DNA from: Solirubrobacterales bacterium
Lineage (GTDB): Bacteria > Actinomycetota > Thermoleophilia > Solirubrobacterales > 70-9
NCBI GenBank assembly: GCA_017304845.1
Contig: JAFKLL010000018.1
Location: forward strand, 1-64,000
Direction of reading: 5' to 3'
Length of the DNA stretch: 64,000 bases
The position numbers were made by a program, and so were the translations under genes. The notes under the pieces are model-generated. The model had not been told where the DNA came from and did no database searches. It saw nothing but the letters and a program-made list of their open reading frames with translations. Position 1 is the first letter of the stretch. Each line of letters opens with the position of its first letter. Of the stretch, positions 1 to 64,000 are shown piece by piece.

Positions 1-209
1 CGGCCCATCAGGCCGAAGCCGAGCTGATCTCGAACATCCTGCGCGAGGAGGGCATCCCCAGCCTGATAAAGCGCAACAAGGGCTTCGACGTGCCGGACTT
101 CCTGGCCGCCGGAGCCCGGGACATCTACGTCCCGGCCTCGGCAGCCGAACGCGCCAAGCAGATCCTCGACGACCTCAAGTCGTCAGAGGACGAACTGCCC
201 GGCAGCTGA
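1..209 (+). CDS. DUF2007-like small protein (C-terminal part)
   Basis: The reading frame is open from the left edge (first full codon at base 3) to TGA at 207-209, giving the last 68 residues. It begins within AHQAEAELISNILREEGIP and continues through a region rich in Asp, Arg and Val that ends in an acidic tail. The pattern (helix, short strand, IYVP strand, then an AAERAKQIL helix) resembles the DUF2007 'putative signal transducing protein' fold, in which similar short proteins occur in many bacteria. Its function is unknown. The gene ends 2 bp before the convergent sulfur-carrier gene. The 5' end lies outside the window. Confidence 0.6.
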   Translation, partial: AHQAEAELISNILREEGIPSLIKRNKGFDVPDFLAAGARDIYVPASAAERAKQILDDLKSSEDELPGS

Positions 210-211
210 AG

Positions 212-490
212 CTAGAAGGACCCGCCGGCCATGGCCGGCAGGATCATCACGGTGTCGGTGTCGCCGACCGCGGTCTCGAGGCCGTCCAGCACCCGCACGT
301 CCTCGTCGTTGAGATAGACGTTGACGAAGCGGTTCAGCTCGCCCTCACCGGAGAACAGCTGTTCCTTGGTGTCGGGGTACGCGACGACGAGGTTGTTCAG
401 AACCTCGCCGACGGTCGAGCCGGCGGCGTCGACCTCGGTCGCGTCGCCGGTGTGCTTGCGGAGAACGGGCGGAATCTTCACGGACGGCAT
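212..490 (-). CDS. cysO: CysO/MoaD-family sulfur carrier protein
   Basis: This 92-residue ubiquitin-like (beta-grasp) protein is very like mycobacterial CysO: it shares the IPPVLRKHTG start, the RFVNVYLNDEDVR core and the ILPAMAGG end. CysO carries sulfide as a C-terminal thiocarboxylate for O-phosphoserine-dependent cysteine synthesis. Two extra residues (Ser-Phe) follow Gly89-Gly90, so a protease would have to trim the tail before adenylation; no Mec+-type JAMM protease or cysM is visible here. The likely activating enzyme is the MoeZ-like gene just upstream on the same strand. A -10 element 7 nt before the ATG suggests its own leaderless promoter. A thiamine or molybdopterin role (ThiS/MoaD) is the alternative. 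Confidence 0.82.
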   Translation of the reverse strand: MPSVKIPPVLRKHTGDATEVDAAGSTVGEVLNNLVVAYPDTKEQLFSGEGELNRFVNVYLNDEDVRVLDGLETAVGDTDTVMILPAMAGGSF

Positions 491-497
491 GTGGCTG

Positions 498-503
498 ATC
501 CTA
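498..503 (-). promoter_or_regulatory. -10 element of the cysO-like gene
   Basis: TAGGAT read on the minus strand lies 7 nt before the ATG at 490, in the 43-bp gap after the MoeZ-like gene. The spacing puts transcription start at or next to the A of the start codon. No clear -35 hexamer is visible. Confidence 0.45.
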
Positions 504-533
504 TCGGTCGGACCGCGAGTTCAGGTGCGCCGG

Positions 534-1706
534 TCAGGAACCGACGTGCCCGCCGCAGAACGCTTCGTAGTCGGGGAACTTGCCCATCTCGGACTCCGGC
601 ACCTCGGGTGCGTTCGGACCGCAGATCGGGCATTCCGGATCGCGCCGGACCTTGAGCTCGGTGAAGCGGGTCCCGAGTGCGTCGTAGAGCAGCAGGCGGC
701 CGATCAGCGGCTCGCCGATGCCGAGGACCAGCTTCAGGACCTCGTTGGCCTGGAGCAGACCCATCTGGCCGGCCATCGCGCCGAGCACGCCGTTGGCCGA
801 GCAGCTCGGGGCCAGCTCCGGCGGCGGCGGGGTCGGGTAGAGGCAGCGGTAGCAGGGGCCCTCGTAGGGGACGAAGGTCGAGATCTGCCCGTCGAAGGAG
901 AGGATCGAGGCCGAGACGACCGGCTTCTTGAGCCGGACCGAGGCGTCGTTCATCAGGTAGCGGACCGGGAAGTTGTCGGCCCCGTCGACGATGATGTCGT
1001 AGTCCTTGATCACGTCGAGGATGTTCTCGGCGTTGAGGTGGAAGTTGTGCTCGATGACGTTGACGTCGGGGTTCAGCTCCTCGATCGTCTGCCGGGCCGA
1101 AGCGGTCTTCGGCTCGCCGATGCGGCTGGTGTTGTGGATCACCTGGCGCTGGAGGTTCGAAGCGTCGACCACGTCGTCGTCGACCAGGCCGATCGTGCCG
1201 ATGCCGGCGGCCGCGAGGTAGAGCGCGGTCGGGGCGCCGAGCCCACCGGCGCCGAGCAGCAGCACCTTGGCCTCGAGCATCTTGATCTGGCCTTCGACCC
1301 CGACCTCGGGCAGCAGGATGTGGCGTGAGTAACGGTCGCGCTGAGCCGGGGTCAGGTTGACGTTCGACTCGACCGGCAGGCCCTGGGCCTCCCACTCGAG
1401 GATGCCGCCGGCCATCGAGGCGACGTCCTCGTAACCGAGTGACTTGAGCACCACGGCGGCGTCGTAGGAGCGGGCGCCGGAGCGGCACTGGAGGATGACC
1501 CGCTGCGACTTGTCCGGAACCGCGGTGAGGATCCGATCGGCGATCACGCCGGGCGGGATCAGCTCGGAGCCCTCGATGTGGGACTCCTCGTACTCGTAGG
1601 GCTCACGGGTGTCGATCAGCTTGGCGCCACCGGCATCGAGCTCGGTGAAGGCCTCCTGCGGAGTGATCTCTTCGACTGTCTGCGTTTCGGTCGCTTCCGG
1701 TGCCAT
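534..1706 (-). CDS. moeZ: Rhodanese-ThiF adenylyltransferase/sulfurtransferase (MoeZ/MoeB-like)
   Basis: The 390-residue protein should adenylate the C-terminal glycine of a sulfur carrier and then transfer sulfur to it. Residues 15-112 are a rhodanese domain with active-site Cys74 in CRSGARS. Residues 124-375 are an E1-like ThiF/MoeB domain starting with the typical RYSRHILLPEVG, a GAGGLG nucleotide loop (152-157) and two Cys pairs (CYRC and CPIC) that should bind zinc. In mycobacterial MoeZ the rhodanese is C-terminal; here it comes first. ATG 1706 was chosen because AGGGG lies 8 nt upstream; the upstream in-frame TTG at 1712 is too close to that site. The adjacent CysO-like carrier is the probable partner. 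Confidence 0.88.
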   Translation of the reverse strand: MAPEATETQTVEEITPQEAFTELDAGGAKLIDTREPYEYEESHIEGSELIPPGVIADRILTAVPDKSQRVILQCRSGARSYDAAVVLKSLGYEDVASMAGGILEWEAQGLPVESNVNLTPAQRDRYSRHILLPEVGVEGQIKMLEAKVLLLGAGGLGAPTALYLAAAGIGTIGLVDDDVVDASNLQRQVIHNTSRIGEPKTASARQTIEELNPDVNVIEHNFHLNAENILDVIKDYDIIVDGADNFPVRYLMNDASVRLKKPVVSASILSFDGQISTFVPYEGPCYRCLYPTPPPPELAPSCSANGVLGAMAGQMGLLQANEVLKLVLGIGEPLIGRLLLYDALGTRFTELKVRRDPECPICGPNAPEVPESEMGKFPDYEAFCGGHVGS

Positions 1707-1750
1707 CGGCAAAACCCCTGAATCTCGATCTGGATTTGGTTACTTCAAAA

Positions 1751-1756
1751 AGTATA
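1751..1756 (-). promoter_or_regulatory. -10 element of the moeZ-like gene
   Basis: TATACT on the minus strand sits in a locally AT-rich patch (1741-1757) about 45 nt before the ATG at 1706. This would give a leader of roughly 38 nt holding the AGGGG ribosome site. The hexamer 17 bp further upstream (TGGAAT) is a poor -35. Confidence 0.45.
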
Positions 1757-1838
1757 GCGAGCTTCGGGAGCCGATTCCAGCCCCGAACCCCGACCACGAA
1801 GGGTACAGGTGATCCCGTCCACCGCAACCCGGCTGCGG

Positions 1839-2186
1839 TCAGCCCTGTAAGTCGTTCAGCGCCTCGGCCAGGACGGTGGCGTTGTTCTGCTTCTCGTTCT
1901 TCAGCCCGAAGAGGAGGGTCAGCGGGCCGTCGGTCTCGGCCAGGAGCTTCTTCATCTCGTCCTGCCTGTCCTCGAGCTCGACCAGGTACCGGGCCCGGAA
2001 CTCGTCGAACTCGAAGTCGTGGCCGTGGAACTCCTCCCGCAGTTCCGTGGAAGGCGCCAGGTCCTTGGCCCACTGATCGATCCGGTCTTTCTTCACGCCC
2101 CGTGGCCAGAGCCGATCGACCAGGACCCGCAGCCCGTCCTCGGGGCTCGCTTCCTCGTAGATCCTCTTGATCCTGATCTCAGCCAT
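1839..2186 (-). CDS. DUF488 family protein (YeaO-like)
   Basis: This 115-residue protein shows the hallmark DUF488 stretch LVDRLWPRG near residues 22-30, followed by a W-K-DLAPS segment. It ends with a TLLFGLKNEKQNNATVLAE block typical of the family, whose C-terminal part contains a conserved L(L/V)(Y/F) strand followed by a polar helix. The length matches YeaO-type members. The molecular function is unknown; some members sit near DNA-modification or stress genes. It is a single gene, divergent from the secreted-module genes. A -10 element lies 6 nt before its ATG. Confidence 0.85.
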   Translation of the reverse strand: MAEIRIKRIYEEASPEDGLRVLVDRLWPRGVKKDRIDQWAKDLAPSTELREEFHGHDFEFDEFRARYLVELEDRQDEMKKLLAETDGPLTLLFGLKNEKQNNATVLAEALNDLQG

Positions 2187-2192
2187 GTGAAC

Positions 2193-2198
2193 AAACTA
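2193..2198 (-). promoter_or_regulatory. -10 element of the DUF488 gene
   Basis: TAGTTT on the minus strand is followed by exactly 6 nt and then the ATG at 2186, consistent with a leaderless transcript. No ribosome-binding site could fit between them. Confidence 0.45.
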
Positions 2199-2313
2199 AC
2201 CGCCGTGCCGAGCGGCGAGCCAGATCCGGCCATCCGCTGGCCGGCGAGATAGATTCCAACTGGTTGTACAAGTAGCGTCCAGCTGCCCAGCCCAGAGGAC
2301 TCACGAGGAGAAC

Positions 2314-3444
2314 ATGACCCGCACCGCCATCACCTGGCTACTTTCACTTGCGTTCGCCGCCCTGGCCTTCGCCTCGACGGCGAACGCCGCCGGGACCGTC
2401 ACCCTGGAGGGGTACGTCTGGGGAGCGAGCCTCGGCGACGGTGGCGCGATCACGGCCCACCGCGGCGACGGCGCCACGGTCTACATCGCCGAGCATCCCG
2501 ATCTCAGGACCACCGCCGCGGCCGACGGCTACTGGAAGCTCGAGGTCCCCGACCGGGAGAGCGTCACCCCCTGCGCGGACTACGAGGGCCACCACCCCAC
2601 CTGCGACCAGACCTTCTTCACCCGAGGCAGCGACCTCAACCAGGTCAACTTCCAGATGGTCGACCACCAGATCGCCGGCATCCTCGGAGTGCTCTCCGGC
2701 GCGGCCATGGTCGACGGCCCAGACGGCGGGCCGCGAGTCAAGGAGTGCGCGATCGTCTCCACCTTCTACGAGAAGGAGAAGCGCAGCTTCTTCGACTTCC
2801 AGGACTTCCTCGACGCGGCCCCGCACGGCGTGGCCGGGGCCACCGCCGTAGCGACCTCGGAGACGGGCGCCGTGCTGCCCGGCCCGATTTACTACAACGA
2901 GTCCGTCATGCCGGACCGCTCGTACGACATGTCCTCACGGGACGGTGGCGTGATGTGGGTCGACATCCCGCCCGGCGTCTACACGATCACCAGCTCCCAC
3001 CCCACCGCTCGGTTCGCGCCCTTCCGGGCGACCTGCCGAGACGGCCGCCTGATCAACGCCAGCCCGCCCTGGGGCCTCTACGAGATGGCCCGCACGGAGG
3101 AGCCGAACCCGGCCGTCCTGCCGCCCGATCCGGACCGGGCCGTCGCCGGCGCCGTGGTCGCCTCCCGTGTCGTGAAGTCGGGCAAGCGCCGCCTGCTCGA
3201 GGTCACCGTCAAGGCAGGCGAGAAGCTGCGAGCGAGGGTCGAAGCCCGCCAGGGCAGGCGCCGCGCCGCCCGGAGCAAGGCATCCACCGGCAGGTTCACG
3301 GTGAGGCTCCCGCTCGGGCGGGGCTTCCGGGGCGGCTCGCTCCAGGCGAAGACGACCCTCATCGACTCGGCCGGCAACCGGGTCTCCTCCCGGGCCAGGC
3401 TGGCCGTACCCGCACCGGGTGCGAGCTCCCACCGCCGTCGCTGA
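2314..3444 (+). CDS. Secreted protein with one copy of a novel ~340-residue module
   Basis: A 376-residue protein with a Sec signal peptide (cleavage likely after STANA, residue ~25). The rest is one module that recurs twice in the next gene: a beta-rich part resembling carboxypeptidase regulatory-like repeats (VTLEGYVWG ... ATVYIAEHPDL ... DGYWKLEVPDRESVTP), a middle part with ECAIVSTFY and PHGVAG, a DGGVMWVDIPPGVYTI strand pair, the motif INASPPWGLYEM...TEEPNPAVLP, and a basic beta-sandwich-like C-terminal domain. No catalytic motif is recognised. GAGGAGA precedes the ATG at good spacing. Extracellular binding or structural roles are possible but unproven. Confidence 0.75.
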   Translation: MTRTAITWLLSLAFAALAFASTANAAGTVTLEGYVWGASLGDGGAITAHRGDGATVYIAEHPDLRTTAAADGYWKLEVPDRESVTPCADYEGHHPTCDQTFFTRGSDLNQVNFQMVDHQIAGILGVLSGAAMVDGPDGGPRVKECAIVSTFYEKEKRSFFDFQDFLDAAPHGVAGATAVATSETGAVLPGPIYYNESVMPDRSYDMSSRDGGVMWVDIPPGVYTITSSHPTARFAPFRATCRDGRLINASPPWGLYEMARTEEPNPAVLPPDPDRAVAGAVVASRVVKSGKRRLLEVTVKAGEKLRARVEARQGRRRAARSKASTGRFTVRLPLGRGFRGGSLQAKTTLIDSAGNRVSSRARLAVPAPGASSHRRR

Positions 3445-3488
3445 CTCAGACCTTCAAAGATTTCGATGTCAAACCAAGAGGAGAAGTA

Positions 3489-5768
3489 GTGATCAGATCG
3501 TCCATGGGCCGACTCTTCGGCCTGATCTCAGTAGTTGCAGCACTTGCGGCGATGGCCGCGTTCACCGCGCCGGCACAGGCCGCGGACACGGTGAAGATCA
3601 GCGGTTGGGCCTGGGTCTTCGTCGTCTCGGGCAGCACCCACGGGATCGAAGGGGCGACCATCAAGGTCGAGGAGATGCCCGACCTGCAGACCACCACCGA
3701 CGCCGGCGGCTACTGGGAGCTCGAGGTGCCGAAGGGCTCCACGGTCACGCCCTACGCCAGTTCCCCCGGCTACTACACCGTCCACGACCAGACCTTCTCG
3801 GTCCGCGACGACGATCTTCGGCAGGTCAACTTCCAGATGCCGTCGCAGGGCATCGTCGAAGGCATGGGCGCCATCGCCGGCGCCCAGCTGGAAGGCGAGG
3901 CCGGCTCGAAGAGGCTGAAGCAGTGCGCGGTCGTCTCGACCGTCTACCAGAAGGAGGGCCGCAGCTTCCTGACCCTCGACGACTTCCTCCACTTCGCTCC
4001 CCACGGCATCGAGGGGTCGACCGCCAGCCTGACCGGAGACGACGGCGCCGACGCGCCCGCGGGGCCGGTCTACTTCGGTAGCGACGTGATCCCGAACCCG
4101 ACCCTGACCTCCGCCTCACGTGACGGCGGCATCGTCTGGCCGAACGTGCCCGAGGGCACCTGGACCGTCTCGGCCCAGCACCCGGACCACCGCTTCTCCA
4201 CCGCACGCGTGACCTGCGAACCGGGCCGGCTGGTCAACGCCTCCCCGCCCTGGGGCCTCTACGAGATGTACGGCACCGAGGAACCGAACCCGGCCGTCCT
4301 GCCCTTCGAGACCAAGGCGGACCAGAGCCTCGATGCCGAGGCGACCTCGGTCAAGGTCGTCAAGCGGCGGAAGCGCGCGGTGCTCGTCGTCAAGATGCGT
4401 GCGGACGAGCCCGTGACCGCCGAGGTCACCGCGACCCAGGGCCGGGCCAAGACCCGCTCCGGCAAGCGGCGTCTCGCGGCCGGAAGCCGGACCGTCTCGC
4501 TGCCGCTGGCGGCCAAGCGCTATCGCCGCGGCGGCCTCAAGGTCACGGTTCGACTCTCCGACGAGAGCGGCAACGCCCGTCAGGCCCAGATCCAGGCCTT
4601 CGTTCCCCAGGTCCGGAAGGCCGTGAAGAAGGCGAAGCGCCACCCGAAGCCCAAGCGCGCGACGAAGGCCGCGATCGAGACCCGCTCACCGGCGGACACG
4701 GTCACGATCAGCGGCAACGCCTACGCCTTCATCTTCGCGGGCGACACCCGCCGCCTCGAAGGCGCCGAGATCAGCATCGCCGAGTACCCGGAGATCTCGA
4801 CCGTCGCCGGAGCGAACGGTGCCTGGTCCCTGGTCGTGCCGAACCACGCCAAGGTCACCCCGTTCGCGACGTTCCCCGACACGACGCCGGGCGACGCCGG
4901 CGACGACTACTTCCCGACCTACGCTCAGACCTTCTACACGAGCGATCGGGACATCACCCGGGTCAACTTCCAGATGCCGAAGCAGGCGGTCGCGGAAGCG
5001 ATGGCCTCCATCGTCGGAGCCGGCATGACCGGCACGACGGGGAAGAAGCAGCTCACCGAGTGCGCTGTGGTCTCGACCTTCTTCCGCCTCCAGCGGACGT
5101 CGGGAGAGGACCTGATCGACGGTCGGACCTACACCGACTTCGACGACTTCCACAACTATCGTCCGCACGGGGTCGCCGACTCGACCGCGACCATGACCGA
5201 CGCCACCGGCGGCACTCCCGGCGACCCGGTCTACTTCAATTCCTCGGTGATCCCCGACCCGAGCCGGACCTCGTCCTCCTCGGACGGTGGCGTGCTCTGG
5301 CGGAACATCCCCGCCGGCGAGTACACGGTCCGGGGCCAGAACGCCGAGAAGCGCTTCGGCCAGGCCCAGATCACCTGTGCGCCGGGGCGCCTGGTCAACG
5401 CCAGCCCGCCCTGGGGCCTCTACGAGCTGGCCGGGACCGAGGAGTCCAACCCGGCCACCTTCCCGGCCCCGCCTCTCGCCCCGGACACCCGGGTCGGCAA
5501 CGGGCTGCGCTCGGCCACCGTGGTGAAGAGCGGCCGGTCCAGGAAGCTCCACCTCGCGGTCTTCCCGCAGGACGAGCCGGTGACCGTGCGCGCCACCCTT
5601 CGACAGGGCAAGCGCCGGGTGACCCTCAACGGCCGCCTGGGCCAGAGCAAGCTCGAGCGGCGCCTCCCGGCGAAGCTCAAGTCCGGACCGGCTCAACTGA
5701 CGGTGCGACTCGGCGACAAGGCCGGCAACGCCCGGTCCGTCGCCGCCACGCTCAACGTCCCCCGCTGA
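3489..5768 (+). CDS. Secreted protein with two tandem copies of the same novel module
   Basis: The 759-residue protein starts at GTG 3489, chosen for an AGAGGAGAA ribosome site 3-4 nt upstream; the ATG at 3504 is second best. A signal peptide ends near AQA (residue ~30). Module A spans about 31-370, then a Lys/Arg-rich linker (about 370-398), then module B from about 401 to the end. Both carry the LVNASPPWGLYE motif, the CAVVST segment, the PHG(I/V) motif and the DGG(I/V)xW ... TV pair found in the preceding gene. Each ends in a basic domain with a (D/E)xAGNAR-like turn. The gene lies 44 bp after its paralogue, so they are probably co-transcribed. Function is unknown. Confidence 0.75.
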   Translation: MIRSSMGRLFGLISVVAALAAMAAFTAPAQAADTVKISGWAWVFVVSGSTHGIEGATIKVEEMPDLQTTTDAGGYWELEVPKGSTVTPYASSPGYYTVHDQTFSVRDDDLRQVNFQMPSQGIVEGMGAIAGAQLEGEAGSKRLKQCAVVSTVYQKEGRSFLTLDDFLHFAPHGIEGSTASLTGDDGADAPAGPVYFGSDVIPNPTLTSASRDGGIVWPNVPEGTWTVSAQHPDHRFSTARVTCEPGRLVNASPPWGLYEMYGTEEPNPAVLPFETKADQSLDAEATSVKVVKRRKRAVLVVKMRADEPVTAEVTATQGRAKTRSGKRRLAAGSRTVSLPLAAKRYRRGGLKVTVRLSDESGNARQAQIQAFVPQVRKAVKKAKRHPKPKRATKAAIETRSPADTVTISGNAYAFIFAGDTRRLEGAEISIAEYPEISTVAGANGAWSLVVPNHAKVTPFATFPDTTPGDAGDDYFPTYAQTFYTSDRDITRVNFQMPKQAVAEAMASIVGAGMTGTTGKKQLTECAVVSTFFRLQRTSGEDLIDGRTYTDFDDFHNYRPHGVADSTATMTDATGGTPGDPVYFNSSVIPDPSRTSSSSDGGVLWRNIPAGEYTVRGQNAEKRFGQAQITCAPGRLVNASPPWGLYELAGTEESNPATFPAPPLAPDTRVGNGLRSATVVKSGRSRKLHLAVFPQDEPVTVRATLRQGKRRVTLNGRLGQSKLERRLPAKLKSGPAQLTVRLGDKAGNARSVAATLNVPR

Positions 5769-5828
5769 GCGCGGGACGTCCCGCCACGTCTGCACGAGAT
5801 AGGACCAGAAGTCGGCAGCAAAAAGAAG

Positions 5829-5856
5829 GCCCCCGGATCTTGCGATCCGGGGGCCC
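5829..5856 (-). terminator. Intrinsic terminator of htpX
   Basis: A perfect 12-bp stem (GGCCCCCGGATC) with loop TTGC. Read on the minus strand the stem is followed by a T-rich run (TTCTTTTT), so it suits the end of the htpX transcript. On the plus strand no T-tract follows, though the hairpin may still slow the convergent transcript. Confidence 0.85.
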
Positions 5857-5887
5857 CACTGCCAGCTGTGTTGGGAGGGAAAACTTC

Positions 5888-6757
5888 CTACAGCGAAGGG
5901 CGCATCTGGCGGAGCCGCTTGACCCGCTCCTCGATCGGAGGGTGGGTCGAGAAGAGGCCCGCGAGGCCCTTGGACTTGAACGGCTTGACGATGTAGAGCG
6001 GCTCCGAGGCCTCGTTGACCCGGCCCTTCATCGGGATGGCGTCCGCGCCCTGCTCGAGCCGGAGCAGCGCCGAAGCCAGCGACTCCGGGTTGCCGCAGAT
6101 CTCGGCTCCACCGGCGTCGGCGGCGAACTCGCGCTGACGGGAGACCGCCATCTGGATGATCGAGGCGGCGAGCGGGGCCAGCAGCACCATGGCCAGGGAG
6201 GCGACCAGCGAGAGCGGCGAGTTGTTGTCGTCGCCGAACCACAGCAGCATGTAGCCGATGTAGGTGATCGCCGCACCGATCGTCGAGGCAACCGACTGGA
6301 TCAGGATGTCGCGGTGCTTGATGTGGGCCAGCTCGTGGGCGACCACGCCGCGCAGCTCGTCGGTCGAGAGCAGGCGGGTGATGCCGGCGGTGACCGCGAC
6401 CGCGGAGTGGTTGTAGTTGCGGCCCGTCGCGAAGGCGTTGGGCTGATCCTGCGGGATCACGTAGAGGCGCGGCATCGGGATGCCCGCCCGCTGGCAGAGC
6501 TCGCGCACCATCTGGAAGTACTCGGGGTTCTCCGACTCCTGCATCTCCTGGGCGCCGGCCATCTTCAGGGCGATCTTGTCGCTGAAGAAGTAGGAGAAGA
6601 AGTTCATCGCCACGGCCATCAGCAGGAAGAGGAAGGTCGTGCTCGGGTTGCCGCCGCTGACCAGGTAGCCGATCGCGACCAGGATGCCCGAGAGGGTCGC
6701 CATCAGGATCGTCGTCCTCAGCGTGGCGCCCCAGGTTGATTGTTTGGTTGTGGTCAT
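5888..6757 (-). CDS. htpX: HtpX-like membrane zinc metalloprotease (M48)
   Basis: A 289-residue integral membrane protease that degrades damaged membrane proteins. Two N-terminal membrane helices (about 17-34 and 41-58) are followed by the zinc motif HELAHIKH with His141, Glu142 and His145. Two further hydrophobic segments lie at about 153-175 and 182-204, and the third ligand Glu210 is in RQREFAADAGG. Length and order match the family. The start ATG has GGAGG about 5 nt upstream. The gene is divergent from a two-component operon 144 bp away, which could be its regulator, though nothing in the sequence proves that. Confidence 0.95.
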   Translation of the reverse strand: MTTTKQSTWGATLRTTILMATLSGILVAIGYLVSGGNPSTTFLFLLMAVAMNFFSYFFSDKIALKMAGAQEMQESENPEYFQMVRELCQRAGIPMPRLYVIPQDQPNAFATGRNYNHSAVAVTAGITRLLSTDELRGVVAHELAHIKHRDILIQSVASTIGAAITYIGYMLLWFGDDNNSPLSLVASLAMVLLAPLAASIIQMAVSRQREFAADAGGAEICGNPESLASALLRLEQGADAIPMKGRVNEASEPLYIVKPFKSKGLAGLFSTHPPIEERVKRLRQMRPSL

Positions 6758-6901
6758 CGAGCCTCCGTATCGAAATGAAAAATGCAGTCGGCATTCTCCC
6801 CCGGAAGACCGAAAAGGTCCATAGGGGCTTCCCCCCATTTCACCCTGGGGATCGCCCCGAGCCGTGCGGAACTGCCGCCGGCCATGCCACGATGGGCGCA
6901 G

Positions 6902-7882
6902 ATGAAGCGCCGTCCGATCTTCACCGAGGTCCTGCTGCTGAACGCGGTCATGGTCGCCCTCGCGACCGCCGGCGCCGCCCTGGCCACCGGGTTCTCCAGC
7001 GATCACGTCGGTCGCCTGCTCCTGATCGCGGCGATCGCGGCGGGCGTCACCTGCCTCCTGAACGTCACCATCCTCCGCCGCCGATTCACCCCGTTGGAGG
7101 CGGTGATCACCGAGATGGAGAAGGTCGATCTGAGCCGTCCCGGCGGCAACCTCCCGACCTGGATCGACGGGGTCGCCGAGACCGAGGAGGCCGAACGCCT
7201 GGAGCTCGCCTTCCTGCGGATGATGCGACGGCTCGAGGCCGAGCGGCGCCGCAGCTCGAACGCCGCCCTGACCGCGCAGGAAGAGGAGCGGGCCAGGGTC
7301 GCCCGCGATCTCCACGACCAGGTCAACCAATCGCTGACCGGCGTGCTGCTGCGGCTCGAGGCCACCCGTTCCGAGGCCCCGCCGGAGCTCGCCGCCGAGA
7401 TCGAGGAGACCAGCCGCCTCGCCCACCAGGCGATGGACGAGCTGCTCACGGTCGCCCGCCAGCTCCGCCCCACCGCCCTCGACGACCTCGGCCTGCGAGC
7501 GGCGATCGCGGGGCTCGTGGAGCAGCTCGACCTGCCCGGCCTGACCGCGACATTCGAGTGCGAAGACGACCCGTCCGGCCTCGACCCCGACGTCCAGCTC
7601 GTCCTCTACCGGGTCTCCCAGGAGGCGATCGGCAACGCGGTCCGCCACAGCGGCGCAACCCGCATCGACGTCAGGCTCGGCCGCACCGGCGACCGCTTCG
7701 AGCTGGTGGTCACCGACGACGGCAGCGGCTTCACCTTCGACCAGGCGACCTCGGGCCTCGGCCTGGGCGGCATGCGGGAGCGGGCGATCCTGGTCGGCGG
7801 CGAGATCGAGATCGAGTCGCGGCCGGACCACGGGACGATGGTGCGTCTCTCGGTCCCGGTCCGGGAAGGGGAGGAAGCATGA
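6902..7882 (+). CDS. NarL-class sensor histidine kinase
   Basis: Counted from ATG 6902 the protein has 326 residues. Two membrane helices (about 8-30 and 36-57) flank almost no extracellular loop, so the stimulus is probably within or near the membrane. A HAMP-like linker follows, then a HisKA_3 dimerisation domain with phospho-acceptor His138 in RDLHDQ. The HATPase_c domain has an N box (EAIGNAVRHSG), DDGSGF and GLGLGGMRER. It overlaps the response regulator by ATGA. The start is uncertain: ATG 6884, six codons earlier, is equally open and neither has a strong ribosome site. Confidence 0.9.
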   Translation: MKRRPIFTEVLLLNAVMVALATAGAALATGFSSDHVGRLLLIAAIAAGVTCLLNVTILRRRFTPLEAVITEMEKVDLSRPGGNLPTWIDGVAETEEAERLELAFLRMMRRLEAERRRSSNAALTAQEEERARVARDLHDQVNQSLTGVLLRLEATRSEAPPELAAEIEETSRLAHQAMDELLTVARQLRPTALDDLGLRAAIAGLVEQLDLPGLTATFECEDDPSGLDPDVQLVLYRVSQEAIGNAVRHSGATRIDVRLGRTGDRFELVVTDDGSGFTFDQATSGLGLGGMRERAILVGGEIEIESRPDHGTMVRLSVPVREGEEA

Positions 7883-8508
7883 GGATCGTGATCGCCGACG
7901 ACCACGGCATCGTCCGGTCCGGGATCCGGCTGCTGCTCGAACGGCAGGGAGACCTCGAGGTGGTGGCCGAGGCCGCCGACGGGATCGAGGCGAGGGACAC
8001 GGTGGTCCGCGAACGCCCGGATCTCGCCATCCTCGACGTGAAGATGCCCGGCCTCACCGGCCTGCAGGCGACCCGAGAGATCAAGGCGCAGGTCCCCGAG
8101 ACCAACGTCCTGATCCTGTCGATGCATGACGACGAGCGGTACCTGTTCGAGGCCCTGAAGGCCGGGGCCTCCGGCTACGTGCTCAAGTCCCAGGCCGATT
8201 CTGACCTGCTGGCCGCGATCCGCTCGGTCGAGCGGGGCGAGCCCTTCCTCTCCCCCGGCGCCCAGCAGGCGCTGATCCGCGATCTGCTGGACCGAGGCGA
8301 GCCGGCCGGCTCGGACCTCACCCCTCGCGAGGAGGAGATCGTGAAGCTGGTCGCGGAGGCGAACACGACCCGCGAGATCGCCGACCTGCTCCACCTCTCC
8401 GAGAAGACGGTCGAGAACCACCGGGCCAACGCGATGAAGAAGCTCGGTATGCGCGACCGTGTCGAACTGGTCCGCTACGCGATCCGCCAGGGGTTGATCG
8501 AACCGTGA
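7879..8508 (+). CDS. NarL/FixJ-family response regulator
   Basis: This 209-residue DNA-binding regulator has a receiver domain (1-118) with acidic pocket Asp7/Asp8, phospho-acceptor Asp53 in AILDVKMPG and Lys103. The C-terminal LuxR-type helix-turn-helix (about 145-205) contains LTPREEEIVKLVAEA and SEKTVENHRANAMKKLG. Its ATG overlaps the kinase stop (ATGA), marking them as a cognate pair. The targets are not evident; divergent htpX and the downstream GNAT gene are the nearest candidates. Confidence 0.95.
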   Translation: MRIVIADDHGIVRSGIRLLLERQGDLEVVAEAADGIEARDTVVRERPDLAILDVKMPGLTGLQATREIKAQVPETNVLILSMHDDERYLFEALKAGASGYVLKSQADSDLLAAIRSVERGEPFLSPGAQQALIRDLLDRGEPAGSDLTPREEEIVKLVAEANTTREIADLLHLSEKTVENHRANAMKKLGMRDRVELVRYAIRQGLIEP

Positions 8509-9164
8509 AAGACGCCGAGCGGGTCGTGCTCGAACCCGGCCTGGAGGTCCTGATCCGCCCGATCCGCCCAGCCGACAAGGCGATCCTGGCGGAGGGCTTC
8601 GAGTCGCTCAGCCCGGAATCGAGGTTCCAGCGTTTCTTCGCCCCGGTCGCCCGACTCAACGACACCGATCTCGCCTACCTGACCGAGGTCGACCACCACG
8701 ACCACGAGGCCCTGGTCGCGATCGATCCCGACGAGGGCACCCTGGTCGGCGTCACCCGGTACATCCGGACCCAGCCGCGGCGGGACCGCGAAGCCGAGGT
8801 CGCGATCGTGATCAGCGACCAGTGGCGCGGCAAGGGGCTCGGGACCCGCCTGCTCTCCAGGCTCGCGACCCGGGCCCGCGAGGAGGGCGTCACCCACTTC
8901 CTCGCCGTGGTGCTGTCCGACAACACCGAGGCCGCCGACCTGTTCGAGAACTTCACCTCGGAGAAGACCCGGATCAGCCACCGCACTCCCGGTCAGGTCG
9001 AGATCCTCATCGACCTGCCGCCGACCGGCGAGTTCTCCGACTCCCGGCTGGCCTGGACCCTGCGTTCCGCGGCCCGCGGCAGCCTCCGGGTCTCGCCCTG
9101 GCGCCGGCTCCGCAAGCGGCTCGATCGGCGGCGCCGGCCACGGGAGACCAGCAAAACCGACTAG
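8505..9164 (+). CDS. GNAT-family N-acetyltransferase
   Basis: The 219-residue protein transfers an acetyl group from acetyl-CoA to an unknown amine. The N-terminal RPIRPADK ... SRFQRFF block is typical of the GNAT subgroup related to protein acetyltransferase domains. The acetyl-CoA loop QWRGKGLGTRLL lies at about residues 106-117. The last 25 residues are strongly basic. GTG 8505 overlaps the response regulator stop as GTGA, so the three genes form one coupled operon. Confidence 0.88.
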   Translation: MKDAERVVLEPGLEVLIRPIRPADKAILAEGFESLSPESRFQRFFAPVARLNDTDLAYLTEVDHHDHEALVAIDPDEGTLVGVTRYIRTQPRRDREAEVAIVISDQWRGKGLGTRLLSRLATRAREEGVTHFLAVVLSDNTEAADLFENFTSEKTRISHRTPGQVEILIDLPPTGEFSDSRLAWTLRSAARGSLRVSPWRRLRKRLDRRRRPRETSKTD

Positions 9165-9169
9165 TGCTC

Positions 9170-9175
9170 TAGGAT
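9170..9175 (+). promoter_or_regulatory. -10 element of the Rrf2/sufR gene
   Basis: TAGGAT lies 7 nt before the ATG at 9183, within the 18-bp gap after the GNAT gene. It would allow leaderless transcription of the sufR-sufC-sufS unit, independent of the upstream operon. Confidence 0.45.
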
Positions 9176-9182
9176 TTGTCTG

Positions 9183-9662
9183 ATGCTCTTCTCGACCAAA
9201 GCCGAGTACGGAGTCCGCCTCATGGTGGAACTCGGACGCCAGCCCAACACCGGCCCGGTGTCGCTCAACGCGATCGCCGAAGCCGAACGGCTCCCCCTCT
9301 CCTACCTCGAGCACCTGGTGGCGAAGCTCCGCCAGGCCGGCCTGGTCACCTCGACCCGCGGCGCGCATGGCGGCTACAGCCTCGCCCACCCGGCCGAGGC
9401 GATCACGATGGTCGAAGTGGTTGAAGCCCTGGAGGGCCAGATCGCCCCGATGGAGTGCTTCCACGAGACCCCCGAGGGCAAGGTCCTCTGCTCGCATGAG
9501 GCAGACAGCGACCGCGCCTGCGCCACCAAGCTGCTCTGGACCCGGGTCCAGGGCGGGGTCACCAAGGCACTGGCCGGCACCACGCTGGCCGAGCTGGTCG
9601 AGTTCTCACGGCCGGCCGAAGAGCGCAGCAACAGTAAGACCGCAGTCGGCAGCGCCGCCTAG
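9183..9662 (+). CDS. sufR: Rrf2-family Fe-S-responsive regulator of the SUF genes
   Basis: A 159-residue Rrf2 protein with an N-terminal winged helix (KAEYGVRLM ... LVAKLRQAGLVTSTRGAHGGY). It has three cysteines, Cys92, Cys103 and Cys113, in the region where IscR and related members bind a [2Fe-2S] cluster. The Cys spacing (10 and 9 residues between) is wider than in IscR. Its position directly before sufC and sufS makes it the likely Fe-S-sensing repressor of this system. The symbol is by role; actinobacterial SufR proteins can belong to other subgroups. Confidence 0.85.
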   Translation: MLFSTKAEYGVRLMVELGRQPNTGPVSLNAIAEAERLPLSYLEHLVAKLRQAGLVTSTRGAHGGYSLAHPAEAITMVEVVEALEGQIAPMECFHETPEGKVLCSHEADSDRACATKLLWTRVQGGVTKALAGTTLAELVEFSRPAEERSNSKTAVGSAA

Positions 9663-9703
9663 GCGCGCCGCCCGAACCAGATTCGAAGAAACGGAGCACC
9701 CCC

Positions 9704-10468
9704 GTGGCAGAGCTTGAGATCAAGAACCTTCACGTCAGAGTCGAGGAAAAGGAGATCCTCAAGGGTCTCGACCTGACCGTCGAGAAGGGCCGCGTCCACG
9801 CGCTGATGGGCCCGAACGGTTCCGGCAAGTCGACCCTCGCCAACGTGATCATGGGCCACCCGGCGCTCGAGGTCACCGAGGGCACGATCTCGTTCAACGG
9901 CGAGGACATCACCGACGCGGATCCGGACGAGCGCGCGCAGCTCGGACTCTTCATGGCCTTCCAGTACCCGGTCGCCATCCCCGGCGTCGCGGTCAGCAAG
10001 TACCTGCGGATGATCCTCAACGCCCAGCGCGAGGCCCGCGGCGAGCAGCCGCTCAAGATCAAGGATTTCGCCGCCCAGGCCCGTGAGGCGATGGAGCTGG
10101 CCAACATCCCGCAGGAGTTCTCCAGCCGCTACCTCAACGACGGTTTCTCCGGCGGTGAGAAGAAGCGCATGGAGCTGCTCCAGCTGGCCCTGCTCAAGCC
10201 GCAGATCGCGATCCTCGACGAGACCGACTCCGGCCTCGACATCGACGCGCTCCGCACCGTCGCCGAGGGCATCAACAAGTTCACCGGCCCCGACATGGGC
10301 GCCCTGGTCATCACCCATTACCAGCGCCTCCTCCACATGGTCAAGCCGGACGTGGTTCACGTCATGTACCAGGGCAGGATCGTCAAGGAAGGCGGCAACG
10401 AGCTGGTCGACCACCTCGAGGCCGAGGGCTACGGCTGGATCAAGGAGGAGGTCGAGGCGGCCGCCTGA
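9704..10468 (+). CDS. sufC: SUF system ATPase SufC
   Basis: A 254-residue ABC-type ATPase that powers SufBC2D during Fe-S cluster assembly in the cytoplasm. The Walker A loop GPNGSGKST is at 36-44, the signature is FSGGEKKR and the Walker B is AILDETDSGLD. The SufC-typical stretch ITHYQRLL follows. It starts at GTG 9704 with GGAG about 9 nt upstream. In this genome sufB and sufD are not adjacent but 5 kb downstream in another unit. Confidence 0.96.
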   Translation: MAELEIKNLHVRVEEKEILKGLDLTVEKGRVHALMGPNGSGKSTLANVIMGHPALEVTEGTISFNGEDITDADPDERAQLGLFMAFQYPVAIPGVAVSKYLRMILNAQREARGEQPLKIKDFAAQAREAMELANIPQEFSSRYLNDGFSGGEKKRMELLQLALLKPQIAILDETDSGLDIDALRTVAEGINKFTGPDMGALVITHYQRLLHMVKPDVVHVMYQGRIVKEGGNELVDHLEAEGYGWIKEEVEAAA

Positions 10469-11691
10469 TGTCGGTCACCACGATCCGCGAGCAGTTCCCG
10501 GTCCTTGATCGCGAGGTCAAGGGCCGGCCACTCACATACCTCGACAACGGGGCGACTTCGCAGAAGCCCTTGGCTGTGATCGAGGCGATGGACGCCTACT
10601 ACCGGGAGCACAACGCGAACGTGCACCGGGGGGTCCATCAGCTCTCCGAGGAGGCGACCGATCTGTACGAGGGCGCCCGGGCCAAGGTCGCGGGGCTGCT
10701 CGGCGCGCCGAGTCCCCGCGAGGTCGTCTTCACGCGGAACGTCACCGCCGCCCTCAACCTGGTCGCGCAGTCCTGGGGCGCCGCCAATCTCGGTCCCGGC
10801 GACCGCATCCTCCTCACGGAGATGGAGCATCACGCCAACATCGTTCCCTGGTACATGGTCGCGCAGCGCACCGGGGCCGAGCTGGAGTTCGCCCCGATCG
10901 ACGACGAGGGTCGCCTGGATCGCGCCGCGATCACCGAGGCCTTGGCCCGTGGCCCCAAGGTCTTCGCCTTCACCCATGTCTCGAACGTGCTCGGCACCAA
11001 GAACCCGGTCGAGGACCTGATCGCCGAGGCAAAGGCGGCCGGCGCACTGACCGTGGTCGACGGCGCCCAGTCGGTCCCGAAGTTCCCGGTCGACGTGGCC
11101 GCGCTCGGCGCCGACTTCTACGGCTTCACCGGCCACAAGCTCTACGGCCCGACCGGGATCGGCGCGATCTGGGGCCGGCGCGAGCTCTGGGAGGAGATCG
11201 AGCCCTTCGAAGGCGGCGGTTCGATGATCAACAAGGTCACCCCGGAGAAGATCACCTGGGCCGCGGTCCCCGCGAAGTTCGAGGCGGGCACGCCGCCGAT
11301 CGCCGAGGCCGCCGGTCTCGCCGCCGCGGTCGACTGGGTCCAGGAGGTCGGGTTCGACTTCATCGAGCGCCACGAACGCGAGCTCACCGCCTACGCCCTG
11401 CCCCGCCTGGCCGAGGTGCCGGGCCTGACGATCTTCGGTCCCGAGACGACCGAGGATCGCGAGGGCATCATCTCCTTCGAGCTCGACGGCGTCCATCCCC
11501 ATGACGTCTCGGAGATCCTCGACCGCCACGGGGTCGCGGTCCGGGCCGGCCATCATTGCGCCCAGATCCTGATGCGCCGCCTCGGCGTCGCCGCCACCAC
11601 CAGGGCCAGCTTCGCCGCCTACAACCAGACCAGCGAAGTCGACACCCTGATCGAAGCCCTCCACGACGCCCGCCGCATCTTCGGGCTCTAG
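10468..11691 (+). CDS. sufS: Cysteine desulfurase SufS
   Basis: This 407-residue PLP enzyme converts cysteine to alanine and passes persulfide sulfur to SufU. Lys224 in GHKLYGPTGIG is the PLP lysine. The DGAQSVPKFPVDV block and catalytic Cys364 in RAGHHCAQ mark it as the group II SufS type. The ATG overlaps the sufC stop by one base (TGATG), so translation is coupled. sufU lies 1.5 kb further on, beyond a gene on the opposite strand. Confidence 0.96.
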   Translation: MSVTTIREQFPVLDREVKGRPLTYLDNGATSQKPLAVIEAMDAYYREHNANVHRGVHQLSEEATDLYEGARAKVAGLLGAPSPREVVFTRNVTAALNLVAQSWGAANLGPGDRILLTEMEHHANIVPWYMVAQRTGAELEFAPIDDEGRLDRAAITEALARGPKVFAFTHVSNVLGTKNPVEDLIAEAKAAGALTVVDGAQSVPKFPVDVAALGADFYGFTGHKLYGPTGIGAIWGRRELWEEIEPFEGGGSMINKVTPEKITWAAVPAKFEAGTPPIAEAAGLAAAVDWVQEVGFDFIERHERELTAYALPRLAEVPGLTIFGPETTEDREGIISFELDGVHPHDVSEILDRHGVAVRAGHHCAQILMRRLGVAATTRASFAAYNQTSEVDTLIEALHDARRIFGL

Positions 11692-11694
11692 ATC

Positions 11695-11745
11695 CACCTG
11701 GGTGCGAATCGCACGCCTGATAGGTGCGTGATCCACACCCAGGTG
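11695..11745. terminator. Hairpin between convergent sufS and the 450-residue gene
   Basis: CACCTGGGTG at 11695-11704 pairs with CACCCAGGTG at 11736-11745, with further pairing inside (CGCAC with GTGCG). It fills the 61-bp gap between two convergent genes. There is no U-tract, so it is a factor-dependent or bidirectional stop at best. Its right side continues as AGGTGCGGTCGA, a 12-mer also present in the inverted repeat at 31492-31542. Confidence 0.5.
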
Positions 11746-11752
11746 CGGTCGA

Positions 11753-13105
11753 TCAGCCCCGGGTGTCTCCCCAGGGCCGGTAGGTGACCGACATCGGGTC
11801 GTCCAGGCCGTTGATCACGTTCTGGACGATCCTCGGGCTGGGGGCCGAGTAGCGCACTCCCGGGGTCGGGGCGTTGCCCGGCCCGCCCGGGTTGAAGAAG
11901 GGGCTGTAGCGGCCCTGGGCCGGGATGATCAGCTGCTTGACGCGGCTGATCGCGCGCCTGCTGCCACTCAGGATGATGTCGATCTGGTTGTCGTGGTCTT
12001 CCGAGTAGCAGTCGTCGTAGGAGCTCTGACGCCGGCCCAGGTCGGCGAGTCCCAGCACCTTCAGGGGCGCCCCGTCGATCAGGTAGCGCCGGCCCGGCTT
12101 GGTGATCTCGACCCGCTTCCCCTTCCGGGTCTTGGCGATCAACTTGAAGTAGCGGCCGAACTCGGTCGGCCTCACGCCCCGGACGCCATCGGGTGAGAAC
12201 CCGCCGGTGGTCAGCATCCGGATCCTGAACTTCGCGTGACCGCCGTAGAGCGAGCGGCCGTCGTTGGGCAGGTCGTTCTGGAACGCGCGCGGGGCGGCCT
12301 CCCCGCGCCGGGAGAACCTGGTCAGCTTGGCGCCGACGAGCCGCGGCCCGGTGCGTTCGGATACGGGCAGGTCCGGATCGTCGTAGGGGCTGGTCGTGGG
12401 GTGCGACGCCATGCCCACGGCACTGACCGTGACCACCTTGCCGCGCTGGGTTCCGCCCTCCTTGCCGACCAGTCGCAGCGGGACGTCGTCCGGGACCACC
12501 TCGACCTTGACCGGGAAGACCGATCGGGGGTCGCTCGACGGGTAGCGGTTGCCGAAGAGGCCGAACAGGACCACCGTGCTGCGCTCGTCGTACTCGTAGT
12601 TGGGGAAGACGGCGGCCGAGTTCGGCATCACCTCGTCGCCGTTGCTGAGGGTGATCCGGAAGTCGGACGGAGAGACGGTGCTCGGCAGGACCGGCCAGCT
12701 GAACACGACCGGGAGCCCGGCGTTGTTGAGGACGGGGAAGCCGTACCCGTAAGCGACCCCGCCGGGGGTGGAGGCGGAGGTGTGGTCCGAGGCGGTCGGC
12801 GTCGCCGCGCACTTCATGTCCTCGAGCCAGGTCCCGCCCGCGTCTCGAACGGCCTGCTCGGCCACCGCCAGGTCGCTGTCCCCCGCGTTGGGCACGCCGA
12901 TGATCCCGGTGAATCCGAGCCCGCCGGAGAGCATCGAGGGCCGGCGGCGCCACATGTCGGCGTCGATCAGGACATCCCGCCTGAGCTGCTGGGAGGTCGC
13001 GGTCGGCTGCTCCATGACCGCGCCGGCGGCTGCTTCGCCGCCGATGGCGAGCACCACGAGGACAAGGGCTCCGCAAACGATCGGGGTCACGCTCTTTTTC
13101 AACAT
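11753..13105 (-). CDS. Exported or membrane-anchored protein of unknown function
   Basis: The 450-residue product starts at ATG 13105, placed by a TATGGT -10 element 6 nt upstream. A hydrophobic N-terminal segment (residues ~7-28, ending near AAAGAV) is a signal peptide or anchor. The mature part has few cysteines and alternating strands, including FRITLSNGDEVMPNSAAVFPN and GRRYLIDGAPLKVLGLADLG; the C-terminal third has a DDCYSEDHDNQIDI acidic patch that could bind metal. I do not recognise the family. It is inserted between sufS and sufU on the opposite strand, with no sign that it takes part in Fe-S assembly. Confidence 0.7.
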   Translation of the reverse strand: MLKKSVTPIVCGALVLVVLAIGGEAAAGAVMEQPTATSQQLRRDVLIDADMWRRRPSMLSGGLGFTGIIGVPNAGDSDLAVAEQAVRDAGGTWLEDMKCAATPTASDHTSASTPGGVAYGYGFPVLNNAGLPVVFSWPVLPSTVSPSDFRITLSNGDEVMPNSAAVFPNYEYDERSTVVLFGLFGNRYPSSDPRSVFPVKVEVVPDDVPLRLVGKEGGTQRGKVVTVSAVGMASHPTTSPYDDPDLPVSERTGPRLVGAKLTRFSRRGEAAPRAFQNDLPNDGRSLYGGHAKFRIRMLTTGGFSPDGVRGVRPTEFGRYFKLIAKTRKGKRVEITKPGRRYLIDGAPLKVLGLADLGRRQSSYDDCYSEDHDNQIDIILSGSRRAISRVKQLIIPAQGRYSPFFNPGGPGNAPTPGVRYSAPSPRIVQNVINGLDDPMSVTYRPWGDTRG

Positions 13106-13111
13106 GCCCCA

Positions 13112-13117
13112 ACCATA
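13112..13117 (-). promoter_or_regulatory. -10 element of the 450-residue exported protein gene
   Basis: TATGGT on the minus strand is followed by 6 nt and the ATG at 13105. This fixes the start over more upstream in-frame ATG codons (for example at 13162 and 13138), which would lie upstream of the transcription start. Confidence 0.5.
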
Positions 13118-13198
13118 GCTAAAGTTGACGCACGTCATGTTTAAGCGGAGACGGTCTCCCACGACCCGAGCGGACGGTCAGCTAACCTCGTCAGACCG

Positions 13199-13624
13199 AT
13201 GGAAGAGCTCTACCGCGAACAGATCCTCGAGCACTACAAGCGCCCCCACAACTTCGGGGCGGTCGAGAATCCCGACCTCGAGTTCGAGGACACGAACCCG
13301 TTCTGCGGTGACGAGCAGCACGTGACGATCAAGCTCGACGACCAGGATCGCGTCGCCGAGGTCAAGTTCGAGGGCCAGGGATGCGCGATCTCCACCGCCG
13401 CCACCTCCCTGCTCACCGACGAGCTGGTCGGCATGACCCGCGACGAGCTGATCCAGCTGCCCAAGGAGTACGTGCTCGACCTGCTCGGCATCGACATCTC
13501 CGCCACCCGTATGAAGTGCGCGCTGCTCGGCCTGAAGGTGGTCAAGGGCGCCGGCCTCGGCAAGGTCGTCGACTGGGAAGACGCCGGCGAACAGGGCGAC
13601 CCCTCGCTGGCTTCCGAGGTCTAG
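13199..13624 (+). CDS. sufU: SufU/IscU-type Fe-S sulfur acceptor
   Basis: The 141-residue protein accepts sulfur from SufS. The three conserved cysteines are Cys36 (with Asp38 in CGDE), Cys62 (GQGCAIS) and Cys107 (RMKCALL). A Lys precedes the last Cys where IscU has His, a SufU trait. Yet the Cys62-Cys107 gap is only 45 residues, like IscU (43) and unlike classical SufU (about 60), so the SufU-specific insertion is missing. TAACCT lies 10 nt before the ATG. The stop shares a CTAG tetramer with the convergent MFS gene. Confidence 0.92.
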   Translation: MEELYREQILEHYKRPHNFGAVENPDLEFEDTNPFCGDEQHVTIKLDDQDRVAEVKFEGQGCAISTAATSLLTDELVGMTRDELIQLPKEYVLDLLGIDISATRMKCALLGLKVVKGAGLGKVVDWEDAGEQGDPSLASEV

Positions 13625-14832
13625 CCGCTCGACTCCGCGGCATCCGCGGCGCGGGGGCCGGTCGCCGAGGCCAGGACCGCGGCGACCGTGAGGACCGCGA
13701 GGACCACGATCATCGCCGAGCGGAGCCCGAAGTGCTCTCCCAGGAAGCCCAGCAGGGGCGGGCCGACGAGGAACGCGACGTAGCCGGCGGTGGCGACCAG
13801 GCTGACCCGGGCGACCGAGTCCGGGCCGGAGTCGCTGGCCGCGGCGATCGCGACCGGGAAACCGAGCGAGACACCGAAGCCCCAGAGGGTGACCGAGATC
13901 CCGGCCAGCACCGGGCTGTCGGCGAAGATCACCGCCGAGACGCCGACCATCGCGAGGATGGCGCCGCCGCGCAGGACGGCGACACGGCCGAACTTCATCA
14001 GCAGCGCCCGCCCACCGAAGCGCCCGATCGTCATCGTCGCGGCGAAACCGGCGAAGACCAGGGCCCCCGACGACTCGGGCAGATCGAAGCCGTCGACCAT
14101 GAGCAGGGCCAGCCAGTCCGTCGCCGACCCCTCCGCCAAGGCGAAGGAGAGCAGGATCACCGCGATCATCCAGAGGCGCGGGTCCTTCCAGACCGGCTTC
14201 TCCTCCGGGTCGCCACGGACCGCATCCTCCCGCTCCGTCGCCTGGACGTCAGCCGACCCCTCCCCCGTCTTGCCCATTCCCGGCTCGATCCCGCGCAGGG
14301 CCCAGATCAAGGCCGGAATCGAGATCACGACGACACCGAGCAGGCTGGGCATCACGGCGATATCCATCGTGGTCAGTCCGATGCCGAGCAGGGCGCCGAG
14401 CAAGGTGCCGGCACTGAAGAAGCCATGCAGTTCGACCAGGACCGGAGCCTGGGTCAGCTGCTCCACCTCGGCGCCCTCGAGATTGATCGCCACCTCGGCG
14501 GAGCCGATCCCGGCCCCGAACATCATGAAGCCCGCCAGCACCAGCGGCGCGAACTCGCTCCCGGTGCCGAAGGCGAGCACCACCATGCCGAGGGTCAGCA
14601 ATCCGAGTCCGTTCCTGATCACCGTCTTCGTTCCGAACCGACGGACGAGCGGGGCCGAGCTGAGGATCCCGCTCATCGAACCGATCGAAATCCCGAACAG
14701 CAACAGGCCCATCTCGGCGGTCGATGCCCCCAGGGCATCGCGGATCGCCGGAGTCCTCGTCACCCACGACGCCAACGCGAAGCCGGGAACGAACAGAAAT
14801 ATGTAGGTCGAGATCCTGCGTCTGAGAAGCAC
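13621..14832 (-). CDS. MFS transporter
   Basis: A 403-residue major facilitator with about 12 hydrophobic helices. The first half contains WVTRTPAIRDALGAS after TM1 and a R-R-F-G-T-K loop between TM2 and TM3, as in sugar- or drug-type MFS proteins of the YfkF/FucP-like cluster. A charged central loop (about 195-230) separates the halves. The substrate cannot be told. The GTG start follows a basic stretch. It is divergent from the Rieske-sufB-sufD unit and convergent with sufU. Confidence 0.85.
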   Translation of the reverse strand: MLLRRRISTYIFLFVPGFALASWVTRTPAIRDALGASTAEMGLLLFGISIGSMSGILSSAPLVRRFGTKTVIRNGLGLLTLGMVVLAFGTGSEFAPLVLAGFMMFGAGIGSAEVAINLEGAEVEQLTQAPVLVELHGFFSAGTLLGALLGIGLTTMDIAVMPSLLGVVVISIPALIWALRGIEPGMGKTGEGSADVQATEREDAVRGDPEEKPVWKDPRLWMIAVILLSFALAEGSATDWLALLMVDGFDLPESSGALVFAGFAATMTIGRFGGRALLMKFGRVAVLRGGAILAMVGVSAVIFADSPVLAGISVTLWGFGVSLGFPVAIAAASDSGPDSVARVSLVATAGYVAFLVGPPLLGFLGEHFGLRSAMIVVLAVLTVAAVLASATGPRAADAAESSG

Positions 14833-15075
14833 TGTGCCCGCCGCTGACTTCGCAGGGCCACCCTACCGATCGAGCTTCCGCCGCCGACGCGGGCCCGAAC
14901 GCAGCCGGAGCCGGAAATCGGCTTGGGAAGTACGTTAGGGACACCTAATGCTCGGTGCCGGCGCACCATAGTCGGTAAGATCTAATTCCGAGCCTGATTG
15001 TCGGCTTATCGTCCGGGTTTTTCCGCAGCCGGCCTCTTGCCAACGGTCTCTCGGCACTCCCTCCCATTCGCATCA
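14833..15075. other. Divergent intergenic region between MFS gene and Rieske-sufB-sufD
   Basis: About 240 bp without a gene. The right part (14925-15075) is less GC-rich than the surroundings and holds the TTAGG-N4-CCTAA palindrome (14935-14948) and a possible -10 TAAGAT at 14976-14981. An in-frame extension of the Rieske gene to GTG 14998 exists but carries no ribosome site or recognisable sequence. Confidence 0.5.
14935..14948. promoter_or_regulatory. Palindromic operator candidate TTAGG-N4-CCTAA
   Basis: A perfect 5-bp inverted repeat (TTAGGGACACCTAA) in the divergent promoter region ahead of Rieske-sufB-sufD, about 28 bp upstream of a TAAGAT -10 candidate. Half sites TTAGG/CCTAA are those of DtxR/IdeR-family metal regulators, though the 4-bp spacing is shorter than a classical iron box. 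Binding by the Rrf2 regulator is the alternative. Confidence 0.45.
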
Positions 15076-15399
15076 ATGAGCAACGAAACGACAAAAATTC
15101 CCGTCTGCCCGGTCTCGGAGCTGCCGCCCGGTGAGCGCAAGATCATCGAGCACGAAGGCGAGTTCCTCGCCGTCATTAACTGCGATGGCGTGCTCTACGG
15201 GATCGAGGATCGCTGCTCGCATGACGACGGGCCGTTGGCCGAGGGAGAGATCGACCAGGCCGCCTGCACGGTGGAATGCCCCCGTCACGGCTCGCTCTTC
15301 GACCTGCGCACCGGCAGACCGAAGACCCTCCCGGCCTACCAGCCGGTCAAGACTTTTCCTGTCGAGGTAATCGACGACACCATCACCCTGGAGGTATAG
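15076..15399 (+). CDS. Rieske-type [2Fe-2S] ferredoxin of the SUF unit
   Basis: A 107-residue Rieske protein of the small NirD/BphF-like kind. Cluster ligands are Cys47-X-His49 (CSH) and Cys68-X2-His71 (CPRH). It has no membrane anchor, so it is cytoplasmic. It sits immediately before sufB (2 bp gap), as similar ferredoxins do in many actinobacterial SUF operons, where an electron-donor role in cluster assembly is proposed but not settled. ATG 15076 was chosen as the start because the mature fold begins directly after it. Confidence 0.9.
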
Positions 15400-15401
15400 A
15401 A

Positions 15402-16835
15402 GTGGCCACCGCCGAAGTTCTCGCCGAAAAAGAGAAGGTCCAGGGGATCAATGCCGACTACGCCGAGAAATTCGGCTTCAGCGATCCCGAGACCGGCTAC
15501 GCCTACAAGGCCCCGAAGGGCCTCACCCGCGAGATCGTCGAACAGATCTCCGAGTACAAGGACGAGCCGCAGTGGATGCGTGAGTTCCGTCTCAAGGCGC
15601 TCGAGATCTTCGAGTCGAAGCCGACCCCGCAGTGGGGCGCCGATCTCGACCAGATCGACTTCGACGACATCCACTACTTCGTCCGCGCCTCGGAGAAGAA
15701 CAGCCGCGACTGGTCCGAGGTCCCCGAGGACATCAAGAACACCTTCGACCGCCTGGGCATCCCCGAGGCCGAGCAGAAGTTCCTCTCCGGCGTCGGCGCC
15801 CAGTACGAGTCCGAGGTCGTCTACCACCAGGTCAACGAGAAGCTCGAAGCGCAGGGCGTGATCTTCACCGACATGGACACCGCGCTCCGCGAGCACGAGG
15901 ACATCCTCAAGGAGTACTTCTCGACCGTCATCCCGGCCAACGACAACAAGCTGGCCGCGCTCAACTCGGCCGTCTGGTCCGGCGGCTCCTTCGTCTACGT
16001 GCCGAAGGGCGTCAAGGTCGAGATGCCGCTCCAGGCCTACTTCCGGATCAACACCGAGAACATGGGCCAGTTCGAGCGGACGCTGATCATCGCCGAGGAG
16101 GACTCGGACGTCCACTACATCGAGGGCTGCACCGCTCCGGTCTACTCGACCGACTCGCTGCACTCGGCCGTGGTCGAGATCATCTGCAAGCCCGGTTCGC
16201 GGGTCCGGTACACGACCGTCCAGAACTGGTCGCAGAACGTCTTCAACCTGGTCACCAAGCGGGCCGTCGCCCAGGAGCGGGCGACCATGGAATGGGTCGA
16301 CTGCAACCTCGGCTCGAAGGTCACCATGAAGTACCCGGCCATCTACCTGCTCGGCGACGGCGCCCACGGCGAGGTGCTCTCGATCGCCTTCGCCGGCGAG
16401 GGCCAGCACCAGGACGCCGGCGCCAAGATCATCCACGGCGCCCCCAACACCACCTCCTCGGTCTTCTCGAAGTCGATCTCGAAGGACGGCGGCCGTTCCA
16501 CCTACCGCGGCCTGCTCGAAGTGGCCGACGGCGCCACCGGCACCCGCTCGAAGGTGGTCTGCGACGCGCTGCTGCTCGACGAGAAGAGCCAGTCCGACAC
16601 CTACCCGACTATCCGCATCGGCGAGTCCGACGCGGACATGGGCCACGAGGCCACCGTCTCCAAGGTCGGCGACGACATGCTCTTCTACCTCCAGAGCCGC
16701 GGCCTCTCCGAAGAGGAAGCCTCGAAGATGATCGTCAACGGCTTCATCGAGCCGGTCACCAAGGAGCTGCCGATGGAGTACGCGGTCGAGCTGAACCGCC
16801 TGATCGAGCTGCAGATGGAGGGTTCAATTGGCTGA
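15402..16835 (+). CDS. sufB: Fe-S cluster scaffold subunit SufB
   Basis: The 477-residue SufB is the scaffold on which the nascent cluster is built in SufBC2D. Typical blocks include [20 protein letters not shown], the beta-helix core with HYIEGCTAP, and a C-terminal [18 protein letters not shown]. The Cys in [10 protein letters not shown] aligns with the Cys required for assembly in E. coli SufB (family knowledge). It starts at GTG 15402 with GGAGG 7 nt upstream and overlaps sufD by 8 bp. Confidence 0.97.
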
Positions 16836-17994
16836 CGCAACCATCACCGAGCCCGCCTGGCTGAACGAGCGGCGGGAGCGGGGCGCCGCCCTGGTCGAGA
16901 CGATCGAGCTGCCTCACCAGAAGACCAAGGGCTGGGAGTTCACCGACATCTCCAAGCTCGACCTGGACGCCTACGAGGCCGCCCCGGCCGAGGTCACGAT
17001 CAGCGGTGGCTCCGACGAGATCGTCGTCCTGCCGCTGGCCGACGCACTCGCCGAGCATTCCGACCTGCTGGCCGAGAAGCTCGGCTCCCTGGTCTCCCCA
17101 GAGGATCCCTTCGTCGCCCGCAACGAGGCGAGCCTGGCCGACGGCGTTCTCGTCTACGTGCCGAAGGGCGTCGAGTGCGACGAGGCGATCAAGGTCGACC
17201 TCAAGCTCGACACCAGCGGCGCCGCCGTCAACTGGCGCACCCTGGTCGTGATCGAAGAGGGCGCCAAGGCCGAGGTCTGGGAGCACTACGGCTCCGCCTC
17301 CGACGAGACCGACGCGCTGCTCAACACCGTGGTCGAGCTGATCGTCGGCCCGGCCGCCAACCTCCACTACGTCTCGACCCAGGACCTCTCCGAGAAGGCC
17401 TGGCTCTTCTCCTCGCAGCGGGGCGAGGTCGAGCGTGACGGTTCCCTCGACTGGGCCACTCTCGGCTTCGGCGGGGGCGGCGGCAAGGTCCGCATGACCA
17501 CCAACCTGGCCGGCACCGGCTCCGAGGCGCGGGTCACCGGCGGCTACGCCGGCGGCAACGCCCAGCACATCGACTACGACACGCTGCAGGAGCATGCGGC
17601 CGAGCACACCACCTCCGACCTCGCCTTCCGCGGCGTCCTGGCCGACAAGTCCTCGGCCGTCTGGCGCGGCATGATCAAGGTCGACGAGGGCGCCCAGCAG
17701 ACCGACGCCTTCCAGGAGTGCCGCAACATGCTGCTCTCCACCGAGGCTCACGCGGACGCCATCCCCGGCCTCGAGATCCTCGCCGACGATGTCGCCTGCA
17801 CCCACGCCGCGGCGATCGCCCAGGTCGACAAGGACCAGCTCTTCTACCTCGAGTCACGAGGGCTGAACGAGGAGACCGCCCGCACCCTGGTCGTGGAGGG
17901 CTTCCTCCAGTCTTTGGTCGAGCGGCTCGGTCAGGGCAGCGTCCGCGACGAGATCGCGGAGCGGCTCGAAACCCGCCTGGCGGAGATCCTCTAA
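16828..17994 (+). CDS. sufD: SufBC2D subunit SufD
   Basis: A 388-residue SufB paralogue that completes the SufBC2D scaffold. It keeps the [15 protein letters not shown] segment, a glycine-rich turn ([11 protein letters not shown]) and the C-terminal [10 protein letters not shown] ... [13 protein letters not shown] block with the conserved His. The start is TTG 16828, inside the end of sufB, with GGAGGG 6 nt upstream. Translation should be tightly coupled to sufB. Confidence 0.96.
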
Positions 17995-18012
17995 CCGGAC
18001 CGGCGGGCGAAG

Positions 18013-18564
18013 GTGAGCCTGCCGGAGACACATGGACGATGGCCAAGGGCCGGCGCCGTGGCGCTGGTCCCGGTCACCGCTGCCGCGATCGGCCGGCCGG
18101 AGCTGCGGCCGCTCGCCGCCCTGCTCGCGCACCAGACCGAGGAATGGGTCTGGCCGGGCGGCTTCCTGCCCTGGATCAACCGTGACGTGCTCGGGTCCGA
18201 CACGGACGAGTTCCCGATCGACCGCAGGGCCGGGTTCATCATCAACGTCGGCTTCGGATGGGGGCTCTCGCTGAGCACCTTGGCCGGCCCCGGCGCCGCC
18301 GCTCCGCAGGCGATGCTCTACGCCAGCCACATCGGCAACGCCGGGCTCCACATCGGCTGGGCGGTGCGCAACCGACGCTTCGACCCCGGCCTGGCCACCG
18401 GCGCCCTGGCCCTGCTCCCGGTCGGCATCTGCGGCCTGCGGAAGCTGGCCCGGGACCCGGAGGTGAGCCGGCGCCGACTCGGGGCGGGAGTGGTCGCGGG
18501 CGTCGCCTTCGCGGCCGGCATGGCCCCGTTCTTCAAAGCTCGCCTGAAACGAGCCCGAGGCTAG
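18013..18564 (+). CDS. HXXEE-domain membrane protein
   Basis: A 183-residue protein with four to five hydrophobic helices. The motif HQTEEWVWPGGF at residues 40-51 matches the H-X-X-E-E signature that gives the HXXEE family its name; two later His residues (in SHIGNAGLHIGW) are also typical. The family is membrane-bound and uncharacterised. GTG 18013 lies 18 bp after sufD, so the gene is probably the last in the Rieske-sufB-sufD transcript. Its stop overlaps that of the convergent ABC permease in a shared CTAG. Confidence 0.8.
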   Translation: MSLPETHGRWPRAGAVALVPVTAAAIGRPELRPLAALLAHQTEEWVWPGGFLPWINRDVLGSDTDEFPIDRRAGFIINVGFGWGLSLSTLAGPGAAAPQAMLYASHIGNAGLHIGWAVRNRRFDPGLATGALALLPVGICGLRKLARDPEVSRRRLGAGVVAGVAFAAGMAPFFKARLKRARG

Positions 18565-19412
18565 AGCCGCGAGTAGCGCCGCATCGTCAGCGGGGCGAAG
18601 ATCGCGATCAGGACCGCCGAGGAGGCGAAGACCCAGATCAGGTCCGACGTCTCCGCCCCGGTCCCCATCAGGCCACGCACAGCCGTGGTCAGGTGAGTGA
18701 TCGGGTTGAGGTCGACCACCGACTGCAGCCAGCCGGGCATGGTGTCCGGGTCGACGAAGATGTTGGAGGCGAAGATGACCGGGAAGAGCACGGTCATCGC
18801 CGTGTTCAGCACCGCTTCCGGGGTCCGCATCACGAGGCCGAGCAGGGTCCAGATCCAGGAGATGCTGAAGGCGAAGACGATGGTCAGGGCGATGCCGGCG
18901 ATCACGCCGAGCGGGCCGCCCTCGGGGCGGAAGCCGATGATCAGGCTGAGGACCAGGACCACGATCGAGGCGAGCACGAACCGCACCGCGTCACCGAGCA
19001 GGAGACCGACCATCGGGGCCGGCCGCCAGATCGGCATCGAGCGGAAGCGGTCGAAGACGCCCTTCTTGATGTCGTTGTTCAGGCCCATGCCGGCGTACAT
19101 CGTGATGAAGACGACCGTCTGCACCAGAATGCCCGGCGCGAGCAGCTGGATGTACTCACTCGGAGATCCGGCCAGCGCCCCGCCGAAGAGATAGGTGAAG
19201 AGCAGCGTGAACATGATCGGGAACATGGTCACGTCGAAGAGCTGCTCGGGCACGTGCTTGATCTTGAGCATCGCCCGCCAGCCGAAGGTGAGGGAAGCGG
19301 CGACCGGACCGGGTCGATCCGGCCTGGTCCGGTTTCCGAGCGCCGCCTTCAGCTTCTCGTCGTCGAGGACGCCGGCGGCCTCGTCGGTGGGATCGGGCAT
19401 CGTGGCCGTCAT
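18561..19412 (-). CDS. ABC-2 type exporter permease (DrrB-like)
   Basis: The 283-residue permease has about six membrane helices and the DrrB-type loop [20 protein letters not shown]. It should form an exporter with the ATPase encoded just upstream, for a drug or lipid-like substrate that cannot be named. Its ATG overlaps the ATPase stop (ATGA). The gene ends 4 bp inside the HXXEE gene's stop codon region. Confidence 0.9.
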
Positions 19413-20395
19413 CGGACCTCCTCCAGCTCCAGGTCGCCGGCCTCCGGGTCCTCGCCTTCGGCGACGTGGCCGGTCAGGGCGAGGAAGACCTCGTCGAGGC
19501 TTGGCTGCCCGAGCGAGAACTCGGTCACTTCGATCCCGGCGCCGCTCAGTTCGGTGAGCGCTCCGGCAACGCGACTCGGGTCGTCGGCCCGGGCGGAGAG
19601 CGAGATCCCGTCGGACTCGCGGGTCACCTCGACCGCCAGGGCCTCGGTCAGCATGCGCTCGGCTTCCGCCGCCTGGTCGGGGTCGGCGACCCGGACGTGG
19701 AGCGCGCCGGCTCCGACCGACGCCTTCAGCTCCGAGCTGGTCCCCTCGGCGATCACCCTGCCGTGGTCGATCACGGCGATGCGATCGGCCAGCTGGTCGG
19801 CCTCGTCCAGGTACTGCGTGGTCAGCAGCACGGTGGTGCCGTCCGCGACCAGTGCCCTGACGACGTTCCAGACCTGGTTGCGGCTGCGAGGGTCGAGGCC
19901 GGTGGTCGGCTCGTCGAGGAAGATCAGGTCGGGAGCGATCACGATGCTGGCCGCGATGTCGATCCTTCGCCTCATGCCGCCCGAGTAGTTCTTGATCTGG
20001 CGGTCCGCCGCGTCGCTCAGGCCGAATGCCTCGAGCAGCTCGGCCGCCCGGGCCCGCGCCCCTTCGCGGTCGAAGCCGAGCAGGCGGGCGAGCATGACCA
20101 GGTTCTCGGTGCCGGTCAGGTCCTCGTCGACCGATGCGTACTGCCCGGTCATCGAGACCCGGCCACGGACCGCGTCCGGCTCGGCGGTGACGTCGTGACC
20201 GAGCACGGTGGCGCTCCCGCCGTCGATCTTGAGCAGGGTCGCCAGCATGCGGATCGTGGTCGTCTTGCCGGCCCCGTTCGGTCCGAGCAGACCGAACACG
20301 GTCCCGGGCTCGACCGTCAGATCGACCCCGTCGACCGCACGGTTCTCGCCGAAGACCTTCACGAGGCCCTTGGTCTCAATCGCTGCTCCTGCCAC
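19409..20395 (-). CDS. ABC exporter ATPase (DrrA-like)
   Basis: A 328-residue ATPase of the daunorubicin-resistance DrrA type. Walker A is GPNGAGKTT (38-46), the signature YSGGMRRR, Walker [13 protein letters not shown], followed by the switch His in TTQYLDE-type context (Gln at the H-loop position, common in this family). A C-terminal DUF4162-like region (about 230-310) follows, as in DrrA. GTG 20395 is set by a TACGGT -10 element 6 nt upstream. Confidence 0.92.
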
Positions 20396-20401
20396 GCGCC
20401 C

Positions 20402-20407
20402 ACCGTA
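20402..20407 (-). promoter_or_regulatory. -10 element of the drrA-like gene
   Basis: TACGGT on the minus strand, 6 nt before GTG 20395. There is no space for a ribosome site, so the exporter mRNA is probably leaderless. Confidence 0.45.
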
Positions 20408-20420
20408 GCAACCAAACCAA

Positions 20421-20480
20421 CGAACCGAAACTCCTTTCGCGTCGCGATGACGCTTTTCGAGTTTCAGTTCTTCTGGTTCG
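20421..20480. repeat. Degenerate copy A of the GAAACTCG hairpin family
   Basis: GAAACTC (20427-20433) pairs with GAGTTTC (20459-20465), flanked by an outer CGAACC/GGTTCG pair. The right side CGAGTTTCAGTTC (20458-20470) is identical to copies B (47.7 kb) and C (53.5 kb). It lies between divergent genes, so it is not needed as a terminator here. Confidence 0.6.
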
Positions 20481-20503
20481 GGGCCGTCTGTGTGTGGTCG
20501 GAC

Positions 20504-20531
20504 TTGTTTGCAGTACGAACGTTCGTATGCT
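20504..20531 (+). promoter_or_regulatory. Promoter of the MBL-fold gene with embedded TetR-type operator
   Basis: TTGTTT (20504-20509), 16-bp spacer, TATGCT (20526-20531). The spacer and the first bases of the -10 are covered by the perfect 14-bp palindrome TACGAACGTTCGTA (20514-20527), a form typical of TetR-family operators. A bound repressor would block polymerase. The TetR gene just downstream is the likely ligand. Confidence 0.65.
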
Positions 20532-20562
20532 ATTTATGGTCGAAACCTACGAAGGGAGCACC

Positions 20563-21354
20563 TTGAAGATCAGAAGACTTGGTTGGGCCGGGATCGAGAT
20601 CGAGTCCCAGGGATCGAGCATCGTGGTCGACCACATCCTCGGCTGGGAGGCGATCGAGCCGTACATCGGGCCGCCCCGCACCCCGCTGCCGGAGGCCGAG
20701 GCCGTCGGCTCCTGCGTCGGCGCCTTCGCCACCCACCTCCACACCGACCACACCGACCCGGTCGCGGTCGGCCGCGTCCTGGCCCCCGGCGCCGCCTTCC
20801 ACCGCCCGCCCGAGATGAAGGGCGAGCCGCTCGAGATCGGCGGCGTGGTCGGCGCCGAGATGGTGCTCGCCCAGGCCGAGTTCGACCAGGTCACGATGTC
20901 GGACTGGGAGACGGTTGAGGCCGGGCCATTCGTGGTCACCGCCGTGCCGGCCTGCGACGGCTTCGGCGATCCGCAGGTCTCCTGGGTGATCGAGGCCGAC
21001 GGCCGGCGTGTGATCCACGCCGGAGACACCCTCTTCCACGGTTCCTGGTGGCTGATCCAGATGCGGCTCGGCCCCTTCGACGCCGCCTTCCTGCCCGTCA
21101 ATGGCGCCCTCGCGACCTTCCCCCACCGCCAGCCCGCCAGCGGACTCGAAGCCTCGATGAACCCGGAGCAGGCCGTGGCCGCCGCCCGCATCCTGGGCGC
21201 CAGGCGGCTGATCCCGATCCACTACGACGGCATCCACGAGCCGCCCCTCTACGAACAGACCGCCGACATCCCCGCCCGGCTCGAGAACGCGGCGAGAGAA
21301 GCCGAGGGGCTCGACCTCACCGTGATGAGCGAGGGCGAGACGCTCGATCTATAG
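20563..21354 (+). CDS. MBL-fold metal-dependent hydrolase (UlaG-like)
   Basis: The 263-residue metallo-beta-lactamase-fold protein has the metal motif THLHTDHTD near residue 60, a second His/Asp pair in VIHAGDTLFHG, and HYDGIH near the C-terminus, as in UlaG/YycJ-like phosphodiesterases or lactonases. No substrate is evident. TTG 20563 was chosen because GAAGGGAG precedes it and the preceding ATG codons (20527, 20536) overlap the promoter -10. Expression is probably repressed by the downstream TetR protein. Confidence 0.8.
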   Translation: MKIRRLGWAGIEIESQGSSIVVDHILGWEAIEPYIGPPRTPLPEAEAVGSCVGAFATHLHTDHTDPVAVGRVLAPGAAFHRPPEMKGEPLEIGGVVGAEMVLAQAEFDQVTMSDWETVEAGPFVVTAVPACDGFGDPQVSWVIEADGRRVIHAGDTLFHGSWWLIQMRLGPFDAAFLPVNGALATFPHRQPASGLEASMNPEQAVAAARILGARRLIPIHYDGIHEPPLYEQTADIPARLENAAREAEGLDLTVMSEGETLDL

Positions 21355-21355
21355 T
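21350..21355 (+). promoter_or_regulatory. -10 element of the TetR gene
   Basis: TATAGT, a strong match, lies 6 nt before GTG 21362 and overlaps the stop codon (TAG, 21352-21354) of the MBL gene. This gives the regulator its own leaderless transcript in addition to read-through. Confidence 0.55.
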
Positions 21356-21361
21356 CAGCCC

Positions 21362-21964
21362 GTGAGCCCGCGCCGGTCGAAAGCCGAAGCAGAGAGCACC
21401 CACGAGGCGATCGTGAGGGAGGCCGCCGAGGGCGCCTCCGAGATCGGCCTGGAAGGGATCTCGATCGGCTCGCTCGCCTCCGAGCTGGGGATGAGCAAGG
21501 CCGGCGTGGCCGGGCATTTCAAAGGCAAGGAAGCGCTTCAGCTGGAAGTGGTCGAGTACGGCGCGCGGGACTTCACCGAGAAGGTGTGGGAGCCGAACGC
21601 CGACCTGAAGCCGGGTCTTGAACGCCTGCTCGGCTGCCTCGACACCTGGTACGCCTACTCGGCCTCCAGCCCCTTCCGCGGCGGCTGCCTGATGACCGCG
21701 ATCTCGACCGAGTTCGACGGGCGGCCCGGCCCCGTCCGCGAGGCGATCGCCAAGTCCTGGGGCGGCTGGACCCGGGTCCTCCGCACCGAGCTCGACCGGG
21801 CGATCGAGGCCGGCGAGCTCTCGCCCCCGCTCGCCCCCGCCGACACGGTCACGGCGATCGAGTCGCTTGCCACCGGGGTCAACCAGCAGACCCAGCTCTA
21901 CGGCCGCGAGCGCCCCGATCAGACGGCCAGCGCCGCCGCCCGGGTCCTGCTCGGCCTCGTGTAG
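21362..21964 (+). CDS. TetR-family transcriptional repressor
   Basis: A 200-residue regulator whose N-terminal helix-turn-helix spans about residues 17-60 (ISIGSLASELGMSKAGVAGHFKGKEAL). The ligand-binding part contains PFRGGCLMTAISTEFDGRPGPVRE, a segment shared by the YxaF/LmrA-like TetR group. It follows the MBL-fold gene by 7 bp and probably controls it through the palindrome at 20514-20527. GTG start. Confidence 0.9.
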   Translation: MSPRRSKAEAESTHEAIVREAAEGASEIGLEGISIGSLASELGMSKAGVAGHFKGKEALQLEVVEYGARDFTEKVWEPNADLKPGLERLLGCLDTWYAYSASSPFRGGCLMTAISTEFDGRPGPVREAIAKSWGGWTRVLRTELDRAIEAGELSPPLAPADTVTAIESLATGVNQQTQLYGRERPDQTASAAARVLLGLV

Positions 21965-21968
21965 CGGC

Positions 21969-23363
21969 TCACTGGTTGCTGACCGAGAGCAGGAACAGGC
22001 CGAAGCAGGTGAAGGCGACCATCACCGCCAACATCCAGTACTGCGAACGGGCCGCCGCGCGGAAGTCCTTCCAGATCGCGATCGCGCGATCGTGGGCGAG
22101 CATCAGGCCGGCGACGTGACCGGCGACCAGAGCCCCGACCTGGACGTACCAGACGACCTGGTTCGAGATCGCGTTGTAGTCGATCCCGTAGGAGGCGGTG
22201 CCGAACAGATCGGTCCGGCCGGTGCCGAGCGGATCGGAGAGCAGATAGGTGAACTGGGCCTGCTCCTGGAAGAAGAACAGGCTGAAGTAGTGAGCCAGAA
22301 GGTAGGCGAAGGCGATCGGGATCAGAGCGTGGGCGAAGGTGCGCCAGAGGGTCGAGCGATCGGGAGCCCCGGGCACCGTGCTCATCCCCCGCACGCCGGC
22401 GAAGAAGACCAGGGCCACGATCCCGATGCTGAGCAGCATGAAGATCGTGCTCGAGGCGCGGACCGCCATGGTGGGGCCGAACCCGATGTCGCCGAGCCAA
22501 CCGATCAGCTTCTCGATCCCGTCCTTGAACACGCCCTCCTGGGCGCCGTCGAAGGTGGTGGTCCCGATCGAACAGATCACGAAGGCGACCGAGCCGGCGA
22601 TCCCGTCCACCCAACGGGTCGAGCCGGAGAGGAAACGGCGCAGACCGAGCTGCCTCCCCCGCACCTCGAACTTGCCGAGCGTGCCGAACATCCCGAAGTA
22701 GACCTGGAAGGTCTCGCCGTACCGGAACCAGGCCTCACGGCCGAAGACCGCCGTCATGGCGAGGGTGTAGACCGAGTAGAAGGTCGCCGCCTTGGCCACG
22801 GCCTCGGGCGAGACGCCGACCGCGACGCCGCTGCCCTCGCCGTAGACCAACTCCATCCAGACGAAGAGGAAGAGGCCGACCACCGCCGGCCAACGACCGA
22901 GCCGTTCCGGGTAGGCCAGATGCCGCGGGGCCGAGCCGGCCACCTTGCGCCAGGCCCAGCCGATCGGGGCCGCGATCGCGTTCCAGGGGCTGAAGGCCGG
23001 GAACAGGTTGCCGATCAGGATGCCGAGCAACGGGAACCCGAGCCAGGCCGTCACGAAGAGCAGGGTCAGCGCGACGTTGCGATCCGGGGCCTCGGTGCCA
23101 TCGAACCCGGCGTAGATCGAGACTCCGAGCAGGAAGAGACCGAATGCGCCGCAGAGGACACGGACGGGCAGGCTGGTGACCGCCCGACCGAAGGCGGGCG
23201 CCACCTCACGCCAGGAATCGCTCTCGTAGCGGACCCGGCGCCAACCCGCCGAGAGCGCGAAGAACGAGACCACGAGGACAATCGAGGCTCCCCAGGCGAA
23301 GAGCCACGCCGGTATCGGCAGGTCCTGCCCGGCCGGCAGGACATGCGCGAGTGGGAAACTCAG
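21969..23363 (-). CDS. Multi-pass membrane protein resembling actinobacterial 'fenitrothion hydrolase'
   Basis: About 12 membrane helices fill the 464 residues. The start region LAHVLPAGQDLPIPAWLFAWGASIVL and the LGILIGNLFPAFSPWNAI stretch are typical of actinobacterial membrane proteins annotated as fenitrothion hydrolase; the real physiological role is not known. There is no ATG, GTG or TTG near the N-terminus; CTG 23363, which overlaps the upstream gene's stop as CTGA, is the only start that keeps the family's N-terminus. It is translationally coupled to the CADD/TenA-like gene. Confidence 0.72.
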   Translation of the reverse strand: MSFPLAHVLPAGQDLPIPAWLFAWGASIVLVVSFFALSAGWRRVRYESDSWREVAPAFGRAVTSLPVRVLCGAFGLFLLGVSIYAGFDGTEAPDRNVALTLLFVTAWLGFPLLGILIGNLFPAFSPWNAIAAPIGWAWRKVAGSAPRHLAYPERLGRWPAVVGLFLFVWMELVYGEGSGVAVGVSPEAVAKAATFYSVYTLAMTAVFGREAWFRYGETFQVYFGMFGTLGKFEVRGRQLGLRRFLSGSTRWVDGIAGSVAFVICSIGTTTFDGAQEGVFKDGIEKLIGWLGDIGFGPTMAVRASSTIFMLLSIGIVALVFFAGVRGMSTVPGAPDRSTLWRTFAHALIPIAFAYLLAHYFSLFFFQEQAQFTYLLSDPLGTGRTDLFGTASYGIDYNAISNQVVWYVQVGALVAGHVAGLMLAHDRAIAIWKDFRAAARSQYWMLAVMVAFTCFGLFLLSVSNQ

Positions 23364-23995
23364 ACTCGCGCCTTCTGGACCCCGTCGAGCAGCAGCCAGT
23401 TGGCCCTGAAGGCCTCGGCCGCCGCCTCGACCAGCTCGTCCTCGCTGAAGTCGTTCATGTGCCGCTCGATGAGCCTGCGTCCCTGATCGGCATGGTGGAC
23501 GTCCATCTCCTGGTGAACCGTGAAGTAGAGGTTGCCGGGAGCGTCGGTGATCTCGTAATGGCCCGAGAGGCCCTCGGTCTTGGTCTTCGAGATCGCCGGC
23601 TGGCCGGACTCGATCGCGAACATCCGGGCGAGCTGGGCGCCGAAGCCGTCCGCGCGGGTCCAGGTCTCGACGCAGGCGAGGGTCTCCGGGTTCGGCTCGG
23701 CCCCGACCGTGCCCCCGACGGCGTCGACGAAGCCGTCCCACATCGCGACGTGATCGGCTTCCTCGGCCGCGTGGGCCTCGAGGGCGGCGCGCTCGGACTC
23801 GGGCGCGGCGGCGGCGATGTCGGCACTCAGCTTGGCGATCGCTTCGGTCGCGTATCGGTACTGGCCCGAGTAGTGCGCGAGCTCTTCCTCGGTCAGGTCT
23901 CCGGCCGACCAGCGGCGGTAGAAGGGGTGCTCCAGGACATTGTGTTCAGCCCTGGCCTCTTCGATGCGATCCCACAAGTTGGTGTTCACGAGCAT
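23360..23995 (-). CDS. CADD/TenA-like haem-oxygenase-fold protein
   Basis: An all-helical 211-residue protein of the TenA/PqqC/CADD fold. Key features are LEHPFYRRWSAGDLT near the N-terminus, EEADHVAMW near residues 78-86 and VHQEMDVHHADQGRRLIERH near 158-177. These supply the Glu/His set that binds two metals in CADD, the chlamydial para-aminobenzoate oxidase. That function is inference; other members are thiaminases or iron-dependent oxidases. The ATG has GAGGAG 3 nt upstream. It forms an operon with the membrane protein that follows. Confidence 0.75.
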   Translation of the reverse strand: MLVNTNLWDRIEEARAEHNVLEHPFYRRWSAGDLTEEELAHYSGQYRYATEAIAKLSADIAAAAPESERAALEAHAAEEADHVAMWDGFVDAVGGTVGAEPNPETLACVETWTRADGFGAQLARMFAIESGQPAISKTKTEGLSGHYEITDAPGNLYFTVHQEMDVHHADQGRRLIERHMNDFSEDELVEAAAEAFRANWLLLDGVQKARV

Positions 23996-24025
23996 TTCTC
24001 CTCGTTGGGGGGCGAACTGAGCCCG

Positions 24026-24031
24026 ATCATA
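24026..24031 (-). promoter_or_regulatory. -10 element of the CADD-like gene
   Basis: TATGAT on the minus strand lies about 31 nt before the ATG at 23995, leaving a leader that holds the GAGGAG ribosome site. No convincing -35. Confidence 0.4.
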
Positions 24032-24078
24032 CCTAGCTGGTGAGCCCGGGCGACGCGCCTTCGGACGCCCTCTGTCCC

Positions 24079-24084
24079 TAGGAT
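24079..24084 (+). promoter_or_regulatory. -10 element of the thioredoxin-fold gene
   Basis: TAGGAT is followed by 7 nt and an in-frame ATC codon at 24092. The same geometry places -10 elements next to ATG or GTG starts elsewhere in the window, which is why the ATC is suspected to be a start. Confidence 0.4.
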
Positions 24085-24091
24085 CAGCTTC

Positions 24092-24907
24092 ATCCACCCG
24101 CTTCGAGACGACATCGCCGCACCCGAGCTGCCAGGCAAGGCGACCTGGGTCGGGAAGGACCCCGGGAAGATGCCCGTGCTGACGGCCAAGGGCCCGGTCC
24201 TGGTCCACTTCCTGGACTACAGCCAGCTCAACAGCGTGCGCACCCTGCCCTACCTGATCGAGTGGCATGAGCGGTACGAACCGCTCGGTCTGCGAGTGCT
24301 CGGGGTGCAGGCCCCGCGCTTCCCCTTCGGCGCCGATCTCGAGACGGCGACCAGCGGCCTGACCCGACTCGGGATCGAGTTCCCGGTCCTGATCGACGAC
24401 CGTCGCCTGCTCTGGACCGGCTACGGCTGCGAGGGCTGGCCGAGCCTCTTCCTCTGGGGCCGTGGCGGGATCCTGCGCTGGTTCCACTTCGGCGAAGGCG
24501 ACTACGCCGGCACCGAGGAGGCGATCCAGGAGTCGCTCAAGGCCGCCTTCGAGAACCTGCCGGAGATGCCCGCGCCGATGGAGCCGGTCCGCCCCACCGA
24601 CGCTCCCGGCGCCGAGGTGATGCCGCCCGGCAAGGAGCTGATCCCCTTCGAGGATCGCCCCTGGACGGTCGCCGACGGCCAGGCCTTCGACGTCGAGTAC
24701 GAGGCCGGCGGCGCCTACGCCACGGCCGAGGGGTCAGGCCGGCTGCGGGTCACCGTCGACGGCGACCCCGCCGGCGAGGTCGAGATCGACGGCCCGGGCC
24801 TCTACCCCCTGGTCGAGCACGACCGCCACGGCGCCCACCGCGTCGGGATCGAGCTGGAAGGCGATCCGAGCATCTGGTCGGTCAGCTTCGCCCCGGCCGT
24901 GGCCTGA
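24092..24907 (+). CDS. Thioredoxin-fold protein lacking redox cysteines
   Basis: Counted from ATC 24092 the product has 271 residues. HPLRDDIAAPELPGKATWVG ... GPVLVHFLDYSQLNSVRTLPYL resembles the start of TlpA/NHL-associated thioredoxin domains, and VLGVQAPRFPFGADLET matches their next strand and helix. The CXXC site is replaced by a Cys-free stretch (YSQLNS), so it cannot act as a disulfide oxidoreductase. A C-terminal beta domain (about 190-271) resembles the DipZ/NHL-linked carbohydrate-binding-like part. The first canonical start, ATG 24170, would cut off the conserved N-terminal strand; it remains the conservative choice (245 residues). Confidence 0.7.
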   Translation: MHPLRDDIAAPELPGKATWVGKDPGKMPVLTAKGPVLVHFLDYSQLNSVRTLPYLIEWHERYEPLGLRVLGVQAPRFPFGADLETATSGLTRLGIEFPVLIDDRRLLWTGYGCEGWPSLFLWGRGGILRWFHFGEGDYAGTEEAIQESLKAAFENLPEMPAPMEPVRPTDAPGAEVMPPGKELIPFEDRPWTVADGQAFDVEYEAGGAYATAEGSGRLRVTVDGDPAGEVEIDGPGLYPLVEHDRHGAHRVGIELEGDPSIWSVSFAPAVA

Positions 24908-24977
24908 ACCTCGGCGGCTTTCCAGCCACCTTTGCACTGACTACGACCCGAAGTTGGCGTGAAATGCCTCGCGGCGC

Positions 24978-25946
24978 CTACTGGACCATCGGGAGGCCCT
25001 TGCGGATCTCCTTGGGCAGCATGAAGCGGACCGACTCATCGACCGTGCGGAGCTCGGAGACGTCCTCGACGCCCCGGTCGCGAAAGATCTGGACCAGATC
25101 GGCGACCAGCTCCTCGGGGGCGCTGGCGCCAGAGGTGATGCCGACCGTCTTGACGTCCTCGAGCCACTCCTCCTGGACCTGGGTGTGGTTGTCGATCAGG
25201 TGGGACTCCGACCCGTGCTCGCGGGCGACCTCGACCAGGCGGTTCGAGTTCGACGAGTTGGTCGAGCCGATCACCAGCACCAGATCGCATTGCCTGGCCA
25301 ACTGCTTGACCGCGATCTGACGGTTCGTGGTGGCGTAACAGATGTCCTCGCCCTTGGCCGTGACGATGCCGGGGAAACGCTCGCGCAGACGGGCGATGAT
25401 CTCGGCGGTCTCGTCGACCGAGAGGGTGGTCTGGGTGATCAGGGCGACGTGATCGGGATCCTCGATCTCGAGCTGGTCGACCTCGTCCACGGTCTGGACC
25501 AGGACGATCGAGTCCGGGGCCTCGCCCATCGTGCCCTCGACCTCCTCGTGGCCCTCGTGGCCGACCATGATGATCTTGTAGCCCTCGGCCGCGAACTTGC
25601 GGGCCTCGACGTGGACCTTGGTGACCAACGGGCAGGTCGCGTCGATCGTGCGGAGCTGCCGCTCGGCCGCCCGCTCGTGGACCGCCGGGGCGACGCCGTG
25701 AGCCGAGAAGACGACGATCTCGCCCTCCGGAACCTCGGTCTCCTCCTCGACGAAGATCGCGCCACGGGCCGCGAGTTGCTCGACCACGTGCTTGTTGTGG
25801 ACGATCTCCTTGCGGACGTAGATCGGGGCGCCGTGGTTGTCGAGCGCGCGCTCGACGGTCTGCACGGCCCGGTCGACGCCGGCGCAGTAACCGCGGGGCG
25901 CCGCGAGAATGACCTTCTCGATACCGGTTGTCACTGTTTCGGGCAT
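24978..25946 (-). CDS. ispH: 4-hydroxy-3-methylbut-2-enyl diphosphate reductase
   Basis: A 322-residue [4Fe-4S] enzyme that makes IPP and DMAPP in the last step of the MEP isoprenoid pathway. Cluster cysteines are in [11 protein letters not shown] (Cys21), [11 protein letters not shown] and [11 protein letters not shown]. The catalytic Glu region ([12 protein letters not shown]) and [11 protein letters not shown] are intact. ATG 25946 was preferred to upstream ATG 25985 because a TACCCT -10 lies 6 nt before it. As an Fe-S protein it is a client of the SUF system encoded nearby. Confidence 0.97.
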
Positions 25947-25952
25947 GCGCCA

Positions 25953-25958
25953 AGGGTA
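25953..25958 (-). promoter_or_regulatory. -10 element of ispH
   Basis: TACCCT on the minus strand, 6 nt before ATG 25946. It lies back to back with a TAGAGT (25965-25970) that could serve the divergent acyltransferase gene. Confidence 0.45.
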
Positions 25959-25996
25959 CCCGAGTAGAGTTTTGGGCCAATCCACGATGGGGAGCC

Positions 25997-27475
25997 ATGG
26001 AACCGGCCAGTCACGAACTTGATCGCCTCACCGCGATCGACGCGCAATTCCTGACAAACGAGAGCGAGAGCAGTCACATGCACATCGGTGCTGTGATGAT
26101 CTTCGAAGGCGAGCCGCCGACCTACGACGAGTTCAAGGAGCACATCGCCTCACGGCTCGATTTCGTCCCTCGTTACCGTCAGAAGCTGGTCTACCCGCCC
26201 TACGGCACCGGCCGGCCGCTCTGGGCCGACGATCCGGACTTCAACCTCAACTACCACCTGCGGCACACGGCGCTGCCCGCCCCCGGGTCGGAGCGCGAGC
26301 TGAAGATCCTCGCCTCGCGGCTGTTCTCACAGGCGCTGGACCGCTCGAAGCCGCTCTGGGAGATGTACCTCGTCGAGGACCTCGAAGGCGACCGCTTCGC
26401 GATCATCATCAAGAGCCACCACGCGATGATCGACGGCATCTCCGGCGTCGACATCGGGACCGTGATCTTCGACGTGACGCCCGACGCCGAGCCGATCGTC
26501 CCCAAGCAGGAGTGGCAGCCGAAGCCCCTGCCCTCCAACCTCAGCCTGCTGGAACGAGGCGCCCGCGAGCTCGCCACCGAGCCGGTCAAGCTCGGCGAGA
26601 AGGCGATCTCCGCCCTGCGCCGGCCCTCCTCGATGGTCGGCCGGGTGGGCGAGAGCGCCGAGGGGCTGGCCGAGGTGGCGCGCGCCCTGGCCGACTCCGC
26701 CCCGGACGTGCCGCTCAACGTGCCGATCGGCCCACACCGTCGGATCACCTGGACCAGCGCCCCGCTGGAGGAGTTCAAGCGGATCAAGGACGTCTTCGGC
26801 ACCACCGTCAACGACGTGGTCCTGGCGATCGCCGCCGGCTCGATCCGCAAGTGGCTGATCAGCCGCGGCGTCGAGACCGACGGCCTGGAGCTGCGGGCGA
26901 TGGTCCCGGTCTCGGTCCGTTCCGACGACGAACGCGGCCAGCTCGGCAACAAGCTGGCGACGATGCGGGCCCCGCTCCCGGTCTACGAACCGGACCCGGT
27001 CGCCCGCCTCGAGATCGTGAGCGCCTCGATGGACGGGCTCAAGCAGTCGAAGCAGGCCCTCGGAGCCGAGGTGATCGCCCGCCTCAACGACTTCGCTCCC
27101 CCCACCCTGCTCGCCCAGGCCGCCCGCCTGACCTTCTCGACCCGGCTCTTCAACCTGCTGGTCACCAACGTGCCCGGACCGCAGATCCCGCTCTACGTGC
27201 TCGGGCGCCGTCTGGCGCAGCCGTTGCCGGTCGCCTTCCTGGCCAAGAACCACGGTCTCGCGGTGGGCGTCATGAGCTACGCCGGCCAGGTCAACATCGG
27301 CCTGATCGGGGACTTCGACGCGCTGCCCGACATCGGGCTGGTCCGGTCCGGCCTCAACGAGGCCCTGGCCGAGCTGTCCGCCGCGGCGGACGAGGTCGAG
27401 GCGTCGATCGCGCCGGAGAAGCCGAAGAAGAGGGCCGCCCGGCCGGCGGCGAAGAAGCCCGCTTCGAAGAGCTAG
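25997..27475 (+). CDS. Wax ester synthase/diacylglycerol acyltransferase (WS/DGAT)
   Basis: A 492-residue acyltransferase that esterifies fatty acyl-CoA to alcohols or diacylglycerol for storage lipid. The catalytic HHXXXDG motif is HHAMIDG at residues 141-147. The PLW motif ([13 protein letters not shown]) precedes it, and the ND motif ([11 protein letters not shown]) and the late NVPGP motif are present. The C-terminus is a Lys/Ala-rich tail ([11 protein letters not shown]). ATG 25997 has GGGGAG upstream. The gene ends in a CTAG shared with the convergent SufT-like gene. Confidence 0.95.
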
Positions 27476-27789
27476 AAGCCGAGCGCGAACTTCGCGTCGT
27501 CGGTCATCATCTCGGGTGACCACGGCGGGTCGAAGATCATCTTCGGGTGGACGTCGCGGACGCCCTCGAGATTGCCGACGAACTCCTTCATCTGCTCCGA
27601 CACCTGCGGCCCGATCGGGCAGGCGGGCGTGGTCAGCGTGAAGGTGACGTAGACGTCCGGCGACTCGATCTCGACGTCATAGACGAGACCCAGCGAAACG
27701 AAGTCGAGACCGAGCTCGGGGTCGATCACTTCTTCGAGAGCTTCGAAAACTTCTTCTTCCGTGGGCATGGTTGCCGTGTCTTCAGCCAT
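27472..27789 (-). CDS. sufT: SufT-like MIP18/DUF59 protein
   Basis: A 105-residue DUF59 protein with VIDPELGLDFVSLGLVYDVEI and the conserved Cys in TLTTPACPIGP. SufT-type members help mature Fe-S proteins, while PaaD-like members serve phenylacetate oxidation; in a genome with a SUF system and no paa genes nearby, the SufT role is favoured. In most actinobacteria it ends the suf operon; here it is alone, about 9.5 kb from sufD. TAGGAT lies 6 nt before its ATG. Confidence 0.85.
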   Translation of the reverse strand: MAEDTATMPTEEEVFEALEEVIDPELGLDFVSLGLVYDVEIESPDVYVTFTLTTPACPIGPQVSEQMKEFVGNLEGVRDVHPKMIFDPPWSPEMMTDDAKFALGF

Positions 27790-27795
27790 GCATGA

Positions 27796-27801
27796 ATCCT
27801 A
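27796..27801 (-). promoter_or_regulatory. -10 element of the sufT-like gene
   Basis: TAGGAT on the minus strand, 6 nt before ATG 27789. It confirms sufT as a separate transcription unit from the rest of SUF. Confidence 0.5.
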
Positions 27802-27852
27802 GCCGGGCCGGCCTCCCGGCCTCGCCGCCCCGGGCCGGCCCGGCCCAGGCCG

Positions 27853-27858
27853 TAACCT
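27853..27858 (+). promoter_or_regulatory. -10 element of the fxsA-like gene
   Basis: TAACCT is followed by 6 nt and the ATG at 27865; the preceding ~50 bp is almost pure G+C and holds no ribosome site. Confidence 0.45.
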
Positions 27859-27864
27859 TGAGCC

Positions 27865-28407
27865 ATGTTCGTGATCATCCTTGCGCTGCTGATCATCTGG
27901 CCGATCGCGGAGCTGTTCGTGATGGTGCAGGTGGCCGATTGGGTCGGCTTCTTCTGGATGCTCTTCCTGCTCTTCGCCTCGGCCGTCGCCGGGATCCTGG
28001 TGCTCAGGCACCGGGGCCGAGCGCATTGGCGGCGCTTCCGGGGCGCGATCGACGAACGCCGGGCTCCGGCCAAGGAGGCCTTCGACGGCGTGATGATCAC
28101 GGTCGGCGCGCTGCTGCTGATCATCCCGGGCTTCATCACCTCCGTCCTCGGCCTCTTCCTGCTCTTCCCCCCGACCCGATTCCTGATCCGGCTGGCGGCG
28201 CTGACCTTGTTCGCCTCCAAGTTCAAGGTCGCGGCGACCACCGCCACCTGGGGCACCACCGGGTACAACCGATACCGCTCGGGCCGCCAGAGCTACGACT
28301 TCGAGGGCGAGGCGGTCGACGTGACCGATCGGCCCGACGGTGAGCCTCTCCCCCAGCTACGCTCAGGGTCCGATGGCAGTGAAGACCAAGTCGATCGAGA
28401 TCCTTGA
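27865..28407 (+). CDS. fxsA: FxsA-family membrane protein
   Basis: A 180-residue protein with the FxsA signature: PIAELFVMVQVADWVGFFWML at the N-terminus, SAVAGILVLRHRG, then DGVMITVGALLLIIPGFITSVLG and a third helix LFLLFPPTRF. It is an inner-membrane protein; in E. coli it interferes with phage T7 exclusion by F plasmid, and its wider role is unknown. The hydrophilic C-terminus (about 130-180) overlaps the next gene by 35 bp. Confidence 0.9.
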   Translation: MFVIILALLIIWPIAELFVMVQVADWVGFFWMLFLLFASAVAGILVLRHRGRAHWRRFRGAIDERRAPAKEAFDGVMITVGALLLIIPGFITSVLGLFLLFPPTRFLIRLAALTLFASKFKVAATTATWGTTGYNRYRSGRQSYDFEGEAVDVTDRPDGEPLPQLRSGSDGSEDQVDRDP

Positions 28408-29119
28408 CCCCGAGAGCGGGCTCTTCGTCAGCCTGACCGCCGGCGGCAACGGCGCGATCATGCTCGGCGAGGACGTGATCGCGGCCGCCCCGATCCCGGC
28501 CGGCGGGCTCGACCCCCTGGTCGACGGCTCGCCGCTGGAGTTGGAGACCGAGCATGGCTCGTTGGCGGTGCAGGTCGCCTCGACCGGAGAGCCGATCAGC
28601 TTCGACGGGCCGTTCACCGGCCGCCGCGAGGCGAGCCTGGTCGAGATCAAGGGTGAGTTGATCGATCACGGCGAGCGGATCGCGCTCGACTGCAACGGCG
28701 TTCTCCACCGCCGTGAGGAAGACCGGCCCGACACGCCCCGCCTGAGCCGTGACGCGACGATCATCCTGGCCGACGGCGGCCTGATCTGCGTCGCCTCGAC
28801 CGCCCCCGACGACCGCGGCCACCACGGCGACGAGGAGACCGTTGCGGCGATCACCCACCCCGGCGGCTACATCGAGTTCGACGAGGTGCTGCTCTCGACC
28901 GAGTACGACGCGGCGGGCCGCCAGCGACGGGCGACCCTCGAGCTCTGGCCCGCCACCGACGAGGTCGCCGCCCTCCACGGGGCCGGCACCGTGGTCGCGG
29001 GATGCACGGCGAAGATCGACGGCCAGGTCGTCAACACGGCGCTCTTCCGCTGGTCCCTCGACGGCCACCTCGGCCTCGGCCGGTACGAGATCGCCCGACC
29101 CGTGGCGGTGCCGGCATGA
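28373..29119 (+). CDS. Conserved-looking protein of unknown function
   Basis: A 248-residue, beta-rich soluble protein with no signal peptide or membrane helix. Strand-like segments repeat through its length (SIEILDPESGLFVSLTAG, ERIALDCNGVL, THPGGYIEFDEVLLSTEY), and the last part ends in RWSLDGHLGLGRYEI. The overall plan recalls lipocalin-like or DUF-type barrel proteins, but I do not recognise the family. ATG 28373 lies inside the end of fxsA, with TACGCT 9 nt upstream. It overlaps the HAD gene by ATGA, implying a shared operon. Confidence 0.65.
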   Translation: MAVKTKSIEILDPESGLFVSLTAGGNGAIMLGEDVIAAAPIPAGGLDPLVDGSPLELETEHGSLAVQVASTGEPISFDGPFTGRREASLVEIKGELIDHGERIALDCNGVLHRREEDRPDTPRLSRDATIILADGGLICVASTAPDDRGHHGDEETVAAITHPGGYIEFDEVLLSTEYDAAGRQRRATLELWPATDEVAALHGAGTVVAGCTAKIDGQVVNTALFRWSLDGHLGLGRYEIARPVAVPA

Positions 29120-29751
29120 GCCGCGTCGAGATGGTCATCTCCGACTTCGGCGGCGTCCTCACCACGCCGCTGCTGGAGGCCTTCACCGCGGTCCAGGACC
29201 GGGTCGGCATCCCACCGAAGACCTTCGGCCAGGCCCTGCGCGAGCTCAGCGACCGGGACGGCGCCAACCCCCTCTTCGAGCTCGAGTGCGGGCGGATCAC
29301 CGAGGTCGAGTTCCAGCGGCAGCTGGCCGACGGCCTCGAGGGGCTGCTCGGCCACCGGCCGGTGATCGAGGAGTTCGGTCAGATGCTGTTCGAGGCGCTC
29401 GATCCGAACCCCGGCATGATCGACCTGATCCGGGAGGTGCGTCGGGACGGCATCCGCACCGCCCTCCTGACCAACAACGTGAAGGAATGGGAGGCGGCCT
29501 GGCGCTCGATGCTGCCGGTCGACGAACTCTTCGAGACCGTGATCGACTCCGCCTTCGTCGGCTGCCGCAAGCCCGACCCGAGGATCTACATGCTGACCTT
29601 GGAGCGAGTCGGCCTCGAACCGGACCAATGCATCTTCATCGACGACATGGAGATCAACATCAACGCCGCGAACGAGCTCGGCCTCCGCGGCGTCCACTTC
29701 CGGGAGACGGCCCAGGCGCGGGCCGAAGTCCACGCCCTCTTGGCCGACTGA
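29116..29751 (+). CDS. HAD-family hydrolase (epoxide-hydrolase-N-terminal-like subgroup)
   Basis: A 211-residue haloacid dehalogenase-fold phosphatase. Motif I is DFGGVLTTP (nucleophile Asp10; the usual second Asp is Gly, as in the DFGGV subgroup), motif II is ALLTNN, motif III Lys is in GCRKPDPRIY and motif IV is FIDDMEINI. The fold resembles the N-terminal domain of soluble epoxide hydrolase and plant-like sugar phosphatases. The substrate is unknown. Its ATG overlaps the previous stop. Confidence 0.88.
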   Translation: MSRVEMVISDFGGVLTTPLLEAFTAVQDRVGIPPKTFGQALRELSDRDGANPLFELECGRITEVEFQRQLADGLEGLLGHRPVIEEFGQMLFEALDPNPGMIDLIREVRRDGIRTALLTNNVKEWEAAWRSMLPVDELFETVIDSAFVGCRKPDPRIYMLTLERVGLEPDQCIFIDDMEININAANELGLRGVHFRETAQARAEVHALLAD

Positions 29752-29754
29752 GCC

Positions 29755-30393
29755 TCAGCCCGCTTCCTGCGCGGCGAAGGCCATCGTCACCACTTCCACT
29801 ATCTCCTTCGGCGCCTTCTCGGGGGCGCCGGTGTCGTGCGGCGGCTGCGGGTCGTACTCGATCCCGAGCTGGACCGCCTGGGCCACCTCGGGGCCGTAGA
29901 TCTCGGTGGCCAGGCGCAGGGCCATGTCGATCCCGGACGAGACCCCGGCCGCGGTCACGTACTTGCCGTCGAAGACGACCCGGTCGGTCGCCGGCTCGGC
30001 CCCGAGCTCGGCCAGGGTTCCACGGGCCAGCCAGTGCGTCGTCGCCGGTCGGCCGTCGAGCAGACCGGCGGCGGCCAGGAGCAGAGCGCCGGTGCAGACC
30101 GAGGTGGTCCAGGTGGTCGTCTGGTCGACGGCCCGGATCCAATCCAGGAGCGGCGCGTGGTCGAGCAGCGCGCGGGTGCCGAAACCACCGGGGACGACGA
30201 GGATGTCGGGGTCGGTGACCTCGTCGATCGCGGCGTCGGCGACGATCGAGAGGGTGTCGGACTCGTTGCGATAGGGGCGTGCCTCCTCGCCGACGAAGAT
30301 CGAGTCGATCCCGGGGACGTTGTTGAAGACGTCATGCGGCCCCGTGATGTCGAGGGCGGTGAAGCGGTCGTAGAGCAGGTAGGCGACTTTCAT
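29755..30393 (-). CDS. DJ-1/PfpI-family protein (isonitrile hydratase-like)
   Basis: A 212-residue class I glutamine-amidotransferase-like protein. The nucleophile elbow Cys100 lies in TTSVCTGALLLAAAG, an acidic residue (Asp15 in ALDITGPHDVF) is at the usual place, and the C-terminal half has TAAGVSSGIDMAL. This arrangement is typical of InhA-like isonitrile hydratases and of ThiJ-type proteins. GAGGAGA precedes the ATG. It follows the AraC/DJ-1 regulator by 19 bp and probably belongs to its regulon. Confidence 0.85.
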   Translation of the reverse strand: MKVAYLLYDRFTALDITGPHDVFNNVPGIDSIFVGEEARPYRNESDTLSIVADAAIDEVTDPDILVVPGGFGTRALLDHAPLLDWIRAVDQTTTWTTSVCTGALLLAAAGLLDGRPATTHWLARGTLAELGAEPATDRVVFDGKYVTAAGVSSGIDMALRLATEIYGPEVAQAVQLGIEYDPQPPHDTGAPEKAPKEIVEVVTMAFAAQEAG

Positions 30394-30412
30394 GGTTCTC
30401 CTCGGTTGGTGG

Positions 30413-31411
30413 TCAGACTGGCGCCGGTTCGCGGCGGAAGCGTTCTCGGTATCCGGCCGGCGAGACGCCCAGCCGACGGGCGAAGGCGCGCCGCATCGTC
30501 TCGGGCGTCCCGAAGCCGCAGCGGCGGGCGATCTCCTCGACCGGCTCGCTCGTTCCCTCCAGGCATTGACGGGCCCGCTCCAGCCGGAGCGTCTCGACGT
30601 AGGTGCCAGGGGTCACGCCGGTCTCTCGCCGGAAGGAGCGGGCGAAGTTGCGTGGGCTCATCGCCGCCCGTTCGGCCAGGGTCTCGACCCGGAGGTCCTG
30701 GTCGAGGTGATCGGCCATCCAGATCTGGAGGTCGCGCAGGCCGGGCCGGTCGGCCGGGGCGCTGATGTGCGAGCTGAACTGGGCCTGGCCGCCGGGGCGG
30801 CGCAGGAAGAGCACCAGCCACCGGGCGATCTCGAGGGCGACCTCCTCCCCGAGGTCCTCGGCGACCAGGGCGAGCGAGAGGTCCATGCCGGCGGTGACCC
30901 CGGCCGAGGTCCAGATCCGACCGTCCTGGACGAAGATCGGGTCGGGGTCGACCTCGACCTCGGGGTAGCGCCGGGCCAGCTCGGAGCAAGTCGCCCAGTG
31001 ACTGGTGGCCCGATGGCCGTCGAGCAGGCCGGCGGCGGCGAGGAGCAACGAGCCCGAGCAGACCGAGGCGACGCGACGGGAGCGCTGCGCCGCCGAGCGG
31101 ACCCACTCGACCATCGTCTCGGACCGTTCCGCGGCGAGCACGCCGGACCCGCCGGCGACGATCAGGGTGTCGATCGGCCCCCGGCACTGCGCCAGCGTCT
31201 TGGCGGGAAGGATCGAGTAGGCGCCGGAGCGGGTCGCGATCGGCCCCGCATCCTCGGCGACCACCTCGATCTCGTAGGCGGGGTTGGTCGGCCGCCCGTC
31301 GACCCAGTCGGCGACCAGGTCACTGGCCCCGCCGAAGACCTCGGCCGGACCGACCAGGTCCAGCGGCTGCGGGTCCGGAAAGGTGACGATGACGATCCGA
31401 CGACGGGGCAT
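30413..31411 (-). CDS. GlxA-type AraC-family regulator with N-terminal DJ-1 domain
   Basis: The first ~195 residues of this 332-residue protein are a DJ-1/PfpI domain (DLVGPAEVFGG, VASVCSGSLLLAAAG, TSAGVTAGMDL), and the last ~110 are an AraC helix-turn-helix pair (MSPRNFARSFRRETGVTPGTYVE ... IARRCGFGTPETMRRAF). Members such as GlxA, CdhR and ArgR control nitrogen-compound catabolism. It is the first gene of an operon with the DJ-1 enzyme, so both may act on the same small molecule. Confidence 0.92.
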   Translation of the reverse strand: MPRRRIVIVTFPDPQPLDLVGPAEVFGGASDLVADWVDGRPTNPAYEIEVVAEDAGPIATRSGAYSILPAKTLAQCRGPIDTLIVAGGSGVLAAERSETMVEWVRSAAQRSRRVASVCSGSLLLAAAGLLDGHRATSHWATCSELARRYPEVEVDPDPIFVQDGRIWTSAGVTAGMDLSLALVAEDLGEEVALEIARWLVLFLRRPGGQAQFSSHISAPADRPGLRDLQIWMADHLDQDLRVETLAERAAMSPRNFARSFRRETGVTPGTYVETLRLERARQCLEGTSEPVEEIARRCGFGTPETMRRAFARRLGVSPAGYRERFRREPAPV

Positions 31412-31666
31412 GCCCCCATCCTGACCGCATCAACCCCTGTCCGCAATGACCAACACCGGACAATTACTGCCAACCACCTAACCACCGACCCCGAGGTGCG
31501 GTCGAAAATGGCGCCCACGGGTGGATAAACGACCGCACCTCGTGAGGCGGACGGGTTTGTGCCGGGCCGGCGGCTCCGGCCGGCGGCGCAGCCGGCGGGT
31601 GGCAGCCGGCGGGTGGCAGCCGGCGGGTGGCGGGTGGCGGGCGGCTGGTGGTTCCTGCGGCCGGCG
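31412..31666. repeat. Intergenic region with an inverted repeat and tandem repeats
   Basis: A 255-bp gap. It holds a perfect 13-bp inverted repeat (CGAGGTGCGGTCG 31492-31504; CGACCGCACCTCG 31530-31542) separated by 25 bp, then a GC-rich tract with three exact 14-bp units CAGCCGGCGGGTGG (31589-31630) followed by GGGTGGC-type partial units. The left 60 bp are comparatively AT-rich and probably contain the promoter of the AraC/DJ-1 operon. No gene is seen. Confidence 0.6.
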
Positions 31667-32122
31667 CTAGTTGTCGGAGCCGATGCGGTCCCAGACGTAG
31701 AGCTCGACGGCCTCGTTGGCGAGGGCCATGAGACGTTCCGGGGAGAGCCAGCCGACCACGGTCTCGAGCGCGAGTTCCTCGGTCAGGCCGTCTTCGAGCA
31801 CCTCTTCCCCGCGGAAGCCGGCCGCGAGCTTGAGGGCTTCGCGGCGATGCTCGCCGAGCGAACCGAAGGCGCCCATGAGGAAGTCCCGATTCGGGACCGG
31901 CTGGCCGAGATCCATCGAGCCGTGCCAGGCGGCGAGCAGCGAGAGGTCGTCCTGGTCGAGGTCGGCCAGGGCGCGGGCGTACTGCGCCTCCAGGTCCTCC
32001 TCCGGGATCTCGTCCACCCACGCACGGAGCGCTTCCCCGAGGATCTGGCGACGGGCCTCACGACCGACCGATTCAGAGATGACGTGAATCGCATCAGCTG
32101 GATCGACGAAACAGAGTGACAT
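31667..32122 (-). CDS. Small acidic helical protein of unknown function
   Basis: A 151-residue, strongly acidic, apparently all-helical protein (…EEDLEAQYARALADLDQDDLSLLAAWHGS…) with no membrane segment, signal peptide or metal motif. I do not recognise a family. Codon use (G/C at third positions) matches its neighbours and its ATG has GAGGACGG upstream, which supports a real gene. It is divergent from the helicase-nuclease operon; a link to it is possible but unsupported. Confidence 0.65.
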   Translation of the reverse strand: MSLCFVDPADAIHVISESVGREARRQILGEALRAWVDEIPEEDLEAQYARALADLDQDDLSLLAAWHGSMDLGQPVPNRDFLMGAFGSLGEHRREALKLAAGFRGEEVLEDGLTEELALETVVGWLSPERLMALANEAVELYVWDRIGSDN

Positions 32123-32284
32123 TCAGGACCGTCCTCGGGGTTGGGGGCTTGGTCACTGGTGAAGATAGAGACAGCGCAGGACGTCAAAACTGCAACGGAA
32201 ATTGCGGAATTTGCGGGTAAACGGGGTCCGAAAGGGCCGCTCGGCGAGGGGGATCGGTGGGCTCAGGGCCGCCGATCCGGAACA

Positions 32285-32290
32285 TAGAGT
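32285..32290 (+). promoter_or_regulatory. -10 element of the addB-like gene
   Basis: TAGAGT, 6 nt before GTG 32297. It identifies this GTG as the start of the helicase-nuclease operon. Confidence 0.5.
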
Positions 32291-32296
32291 TCGCCC

Positions 32297-35227
32297 GTGC
32301 CTCTCTCGGTCATAAAAGGACCCCCGAACTCGGGTCGAACCGAGCTCGTCCGCGAGCGGTTCGAGGCTCGACTGGCCGACGATCCGGTGCTCGTCGTGCC
32401 GTCCACCGACGACATCTTCGGCTGGGAGCGTCGGCTGACCCGGCGACGGCAGGCCTTCGTCGGCGGCAAGGTCGTCCACTTCAAGGACCTGATCGGCCTG
32501 ATCCTCGACGGCGACACGTCCGGCCGGCCCGATCCCACCGCCCTCGCCTCCCCGCTGAGGCGGCGTTCCCTGGCGGTCGAGTCGATCCGGGTCGGCTGGC
32601 CGGGGATCGCCGACCGCCTGCGCGACCAGCCCGGACTGGTCGACGCCACCCTCCAGGTGATCGACGAGTTCCGGGCCAGCCTGATCGACCCGGACACCCT
32701 GGAGGCCCGCGGCGAGGAGACCGGCCCGATCGCCGCCGTCTACCGCGAGTACCTGGACCGACTGGCGGCGGCCGGCCTGACCGACCTGCCCGCGCGGGCG
32801 CAGCTCGCCACCACCCGCCGACTGGAGGGATGGTCCGGACGGCCGGTCTTCGTCGCCGGCTTCGACGACCTGACCGTCCAGCAGCTCGAGCTGCTGCGCC
32901 GCCTGGCCGAGTGGACCGACGTCTCGATCGCGATCACCCACGAGCGGGGCAACCGCGCGATGGCGGTGACCGAGGCGCTGCTCGGTCGCCTGCAGGCGAA
33001 CGGAGCCGCGGTCGAGCAGGAGACGGAGCGTCCGGACTCGCCGCTCGACCACGACCCGCTCCTCGCCGACCTGGAACGTGCCTTCCTCCGCCCCGAGCTC
33101 GACGGGACCATCCGCCCGAGCCCGGCCCTGAAGCTGATCGAGGCCTCCGGGCGGCGTGGCGAGGCGGAGGCGATCGGGGCCGAGATCGCCCGCCTGATCG
33201 ACCGGCGGGTGGATCCCGGGGAGATCGCGATCACGATCGACGCTCCGGCCGCCAACGGGGGGACGATCGCCGCGGTGCTGGCCGAGTACGGGATCCCGGC
33301 GACGCTCGAGGCCGAGACCAAGGCCCCCGAGACGGCGACCGGACAGACGGTGCTGAACTTCCTCCGGGCCGGCTCGCGCCGCGGCACCGCCGCCGAGATG
33401 CTGGCCTGGCTGCGGGGAGCGACCGGGATCGCACCGGACCGGCTCGACGAGATCGAGTTCGCCTCGATCCGCGCCGGGCACGAAAGGGCCGACCAGGTCG
33501 CCCGGCTGGCGGAGCAGAAGGGGATCGAACTGCCGGGCTGGTCGGAGCTCCGGGCGGGCGAGGTGGCCGAGGCGGTGAGGCAGGTGGTGAGACGGAGCAC
33601 GACCTGCCTGCTGGCCGCCCAGCCCGCGGGCCCGCCCCCGCCCGGGACGGTGACCGAGACCCAGATGGCGACGGCGATCGAGCGGGCGATCGCCGAGCTC
33701 GAGTCCTTCACCAGCGGCGACCTGACCGGCGAGGCCGTGATCGAGGCCCTGACCAGCGGCGGGGTCAAGGTCTGGGCGGTGCCGGCCGACCGCACGGTGC
33801 GGATCGCCAGCCCCTACTCGATGCGGGCCAAGCGGGTCCGCCACCTCTTCATGGCCTCGCTCCAGGAGCGCGACCTGAGCGGCGAGGAGGGCAGCCCGCT
33901 GCTCTCACGGCCCGCCCGCGCCGCACTCGGCCTGCCCGAGCTGACCGACCAGGAGGACCAGGAGACCTACCTCTTCTACTCCTGCCTGGCCGTGCCGACC
34001 GAGAGCCTCTGCCTGTCCCACCGGGTGGCCGACGTCCACGGCAAGGCGGAGTTCCCATCCCCGATGATCGGCGAGGTGACCCGGCTCTTCGTCGACGGCG
34101 GGGCCGGCATCGAGCGGATCCGTCGCTCCGGATCGAACATCGTCTTCCCCCCGGACCGCGCTCCCAGCCTGCACGAGTGGGCGCGTTCGAACGCCGACCG
34201 CGAGCCGGAGCCGCAACTCCTCGGGACCGGGGCCGAGTCCGAGATGGTCGAGCAGGTCACCCGCGCGCGGGCGAAGGAGGAGACGACCCGCACCCTCGCC
34301 CCGATCGACTCGGCCGCGGCGGCCGGCGCCCTGGTGGAACGGAACATGTTCTCCGCCACCGCCCTGGAGGCGTTCATCGAGTGCCCCTACAAGTGGTTCT
34401 TCGAACGGGCGATGGGCCCGGTCCGGTTCGGCCCGGAGCCGGAGCCGCTGGCGAAGGGCAGCCTGATCCACGAGGTCCTGGCCGAGCTCTACCGGCGCCA
34501 CCCGGACCGCATCCCCGGGCCCGACGACGTCGACGAGTGGATCGAGCAGATGCGGATCCTGGTCGAGGAGCTGGCCGACTCCTGCGACCTCGGCGGCGAC
34601 TCGGCCGAGCACCGGATCCAACGGCGGCAGGTCGCGGTCGAGATCCGACGCTTCCTCGAGCGCGAGTCCCGCCGCACCGGCACCGCCTTCCGGCCGCTAG
34701 ACCTGGAGCGCCGCTTCGGGTTCGACGACCCCGAATCGCTGCCCCGCCTGGAGATCGACGGCTGGAACCTGCGGGGGATCGTCGACCGGGTGGACGTCGA
34801 CGGCTCCGGGGCCGGGATCGTTCTCGACTACAAGTCGGGGGCCTCCTCCTACAAGTCGCTGGCCGAGATCCGACGCGAGGGCAAGGTCCAGCTCCATCTA
34901 TACCTCCGGGCGCTGGAGCGGCTCTGGGGCCTGGACCCGGCCGCCGGGCTCTACGTCCCCGTCTTCGCCGCCAAGCACCAGTCGCGTGGGATGTTCGCGG
35001 CCGGCTGCGCGGCGGCGGTCAAGGATCTCGGCACGGTCGGCAACGACGCGGTCGAGGATCTCCAGGCCGAGATCGAGGCCGGCGTCGCCCGGGCCTCCGA
35101 GGCCGCCCGGAAGATCCTGGCCGGCGAGATCCACCACCACCCCGGCGAGTGCCTCGACCACTACATCCACTCGGGGGTGCCGGACTGGAACCCGGACACC
35201 GAGGACGAGGGGGCGAACGGCCGGTGA
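32297..35227 (+). CDS. AddB-like helicase-nuclease subunit
   Basis: A 976-residue subunit of a double-strand-break-processing complex. The N-terminus GPPNSGRTEL is a Walker A-like loop in which the usual Lys is Arg, so ATPase activity is doubtful. UvrD-like middle segments are weakly conserved. The C-terminus is a PD-(D/E)XK nuclease: CPYKWFFERAMG (Cys696), GSLIHEVLAELY and the catalytic LDYKSG with Asp844 and Lys846. The Cys cluster that binds Fe-S in AddB is not complete here. GTG start; it overlaps the next gene by GTGA. AdnA of the mycobacterial AdnAB is the alternative homologue. Confidence 0.82.
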   Translation: MPLSVIKGPPNSGRTELVRERFEARLADDPVLVVPSTDDIFGWERRLTRRRQAFVGGKVVHFKDLIGLILDGDTSGRPDPTALASPLRRRSLAVESIRVGWPGIADRLRDQPGLVDATLQVIDEFRASLIDPDTLEARGEETGPIAAVYREYLDRLAAAGLTDLPARAQLATTRRLEGWSGRPVFVAGFDDLTVQQLELLRRLAEWTDVSIAITHERGNRAMAVTEALLGRLQANGAAVEQETERPDSPLDHDPLLADLERAFLRPELDGTIRPSPALKLIEASGRRGEAEAIGAEIARLIDRRVDPGEIAITIDAPAANGGTIAAVLAEYGIPATLEAETKAPETATGQTVLNFLRAGSRRGTAAEMLAWLRGATGIAPDRLDEIEFASIRAGHERADQVARLAEQKGIELPGWSELRAGEVAEAVRQVVRRSTTCLLAAQPAGPPPPGTVTETQMATAIERAIAELESFTSGDLTGEAVIEALTSGGVKVWAVPADRTVRIASPYSMRAKRVRHLFMASLQERDLSGEEGSPLLSRPARAALGLPELTDQEDQETYLFYSCLAVPTESLCLSHRVADVHGKAEFPSPMIGEVTRLFVDGGAGIERIRRSGSNIVFPPDRAPSLHEWARSNADREPEPQLLGTGAESEMVEQVTRARAKEETTRTLAPIDSAAAAGALVERNMFSATALEAFIECPYKWFFERAMGPVRFGPEPEPLAKGSLIHEVLAELYRRHPDRIPGPDDVDEWIEQMRILVEELADSCDLGGDSAEHRIQRRQVAVEIRRFLERESRRTGTAFRPLDLERRFGFDDPESLPRLEIDGWNLRGIVDRVDVDGSGAGIVLDYKSGASSYKSLAEIRREGKVQLHLYLRALERLWGLDPAAGLYVPVFAAKHQSRGMFAAGCAAAVKDLGTVGNDAVEDLQAEIEAGVARASEAARKILAGEIHHHPGECLDHYIHSGVPDWNPDTEDEGANGR

Positions 35228-38200
35228 AGCCGACCGCCGAACAGGAACTCGCGATCGAGTCCGACGACCTCGACATCCTGCTCGAGGCCGGCGCCGGCTC
35301 GGGCAAGACCAGCACCACGGTCGACCGCTACAAGCGCCTGCTCCGGCGGGGGCGCCAGAGCCGCGACCCGCTCGAACCGGCCGAGATCCTGGTCTTCACC
35401 TTCACCGACAAGGCGGCGGGCGAGCTGCGGGAGCGGATCCGCGAGCAGCGCGACGAGATGGGCGCCGAGTTCTCGATGAGCTCGCTCTGGGTCGGCACCT
35501 TCCACTCGATCTGCGCCCGCATCCTGCGCGCCCACCCGATCGCCGCCCGGGTCGACCCGGCCTTCGACGTGATCGACGACGTGGTCGCCTCCCGCCTCAA
35601 GGAGGAGGCCTTCGCGGCCGCCCTGGCGCGGACAACCGAGGACGACGAGGCGGTGGCGCTGCTGGCCCGCTTCAGCCAGCCGACCCTGAAGACCGGGATC
35701 CAGAACGCCTACGAGCGCCTGCGCGCGGCCGGGATGAGCGAACCGGCCCTGCCCGCCCCGCCGCCGACCCGCCCTCCCGAGCTGATCCACGCCGAGTTGA
35801 CCTCCTCCTCCCGCCGGACGCTCTCCGACCCGGACCTCAAGAAGGCCTGCGCCGGCCGGATCACCACCCTGCTCGACCACCTCGCCACCGTCCCGCCCGA
35901 GGAGCTCACCTTCGCCCGCCTCGAGGAGGCCGGCTTCTACAAGAGCTCGAAGGAGATCCCCGAGCTGGTCGCCGAGGTGAACCGGGCCCGGACCGAGCTC
36001 CTGACCGGCGAGCTCGGCCCCCGCTACTGGAGGGTTCTGGGCGATCTGCTCGGCAACTACTCGACCGCCTACTCCCGGGGCAAGACCGCCCGGGGCGGCA
36101 TGGACTTCGAGGATCTCCAGCTGCGAACCCTCGAGCTGCTGCGGGAGAGCGACCCGATCGCCGCGACCTACCGGGAGCAGTTCGACGAGATCATGGTCGA
36201 CGAGTTCCAGGACACCAACCAGCTCCAGATGGATCTGATCGAGGCGCTGCGCGGCCCCGGCACCTCTCTGTTCACGGTCGGCGACGAGATGCAGGCGATC
36301 TACGGCTTTCGCTACGCCGACGTCGAGCTGTTCCGGCGACGGCGCGAGAGCCCGGCGGTCACCGTCTTCTCGCTCTCGGCGAACTTCCGTTCCCAGGCGC
36401 CGGTGATCGGCGCGGTGAACGAGTTGGGCAGCCAGCTCGAGCGCCTGATCGAGGGGCTCAGGACCTCGGACGAGCCGGGCGGCGAGACCGGCGGCACCCG
36501 CCACCAGTTCAGCCCGCTCCGGGTCGGGGTGGAACCATCGGACGGCGTCGACCCCGGGGTCGAGATCCTGCTGACCCAGAAGGAGGTCTGGCAGGAGGTC
36601 GACCTGGGCCCGCTCTCTCCTCCGCCCGGCGCCGAGCAGCACCTGACCGCCGGCCGCGGCCAGCACGAGGCGGAGGCGCTCGCCCTGGCCCACCACATCC
36701 GGGCGGCGACCGAGCAGGGCGTGCCGCCGGGCGAGATCGTGATCCTCTTCCGCACCCGCTCGCTGATGTGGCTGTTCGAAGCGGCGCTGAAGCAGGTCGG
36801 CCTCAAGCCGTACGTGGTCGGCGGCACCGGCTTCTGGGAGACCCGGGAGGGAGTCGACCTGCGCTCCCTGCTCGCGACGATTGCCAACCCGCTCGACGAC
36901 GAGTCGCTGATCGGCACCCTGGCGGGACCGGCCTGCGGCCTCAGCACCAGCGCCCTCTGGCTGCTGGCCCGCCGTCGCGGCCCGGAGCAGCCGCTCTGGC
37001 CGGCCGTCCAGGCCCTCGCTCCCGGCGACCCCGAGATCGGGGTCGAGGACATCGAGCGGGCCCGTGAGTTCGTGTCGGTGGTCGAGTCCCTGAGGAAGCG
37101 ACAGGCCTCGACTCCCCTCGCCGAGCTGGTCCACGACGCGGTCGCCGAGACCGGGTACGACCTGGTCAACCTGATGCGGGACCCGAGCGCGGCCGGCCTG
37201 GCGAACCTGAGCCGGGTGGCCGAGATCGCCGCCGAGTTCGAGAGCACCGAGGGCCGTGACCTGCGTGGCCTGATCGCCTGGATCGACGAGAGCGCGCAGC
37301 TCGACGCCGAGCAGGCGGTGGCTACGGAGGACGAGGATTCGGACGTGGTCAGGCTGATGACCATCCACAAGTCGAAGGGGCTCGAGTTCCCGATGGTCTG
37401 CGTCGCCGACCTCGGCCGCGACTCGAAGTCGAACTCGGAGAGCGTCTTCTGGATCGCCCCGCGCAGCGACGGCCCGGGCTTCCAGATCGGGCTGCGCCTG
37501 CCCGAGCCGGGCGGCAAGAGCATCGACCTCTACGAGTGGCCGGCCCTCAAGCAACGCTCCCGGCTCGACATGACCGACGAGGAGCTGCGGATCCTCCACG
37601 TCGCCCTGACCCGGGCGCGGCGCCGCCTCGTCCTGAGCGGCATCGCCGACCTCGACGAGCCGCCCCGGCAGACCGAGGCGAACTCGACCGCGACCCGCCT
37701 CACCCAGGGGTACGACGTCGCCGAGCCGATCGCGGTCCCCGCCCCGCCGGCGCTCGACGCCTTGGCGGCACCCGGACCATCGGTGATCGAGATCCACCTC
37801 AACCGTCCCGAGCGGGCCGCCGAGCTGGCCGGGGAGATCGAGCTGGAAGCGTCGACCGAGGTCGCCGATCGCGACGGCGACCCGCCGCTCTGGCGGCCGA
37901 AGGACGCCGGCTGGCCGGAGGTCCCCCTCTCCTACTCGGCCCTGGCCTCCTTCCGGGAGTGCCCCGCAAGGTTCTACGCGAGCCGGATCCTCAAGCTCGA
38001 AGGCCCGGACCGCGAGCGGGAACGGCTCCCGCTCGACCCGGAAGAGGACCTCGGCGAACCGATCGACGCGACCGCCTTCGGCACTGCCGTCCACCGTCTG
38101 CTGGAGCGCATGCCGGCCCGCGATTGGCGGCCGCCCTCGGAGGGGGAGATCGACTCGACCCTGACCGCCGAGCGAGTCGACTCGGCCGGTGCCCGGGCCG

Positions 38201-38721
38201 AGGCGCGAGCGATGATCGACGCCTTCCTCGGCTCCGAGCTGGCGCGGGAGGTGCGGAAGGGGCGGCCCGAGGTCGAGACCAGCCTGCTGGTGGACGTCGA
38301 CGGAGTGATGATCCGCGGTTTCGCCGACCTCCTGGTCCGGGACCTGGAGCGCCCGCTGATCCTGGACTACAAGTCGAACCGGATCGAGGGCACGTCGGTC
38401 GCCGCGTTGATGGAGCGCTACGACCTGCAGAGCGACCTCTACGCCCTGGCGGTCTCCCGCGCCCTGGCCGCCGAGACGGTCGAGACCGCCTTCGTCTTCC
38501 TGCGCGATCCGGCCTCACCGGCCCGCCGCGTCTACTCCGCCCCCGACCTCGAAGCGGCCGGGCGCCGGATCTCGGCGATGGTCGCCGACATCGCCGCCGG
38601 GCGCTACCTGGGCGGTCCGGAGGCCTCGCATCAGCCCTGCGGCGCCTGTTGGGCCTGCGCGACGCTAGGCGTTCAGAAGGGCACGTCCGGGTCGGCCGGC
38701 GGGGCCTCGGCCTCCGGCTGA
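35224..38721 (+). CDS. UvrD/RecB-type helicase-nuclease (AddA/AdnB-like)
   Basis: A 1165-residue motor subunit. SF1 motifs are Walker A AGAGSGKT (22-29), FTFTDKAAGEL, Walker B MVDEFQDTNQLQ (Asp326) and a late VRLMTIHKSKGLEFP, VALTRARRRLVL. The C-terminal PD-(D/E)XK nuclease has the catalytic LDYKSN (about 1048). Cys913 together with Cys1139, Cys1142 and Cys1145 (CGACWAC) would form a [4Fe-4S] site as in AddB, Cas4 and AdnAB nucleases. With the upstream subunit it should resect DNA ends for recombination. Its 3' end overlaps convergent xseB by 49 bp. Confidence 0.9.
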   Translation: MKPTAEQELAIESDDLDILLEAGAGSGKTSTTVDRYKRLLRRGRQSRDPLEPAEILVFTFTDKAAGELRERIREQRDEMGAEFSMSSLWVGTFHSICARILRAHPIAARVDPAFDVIDDVVASRLKEEAFAAALARTTEDDEAVALLARFSQPTLKTGIQNAYERLRAAGMSEPALPAPPPTRPPELIHAELTSSSRRTLSDPDLKKACAGRITTLLDHLATVPPEELTFARLEEAGFYKSSKEIPELVAEVNRARTELLTGELGPRYWRVLGDLLGNYSTAYSRGKTARGGMDFEDLQLRTLELLRESDPIAATYREQFDEIMVDEFQDTNQLQMDLIEALRGPGTSLFTVGDEMQAIYGFRYADVELFRRRRESPAVTVFSLSANFRSQAPVIGAVNELGSQLERLIEGLRTSDEPGGETGGTRHQFSPLRVGVEPSDGVDPGVEILLTQKEVWQEVDLGPLSPPPGAEQHLTAGRGQHEAEALALAHHIRAATEQGVPPGEIVILFRTRSLMWLFEAALKQVGLKPYVVGGTGFWETREGVDLRSLLATIANPLDDESLIGTLAGPACGLSTSALWLLARRRGPEQPLWPAVQALAPGDPEIGVEDIERAREFVSVVESLRKRQASTPLAELVHDAVAETGYDLVNLMRDPSAAGLANLSRVAEIAAEFESTEGRDLRGLIAWIDESAQLDAEQAVATEDEDSDVVRLMTIHKSKGLEFPMVCVADLGRDSKSNSESVFWIAPRSDGPGFQIGLRLPEPGGKSIDLYEWPALKQRSRLDMTDEELRILHVALTRARRRLVLSGIADLDEPPRQTEANSTATRLTQGYDVAEPIAVPAPPALDALAAPGPSVIEIHLNRPERAAELAGEIELEASTEVADRDGDPPLWRPKDAGWPEVPLSYSALASFRECPARFYASRILKLEGPDRERERLPLDPEEDLGEPIDATAFGTAVHRLLERMPARDWRPPSEGEIDSTLTAERVDSAGARAEARAMIDAFLGSELAREVRKGRPEVETSLLVDVDGVMIRGFADLLVRDLERPLILDYKSNRIEGTSVAALMERYDLQSDLYALAVSRALAAETVETAFVFLRDPASPARRVYSAPDLEAAGRRISAMVADIAAGRYLGGPEASHQPCGACWACATLGVQKGTSGSAGGASASG

Positions 38722-38957
38722 GCCACCGGCTGGTTGAGCGACCCGGCCAGGTCCTCCAGCTTCAGCTCCTTCAGGCCCTGATCGACCGCCGCCAGCTCGC
38801 CGGCGCAGAACTCGATCAGCTCCTTGGCCTCGGCGCAGAGGTCGAGGGTCTCGCGCAGCTGCGCCTCGCCGGAGTCCAGCCGGTGGATGATCTCCTCCAG
38901 CCGCGCCGTCGCCGACTCGTAGGTCCGAGCGGTCTCGGCGGGGGTCTCTTCACTCAC
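38673..38957 (-). CDS. xseB: Exonuclease VII small subunit
   Basis: A 94-residue helical protein with the XseB pattern: SATARLEEIIHRLDSGEAQLRETLDLCAEAKELI. It binds the large subunit to form ExoVII, which digests single-stranded DNA from both ends. Start GTG 38957 lies inside the end of xseA (8-bp overlap), so translation is coupled. The C-terminal Ala/Pro-rich tail overlaps the end of the opposite-strand helicase gene. Confidence 0.9.
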   Translation of the reverse strand: MSEETPAETARTYESATARLEEIIHRLDSGEAQLRETLDLCAEAKELIEFCAGELAAVDQGLKELKLEDLAGSLNQPVAQPEAEAPPADPDVPF

Positions 38958-40419
38958 TTTCTTCCAGTCCTTCCATGCTGATCTGCTCGAACTCGGGCTG
39001 CTCTTCATTCTGGCGTGGCCGGCGGCGTCTGGCGCCGCCGATCTGCGCGTCCACCGCGTCATCGGCGAACCGGATCTTGACCGCGCCCGCGCGTCGGGCC
39101 GCGGCCGCGTCGACCACGGGCTCCCCGGCCCGGTCCTCGACTCGGGCGTAGCCGCGCTCCAGGGTCCGTTGGGGGTCGTGGGCACGCAGCGCGACCCGCT
39201 CCGTCTGAAGCTTCCGTTCGCCCGTCTCCAGCCTCCGGCCGATCTGCGCCGCCAACTCGCGCGGCCGGCCGGCGTTCCGGGCCTGTCCGGTGGCCACCGC
39301 TCGCGAGACCCTCGCCGCCGCCGGCATCAGCCCCCGTTCGAGCTGGCGTCCGGTGGCCTCGGCCCTGATCTTGATCCCCCGTTCGGCCGACGCCCGGACC
39401 TCGCGGGTCTTCTGGTTCAGGGCGATGCGCTCGGCGCGGATCGCCCGGCCCGGCCCGGCGGCCAGGGCAGCCAGGGGACCGACCCGGTCCCGCACCGCCG
39501 CCCGTCCCGCGCGCGCCACCCTTCCGGCGCCGGCGAGCAGGCCGCTCCGGGCGGCCAGGACGTCGATGCCCACGACCGCGTCCGCCGCGTGGGTCGGAGT
39601 CGAGGCCCGGACCGCCGCGACATCGTCGAGCAGGGTCACGTCACGTTCGTGCCCGACCGCCGAGATCACCGGGACGGCGAGCAGGGCGACGGTCCGGCAG
39701 AGATCCTCGTCGCAGAACGCCCAGAGATCAGTCAGGCTGCCGCCGCCTCGGCAGACCACGATCGCCTCCACCTCGCCGTAGGCGGCCATCCGGCTCAGGG
39801 TGCGGGTGATCGCCGGGGCGGCCTTGCGGTCCTGGACCGGGGCGAACCCCCAGACCAGCTCGCCCCGCCAGCCCCTTCGCTCGAGCCCGGCCATCAGGTC
39901 CTGGCGGGCGGCCCCGCCCTCGGCCGTGATGACCCCGATCCGGCGGGGCAGGGCCGGCCGCCGCAATTGCTTCTGCGGCTCCATCAGGCCCTCATCCTGG
40001 AACTTCCGGCGCAGCTCGGCGAGCCGGGCGATCAGATCACCTTCCCCGGCCGGGCGGAGGTCGGTCACCCGGAAGCTGAACGACGGCGAGGCGTTCTTGC
40101 CGCCCTCGTAGTAGTCCGGGCCGCCGGTGGCCACGATCGCGGCACCGTCCCGCATCGCCTCCGGGGGCAGGTCGAGGCGCTCGAAGTCGCGACGCCACAT
40201 CGCGCATCTGACCCCGCCCCGTTCGTCGCGCAGCTCGAAGTAGACCTGGACCTTGGAGCGGCTGACCCCGGTCACCTCGCCGGTGATCGTGGTCCGCGGC
40301 AGCGCGTTCATCTGGCGCTTCAGCTCTCGGGCGTACTCGCCGACCGGGGTCGGCGCGGGCTCAGGCCCGGACTCATCCGGTCCGGCCCGATCGAGGTCTG
40401 AGATGTGCTCGAAACTCAC
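38950..40419 (-). CDS. xseA: Exonuclease VII large subunit
   Basis: The 489-residue catalytic subunit has an N-terminal OB-fold (TTITGEVTGVSRSKVQVYFELRD), and the exonuclease core with IGVITAEGGAARQD, VCRGGGSLTDLWAFCDE and SAVGHERDVTLLDDVAAVRASTPTHAAD. A long Arg-rich coiled-coil region follows, then a GYARVEDRAGEPV strand. GTG start. Next to the helicase-nuclease genes it makes this a DNA end-processing neighbourhood. Confidence 0.95.
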   Translation of the reverse strand: MSFEHISDLDRAGPDESGPEPAPTPVGEYARELKRQMNALPRTTITGEVTGVSRSKVQVYFELRDERGGVRCAMWRRDFERLDLPPEAMRDGAAIVATGGPDYYEGGKNASPSFSFRVTDLRPAGEGDLIARLAELRRKFQDEGLMEPQKQLRRPALPRRIGVITAEGGAARQDLMAGLERRGWRGELVWGFAPVQDRKAAPAITRTLSRMAAYGEVEAIVVCRGGGSLTDLWAFCDEDLCRTVALLAVPVISAVGHERDVTLLDDVAAVRASTPTHAADAVVGIDVLAARSGLLAGAGRVARAGRAAVRDRVGPLAALAAGPGRAIRAERIALNQKTREVRASAERGIKIRAEATGRQLERGLMPAAARVSRAVATGQARNAGRPRELAAQIGRRLETGERKLQTERVALRAHDPQRTLERGYARVEDRAGEPVVDAAAARRAGAVKIRFADDAVDAQIGGARRRRPRQNEEQPEFEQISMEGLEESE

Positions 40420-40639
40420 TCGACCAGCATGACAGCGCTCCTTGACGACCCGATCGTGAATCCGTCAGAAATCTCTCATTTCCCTTGGGCAAGGCCCAAA
40501 CCCGGCATTTCGGATCGGTAATACGACCTTTCTTACCCATTGACTCGACATTCCCCTTCGAGCCGTGCTACTTTCTCCGTCTCGATTATTGAGTTTGTAG
40601 GTAAAGAAAGTAATTTCATCAACAAGGGGGACAACCCGA
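40420..40639. promoter_or_regulatory. AT-rich upstream region of the sulfate transport operon
   Basis: This 220-bp gap separates divergent xseA and cysP and is far less GC-rich than its surroundings. It contains a small hairpin TTGGGC-AAG-GCCCAA (40485-40499), a TCGACA ... TACTTT pair with an 18-bp spacer (40546-40575) as a possible promoter, and the near-palindrome GAAAGTAATTTC (40607-40618) just before an AAGGGGGA ribosome site. A long leader is likely. No known riboswitch could be folded by eye. Confidence 0.45.
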
Positions 40640-41680
40640 ATGAGTCTGAGCAGTTCCAACAAGTCCAAGCGCAGCATCCAGGCGCTCCTGCTTCTCGCCC
40701 TGATCGCCTTCGGCGCGATCGTCGTGGGTTGCGGCAGCAGCGATGACGACGGCGGCAGCGGTGGCAGCGGCGGCGACAAGGTTCAGCTGGTCGCCTACTC
40801 CACCCCGCAGACCGCCTACGAGGAGGGCCTCGAACCCGCCTTCAACGAGACCGATGCCGGCAAGGGCGTCAGCTTCAGCAACTCGTTCGGCGCCTCCGGC
40901 GACCAGAGCCGCGCCGTCGAAGCCGGCCAGCCCGCGGGCTACGTCAACTTCGCCCTCGAGACCGACGTGACCCGTCTCGTCGACTCCGGCCAGGTCTCCA
41001 AGGACTGGCAGGACAACAAGTACAAGGGCATCGTCACCAACTCCGTGGTCTCGATCGTCACCCGCCCGGGCAACCCCGAGGGCGTGAAGTCCTTCCAGGA
41101 CATCATCGACAAGGACCTCGAGGTCGTGACCCCGAACCCGTTCACCTCCGGTGGCGCCCGTTGGAACATCATGGCCATCTACGGCGCGGCCATCCACGAC
41201 GGCCAGACCCCGGACCAGGCGCTCGACACCGTCAAGCAGATCCTCTCGCAGGCCCCGGTCCAGCCGGCCAGCGCCCGCGACGCCCTCCAGGCCTTCGTCG
41301 GCGGTGCCGGTGACGTCCTGATCTCCTACGAGAACGAGGCGATCGCCGCCCAGAACGCCGACCAGGACGTCGACTACGTCGTCCCCGACTCGACCATCCT
41401 GATCGAGCAGCCGGCCGCGGTGACCGTCGACGCGCCGAAGTCGGCGACCGACTTCCTCGACTTCCTCTGGAGCGACGAGGGACAGAAGATCTGGGCCGAG
41501 CAGGGCTACCGCCCGGTGAACAAGAGCCTGGTCGACGAGTCGAAGTTCCCGACCCCGAAGGACGAGTTCACGATCGCCGAGTTCGGCGGCTGGGACAAGG
41601 TCGCGGACGAGTTCTTCGACGACAAGACCGGCTCGATCGCGGAGGTCGAGAAGGAACTGGGAGTCTCCACTGAAGGCTGA
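40640..41680 (+). CDS. cysP: Sulfate/thiosulfate-binding lipoprotein
   Basis: A 346-residue lipoprotein: basic N-terminus, hydrophobic segment and lipobox VVGC with Cys31, then a Ser/Gly/Asp linker. The mature part matches Sbp/CysP: LVAYSTPQTAYEEGLEPAF, VNFALETDVTRLVDSG, VVTPNPFTSGGARWN and the late DFLWSDEGQKIWAEQGYRPVN. It captures sulfate outside the membrane for the CysTWA importer. AAGGGGGA precedes the ATG. The gene overlaps the probable start of cysT. Confidence 0.94.
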   Translation: MSLSSSNKSKRSIQALLLLALIAFGAIVVGCGSSDDDGGSGGSGGDKVQLVAYSTPQTAYEEGLEPAFNETDAGKGVSFSNSFGASGDQSRAVEAGQPAGYVNFALETDVTRLVDSGQVSKDWQDNKYKGIVTNSVVSIVTRPGNPEGVKSFQDIIDKDLEVVTPNPFTSGGARWNIMAIYGAAIHDGQTPDQALDTVKQILSQAPVQPASARDALQAFVGGAGDVLISYENEAIAAQNADQDVDYVVPDSTILIEQPAAVTVDAPKSATDFLDFLWSDEGQKIWAEQGYRPVNKSLVDESKFPTPKDEFTIAEFGGWDKVADEFFDDKTGSIAEVEKELGVSTEG

Positions 41681-42509
41681 CGCGACATCCATCGCGGCGC
41701 CCCGGCCCCGGGCAGGCATCCGCCTGCCCGGGGTCAGCGGCGCGCTGAGCAAGGGGCTGGTGGTCACCTACCTCAGCCTGATCGTCCTCCTCCCCCTGGC
41801 GGCGATCGCCAGCAAGGCCTTCTCCGACGGGTTCGGCACCTTCTGGGACGCGGTGAGCCAACCCCAGGCGGTGGCCGCCCTGAAGCTGACCGTGATCTGC
41901 TCGCTGATCGTGGTCGCCATCAACGCCGTGATGGGCACCCTGATCGCCTGGGTGCTGGTCCGTGACGAGTTCCCCGGCAAGGGGATCGTCAACTCGGTGA
42001 TCGACCTCCCCTTCGCGCTGCCGACCATCGTCGCCAGCCTCACGCTGCTCACTCTCTACGGCAAGGACAGCCCGTTCGGGATCGATGCGGCCTACACCAA
42101 GGCGGCGGTGGTGATCGCGCTGCTCTTCGTCACCCTGCCCTTCGTGGTCCGGGCCGTGCAGCCGCTGCTGCTCTCGCTCGACCGCGACATGGAGTCGGCC
42201 GCCGAATCGCTCGGCGCCGGCCGCGCGCGGATCTTCCGCCAGATCGTCTTCCCCAACCTCGCGCCCGGCATCGCCGCCGGCGTCGCCCTGGCCTTCGCCC
42301 GGGCACTCGGCGAGTTCGGCGCGCTGGTGCTGATCTCCGGCAACGTGCCTTACAAGACCGAGGTCGCCTCGGTCTTCATCCGCGGGCAGATCGAGTCGGA
42401 CAACATCGTCGGCGCCGCCGCCGTGTCGGTCGTGCTGCTGGCCGTCTCGATGACCCTGCTCGCCTTCGTCAACCTGATCCAGAAGTGGGGGCTGCGCCAT
42501 GAGCGGTGA
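41670..42509 (+). CDS. cysT: Sulfate ABC transporter permease CysT (CysU)
   Basis: The 279-residue permease has about six membrane helices, the LGEFGALVLISGN EAA-type loop region and VARALGE-like assembly motif ([14 protein letters not shown]). CysT proteins have a short cytoplasmic lead of the RxLPGxxxxLxxxxxYLSL type, seen here as RLPGVSGALSKGLVVTYLSL. That lead lies upstream of the first canonical start (GTG 41760), which would begin inside the first helix. CTG 41670 has GGGAG 6 nt upstream and overlaps the cysP stop, so it is the better start. Confidence 0.87.
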   Translation: MKADATSIAAPRPRAGIRLPGVSGALSKGLVVTYLSLIVLLPLAAIASKAFSDGFGTFWDAVSQPQAVAALKLTVICSLIVVAINAVMGTLIAWVLVRDEFPGKGIVNSVIDLPFALPTIVASLTLLTLYGKDSPFGIDAAYTKAAVVIALLFVTLPFVVRAVQPLLLSLDRDMESAAESLGAGRARIFRQIVFPNLAPGIAAGVALAFARALGEFGALVLISGNVPYKTEVASVFIRGQIESDNIVGAAAVSVVLLAVSMTLLAFVNLIQKWGLRHER

Positions 42510-43302
42510 AGGACGACTGACCCGCTACGGGCTGCGTTTCGTCGCCCTCTTCTACCTGGCGGCCCTGCTGCTGCTCCCGATCGGCGTCGCCCTGGTCAAG
42601 ACCTTCGACGACGGGATCGGCGAGGTGATCACCCAGATCACCAAGCCCGACGCCCTCCACGCTCTGAAGCTGTCGGTGATCACGGTCCTGATCGCGGTGC
42701 CGCTGAACACGATCTTCGGGATCGCGGCGGCCCACGTGATCGTGCGGACCAACTTTCCCCTCAAGTGGCTGATCGGCGCGATCATCGACATGCCCTTCGC
42801 CGTCTCGCCCGTGGTGATCGGCCTCTCGCTGATCCTGGTCTACGGGACCGGCGGCTGGTTCGGAGCCGACCTCGCCGCCCAGGGGATCCAGATCATCTTC
42901 TCCACCCCGGGGATCGTGATGGCGGTGATCTTCGTCTCGCTCCCGTTCGTGGCCCGCGAGGTGATCCCCGTCATGCAGGAGATCGGGACCGACCAGGAGA
43001 CCGCGGCCGAGACGCTCGGCGCCTCGCCCTGGCAGACCTTCTACAAGATCACGCTGCCGGCGATCCGCTGGGGCGTCACCTACGGGATCGTGCTGACCAC
43101 GGCACGCGCCCTGGGCGAGTTCGGCGCGGTCACCGTCGTCTCCGGAAACATCTCCGGCGAGACCCAGACCCTGCCGCTCTACGTCTCCAAGCAGTTCGAG
43201 ACCTTCAACTCCGTCGGGGCCTACTCCGCATCGCTGATCCTGGCGATCCTGGCGCTCGGGACCCTGCTCTTCATGAACCTGTTGCGCCGCAGAGAGGACT
43301 GA
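42499..43302 (+). CDS. cysW: Sulfate ABC transporter permease CysW
   Basis: A 267-residue permease with six predicted helices. [30 protein letters not shown] is the typical CysW EAA-loop and following segment; [24 protein letters not shown] forms the end. It pairs with CysT to form the channel. ATG 42499 overlaps cysT by 11 bp and the gene lies 1 bp before cysA. Confidence 0.94.
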
Positions 43303-43303
43303 A

Positions 43304-44383
43304 ATGACTGACATCACTGAAAACCTGAAGGCCGTGAGCCACGGCATCGAAGTCCGCGACGTCAGCAAGAACTTCGGTGACTTCCAAGCCCTCGAGGACG
43401 TGAACCTGATCGTCCCCGACGGCTCGATGACCGCCCTGCTCGGACCCTCCGGGTCGGGCAAGTCGACTCTGCTCAGGACCATCGCCGGGCTCGAGACGCC
43501 GACCACGGGCAGCGTCCTGATCGGCGGCGAGGACCAGGCCAAGAAGCCGGTCCGGACCCGTAACGTCGGCTTCGTCTTCCAGCACTACGCCGCCTTCAAG
43601 CACATGACCGTGTTCGACAACATCGCCTTCGGCCTCAAGGTCCGGAAGTGGAAGAAGGACAAGGTCAGGGCCCGGGTGAACGAGTTGATCGAGCTGGTCC
43701 AGCTGACCGGGCTCGGCGGGCGCTACCCCTCGCAGCTCTCCGGCGGCCAGCGTCAGCGCATGGCCCTGGCCCGCGCGCTCGCGGTCGAGCCCTCGGTGCT
43801 GCTCCTGGACGAGCCCTTCGGCGCCCTCGACGCCAAGGTCCGCAAGGACCTCCGCACCTGGCTGCGCCGGCTCCACGACGAGGTTCACGTGACCACCATC
43901 TTCGTCACCCACGACCAGGAGGAGGCGATGGACATCGCCGAGCAGATCGTGGTCATGAACGAGGGCAAGATCGAGCAGACCGGCAGCGCCACCGATCTCT
44001 ACGACGAACCCGCGAACGAGTTCGTGATGGGCTTCGTCGGCGAGGTGAACAGCCTCGGCGGCAAGCTGGTCAGGCCGCATGACACCGAGATCCTCCCGGT
44101 CGAGACGCCGGACTCCGTCGCGGTCACCATCGACCGCGTGGTGCGACTCGGCTTCTCAGGCCGGGTCGAGATGCTGACCGCGAACGGCGGCCAGGAGGTC
44201 TGGGCTCAGCTCACCAGGTCGGAGCTGGAGACCCTCGACCTCGAACCGGGCAGCCGCGCCTACGTGCGTCCGCGACCGGACGCGGTGACCCGCGAGGACA
44301 CCGGCGCCCTGGACGACGCCTTCAAGGAAGAGAGTCCTGCCATTCACAGGCCCACTCCCGCAGAGCCAGGACTGCCGGTCTGA
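43304..44383 (+). CDS. cysA: Sulfate ABC transporter ATPase CysA
   Basis: A 359-residue importer ATPase. Walker A is GPSGSGKST, the signature [16 protein letters not shown], Walker [21 protein letters not shown] and the switch His is in FVTHDQEEA. The C-terminal part contains [20 protein letters not shown], a CysA-type TOBE region. The last 62 bp overlap the convergent HxlR-type regulator gene. Confidence 0.95.
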
Positions 44384-44693
44384 GCCCACGACCCATCTCG
44401 GTCAGGCTGTACAGAACCTTGACCTGGGGGCCTTCCTCCACTTCCCGGGTCATCAGGCCGGCTTCCTCCAGTTCCCGTAGGCGCTGCGAGAGAAGCCGGT
44501 CGGACAGTCCCGGGATGGAGCGCTTGAGCTCCGCGAATCGCAACGGGCCGTCGGCCAACGCCCAGATGATCGCGCCGCTCCAGCGTTTGCCGATCAGCTC
44601 GATACCTGCGTGGAAGTGAGGGCATACCTCGGTAAGAGGCGGCCTCACAGAGCGGCTTTCGGCCGCCTGCCAGTTAGCGGTTGAACCGGTCAC
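44322..44693 (-). CDS. HxlR-family winged-helix regulator
   Basis: A 123-residue HxlR/MarR-like regulator with the family pattern [58 protein letters not shown]. The single conserved Cys near the N-terminus (CPHF) is the redox-sensing position in many HxlR proteins. GTG start. It converges on cysA with an unusually long 62-bp overlap. Its targets are unknown; control of the sulfate operon is only suggested by position. Confidence 0.88.
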
Positions 44694-44741
44694 CGTATGT
44701 CCAGGGTAGCGGACCGGGGTCGTGGGAAAGCCCGATCGGGC

Positions 44742-45887
44742 CTAGCGGGCGCAGGGTCCCGTGTCGACTTCGGCCCCGGTCGCCCGGGCGCTGATCCGGG
44801 CCAGCACCCGGTTCGGGATCGCCAGGCCACCGGCCGGGCCCTCGGTCGTCGCGGCGAAGACGGTGCCCATCACCCGCCCTTCGGAATCGACCAGCGGCCC
44901 GCCCGAGTTGCCGTGTCGGACCAGCCCGCGCAGGGCCAGGATCGACCGTTCGACCGTGTCCGAGTCGTAGGCGTCCTTGCCGATCAGCACCCGGGTCGTC
45001 CCCGCCCGGGCCGGGGTGATGGTGAGCGGACCGTCGTTGGGGTAGCCGATCACGGCCGCGGCGGTGCCACGGCGGGCCCGGGCCAGGGCCGGGAGCGACG
45101 GCACCGAGACATCGGCCCGCAGCAGGGCGATGTCGTTCTTGACGTTGAAGGCGATCGGCGTCGCGGTCGCGACCTGGCCGTCGTTGGACTCGATCCGGGT
45201 GTCGTCCTGGCCGGCGACCACGTGGGCGTTGGTGACGAAGGTGTCGGGGCCGACCGCCCAGCCGGATCCCATCACCCCGATCCCGCAGGCGGTCCCGGCG
45301 ACCTTGACCACCGAGTTCGCGGCCTGACGGACCGCGGCCTGGCTGCCGGTCCCCTGGTCGGGTCGCGCGATCTCGCCGGGCGAGGTGGCGAACTGCGGCA
45401 CCGGGTCGATCCGGTGGAGCGCCTTGATCAACGGGCCCGAGGGTGGCATCACGTCGTTGATGCCGTTCAGGAGCAGCGACTTCTGGACGTCGCGGCGCAG
45501 GCTGTCCGACCCCGGCGAGTAGACCGCGACCGCGCCCAGCACCCAGACGATGCCCAGGCCGACCGCGGCGATCAGGAGGGCGCCGCCGATGCCGTCGATC
45601 ACCTGCCAGAACGGGTGGTTGACCGCGGAGTCCCGGACCCTCTCCCCCAGCGTCAGAGCCATCGCCAGGGTCACCGACCCGATCAGGATCGCCCCGATCA
45701 GGGCGGCGAGCGGCGCGTACGGCGAGCTCGATCCCTTGTCCAGCACGACCGGCGCGAGACGCGACCCGAGCACCGCTCCGGCGGCCAATCCACCGAGCCC
45801 GAGAGCCCCGACGATGAGGCCCTGGCGGAAGCCCCAGAGGGCCAAAATGAAGGTGAAGGCGGCGATGCCCCAGTCGAGCGGTGTCAC
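44742..45887 (-). CDS. MarP-like membrane serine protease
   Basis: A 381-residue protein with four CvpA-type membrane helices (about 5-125) and an extracytoplasmic trypsin-like domain. The triad is His222 (TNAHVV), Asp252 (NDIALLR) and Ser328 (GNSGGPLVD). Cys201 and Cys379 match the disulfide pair known in mycobacterial MarP, the acid-resistance protease that processes a peptidoglycan hydrolase. GTG 45887 is set by a TAGATT -10 6 nt upstream. It is divergent from a penicillin-binding protein gene, which fits an envelope role. Confidence 0.9.
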   Translation of the reverse strand: MTPLDWGIAAFTFILALWGFRQGLIVGALGLGGLAAGAVLGSRLAPVVLDKGSSSPYAPLAALIGAILIGSVTLAMALTLGERVRDSAVNHPFWQVIDGIGGALLIAAVGLGIVWVLGAVAVYSPGSDSLRRDVQKSLLLNGINDVMPPSGPLIKALHRIDPVPQFATSPGEIARPDQGTGSQAAVRQAANSVVKVAGTACGIGVMGSGWAVGPDTFVTNAHVVAGQDDTRIESNDGQVATATPIAFNVKNDIALLRADVSVPSLPALARARRGTAAAVIGYPNDGPLTITPARAGTTRVLIGKDAYDSDTVERSILALRGLVRHGNSGGPLVDSEGRVMGTVFAATTEGPAGGLAIPNRVLARISARATGAEVDTGPCAR

Positions 45888-45893
45888 CCGGCC

Positions 45894-45899
45894 AATCTA
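45894..45899 (-). promoter_or_regulatory. -10 element of the marP-like gene
   Basis: TAGATT on the minus strand, 6 nt before GTG 45887, in a 44-bp divergent spacer shared with the PBP gene. Confidence 0.45.
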
Positions 45900-45931
45900 T
45901 CCACCGACGGCCCCGGTATTTTTCAGGGTTG

Positions 45932-47662
45932 ATGGGGCGTCCTCCTTCCCGCCGAGAACGGCAACAGCGACTAAAGACGAGGGCTTTGCCTCTGGTCGGA
46001 GTCGCGCTGGTCTCTTTCGTCGTCGGCGCGGTCAAGGGTTGCCCCGGCAGTCCGCACCGCGACGCGGCCGAGAGTTACGTCAAGGCCTGGCAGGAACATG
46101 ACTACAGCGAGATGTACGGGATGCTCTCCACCAAGTCGCAGGCGGGCATCTCCGAGGAGCGGTTCACCCAGCGTTACGAGCTGGCCGAGGCGCAGTCGAC
46201 CCTGCAGAGCCTGGACCCCGAGGATGCCGAGGGCGACGAGACCAACGCCGAGGTCCCGGTCAAGGCCGCCACGCTCGCCTTCGGGACGATCGAGCAGCCG
46301 CTCAAGTTCACCTTCGGCTCCGACGGCATCGCCTGGCAGAACAGCCTGCTCTTCCCCGGCCTCAACCTGGACGAGGAGCTGAGCCGGACCACCAAGCTGC
46401 CGGCCCGCGCCGCGATCCTCACCGACAAGGGCAAGCCGATGGCCAAGGGCCCGGCCGACTCCCGCGAGCACCCGCTCGGCGACGCGATGATCGACGTGAC
46501 CGGCGTGACCGGGCCCAACACCGACAAGGGCGTCGACCTGACCAACATGGCGCTCGGCTTCTCGCCGGACGACGCGGTCGGCACCAGCGGCCTCGAGCTC
46601 GCCTTCAACGCCCGCCTGGCCGGCACCCCCGGCGGCAAGCTGATGGCGGTGCCGCTCGGCAGCGACGACAACGCCGAGGGCCGGGTCCTGGGCGAGGGCG
46701 AGCCCCGCCCGGCGCCGCCGCTCAAGACCACGATCGACGAGACCCTTCAGAACTCCGCGGTGACCAATCTGGCCGGGCAGTCCGGCGGCGTCGCCGTGCT
46801 CGACGCCCAGAAGGGCTACGTCAAGGCCCTGGCCGGTCAGGCTTACTCGGCGCTGCAGCCGCCCGGTTCGACGATGAAGATCGTGACCGCCACCGCCGCC
46901 CTCGAGACCGGCAACGCGACCCTGGACTCCAGTTACGACTACGTGACCGAGGCGCCGGCCGACGGCCGCATGATCAAGAACGCCCACGGCGAGGTCTGCG
47001 GCGGCACCTTCACCGAGGCCTTCGCCAAGTCCTGCAACTCGGTCTTCGCTCCCTTGGCCGAGCAGATCGGCGAGGAGGGCATGACCTCGACCGCGGAGAA
47101 GTACGGGTTCAACCGGCCGCCCCAGATCTGGGATCCGGAGAGCCTCGCGGTGGTCGACCCGCCGATTCCGACGATCCCGAAGCCCGGCGAGTACGAGAGC
47201 GACCTGGGAGTCAGCGGGATCGGCCAGGGCCGGGTCCAGGCGACCCCGGTGCTGATGGCCAGCGTCGCCCAGGCGGTCGCCAACAAGGGCGTCTCGCTGC
47301 CGACCCCGATCACCAGAGAGCCCGACCTCCAGCCCGATTCCGGCCCGGTGCGCGTGACCAGCCAGAAGGTGGCCGCCCAGGTCGCCGACCTGATGGTCTC
47401 CGTGGTCACCTCCGGCACCGGCCTGGCCGCCGCGATCCCCGAGGCTCAGGTGGCCGGCAAGACCGGCACCGCCGAGGTCGGCCCCAGCGGCGAGGTCGAC
47501 GAGGAGGGCGAGGAGATCCTGCTCGAAGACGCCTGGTTCGCCGGCTTCGCCCCCTCCGACAAGCCCAAGCTCGCGGTCTGCGTGATGATCATCAACGCCG
47601 ACGGCGACGGCGGCACGGTCGCCGCCCCGATCGCCGGCGCGATCCTGTCCGACGGGCTCTAG
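45932..47662 (+). CDS. Penicillin-binding protein (class B-like transpeptidase with NTF2-like domain)
   Basis: A 576-residue peptidoglycan transpeptidase. One N-terminal membrane helix (about 19-37) is followed by an NTF2-like MecA_N domain (about 45-145), a dimerisation-like linker and the transpeptidase with Ser313-Lys316 (PPGSTMK), Ser367-Cys-Asn (SCN) and Lys510-Thr-Gly (KTGTAE). It is anchored outside the membrane. The domain order resembles PbpA/PBP2a-like proteins of Gram-positives. ATG 45932; TATTTT lies 9 nt upstream. Confidence 0.92.
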   Translation: MGRPPSRRERQQRLKTRALPLVGVALVSFVVGAVKGCPGSPHRDAAESYVKAWQEHDYSEMYGMLSTKSQAGISEERFTQRYELAEAQSTLQSLDPEDAEGDETNAEVPVKAATLAFGTIEQPLKFTFGSDGIAWQNSLLFPGLNLDEELSRTTKLPARAAILTDKGKPMAKGPADSREHPLGDAMIDVTGVTGPNTDKGVDLTNMALGFSPDDAVGTSGLELAFNARLAGTPGGKLMAVPLGSDDNAEGRVLGEGEPRPAPPLKTTIDETLQNSAVTNLAGQSGGVAVLDAQKGYVKALAGQAYSALQPPGSTMKIVTATAALETGNATLDSSYDYVTEAPADGRMIKNAHGEVCGGTFTEAFAKSCNSVFAPLAEQIGEEGMTSTAEKYGFNRPPQIWDPESLAVVDPPIPTIPKPGEYESDLGVSGIGQGRVQATPVLMASVAQAVANKGVSLPTPITREPDLQPDSGPVRVTSQKVAAQVADLMVSVVTSGTGLAAAIPEAQVAGKTGTAEVGPSGEVDEEGEEILLEDAWFAGFAPSDKPKLAVCVMIINADGDGGTVAAPIAGAILSDGL

Positions 47663-47688
47663 CCCCCGAACCGCCTCCAAGCCTCATC

Positions 47689-47735
47689 AACTGAAACTCG
47701 GAATGTGCCTCGGAGACACGTTCCGAGTTTCAGTT
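47689..47735. repeat. Copy B of the GAAACTCG hairpin family
   Basis: A perfect 15-bp inverted repeat, AACTGAAACTCGGAA and its complement, around a 17-nt centre, filling the gap between convergent genes (PBP and a small membrane protein). The right side CGAGTTTCAGTTC is shared with copies A and C. It may work as a bidirectional terminator although no U-tract follows. Confidence 0.7.
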
Positions 47736-47743
47736 CAGCTTCG

Positions 47744-47986
47744 CTATTCCGGCCGCACAGGGGTGCCGAAGAAGACGGCGGCCAGGGATGCCACGGCGCC
47801 GACCGTCAGCACCACGCCGCCCAAGGCGGCGAGCCAGAAGCCCAGGCCGAAGCCGATCAGCGCAGCCAGGGCGGCCAGCGCGAGGACCGACCACCACTCG
47901 ACCATCACCGGCCCGGAATGCCCGCCCGCCGGGGCGGAGACCACCGTGCCGATGACCAGGAGCGCGACGCCGATGCCGGCGATCAC
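47744..47986 (-). CDS. Small multi-helix membrane protein
   Basis: GTG 47986 gives 80 residues with two to three membrane helices (IAGIGVALLVIGTVVSA, VLALAALAALIGFGLGFWL, VLTVGAVASLAAVFF). The frame stays open upstream for about 115 bp and encodes another plausible helix (LAGQIIAGAGAALALLGPF) with no ATG, GTG or TTG; the real start may be CTG 48070, giving 108 residues. It follows the lipoprotein gene closely. Family not recognised. Confidence 0.6.
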   Translation of the reverse strand: MIAGIGVALLVIGTVVSAPAGGHSGPVMVEWWSVLALAALAALIGFGLGFWLAALGGVVLTVGAVASLAAVFFGTPVRPE

Positions 47987-48080
47987 GTCCGAGAAGGGAC
48001 CGAGCAGGGCCAGGGCCGCACCGGCCCCGGCGATGATCTGGCCGGCGAGCGCCGACCGTTGAAGCTCCAGCCGGATCGGG

Positions 48081-48638
48081 CTAGAGGTCGAGGTCGAAGG
48101 TGGCGGGGCCGTCTTCGCCTTCGATGATCAGCTGAACCGGGCGCTGTTCCGCCGACTCGCGATCGATCAGGTAGAGCAGCATCGAGGCGCCGATCGGGCC
48201 GACCTGCGCGGTCGAGTCGACCTGCGGGATGTTGTCCTTCGGCTCGACGGTCGCGCCGGGCTGGAGCGCGTAGATGCTCTTGCTCGGGATGTTCACGTAC
48301 TTGCGTCCGGTGGTCGTCTCGATCTCGAACTGCTCCGGGATCTGCTGAGCCTCGTCGCTGTCGTTGTGGACGTGGACGAAGACCCCGACGTACATCTGGT
48401 CCGGGCCCGGGGCGGGCTTGCCGACCAGGTACTCCGCGTCCTCGATGTCGTTGACGTTCAACGGACGGGTGAAGAGCACGTTGTACTGCAGCGGGCCGAG
48501 CTCGACGATCTCGCCTTCGGCGAGACCCTCCTTCTCCTCATGGCTGGCCCCGCAGGCGGCGAGGGCGAGCCCGGAGATGGCGACTACGACGGCCAGGACG
48601 AGGCCACGGAACAGTTTGCTCTTCGAAATTCTTTCCAT
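48081..48638 (-). CDS. Lipoprotein of unknown function
   Basis: A 185-residue lipoprotein: basic N-terminus, hydrophobic stretch and lipobox LAAC with Cys29. The mature part is beta-rich (LQYNVLFTRPLNVNDIEDAEYL, MYVGVFVHVHNDSDEAQQIPEQFEIETTTGRKY), which resembles DUF4352/telokin-like immunoglobulin-fold lipoproteins of Gram-positives. No enzymatic motif. It is probably exposed on the outer side of the membrane. Confidence 0.8.
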   Translation of the reverse strand: MERISKSKLFRGLVLAVVVAISGLALAACGASHEEKEGLAEGEIVELGPLQYNVLFTRPLNVNDIEDAEYLVGKPAPGPDQMYVGVFVHVHNDSDEAQQIPEQFEIETTTGRKYVNIPSKSIYALQPGATVEPKDNIPQVDSTAQVGPIGASMLLYLIDRESAEQRPVQLIIEGEDGPATFDLDL

Positions 48639-48684
48639 CGGTGCGGCAGTCTATTCGGCCCGACGGGGACGTGCTGAGAGGCCC

Positions 48685-49194
48685 CTAGAAGACGCCGGTC
48701 GCGTGACGGCTGCCGCCGGCGACGGGAACCTCGGCCCTCTCCTCGCGACCCGACTCGACCGCCTCACGGAGGCGATTGCCGGCCCGGTTCAGGCGACGCC
48801 GATGCCACCCCGCCCCGCCGGTCATCCGGTCGAAGAGCTTGGCGAATCCGGTCGGGACCGTCCAGTAGCTGATCCGCACGGTGGTCACGCCGTTCGGAGC
48901 CTCGTCGAGCTCCCACTCGGTGCCGGTGGCGGTCTTGTTGTAGCTCCCGGTCACGCCCCGCTCGGAGATCCGGGCGGGCGAGTCGGCCGCGACGATCGCC
49001 GAGTCGGCCCAGGCCTTCTTGCGCTTGAAGCGCCAGCGGGCGCCGGCTCCGACGCCCCTCGGGTTCAGCCGGAGCAGCCGGAAGTCCTCGACCGTGTCCC
49101 CGTAGAGGAACGGTCGCGTGTTGAAGTCGAGCAGGTAGTCGAAGATCTCCTCGCGCGGAGCGTCGACGTCGATCTCGGTGAATACGGGGCCCAT
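48685..49194 (-). CDS. SRPBCC (START-like) family protein
   Basis: A 169-residue protein with the usual SRPBCC start, TEIDVDAPREEIFDYLLDF, then a helix-grip pattern (DTVEDFRLLRLNPRGVGAGARWRFK, GTEWELDEAPNGVTTVRISYW) and a long C-terminal helix. Such proteins bind hydrophobic ligands or catalyse polyketide cyclisation; no ligand is suggested. TACAAT lies 8 nt before the ATG. It is divergent from the ParA-like gene. Confidence 0.85.
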   Translation of the reverse strand: MGPVFTEIDVDAPREEIFDYLLDFNTRPFLYGDTVEDFRLLRLNPRGVGAGARWRFKRKKAWADSAIVAADSPARISERGVTGSYNKTATGTEWELDEAPNGVTTVRISYWTVPTGFAKLFDRMTGGAGWHRRRLNRAGNRLREAVESGREERAEVPVAGGSRHATGVF

Positions 49195-49223
49195 CGAGGC
49201 GGATTGTATGCCCCGAGCGACGA

Positions 49224-49229
49224 TAGGGT
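49224..49229 (+). promoter_or_regulatory. -10 element of the ParA-like gene
   Basis: TAGGGT, 6 nt before GTG 49236. The geometry favours this GTG over the one at 49230, which lies directly against the -10 element. Confidence 0.45.
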
Positions 49230-49235
49230 GTGCCG

Positions 49236-50045
49236 GTGTCCACGACCATCGCGATCCTCTCCCAGAAGGGCGGCACCGGAAAGACCACTCTGACCCGTTC
49301 TCTGGCCGAGGGTCTGAGCCGTTCCGGGCTCTCCGTGTTGGCCATCGACGCCGACCCTCAGGGCAACCTCTCCGAGTACTTCGGCATCCCCGCCGATGCC
49401 TTCCCCACGCTCGGCGAGGTGCTGGCCGGGCAGGAGCGAGCGGTCGACGCCGTCCACACCGGGCCCGGCGGCGGCAAGGTCATCCCCGCCAACCTCGGGC
49501 TGGCCGAGGCGGAGCTGATGCTGGCCGGCAAGATCGGCCGCGAGCTCACCCTGAGGAACGCGCTGAGAGAGCCGAAGCGCCGCTTCGACGTGGTCCTGAT
49601 CGACTGCCCTCCCACCCTCGGGCTGCTCACCGTCAACGCGCTGGTCGCCTCCGACCGGGCGATCCTCTCGACCCAGGCCGAGCATTTCTCGGAGCAGGGC
49701 GCGGAACAGGCAATGGAGGTGATCGGCCTGGCCCGCGAGAACCTCAACCCGGATCTGGAGCTGCTCGGCCTGCTGCTCAACATCGCCGACATGCGGACCA
49801 ACCACGCCCGCAGCACCCTGGACACGATGCGCGAGGAGTTCGGCGACCTGGTCTTCGAGACGGTGATCCGACGCTCGATCGTCTACCCCGAGTCGGCCCG
49901 GGCCGCCAAGCCGATCTTCGAGTACCGGCGGCGCAAGTCGCTCGACTACGCCGGCCTCACCGTCGAGGTGCTCGAACGGCTCGACTTCCCCGCCGCCCTG
50001 GCCGAGGCCAAGTCTCAGCTGGCGGACCTCGAGCCCAAGGGCTGA
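49236..50045 (+). CDS. ParA/Soj-family ATPase
   Basis: A 269-residue deviant-Walker ATPase: KGGTGKTT at 11-18, then VLAIDADPQGN (A') and FDVVLIDCPPTLGLLTVNAL (Walker B). It has no N-terminal DNA-binding domain, so it is the short Soj/MinD-like type. No parB or parS lies beside it, so it may position something other than the chromosome origin. Its last 31 bp overlap the convergent membrane protein gene. Confidence 0.92.
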   Translation: MSTTIAILSQKGGTGKTTLTRSLAEGLSRSGLSVLAIDADPQGNLSEYFGIPADAFPTLGEVLAGQERAVDAVHTGPGGGKVIPANLGLAEAELMLAGKIGRELTLRNALREPKRRFDVVLIDCPPTLGLLTVNALVASDRAILSTQAEHFSEQGAEQAMEVIGLARENLNPDLELLGLLLNIADMRTNHARSTLDTMREEFGDLVFETVIRRSIVYPESARAAKPIFEYRRRKSLDYAGLTVEVLERLDFPAALAEAKSQLADLEPKG

Positions 50046-50971
50046 GGCTCCCGGCGCCACAGCCAGCGCAGGGCGAAGGCGGTGGCCAGCCCACCGAGGA
50101 CCATGTCGTAGCGACCGGCCAGCCCGACGAAGACGTCGAGCACGATGAAGAAGGAGAGGATCCCGCTGATCACCCGGAGCGCGTCCCGGCCGTAGCGATC
50201 GCCCGTGGCCCGGGCGGCCACGAACCAGGCGCCGACGGCGATCGGAGCGACCGCGAGCGGGATCCCGACCGGCCAGGCGATCCCCGTCGACGGCAGGCTG
50301 TAGACGACGAACCAGTGGATCGTCACGGCGGCGAAGGCGACCCAGGCGAGTCCTCTCCTGGGTGGCCCGACCGGCCGCGCCGCGAAGTCGAACCGGCGGG
50401 CCCAGAACGCGGCCGCGACCAGCAGGGCCATCACGCAGGCGGCGGCCACGAGCGCCAGGGCCGACGGCCAGGGGAACTCGCCGCAGACCAGCGGTACCGC
50501 GACCCCGAGGACCAGGCCGGTCACGATCAGCCCGCGGCGGCCGAGCCAGGGCCGCTCGCGTTCCCCGGGGAAGACGCGCTCCACGATCAGCACCGAGGAG
50601 CAGATGCTCACCGCCGTGTGGAAGATCGTCAGGTGGACGGCGAGCAGCAGGTTCGTCTGCCCGACCACGCTGTAGGAGCCGACCTCGACCTGGTCCCAGA
50701 AATCCGGCGAGTACCAGAAGCGGTCGACCAGGCCCTCCTCGTAGACCCCGTAGGCGGCGCCGAGCAGGATCAGGCCGATCAGGCCGAGCCGGTAGCGGCA
50801 GACCAGCTCCCGGCAGATCAGGGCCCCGCAGCCGTACAGGCCGACCATCAGGGCCAGGTTCCACGGCAGGAGCAGGTCGAGCGGCGGGGTCGAGCCCGAG
50901 AGAGCCTCGCCGAAGAACGGCGCGACCAGGAGAAGGACTGGGGTCGGCCGGCTGAAGAGGCGGCCGAGCAT
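50015..50971 (-). CDS. Multi-pass membrane protein of unknown function
   Basis: A 318-residue protein with about nine hydrophobic helices. A conserved-looking segment AAYGVYEEGLVDRFWYSPDFW contains a Glu pair inside or near the membrane, and a His-Thr segment (AVHLTIFHTAV) follows; the pairing recalls, but does not match, CPBP-type intramembrane proteases. It starts 5 bp after thrB and is probably co-transcribed with it. Confidence 0.75.
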   Translation of the reverse strand: MLGRLFSRPTPVLLLVAPFFGEALSGSTPPLDLLLPWNLALMVGLYGCGALICRELVCRYRLGLIGLILLGAAYGVYEEGLVDRFWYSPDFWDQVEVGSYSVVGQTNLLLAVHLTIFHTAVSICSSVLIVERVFPGERERPWLGRRGLIVTGLVLGVAVPLVCGEFPWPSALALVAAACVMALLVAAAFWARRFDFAARPVGPPRRGLAWVAFAAVTIHWFVVYSLPSTGIAWPVGIPLAVAPIAVGAWFVAARATGDRYGRDALRVISGILSFFIVLDVFVGLAGRYDMVLGGLATAFALRWLWRREPQPLGSRSAS

Positions 50972-50976
50972 CCGGC

Positions 50977-51852
50977 TCAGAGTTCGGGGACGTCCGCTCC
51001 GAGCGGGCTGAAGCCGACTCGCTTCACCGTGGCCCAGCCTTCGCAGCGCTCGCGGAGCGCGGCGACGACCTGGCCCGTCTCCTGCCAGTTGGTCCAGACC
51101 AGCACGGTCGGGCCGGCGCCGGAGATCGTGGCTCCGATCGCGCCCATCTCCCCGGCCGCCTCGACGATCTCCATCGACTGCGGGAAGAGGTGGCGGCGGC
51201 GTTCCTGGTGGAGCCGGTCGTGGAGGCCCATCGCGATCAGATCGAAGTCGCCCCGGCTCAGGCCCAGCGCCAGGTGCGCGGCCGAGGCGGCGTTGGCGAC
51301 GGCATCCGTGATCGGGATCTCATCGGGGATCGCCTCGCGGGCCAGCTTGGTCGAGACCTCGATCTCCGGGATCACCAGGATCCCCTCGAGGCCCTCCGGC
51401 GCGTCGATGCGGGTCGCGGTGAGGCGAGGGCCGCCCGTGCAGACCACGAACCCGCCGCAGATCGCGGCGGCGACGTTGTCGGGATGGCCTTCCAGGGCGG
51501 TGGCGCGTTCGAGCAGGTCCTGTTGCTCGAGTCCGAGCTCGAAGAGATGGTCGGCGGCGACCAGCCCGGCGACGATCGCCGCGGCGCTCGACCCCATCCC
51601 CCGGGCCAGCGGGATCTCCCCACCGATCCGGAAGGAGATGCCGTCGGCCGGCTGCAGCGACTCGAATGCCTGGACGACCAGGTTGGAACGATCGAGCGGC
51701 ACGTCGAGCCCGCCGCAATCGACCGAGAACTCGCCGCATTCCCGCACTTCCAGCTCCAGGTGGAGATCCAGCGCCACGGCCATGACGTCGTAGCCCGGCC
51801 CGAGGTTGGCCGAGGATGCGGGGACCCGGACAAGACGATGGCGCTCAGTCAC
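50977..51852 (-). CDS. thrB: Homoserine kinase
   Basis: A 291-residue GHMP kinase that phosphorylates homoserine in threonine synthesis. PASSANLGPGYDVMAVAL is the N-terminal signature, PLARGMGSSAAAIVAGL the ATP loop and GAIGATISGAGPTVL the C-terminal motif. It lies about 2 kb from the lysA-hom-thrC operon rather than within it. TAGGGT is 7 nt before the GTG start. Confidence 0.95.
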   Translation of the reverse strand: MTERHRLVRVPASSANLGPGYDVMAVALDLHLELEVRECGEFSVDCGGLDVPLDRSNLVVQAFESLQPADGISFRIGGEIPLARGMGSSAAAIVAGLVAADHLFELGLEQQDLLERATALEGHPDNVAAAICGGFVVCTGGPRLTATRIDAPEGLEGILVIPEIEVSTKLAREAIPDEIPITDAVANAASAAHLALGLSRGDFDLIAMGLHDRLHQERRRHLFPQSMEIVEAAGEMGAIGATISGAGPTVLVWTNWQETGQVVAALRERCEGWATVKRVGFSPLGADVPEL

Positions 51853-51859
51853 CCGAGGA

Positions 51860-51865
51860 ACCCTA
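51860..51865 (-). promoter_or_regulatory. -10 element of thrB
   Basis: TAGGGT on the minus strand, 7 nt before GTG 51852, in the short divergent spacer before the ABC exporter operon. Confidence 0.4.
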
Positions 51866-51882
51866 TTCGCAATGATGGTCGG

Positions 51883-52683
51883 GTGGAATCGTCCGCTTCT
51901 CCCTCACCGACCCCTGCCCTCCGAATCACCGACCTGGTCAAGCGATACCCGACCGGGACCGAAGCCCTGAAGGGGGTTTCGCTGGAGATCCCCGACGGGG
52001 AGTTCTTCGGCCTGCTCGGCCCGAACGGCGCCGGCAAGTCGACCCTGATCCACTGCTCGACCGGGCTCGCCAGCCCGACCTCGGGCGCGATCGAGATCTT
52101 CGGCCACAACGCGGTCGAGGACTACCGGGAGGCGCGCGAGGCGGTCGGCCTCGCCCCGCAGGACCTCAACATCGACTGGTTCCTCACGGTCGAGGAGACC
52201 CTCGACTTCCACGGCGGCTACTTCGGCATGAGCAAGAAGGACCGCAAGGAGCGGGTCAGCGAGCTGCTCTCCGCCTTCTCCCTCGAGGAGAAGCGAAACA
52301 ACCGCACCCGGGAGCTCTCGGGCGGCATGAAGCGGCGGCTGATCCTGGCCCGCGCCCTGATGCACCGCCCGCGGCTGCTGATCCTCGACGAGCCGACCGC
52401 CGGCGTCGACGTCGAGCTGCGACTGGAGCTCTGGCACTACGTGCGCCAGATCAACGAGGAGGGCACCACCATCCTGCTCACCACCCACTACCTGGAGGAG
52501 GCCGAGCAGCTCTGCAGCCGGATCGCCTTCATCAACGGGGGCCAGATCATCGACCAGGGAACGAGCGGCGAGCTGGCACAGCGCTTCGGGGTCGGCAGCC
52601 TCGAGGACGCCTACCTGGAGCTGGTCGGGCGCAAGGAGCTCTCCCGGGCCCATGTCGGTGGCGACGCGGAGGCCGATCAGTGA
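51883..52683 (+). CDS. ABC-2 exporter ATPase
   Basis: A 266-residue ABC ATPase with Walker A GPNGAGKST, signature LSGGMKRR, Walker B LLILDEPTAGVD and switch His in LTTHYLEEAEQL. The MKRR signature form is typical of ABC-2 exporters with an EcfA-independent permease, such as the YadG/YadH pair. GTG 51883 was chosen as the start next to VESSASPSPTPALRI. It overlaps the permease gene by GTGA. Confidence 0.92.
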   Translation: MESSASPSPTPALRITDLVKRYPTGTEALKGVSLEIPDGEFFGLLGPNGAGKSTLIHCSTGLASPTSGAIEIFGHNAVEDYREAREAVGLAPQDLNIDWFLTVEETLDFHGGYFGMSKKDRKERVSELLSAFSLEEKRNNRTRELSGGMKRRLILARALMHRPRLLILDEPTAGVDVELRLELWHYVRQINEEGTTILLTTHYLEEAEQLCSRIAFINGGQIIDQGTSGELAQRFGVGSLEDAYLELVGRKELSRAHVGGDAEADQ

Positions 52684-53447
52684 GCCCCTCGACGACTCGC
52701 CTCGTGGCGCTGACCCGCCGCGAGGTCAGCCGCTTCATGAAGATCCCGCGCCAGACCCTGGGCGCGCCGCTGCTCGAGACCTTCCTCTACATCTCGATCT
52801 TCGGCGCCGCGCTCGGCTCGCGGGTCGGCGAGCTCCACGGGTTCGACTACATCGTCTTCGTGATCCCGGGCCTGATCATGATGGCCTTCGCGATCAACGC
52901 CTTCTCGAACAACTCGTCGTCGATCCTCCAGCAGAAGTTCCAGCGGGCGATCGACGACCAGCTCTCCTCCCCCGCCTCGCCCGGCCAGCTGCTGCTCGCC
53001 TTCACCCTGGGCGGATTCCTCCGGGGGCTGCTGATCTCGGTGATCACCTTCATCGTGGCCAGCCTGCTGGTCGACCTCCCGGTCAAGCACTTCTACGTGC
53101 TGATCCCGGCCATGTTCCTGGTCGGCTGGTTCTTCGCCAGCCTCGGGGTCCTGGTCGGTGTCCGGGCGGAGCAGTTCGACGACGTCTCCTTCGCCCAGAC
53201 CTTCATCCTGCAGCCGCTGATCTTCCTCGGAGGGGTCTTCTACTCGGCCGCCCTGCTGCCCGAGCCGTACCAGACCCTGACCCACTTCAACCCGGTCTAC
53301 TACATGATCTCCCTGGTCCGATACGGGTTCCTGGGGGTCTCCGACATCAGCGTCGCCCTGGCCCTGGCGCTCCTGACCGCGGCAACCGTGGCCCTCACCT
53401 TCGCGAACTACCGGATGTTCAAGAGCGGCTACAAGCTCCGAACCTGA
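52680..53447 (+). CDS. ABC-2 exporter permease (YadH-like)
   Basis: A 255-residue permease with six helices, beginning RREVSRFMKIPRQTLGAPLLETFLYISIFG, a pattern typical of the YadH branch of ABC-2 permeases. LQQKFQRAIDDQLSSPASPGQLL is the cytoplasmic loop and FLGGVFYSAALLPEPYQTL the re-entrant-like segment. The substrate is unknown. GTG start, coupled to the ATPase. Hairpin copy C follows the stop. Confidence 0.92.
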   Translation: MSPSTTRLVALTRREVSRFMKIPRQTLGAPLLETFLYISIFGAALGSRVGELHGFDYIVFVIPGLIMMAFAINAFSNNSSSILQQKFQRAIDDQLSSPASPGQLLLAFTLGGFLRGLLISVITFIVASLLVDLPVKHFYVLIPAMFLVGWFFASLGVLVGVRAEQFDDVSFAQTFILQPLIFLGGVFYSAALLPEPYQTLTHFNPVYYMISLVRYGFLGVSDISVALALALLTAATVALTFANYRMFKSGYKLRT

Positions 53448-53470
53448 TCCCCTCCGAAGCCCAGAGTCTT

Positions 53471-53513
53471 CTGAAACTCGGTTCGAGTCACAGTGACGCG
53501 AACCGAGTTTCAG
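53471..53513. repeat. Copy C of the GAAACTCG hairpin family
   Basis: CTGAAACTCGGTTCG (53471-53485) pairs perfectly with 53499-53513; inside, GTCA/TGAC also pair around CAG, with one A/G mismatch, making a nearly continuous 20-bp stem. It lies between convergent genes and its right arm reaches the GNAT stop codon. The best-preserved member of the family. Confidence 0.75.
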
Positions 53514-53941
53514 TTCGTCAGTTCGAGGTGGATCAGGGGGTGCGGGGCTCCGTCCGCGTCGGTCTCCGAGCGGCCGGTCGGCTTGAAACCGAGCTTCCAG
53601 TAGAAGGCGACCGCGCCCATGTTCTCCTCGTTGACGTCCACGGTGAGACGAGGCCGATCGCCGACCCGATCGACCAGCGCCCGTCCGATGCCCTGGCCGT
53701 GACGGCCCGGGTCGACGAAGAGCATCTCGATGTTGTCCCCGCCCATGCCGAGAAAACCGACCGGCTCGTCATCGATGGTGGCGACGGTCAGCTCGACCGC
53801 GGGCAGGAAGTCGACCGGCATCCGCGCCTCGTAGCCGGCGATCTCCTCCGCCGTCACGAAATCATGGGTGGCCTCGACCGCCGCCTTCCAGATGGCGGTC
53901 AGCCGCTCGTAGTCCTCAGGTCCGCCGGGACGGAACTCCAC
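53510..53941 (-). CDS. GNAT-family N-acetyltransferase
   Basis: A 143-residue acetyltransferase. EFRPGGPEDYERLTAIWKAAVEATHDF is the usual N-terminal region and VDPGRHGQGIGRALVDRV the acetyl-CoA loop. DVNEENMGAVAFYWKLGFKPTGRSETD is the conserved C-terminal strand and helix, close to the YjaB/PA-like subgroup. GTG start 3 bp after thrC, so it is the last gene of the threonine/lysine operon, with unknown acceptor. Confidence 0.88.
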   Translation of the reverse strand: MEFRPGGPEDYERLTAIWKAAVEATHDFVTAEEIAGYEARMPVDFLPAVELTVATIDDEPVGFLGMGGDNIEMLFVDPGRHGQGIGRALVDRVGDRPRLTVDVNEENMGAVAFYWKLGFKPTGRSETDADGAPHPLIHLELTN

Positions 53942-53944
53942 GGC

Positions 53945-54979
53945 TCAGCCGAAGACGGCTTCTTCGACCGCTCCGATGTCGTTCTTGCAGCTGATCACCG
54001 AAGGGGCCTTGCCGAGGGCCGTGTCCGGATCCTTGAGGCCGTGGCCGGTGAGGACGCAGACCACCGTCTCCGGCTTGTCCATGCCGTCGACCGTGGGCAG
54101 ACCGTGGTTGAGGATGCCCGCCACAGAGGCGGCCGAGGCCGGCTCGCAGAAGACCCCCTCGTTGGCGGCGAGCCAGCGGTAGGCGTCGAGGATCTGCTCG
54201 TCGGTGACCGCGGCGACGCGGCCCCGCGAGGTGTTGAAGGCGTTCATCGCCTCCTCCCAGCGAGCCGGGTTGCCGATCCGGATCGCCGAGGCGATCGTCT
54301 CCGGCTTCGCGACCGGGGCGCCGTCGACCAACGGGGCCGAGCCGGCGGCCTGGAAGCCGTAACAGATGGGTGAGGTGCCCCGCTCCTGGAAGCCCTTCCA
54401 GTAGGCGGTGACGTTGCCGGCGTTGCCGACCGGGATGGCGAGCGCGTCAGGGGCCTCGCCGAGCTCGTCGATCAGCTCGAAGGCGGCGGTCTTCTGACCC
54501 TCGATCCGGTACGGGTTGACCGAGTTGACCAGCTCGATCGGGTTGCGCTCGGCGAGCTGCCGGACGATGGTCAGCGCGTCGTCGAAGTTGCCCTCGATCG
54601 CGACGACCCGGGCGCCGTGCATGAGCGACTGGGCGAGCTTGCCGATCGCGATCTTGCCCTCCGGCACGATCACGGCGCCACGCAGGCCCGCCCGCACCGC
54701 ATAGGCGGAGGCGGAGGCGGCGGTGTTGCCGGTGGAGGCGCAGATCACGGCCTTGGCGCCGCGTCCGGCCGCCCGCGAGACGGCAACGGTCATGCCGCGG
54801 TCCTTGAACGACCCGGTCGGGTTGGCGCCCTCGACCTTGAGGTAGACCTGGGCGCCGACCCGCTCCGAAAGCCGCGGCGCCGGCACCAGCGGGGTCGAGC
54901 CCTCGTTCAGGCTGACGACCGGGTCACCGGGCTCCAGCGGAAGGGCGTCGCGGTATCTCTCGATCAGTGGCTGTGGCAT
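53945..54979 (-). CDS. thrC: Threonine synthase
   Basis: A 344-residue PLP enzyme that converts O-phosphohomoserine to threonine. The PLP lysine is in [32 protein letters not shown] is the phosphate-binding region and [17 protein letters not shown] the glycine-rich loop. Length and motifs match the short bacterial ThrC type. AGGGAG lies before the ATG; the gene follows hom by 6 bp. Confidence 0.96.
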
Positions 54980-54985
54980 GGCTCC

Positions 54986-56212
54986 CTAGGCTTTGAACTC
55001 TTCTTCGATGACACGGATGAAGCGCGGGCCGGACCGCAGGGAATCCAGCCTGCCGATCTCGGCCACGGCGGCCTTGAAGGTCGATTCGAGGCAACGGTGG
55101 ACGACCATCACCAGGCGGGCGTCGTCCCCGAGCCCGCGCTGGACGACGCTCTTGACCGAGACGCCGCCGTCGGAGAGGACCTTGGCGACCTCGGCCAGGA
55201 CGCCGGACTCGTCGGCGACCTCGAGATGGAGATAGAAGGACGAGGTCACGTCGGTGACCACGGGAAGGTCGCGATCCGCGGTGTGGGTCCTGGCGTCACC
55301 GGCGACGACCGAGACCACGTCGCCGAGCACGGCGGCGGCGGTCTGCAGGCCCCCGGCTCCCGGGCCGGACATGGTCACCTCGGTGATCTCCGGCGCCTCG
55401 ACCATGACCGCGTTGAACGGCCCCTCGATCGGGGCGAGCGGATGGCCCGGGTAGAGGAAGCAGGGGAAGACGCGGACGGTGATCCCCGTCTCGAGCTTCT
55501 CGGCGACCCCGAGCAGCTTCAGCGAGAGGCCGAGCTCCTTGGCGTAGGCGAGGTCGTCGGGCTGGATGTCCTCGATCCCCTCGAAGTCGACCTGGTCGAG
55601 GGTGACCGGGGCCCGGAAGGCGAGCCGGGCGAGGATCGCCATCTTGGCCGCGGCGTCGGCGCCGTTGACGTCCTCGGTCGGGTCGGCCTCGGCGTAGCCC
55701 AGCTCCTGGGCCCGCTTCAGCACGTCCCCGTAGGAGGCGCCGGTGGCGGCCATCTCGGAGAGGATGAAGTTGGTGGTGCCGTTGACGATGCCGAAGACCT
55801 TGCTGAACTCGACCGCGCCGAAGCTCTCCTGGACGACCCGGATCACCGGGACCACGGCGGCGACCGCGGCCTCGAAGCGGAGCTGGACCCCGGCGGCCTC
55901 GGCGGCCGCGAACAGCTCCGCCCCGTGCTGGGCGAGCAGCTGCTTGTTGGCGGTGACCACCGGCTTGCCGGCGTTCAGCGCGGCAAGCACGTGCTCACGG
56001 GCGGTGTCGGTCCCGCCCATCAGCTCGACGATCACGTCGGATCCGGCGAGGATCTCGTCGAAGTCGCCCCGGCTGCGGGTCAACACCCCGCTCAGCTCGG
56101 GCCGACGGCCGGTCGCGGCCTCGACCTGGCCCGCCCGCTCGGCGACCAGCTCGTCGAAGGCGGACCCGACGGTCCCCCTTCCAAGCAATCCGATCCGCAG
56201 TGTTTCGCTCAC
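54986..56212 (-). CDS. hom: Homoserine dehydrogenase
   Basis: A 408-residue enzyme that reduces aspartate semialdehyde to homoserine. The NAD(P) fold starts with GLLGRGTVGSAFDEL; the core has IVNGTTNFILSEM and EADPTEDVNGADAAAKMAILA. A C-terminal ACT domain (about 325-400, SSFYLHLEVADESGVLAEVAKVL) suggests feedback control by threonine. Its ATG overlaps lysA by ATGA. Confidence 0.96.
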   Translation of the reverse strand: MSETLRIGLLGRGTVGSAFDELVAERAGQVEAATGRRPELSGVLTRSRGDFDEILAGSDVIVELMGGTDTAREHVLAALNAGKPVVTANKQLLAQHGAELFAAAEAAGVQLRFEAAVAAVVPVIRVVQESFGAVEFSKVFGIVNGTTNFILSEMAATGASYGDVLKRAQELGYAEADPTEDVNGADAAAKMAILARLAFRAPVTLDQVDFEGIEDIQPDDLAYAKELGLSLKLLGVAEKLETGITVRVFPCFLYPGHPLAPIEGPFNAVMVEAPEITEVTMSGPGAGGLQTAAAVLGDVVSVVAGDARTHTADRDLPVVTDVTSSFYLHLEVADESGVLAEVAKVLSDGGVSVKSVVQRGLGDDARLVMVVHRCLESTFKAAVAEIGRLDSLRSGPRFIRVIEEEFKA

Positions 56213-57462
56213 ATGTCCCTCTGCAACAGGTCGTTCCAGGTCTCGCGCCGCACCACTACCGAAGCTTCTCCGTTCTCGCAGAAGATCACGGGCGGGCGGG
56301 GCATTCCGTTGTAGTTGTTGGCCATGGAGTGACCGTAGGCGCCGGTCGCCGGGGTAAGCAGGATGTCCCCGACTCGGGGGCTGGCCAGCTCCACGTCACG
56401 GATCAGGATATCCCCGGACTCGCAATGTGACCCGGCGACGGTCACCAGAGTGTCCTTCGGGTCGTCGGCCCGGTCGGCGATCACCGCCGTGTACTTGGCG
56501 TCGTAGAGCATCGGCCGGAGGTTGTCGGACATGCCGCCGTCGACCGCCACATAGGTGCGGACGCCGGGGATCTCCTTGACCGTGCCTACGCGATAGATCG
56601 TGACTCCGGCGGTGCCGACCAGGGACCGGCCGGGCTCGATCAGGATCTTCGCCTGATCGCCGAAGACGTCCCTGACCGCCTGGACCTTGAGGTTCACGTA
56701 CTCCTCGATCTCCGGCGGGGAGTCGTCCTCCTCGTAGGAGATGCCGAGGCCGCCGCCGAGGTCGAGCACCTCGCACCACTCGCCGCGCAGCTCACCGAGC
56801 GCCTCGACCGCGAGCCGGAACGGCTCGATCTCGAAGATCTGGGAGCCGATGTGGAAGTGGAGGCCGACCAGGTTGAGACGGTCCGAGGCGAGAACCCGCT
56901 CGATCGCGCGGGCCGCGGTCCCGTCCTCCAGCCCGAAGCCGAACTTCGAGTCGAGCTGCCCGGTCTGGATGAAGGAGTGGGTCGAGGGCTTGATTCCCGG
57001 GGTGACCCGGATCAGCACGTCCTGCTGGTTCTTCAGCACCCGTTCGCAACGCTCGATCTCGTCGAACGAGTCGAGGATGAGGTGGCCGACGCCGCAGTCC
57101 CCGGCGAGCCTCAGCTCGGCGTCGGTCTTGTTGTTGCCGTGCATGTAGATCTTCGAGGGATCGAAGCCGGCGGTCAGGGCCATGGTCAGCTCGCCGCCGG
57201 AGGCGACGTCGACCGAGAGCCCCTCTTCGGCGAAGAGCCGGTAGACCGCGGTGACCGGGAGCGCCTTGCTGGCGAAGAGCACCTCGAACCGATCGGTGTG
57301 GGCGGCGAACGCGCTCTGGTAGGCGCGGGCCCGGTCCCTCATCTCGGCGACCGAGAACACGTAAGCGGGAGTGCCGAACTCGCGTGCGAGGTCGATCACG
57401 TCGCAGCCTCCTATCTCGAGGTGGCCACGGTCATTCGTCACTGTTCCGGTCGGGTATGGCAT
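56209..57462 (-). CDS. lysA: Diaminopimelate decarboxylase
   Basis: From ATG 57462 the protein has 417 residues and makes lysine from meso-diaminopimelate. The PLP lysine is in FEVLFASKALPVTAVYRL, the His in GLHFHIGSQIFEIEPF, the glycine loop DLGGGLGISY and the C-terminal Cys in AGSHCESGDILIRD. ATG 57471, three codons earlier, overlaps a weak TAAGAA -10, so the second ATG was chosen. It is the first gene of the lysA-hom-thrC-GNAT operon. Confidence 0.95.
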   Translation of the reverse strand: MPYPTGTVTNDRGHLEIGGCDVIDLAREFGTPAYVFSVAEMRDRARAYQSAFAAHTDRFEVLFASKALPVTAVYRLFAEEGLSVDVASGGELTMALTAGFDPSKIYMHGNNKTDAELRLAGDCGVGHLILDSFDEIERCERVLKNQQDVLIRVTPGIKPSTHSFIQTGQLDSKFGFGLEDGTAARAIERVLASDRLNLVGLHFHIGSQIFEIEPFRLAVEALGELRGEWCEVLDLGGGLGISYEEDDSPPEIEEYVNLKVQAVRDVFGDQAKILIEPGRSLVGTAGVTIYRVGTVKEIPGVRTYVAVDGGMSDNLRPMLYDAKYTAVIADRADDPKDTLVTVAGSHCESGDILIRDVELASPRVGDILLTPATGAYGHSMANNYNGMPRPPVIFCENGEASVVVRRETWNDLLQRDM

Positions 57463-57504
57463 CGCCGCCATTCTTACGACTTCCGCCGGGGAACACGGTT
57501 TGGA

Positions 57505-57510
57505 TACGGT
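57505..57510 (+). promoter_or_regulatory. -10 element of the CWB2-type gene
   Basis: TACGGT, 7 nt before GTG 57518, in the divergent spacer with lysA. It identifies the GTG as the start of the 428-residue protein. Confidence 0.45.
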
Positions 57511-57517
57511 TCACGCC

Positions 57518-58804
57518 GTGGCAAGCTCTGGACGACGGCCGATCAACGCACCGCCGGGGAGCCCGCAGGCCACCGGAGTGCCCTGGTTGGGTCTCTCCAT
57601 CCTGCTGGTCCTGGTCTTGATCCTCGGTGCCTTCGTGGCCTATTTCTTCTTCGACGTCGGCAAGGACGAGGGCGGCTCGTCGAGCAGCCCGATCGCCGAG
57701 ACCGACTCCGGCGCGACCGGCGTCCAGGGCACGATCACCGGCCACGACGCCGGCGCCCTGGGCTTCCCGGCCGCCGCCACGCGCAACACGACCAGGATCA
57801 GCGGCAACGACCCGGTCGACATCTCGATCGCCGCCGCCCTCGCCGCCTACCCCACCTCCGGGCCCGGCACCCCGCCCGCCGCCGTCACCCTGGTCGACTC
57901 GGCCGATTGGCAGTCCGGCGTGGCCGCCGCCTCGCTCAGCGCCCTCCCGATCGGCGCCCCGATCCTGCTCGCCCCCTCCGGCACGCTGTCGAGCGCCGGC
58001 ACGGATGCCCTGGCCCAGCTGAACCCGCTCGGTTCCCCGGACACCGGCGAGAACAAGGTCTTCACGGTCGGCAAGGTCGCCCCGCCGTCCGGCTACGACG
58101 TGGACCGGATCGCCGGCGCCGACGCGGCCTCGACCGCCGCCGCCGTCGCCGATGAGCGCGCGAAGCTCGTGGACGGGCCGCCGGACGCCTTCGTGGTCGT
58201 CTCCTCGGAGGAGCCGGAGTACGCCACCCCGGCCGCGACCTGGGCGGCCCGCTCCGGCGATGTCGTGCTCTTCACCGGCAAGGACACCGTGCCGAAGGCG
58301 ACTCTGGACGTCCTCAAGCAGAAGGCCAACAAGGACGTGCCGATCTTCGTCCTCGGCCCGCCCGAGGTCGTCTCGTCGAAGGCCCTCAAGCAGCTCGACA
58401 AGGCCGGGGCGACGGTCGAGCGGGTCGGTGGCGACGACCCTGAGACCGCGGCGGTCGAGCTGGTCCGCTTCTCCAGCGGCCTGTTCGGCTGGAACCTGAA
58501 CGAGCCCGGCCACGGCTACACGCTGGCCCGCGCGGATCGCCCGATGGACGCGATCGCCACGACCTCGCTCTCCAACAACGGCACCTGGCCGGCCCTGCTC
58601 CTGACCGACTCGGACGAGAAGCTGCCGCAGGTGGTCGAGGACTACCTGCTCGACGTCAAGCCGGGCTACACGACGGACCCGACCAGCGCGATCTTCTCCC
58701 ATGTGTGGATAATCGGTGACGAATCGTTGATCTCCCTGGATCAGCAGGCCCGCGTCGACGACGCGATCGAACTCACCCCCGTCGAAACCCTGAGTGAGCA
58801 ATGA
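57518..58804 (+). CDS. Membrane-anchored protein with cell-wall-binding-2-like repeats
   Basis: A 428-residue protein with a short cytoplasmic head, one membrane helix (about 22-47) and an extracytoplasmic part. Segments TTRISGNDPVDISIAAALAAYP, VDRIAGADAASTAAAVADE and VERVGGDDPETAAVELVRF are the recurring starts of CWB2-type repeats, with the matching PILLAPSGTLSS, VVLFTGKDTVPK and VWIIGDESLI ends. It probably sits on the cell wall. It overlaps the next gene by ATGA. Confidence 0.85.
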   Translation: MASSGRRPINAPPGSPQATGVPWLGLSILLVLVLILGAFVAYFFFDVGKDEGGSSSSPIAETDSGATGVQGTITGHDAGALGFPAAATRNTTRISGNDPVDISIAAALAAYPTSGPGTPPAAVTLVDSADWQSGVAAASLSALPIGAPILLAPSGTLSSAGTDALAQLNPLGSPDTGENKVFTVGKVAPPSGYDVDRIAGADAASTAAAVADERAKLVDGPPDAFVVVSSEEPEYATPAATWAARSGDVVLFTGKDTVPKATLDVLKQKANKDVPIFVLGPPEVVSSKALKQLDKAGATVERVGGDDPETAAVELVRFSSGLFGWNLNEPGHGYTLARADRPMDAIATTSLSNNGTWPALLLTDSDEKLPQVVEDYLLDVKPGYTTDPTSAIFSHVWIIGDESLISLDQQARVDDAIELTPVETLSEQ

Positions 58805-59037
58805 GCGAAACCGAGCACATCGGAGTCCTTGACTCCGGACAGCAGATCACCCCCGAGGACATCCGCGAGCTGACCGGCGCGGTCACCCCCCATTTCGCGC
58901 AGCAGGTGCGGGTGCGGGTGGGCCGGTTGATCGCCGACCTGGATCCCACCGATCCGACCCGCCTGTACGGCGAGCGCGAGATGGCCCGCCTCGAGGATCT
59001 GGCCCACCACAGCGGCCAGCCCGGCTCGGCTCACTGA
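58801..59037 (+). CDS. Small acidic protein of unknown function
   Basis: A 78-residue soluble protein with segments ITPEDIRELTGAVTPHFAQQVRVRVGRLIADL and a helical charged end. No motif is recognised. The ATGA overlap with the CWB2-type gene and consistent codon use support it as a real, co-translated gene. A partner role for one of its neighbours is a guess. Confidence 0.65.
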   Translation: MSETEHIGVLDSGQQITPEDIRELTGAVTPHFAQQVRVRVGRLIADLDPTDPTRLYGEREMARLEDLAHHSGQPGSAH

Positions 59038-59050
59038 TCCGCGGCGCCGG

Positions 59051-59725
59051 ATGGGCATGAAGACCGTAGCCCCGGGGGTCGAGCGACTCGGCCAGTTCCC
59101 GCTGCCGATGGTCAACGTCTACCTCGCCGGTGACGTCCTGATCGACGCGGGCACCACCTGGGACCGCTTCCGGATCCCCCGGCAGCTCAAGGGACGGCCG
59201 CTCTCGCTGCTGGCCCTGACCCACGTCCATCCCGACCATCAGGGCATGGCACGGGAGATCTGCCGCGAACGGGACATCCCCCTGGCCTGCCACGCCGATG
59301 ACGTCGACGCGATGGAGGGCCGGGTCCCGGTCTCCGGCGAGCAGGTCACGAACGCCCTCCTCAGGAGGGTTCAGAGCTCCTGGGAGGGCCCGCCCCACCA
59401 GGTCTCGCGCGTCCTCGAGGACGGTGACGAGGTCGCCGGCTTCCGGGTGGTCCACACGCCCGGCCACGCCCGCGGCCACGTCGTCTACTTCCGCGAGTCC
59501 GACGGGGTCGCGATCTGCGGCGACGTGATCCGCAACATCAACTACGCGACCGGCGCGACCGGCCTCGGCGAGCCGCCGACGATGTTCACCTACGACCCGG
59601 ACGAGAACCGCCGCTCGATCCGCCGACTGGCCGCTCTGAACCCAACGGTCCTCCTTCCCGGCCACGGCCCGGCGGTGACCGACATGGCCGAGTTCCAGGC
59701 CTGGGTGGCGGCGCTCCCCGACTGA
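59051..59725 (+). CDS. MBL-fold hydrolase (glyoxalase II-like)
   Basis: A 224-residue metallo-beta-lactamase-fold hydrolase with the metal motif THVHPDHQGMA, the bridging region HTPGHARGHVVYF and AICGDVI, and the final His in LPGHGPAV. This set is typical of glyoxalase II-like thioesterases and related hydrolases. The start is either ATG 59051 or ATG 59057. It is the last gene of the three-gene unit that begins at 57.5 kb. Confidence 0.87.
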   Translation: MGMKTVAPGVERLGQFPLPMVNVYLAGDVLIDAGTTWDRFRIPRQLKGRPLSLLALTHVHPDHQGMAREICRERDIPLACHADDVDAMEGRVPVSGEQVTNALLRRVQSSWEGPPHQVSRVLEDGDEVAGFRVVHTPGHARGHVVYFRESDGVAICGDVIRNINYATGATGLGEPPTMFTYDPDENRRSIRRLAALNPTVLLPGHGPAVTDMAEFQAWVAALPD

Positions 59726-59726
59726 T

Positions 59727-60806
59727 TCAGATCCTGAGCGCGAGCTCGAGTAGCGCCACCGCGACGACGATCCCGATCGGAGTGGTGACCAGCCCGATCC
59801 GGGTGAACTCGCGCCAGGGCACCGCCGCGCCGCCGTCGATCATCAACCGCCGCCAGAGCAGGTTGGCGATCGATCCCGGGTAGGAGAGGTTCGGGCCGAC
59901 CCCGACCCCGATCAACATCGCGAGCAGTCCCGCCTCGCCCGCCGGGGCGACGGCGGGAAGGAGGAGCAGGGTCGCCGGGATGTTGTTGATCAGGTTCGCC
60001 AGCAGCGCCGCCACCGAGGCGATCAGGAGAAGCTCCGGGAACCCTTCCCCGTCCGGGATGAGACCGCTGAGTAGATCGGTCGCCCCGGCCTTGCCGAGCA
60101 GCCAGGCGGCGGCCCCGAGGCCGAGCAACGAGAGCAGGAAGAGCGGCCTTGCCGCGCGCAGCAGCCCGACCACGCGGGCCTGCCCGGTGATCAGCTCGGC
60201 CAGTGAGAGCACCGCCGCGCCGACCCAGACCACCGCCAGCGGCTCGAGCCGGAGCGGTCCGCTCAGGACCAGGCCGGCGAGCGTGGCCGCGAGGATCATC
60301 GCGGGCCAGCGGGTCACCGCGGGGGCCGCGGCCGGCAGGCCCGGCGGAGACGACACCGCGGCGGGTCGCGCCAGCCGCGGGACGAGCGCCCAGTCGACCG
60401 CGATCGCGCCGATCCAGGGCAGCGCCATGAGCGCCGTGAACCCGGCGAAGGTGAGGCCCGTCTCGTGGAAGACCATGAGGTTCGTCAGGTTCGAGACCGG
60501 CATGAGCAGCGAGGCCGAGTTGGCCAGGTGGATGGTCGAGACGGAGAAGGTCTCGTGGCCGAGGCCGCGGCGCGCCGCGATCGCCAGCACCACGGGAGTC
60601 ATGACCAGGACCGAGGCGTCGAGGTTCAATGCCGCCGTCGCGACGGCCATGGTGACGAACAGCGTGAGCAGGAGCCGCCGCTCGCCGGCCGAGGCCCGGG
60701 CGACCCGCCAACCCGCGTACTCGAAGATGCCCGCCCGACGGCAACCGTCGGTGATCAGCAGCACCGCCGCGAGGAACGCGGCGGTGTAGGCGACCGGGCC
60801 GATCAG
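59727..60806 (-). CDS. SLC13/ArsB-like permease, N-terminally short
   Basis: A 359-residue membrane protein with about ten helices of the SLC13/ArsB/NhaD superfamily: LITDGCRRAGIFEYAGW, LDASVLVMTPVVLAIAARRG and NLINNIPATLLLLPAVAPAG (the NxxPA-type hairpin). Relatives have one more helix at the N-terminus. In-frame canonical starts are missing near the N-terminus; CTG 60806 overlaps the upstream stop as CTGA. The gene may be truly short, or a broken gene re-started by coupling. The ion substrate is unknown. Confidence 0.75.
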   Translation of the reverse strand: MIGPVAYTAAFLAAVLLITDGCRRAGIFEYAGWRVARASAGERRLLLTLFVTMAVATAALNLDASVLVMTPVVLAIAARRGLGHETFSVSTIHLANSASLLMPVSNLTNLMVFHETGLTFAGFTALMALPWIGAIAVDWALVPRLARPAAVSSPPGLPAAAPAVTRWPAMILAATLAGLVLSGPLRLEPLAVVWVGAAVLSLAELITGQARVVGLLRAARPLFLLSLLGLGAAAWLLGKAGATDLLSGLIPDGEGFPELLLIASVAALLANLINNIPATLLLLPAVAPAGEAGLLAMLIGVGVGPNLSYPGSIANLLWRRLMIDGGAAVPWREFTRIGLVTTPIGIVVAVALLELALRI

Positions 60807-61837
60807 TCCCCCGACCGGGGGCCGAAGGTCTCGATGATGCGTTCGTTGTACTCGGTGACCTGCTCGTTGGGGATGAAGTAGGTCGGGGCGCCGGGGAAGA
60901 TCGCGTCGGCGAACTGGGCCACCTCGGCCACCTTCTCCTTGACTTGATCCGGGCTGCCGACCGCGCAGTAGGTCTCCACCATCTCGTCCGGGATCGCGTC
61001 GGCCACGCCCTGGATGTCGCCGCGACGGAAGGCCTCCCCGGCGGCGACCGCGTTCTGCCCGAAGCCGTGGAGCTCGTACAACGGCATGTAGGTCTTCACC
61101 GTCGAGTAGAAGGCGACCGTGCGGCGGGCCGCGTCGAGGCCACGTTCGTAGTCGTCGTCGATCGCCACGCAGATGCTGGGCAGGTAGGTGAACGAGGATC
61201 GCTCCCGGCCGGAGCGGGAGAGCCCGAGCTCGAAGGCGGGGACGATCTCCTGCTCGATCCACCGGGCCGAGCAGAGCGGATGGCCGATCAGCCCGTCGGC
61301 GACGTCGCCGGCCATCCGGGCCATGCCCTTCTGGACCGCCGCGGTGTAGATCGGGATGTCGGCCCGGACCGGCGGCGTCGCCCGGTACCAGCCCTTGATG
61401 TCGAGGTCGTAGTACTCGCCCTTGTAGGCGACCGCCTCCCCCGCCGCGGCGGCCTGGATGATCGCGCGGACCGACTCGATCGTCTCCCGGAGATGCGGGG
61501 CGGGACGTCCGTACTCGGCGTTGTGCCAGTTCTCGTTGAGGCGCTTGACCCCGGGCCCGAGGCCGAGGCGGAAACGCCCGCCGGTGATCTCGTCGATGTC
61601 CATCGCGCTCATCGCCATGGTCATCGGGCTGCGCACGAAGCCCCAGGCGATCGCGGTGCCGACGTCGACGGTCTCGGTGTTCGCCCCGAGCCAGGTCGTC
61701 TGCGTGAAGGCGTTCCGGAACAGCTCGATCGCCCAGACCGATTCGATCCCGGCGGCCTCGGCCTTCTTCGCCAACGCCGCCATGTCCCCCGGCGTGTCCC
61801 CCATGATCCCGACCGAAACCCGCTCCATCGCATTCAT
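60803..61837 (-). CDS. LLM-class F420-dependent oxidoreductase
   Basis: A 344-residue luciferase-like monooxygenase fold protein. The start RVSVGIMGDTPGDMAALAKKAEAAGIESVWAIELF and the block GTAIAWGFVRSPMTMAMSAMDIDEITGGRFRLGLGPG are typical of F420-dependent members such as those near Mer. A TACCCT -10 lies 7 nt before the ATG. The substrate cannot be told; F420 use is inferred from the subgroup. Confidence 0.9.
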   Translation of the reverse strand: MNAMERVSVGIMGDTPGDMAALAKKAEAAGIESVWAIELFRNAFTQTTWLGANTETVDVGTAIAWGFVRSPMTMAMSAMDIDEITGGRFRLGLGPGVKRLNENWHNAEYGRPAPHLRETIESVRAIIQAAAAGEAVAYKGEYYDLDIKGWYRATPPVRADIPIYTAAVQKGMARMAGDVADGLIGHPLCSARWIEQEIVPAFELGLSRSGRERSSFTYLPSICVAIDDDYERGLDAARRTVAFYSTVKTYMPLYELHGFGQNAVAAGEAFRRGDIQGVADAIPDEMVETYCAVGSPDQVKEKVAEVAQFADAIFPGAPTYFIPNEQVTEYNERIIETFGPRSGD

Positions 61838-61844
61838 GCGCCGC

Positions 61845-61850
61845 AGGGTA
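61845..61850 (-). promoter_or_regulatory. -10 element of the LLM oxidoreductase gene
   Basis: TACCCT on the minus strand, 7 nt before ATG 61837. The in-frame second ATG three codons later is less favoured. Confidence 0.4.
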
Positions 61851-61955
61851 CATGTTTGGATTTCGACCGAGCCAGGTATTTGATTCTCGGCGTCTCGATC
61901 CGTGCGCCGTCATATGAGAGAGCGGCCCTTCATGGGCCTTGGGGAAAGGGATTCA

Positions 61956-63692
61956 ATGAACAGGACGTTGTTGAAGCTGGCCGGACTTCTGTCCGTGGCC
62001 TTCGCGTTCGTCGCCACGCCGGCGATCGCCTCGGCCGATCCGGTCGCGTTCAGTTTCGATCAGGGGATCATCAATCTGGGCACCGATGCAGGCACTCAGG
62101 GTCTCGCCATCATCGATTCGGGCGGGCCGGAAGCGACCTTGAACGGCGAGGTCGACACCTCGACCGACGCCTTCACCGCGGGTGCCTCCGGCTTCACGTT
62201 CCCGCAGAAGACGATCGAGGACATCGCGGCCGGCCAGGACGCGGTGGTGACGATCACGGCGACCGGACCGATCACCGGCACCTTCGACGCCGACACCGGA
62301 GCCGCCGACATCAACGTCCCGATCAACGTCAACATCGTGGTCGGCGCACTGGCGACCTGCGACACGGCCTTCCCGCTGCAGCTCAAGACCACCGGCAGCC
62401 TGACGGAGCCGGGCGGCACGCACACGGCGGCGCCGTTCGACCCCGAGACCGAGGCCGGCAGCGTGTACAGCTCCTTCACGGTCCCGGCGTCCACCGGCGG
62501 CGGCCTCTGCGGGGTGGTCGACGGATACATCGGCGGCCCCGGCGACATCTGGCTGGCCGGCACGGGCGGAATCGACCAGGGGATCGTCACGGTCTACCCC
62601 GGTGGGGACGGAACCACCCTCGCGAGCAGTGTCGGCGGCTGGGTCCACACCACCGAGTACACGCCTCTCTGCGGCGTGACCGCCGGTGTCCTCTGCCCGG
62701 CCATGACCGGCTCCTTCGCCTCCACCGACGGATCGGCCGGGGCGACAGACGGCTTCATCAAGGACACTTCCTCCGGCCTGCTCGCCACCGTCCTCGGCGG
62801 CCAGTCGACCGGGATCTGGACCAGCCCGGAGTTCGTCTACAACGGAGCCGAGGGCGAACCGGCCGAGCAGCTCAGCTTCTCGATCGCACGCCGGGCGAAC
62901 ATCGCGGACCTGCTCAATCAGGCCGCGGCGGCCTGGCAGGTGGATCTGGTCAAGAGCAGCGACTCGACCGTGATCCCGCTGGTGCCCAACGGGGCCGCGA
63001 CCGACTCCGCCAACTGGGCGAGCCTGCCCGGCAGCGCCCTGGCGGCTGACGCGCTGAACATCGGGGACGCCTACCGGATCGTGATCCGCAGCTCGGTGTC
63101 GGTGCCGCTGCTGGGGCTGATCCCCTCGGGCAGCTTCGATTACGACGACGTGGCGCTGACCGCCCGCCGGCCGACGCCGACCGGGCCCACGGGTCCGACC
63201 GGACCGACCGGGCCGACTTCCCCGACGGGTCCGACCGGCCCCACCTCGCCGACCGGGCCCACCGGGCCCACCACCCCGACGGGTCCGACCGGCCCCACGG
63301 GACCGACCGGCCCGACCGGACCTGGGACCAAGCCGCCGAACAACGTCACCGCGATGTTCGACGGGAAGACCCTCTACCTGCGTCTCAAGTGCCCGGCCCG
63401 CTTCAAGCCGAAGTGCCGTGGCAACGCGGTCGGCGTGACCCGCAAGTCGAAGAACCGCCGCCTCGCCAAGCCGATGACGGCGACCGCACGCGCGGCCCAG
63501 AGGGCCGGCAAGTGGAAGGTCGTGAAGCTGCGGGTGAAGCCGAAGTTCCGCAGCCGCGTCGCCCGTTACGCGAAGCGGCCGAACGTGAAGCTGCTGGTGG
63601 TCAGGCAGACCGTCAGCTCGAAGCGCTTCAAGCACGGCAAGCGCCAGCTGGTCTTCCACAAGTACAAGGTGAGGACCGCGACCAAGAAGTAG
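61956..63692 (+). CDS. Secreted protein with collagen-like Gly-Pro-Thr repeats and basic C-terminus
   Basis: A 578-residue secreted protein. Its signal peptide ends near IASA (residue ~28). A beta-rich domain (about 28-405) is followed by about 16 triplets of the G-P-T/T-P-T type (about 407-460), a collagen-like stalk, and then a Lys/Arg-rich C-terminal domain with a Cys pair ([13 protein letters not shown]). The basic tail could bind wall polymers or nucleic acid. AAAGGG lies before ATG 61956. It may be a surface adhesin; that is inference. Confidence 0.8.
63177..63330 (+). repeat. GPT-coding tandem repeat tract
   Basis: Imperfect 9- to 27-bp units such as GGTCCGACCGGCCCC repeat through the collagen-like part of the secreted protein gene. 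Copy number is likely to vary between strains through slippage or recombination. Confidence 0.75.
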
Positions 63693-63712
63693 TCCGGGTT
63701 CCAGCCCTAAAC

Positions 63713-63753
63713 GAAAGAGGCCCGCGTCCCAGTCTGGGACGCGGGCCTCTTTT
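63713..63753. terminator. Bidirectional intrinsic terminator
   Basis: An 18-bp stem (AAAGAGGCCCGCGTCCCA and its complement; loop GTC) with A-rich left and T-rich right flanks (CTTTTC). It sits between the convergent secreted-protein gene and the thiolase gene and can end both transcripts. It is the strongest terminator in the window. Confidence 0.92.
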
Positions 63754-63773
63754 CGTAGGCGTGGAGCCGGGGG

Positions 63774-64000
<227 letters not shown>

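What the first reader, a model, noticed from the sequence alone, without database searches (positions are those of the whole stretch)
2314..5768. A three-copy, unfamiliar secreted module in two tandem genes
Two adjacent exported proteins carry one and two copies of the same ~340-residue unit. Invariant landmarks recur in the same order: an N-terminal beta repeat, (D/E/T)-x-Q-TF followed by VNFQM, CA(I/V)VST, PHG(V/I), DGG(V/I)xW, NASPPWGLYE with TEExNPA, and a basic C-terminal domain. I cannot assign it to a known family. The fold may combine a carboxypeptidase regulatory-like domain with a new central domain. Copies differ enough to suggest old duplication and separate roles.
Basis: partly seen in the sequence, partly recalled or inferred. 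Interest (0 to 1): 0.6.

Follow-up and report, generated by a model that had tools for sequence, protein, structure and literature searches.

The report
Exported lipase-tail-like protein family
Two neighbouring bacterial genes carry three copies of an exported two-part module that no family library describes as a whole; its predicted shape matches the fat-binding tail of an archaeal lipase, so it may be a surface protein that holds fatty molecules, though that function is not shown.

Summary
Genes at 2314-3444 and 3504-5768 encode exported proteins with one and two copies of a ~350-residue unit (39-44% identical; BLAST E 1e-70 to 1e-94). Each unit is a ~225-residue core plus a C-terminal Ig-like domain. 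No Pfam or NCBIfam model covers the core; only its first part is a known domain (CarboxypepD_reg). [quoted passage not shown] next hits cover one sub-domain only). Sequence does not place it in that lipase family, and no catalytic domain is attached. The family is not confined to Thermoleophilia: it is common in Myxococcota (44/282 genomes) and present in Nevskiaceae, with one fusion to a ceramidase-like domain. Leaderless paralogues have mostly lost one of two cysteines that all exported members keep, which points to a disulfide. A tree shows the three copies predate species splits in the genus. Best reading: a stand-alone exported module holding lipid or hydrophobic ligands. Fold well supported; function inferred (about 0.4). 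New variant of a known kind.

The parts
2314..3444 (+). gene 1: exported protein with one unit (U1), 376 aa
   Evidence: ORF, AGGAG upstream of the ATG, signal peptide
2314..2391 (+). signal peptide of gene 1 (about 26 aa, AxA-type end)
   Evidence: read from the sequence
2392..3111 (+). U1 core: CarboxypepD_reg-like domain plus second beta domain ending in NASPPWGLYE
   Evidence: core profile match E 1e-92; alignments
3112..3441 (+). U1 basic C-terminal Ig-like domain
   Evidence: alignment to U2; Ig-like fold in the U2 model
3489..5768 (+). gene 2: exported protein with two units (U2, U3); start GTG 3489 or ATG 3504
3504..3584 (+). signal peptide of gene 2 (about 27 aa)
   Evidence: read from the sequence
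3585..4295 (+). U2 core; first part is PF13620 above cut-off; model matches A. fulgidus lipase residues 243-478
4296..4613 (+). U2 C-terminal Ig-like domain
   Evidence: model residues 248-342 match Ig-like/GH2 beta-sandwich domains, Z up to 11.1
4614..4694 (+). basic linker between U2 and U3 (KKAKRHPKPKRATKAA)
   Evidence: sequence
4695..5444 (+). U3 core
   Evidence: core profile match E 2e-95
5445..5765 (+). U3 C-terminal Ig-like domain
   Evidence: similar to the U2 domain (E 4e-6); Big_13 at 20.1 bits, below its cut-off

Best explanation
Each unit is an exported module of two fused prealbumin/CarboxypepD_reg-type beta domains, built like the C-terminal lipid-binding domain of A. fulgidus lipase but without a catalytic domain, followed in Thermoleophilia by an Ig-like domain and a basic tail. 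Proposed mechanism: the core binds a lipid or other hydrophobic ligand at the cell surface, as the lipase domain holds the long acyl chain, and presents it to other proteins or retains it; the Ig-like domain and basic tail space or attach the core to the envelope; one disulfide stabilises the exported form. Shown: export signals, domain make-up, fold match, family spread, co-variation of the cysteine pair with export, age of the duplications. Inferred: ligand type, attachment, disulfide, and what the multiplication of copies is for.
For: Two confident models (pLDDT 94.2 and 94.6) from members about 39% identical. For the core-only model the top four structural hits are the four A. fulgidus lipase entries (Z 10.4-11.2, 172-174 of 224 residues, 3.6-3.7 A, lipase residues 244-476); the next row is Z 8.0 and covers only the first sub-domain. 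The U2 model gives the same (Z 10.2, 176-179 residues). [quoted passage not shown] 2009, cited in PMC6501381 and PMC6172850). One Myxococcota member fuses the core to a ceramidase-like domain (PF04734, 47 bits against 32.1). Profile-profile score core vs lipase tails 38.2, against a maximum of 25.1 in 100 column shuffles and 19.6 reversed, in the register of the structural match. All 56 members with a detected signal keep both cysteines; 7 of 8 leaderless ones lost one.
Against: Identity to the lipase domain is only 9-12%, and a shared fold shows no function. The sequence signal covers only the first ~57 columns, where any CarboxypepD_reg domain might score. Pfam Lipase_C does not match the own genome. 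The most conserved residues of the two families differ. In 299 Thermoleophilia genomes the core (17) and Lipase_C (6 over the cut-off) occur together in one only. Gene neighbours outside close relatives are mixed. There is one fusion in one genome.
Confidence: 0.4

Rival explanations
1. Purely structural or adhesive surface protein: a chain of beta-sandwich domains (CarboxypepD_reg plus Ig-like) that forms part of the cell wall coat or sticks to surfaces, with no small-molecule ligand.
For: Single sub-domains resemble CnaB/SpaA, pilin, S-layer and teneurin domains; weak NCBIfam hits to adhesin and S-layer models; basic linker and multiple copies fit a wall-bound chain.
Against: A structural spacer would not be expected to keep H139, Y157, D174, C205 and NAxPPWG invariant across 33 members of several phyla; leaderless paralogues keep the core without the Ig-like domain; end-to-end match to a substrate-binding domain.
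Confidence: 0.3
2. Unrecognised enzyme: the invariant polar residues (E34, H139, Y157, D174, R209, N212 in A4 numbering) form an active site in the second domain.
For: Strict conservation of polar residues in distant members; prealbumin-like folds include enzymes (intradiol dioxygenases; own knowledge).
Against: No enzyme domain with this end-to-end arrangement in the structure search; no catalytic family match; no conserved pathway partners.
Confidence: 0.15
3. Accessory subunit that docks on secreted hydrolases (lipases, ceramidases) in trans, the way the lipase tail works in cis.
For: Ceramidase fusion in one genome; an S15-type alpha/beta hydrolase lies 44 bp upstream on the same strand in Sinimarinibacterium, a lipase-like alpha/beta hydrolase about 3 kb away in another genome, an esterase gene divergent to the core in a third.
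Against: No conserved hydrolase neighbour in Thermoleophilia, where neighbours are ThiS, ThiF-rhodanese, M48 peptidase or an ABC transporter and DUF1802; little co-occurrence with Lipase_C lipases.
Confidence: 0.12

Closest known systems
C-terminal domain of Archaeoglobus fulgidus lipase AFL (PDB 2ZYR, 2ZYS, 2ZYI, 2ZYH; Pfam Lipase_C PF18067 covers part of it)
   Same: Whole ~225-residue core aligns end to end (Z 10-11, 172-179 residues); first strands align in the same register at profile level
   Different: 9-12% identity; no alpha/beta hydrolase domain attached; no PF18067 match in the own genome; different conserved residues; exported alone, as lipoprotein or with an Ig-like domain
CarboxypepD_reg (PF13620; regulatory domain of metallocarboxypeptidases D and N)
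   Same: First ~85 residues: Pfam match over cut-off in gene 2, fold Z 11 to human carboxypeptidase D
   Different: No M14 catalytic domain; it is only the first part of a fixed two-domain core with its own signature
EMC7/NOMO beta-sandwich (PF09430)
   Same: DGGxxWxxVPxGxYxIxxxxPxxxF stretch of the second domain scores over the Pfam cut-off in gene 2
   Different: Only about 44 residues match; the rest of the domain does not

Membership tests
CarboxypepD_reg (PF13620) | Pfam profile score above the curated cut-off | tested here: met
   Gene 2: 44.3 bits against 32.3, residues 39-112; U2 alone 42.1; 38 of 46 members match at E<=0.01. U1 alone is below cut-off (19.8).
CarboxypepD_reg (PF13620) | accounts for the whole unit | tested here: not met
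   Covers about 75 of 350 residues
A. fulgidus lipase C-terminal domain | two-domain beta fold over the full domain length | tested here: met
   Two models of distant members, Z 10.2 and 11.2, lipase residues 243-478
Lipase_C (PF18067) | Pfam profile match | tested here: not met
   No match at E<=1 in the own genome; the same model finds AFL-type lipases in 6 of 299 Thermoleophilia genomes
AFL-type lipase | alpha/beta hydrolase catalytic domain in the same protein | tested here: not met
   Genes 1 and 2 have no hydrolase domain
AFL-type lipase tail | binds long-chain acyl substrate | not testable with these tools
   needs a binding assay or structure with ligand
M14 carboxypeptidase | zinc peptidase catalytic domain | tested here: not met
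   No such Pfam match
EMC7 beta-sandwich (PF09430) | Pfam match over cut-off | tested here: inconclusive
   28.9 bits against 26.6 for gene 2, but 21.9 for U2 alone and only profile positions 24-67 of 122

The most novel reading that the evidence does not exclude
A widespread, undescribed family of free-standing bacterial surface lipid carriers that shares its fold with the substrate-holding domain of a lipase, with paralogues on both sides of the membrane (exported with a disulfide, cytoplasmic without it) and occasional fusion to sphingolipid-cleaving enzymes.
Probability: 0.25. Interest if true: 0.6.

Novelty: new variant of a known kind. Interest (0 to 1): 0.4.

Why it matters
It turns an unassigned protein into a defined, signature-bearing family (C-x-[VIA]-x-T ... 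HG ... YFN ... DGG ... NA[NS]PPWG) found in Actinomycetota, Myxococcota and Gammaproteobacteria that the family libraries cover only in part, and gives it a testable fold-based hypothesis. If the core binds lipids, it would show that the substrate-holding part of a lipase is also used alone, as a surface protein, and would give a first function to a gene amplified in poorly cultured Solirubrobacterales.

Tried and rejected
Plasmids and phages: no homologue by tblastn and no PHROG match, so no sign of a mobile-element or phage protein. PDB by sequence: only weak partial hits to NOMO2, EMC7 and carboxypeptidase D. Recent lineage-specific triplication: rejected, as U2 groups with G011 (98/89) and U3 with G005/G002 (86/90). 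Operon-based function: neighbours in the genus are conserved (ThiS, ThiF-rhodanese, M48 peptidase; or ABC transporter, cysteine synthase, DUF1802), but this is genus synteny and does not recur elsewhere. Acyl-CoA ligase, thiolase and short-chain dehydrogenase neighbours were considered as a lipid clue but such genes are common in these genomes and no enrichment was measured. Lipase_C partner hypothesis: not supported by co-occurrence. Ceramidase fusion: sought in 14 genomes of the same order, no second case. Literature searches gave nothing on the family.

Full report
The window lies in a Thermoleophilia genome: it is in the same genus as the genome holding contig MKST01000011.1, Solirubrobacterales bacterium 67-14. 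Gene 1 (2314-3444) and gene 2 (3504-5768, or from GTG 3489) are co-directional with about 44-59 bases between them, each with a Shine-Dalgarno-like AGGAG and a signal peptide. Gene 1 holds one unit and gene 2 holds two; the units are 39-44% identical over their whole length. A fourth copy lies on contig C59 of the same genome.

Domain anatomy. A unit has a ~225-residue core and a ~100-residue C-terminal domain. The first ~85 residues of the core are a CarboxypepD_reg domain (over the Pfam cut-off in gene 2). Inside the second half a short stretch resembles the EMC7/NOMO beta-sandwich. No Pfam or NCBIfam model covers the core. The C-terminal part is an Ig-like beta-sandwich in the model and is missing from many homologues, so the core is the unit of evolution.

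Fold. The U2 unit was modelled from 46 aligned sequences (pLDDT 94.2), and the core of a Nevskiaceae member from 33 (pLDDT 94.6, pTM 0.91). For the second model the four best structural matches among the 1000 Foldseek candidates are the four entries of Archaeoglobus fulgidus lipase, with Z 10.4-11.2 over 172-174 residues, spanning core residues 1-224 and lipase residues 244-476. The next match is Z 8.0 and covers only the first sub-domain. The U2 model gives the same answer for its core (Z 10.2, 176-179 residues). By plain Foldseek the lipase ranks lower (E 3.5e-3, TM 0.49 by query). [quoted passage not shown]; the paper itself was not available here).

Sequence relation to the lipase tail. 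True relatives of that lipase occur in 6 of 299 Thermoleophilia genomes, found with Lipase_C; one matches 2ZYR over most of its length at E 9e-52. Comparing a 70-sequence core profile with ten lipase tails gives a score of 38.2 over 57 columns, in the register of the structural match; 100 column shuffles reach at most 25.1 and the reversed profile 19.6. This part is the CarboxypepD_reg-like domain, so it supports common ancestry of that domain but does not by itself prove a specific tie to the lipase. Lipase_C does not match the own genome. I therefore say 'built like the lipase tail', not 'a member of Lipase_C'.

Spread and history. Profile searches find the core in 17 of 299 Thermoleophilia genomes, 6 of 396 Actinomycetota genomes sampled, all of them from the window's own order, 44 of 282 genomes in the Myxococcota sample (a few at borderline E) and 3 of 274 in the class of Sinimarinibacterium. 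Named loci include Nevskiaceae, Polyangiaceae, Nocardioides and Acidimicrobiales. Myxococcota and Nevskiaceae members are mostly lipoproteins or signal-peptide proteins. In a maximum-likelihood tree of 70 cores the window's three copies sit in one clade (100/98) with the genes at the same locus, between the ThiF-rhodanese gene and the M48 peptidase gene, in four congeners. U2 pairs with G011 (98/89) and U3 with G005/G002 (86/90), so the duplications are older than those species splits. The copy on contig C59 belongs to a separate lineage at another conserved locus.

Cysteine pair. Two cysteines (A4 positions 114 and 205) are present in all 56 members with a detected signal peptide, and also in U3 and other exported-looking members that the simple detector missed. 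Eight members have no room for, or no sign of, a signal peptide; seven of them have lost one of the two (six lost the first, one lost the second). On the tree these fall into at least three separate groups. The simplest reading is a disulfide in the exported form and genuine cytoplasmic paralogues; the bond itself is inferred.

Functional clues. One Myxococcota lipoprotein (L185:3190-6081, 964 aa) carries the core followed by a ceramidase-like domain (PF04734, 47 bits against 32.1). No second case was seen in 14 genomes of its order. Neighbouring genes outside close relatives are mixed; esterase, lipase and S15-hydrolase genes occur near the core in single genomes and are weak evidence. Together with the fold this favours lipid or hydrophobic-ligand binding at the cell surface, which I hold at about 0.4. 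A purely structural or adhesive role is the main rival.

Noticed in passing
L185:3190-6081 (Myxococcota genome G695): Lipoprotein in which the core is followed in one frame by a neutral/alkaline ceramidase-like domain (PF04734).
   Followed up: yes
L038, L039, L049, L052, L053, L054, L055, L173: Leaderless short copies of the core, at the locus B pair directly 5' of a long exported copy; nearly all have lost one cysteine of the conserved pair.
   Followed up: yes
L105 (record labelled Bifidobacterium breve MAG) and L075 (Myxococcota MAG): Their cores nest inside Thermoleophilia clades, which suggests mis-binned or mislabelled contigs, or transfer.
   Followed up: no
window 215-2186: ThiS-like carrier protein, ThiF-rhodanese fusion and inactive-type DUF488 on the minus strand; in congeners this sulfur-carrier set lies near cysteine synthase and JAMM-like genes, as in a CysO-type cysteine route.
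   Followed up: partly
window 5826-5857: Strong 14-pair terminator-like hairpin between gene 2 and the convergent M48 peptidase (HtpX-like) gene.
   Followed up: no
L175-L184: Bacterial AFL-type lipases with Lipase_C domains in Thermoleophilia, including one in the window's own genus (G005, L177).
   Followed up: partly
L057, L058 (genome G054): Two very divergent cores on a long branch (1.09 changes per column), possibly with changed function.
   Followed up: no
L190, L191, L187: Distant Myxococcota lipoproteins related to the core that lack the conserved cysteines and the NAxPPWG ending, next to the same ATPase-like gene (MQDVRALNELVAKES...) in three genomes.
   Followed up: no
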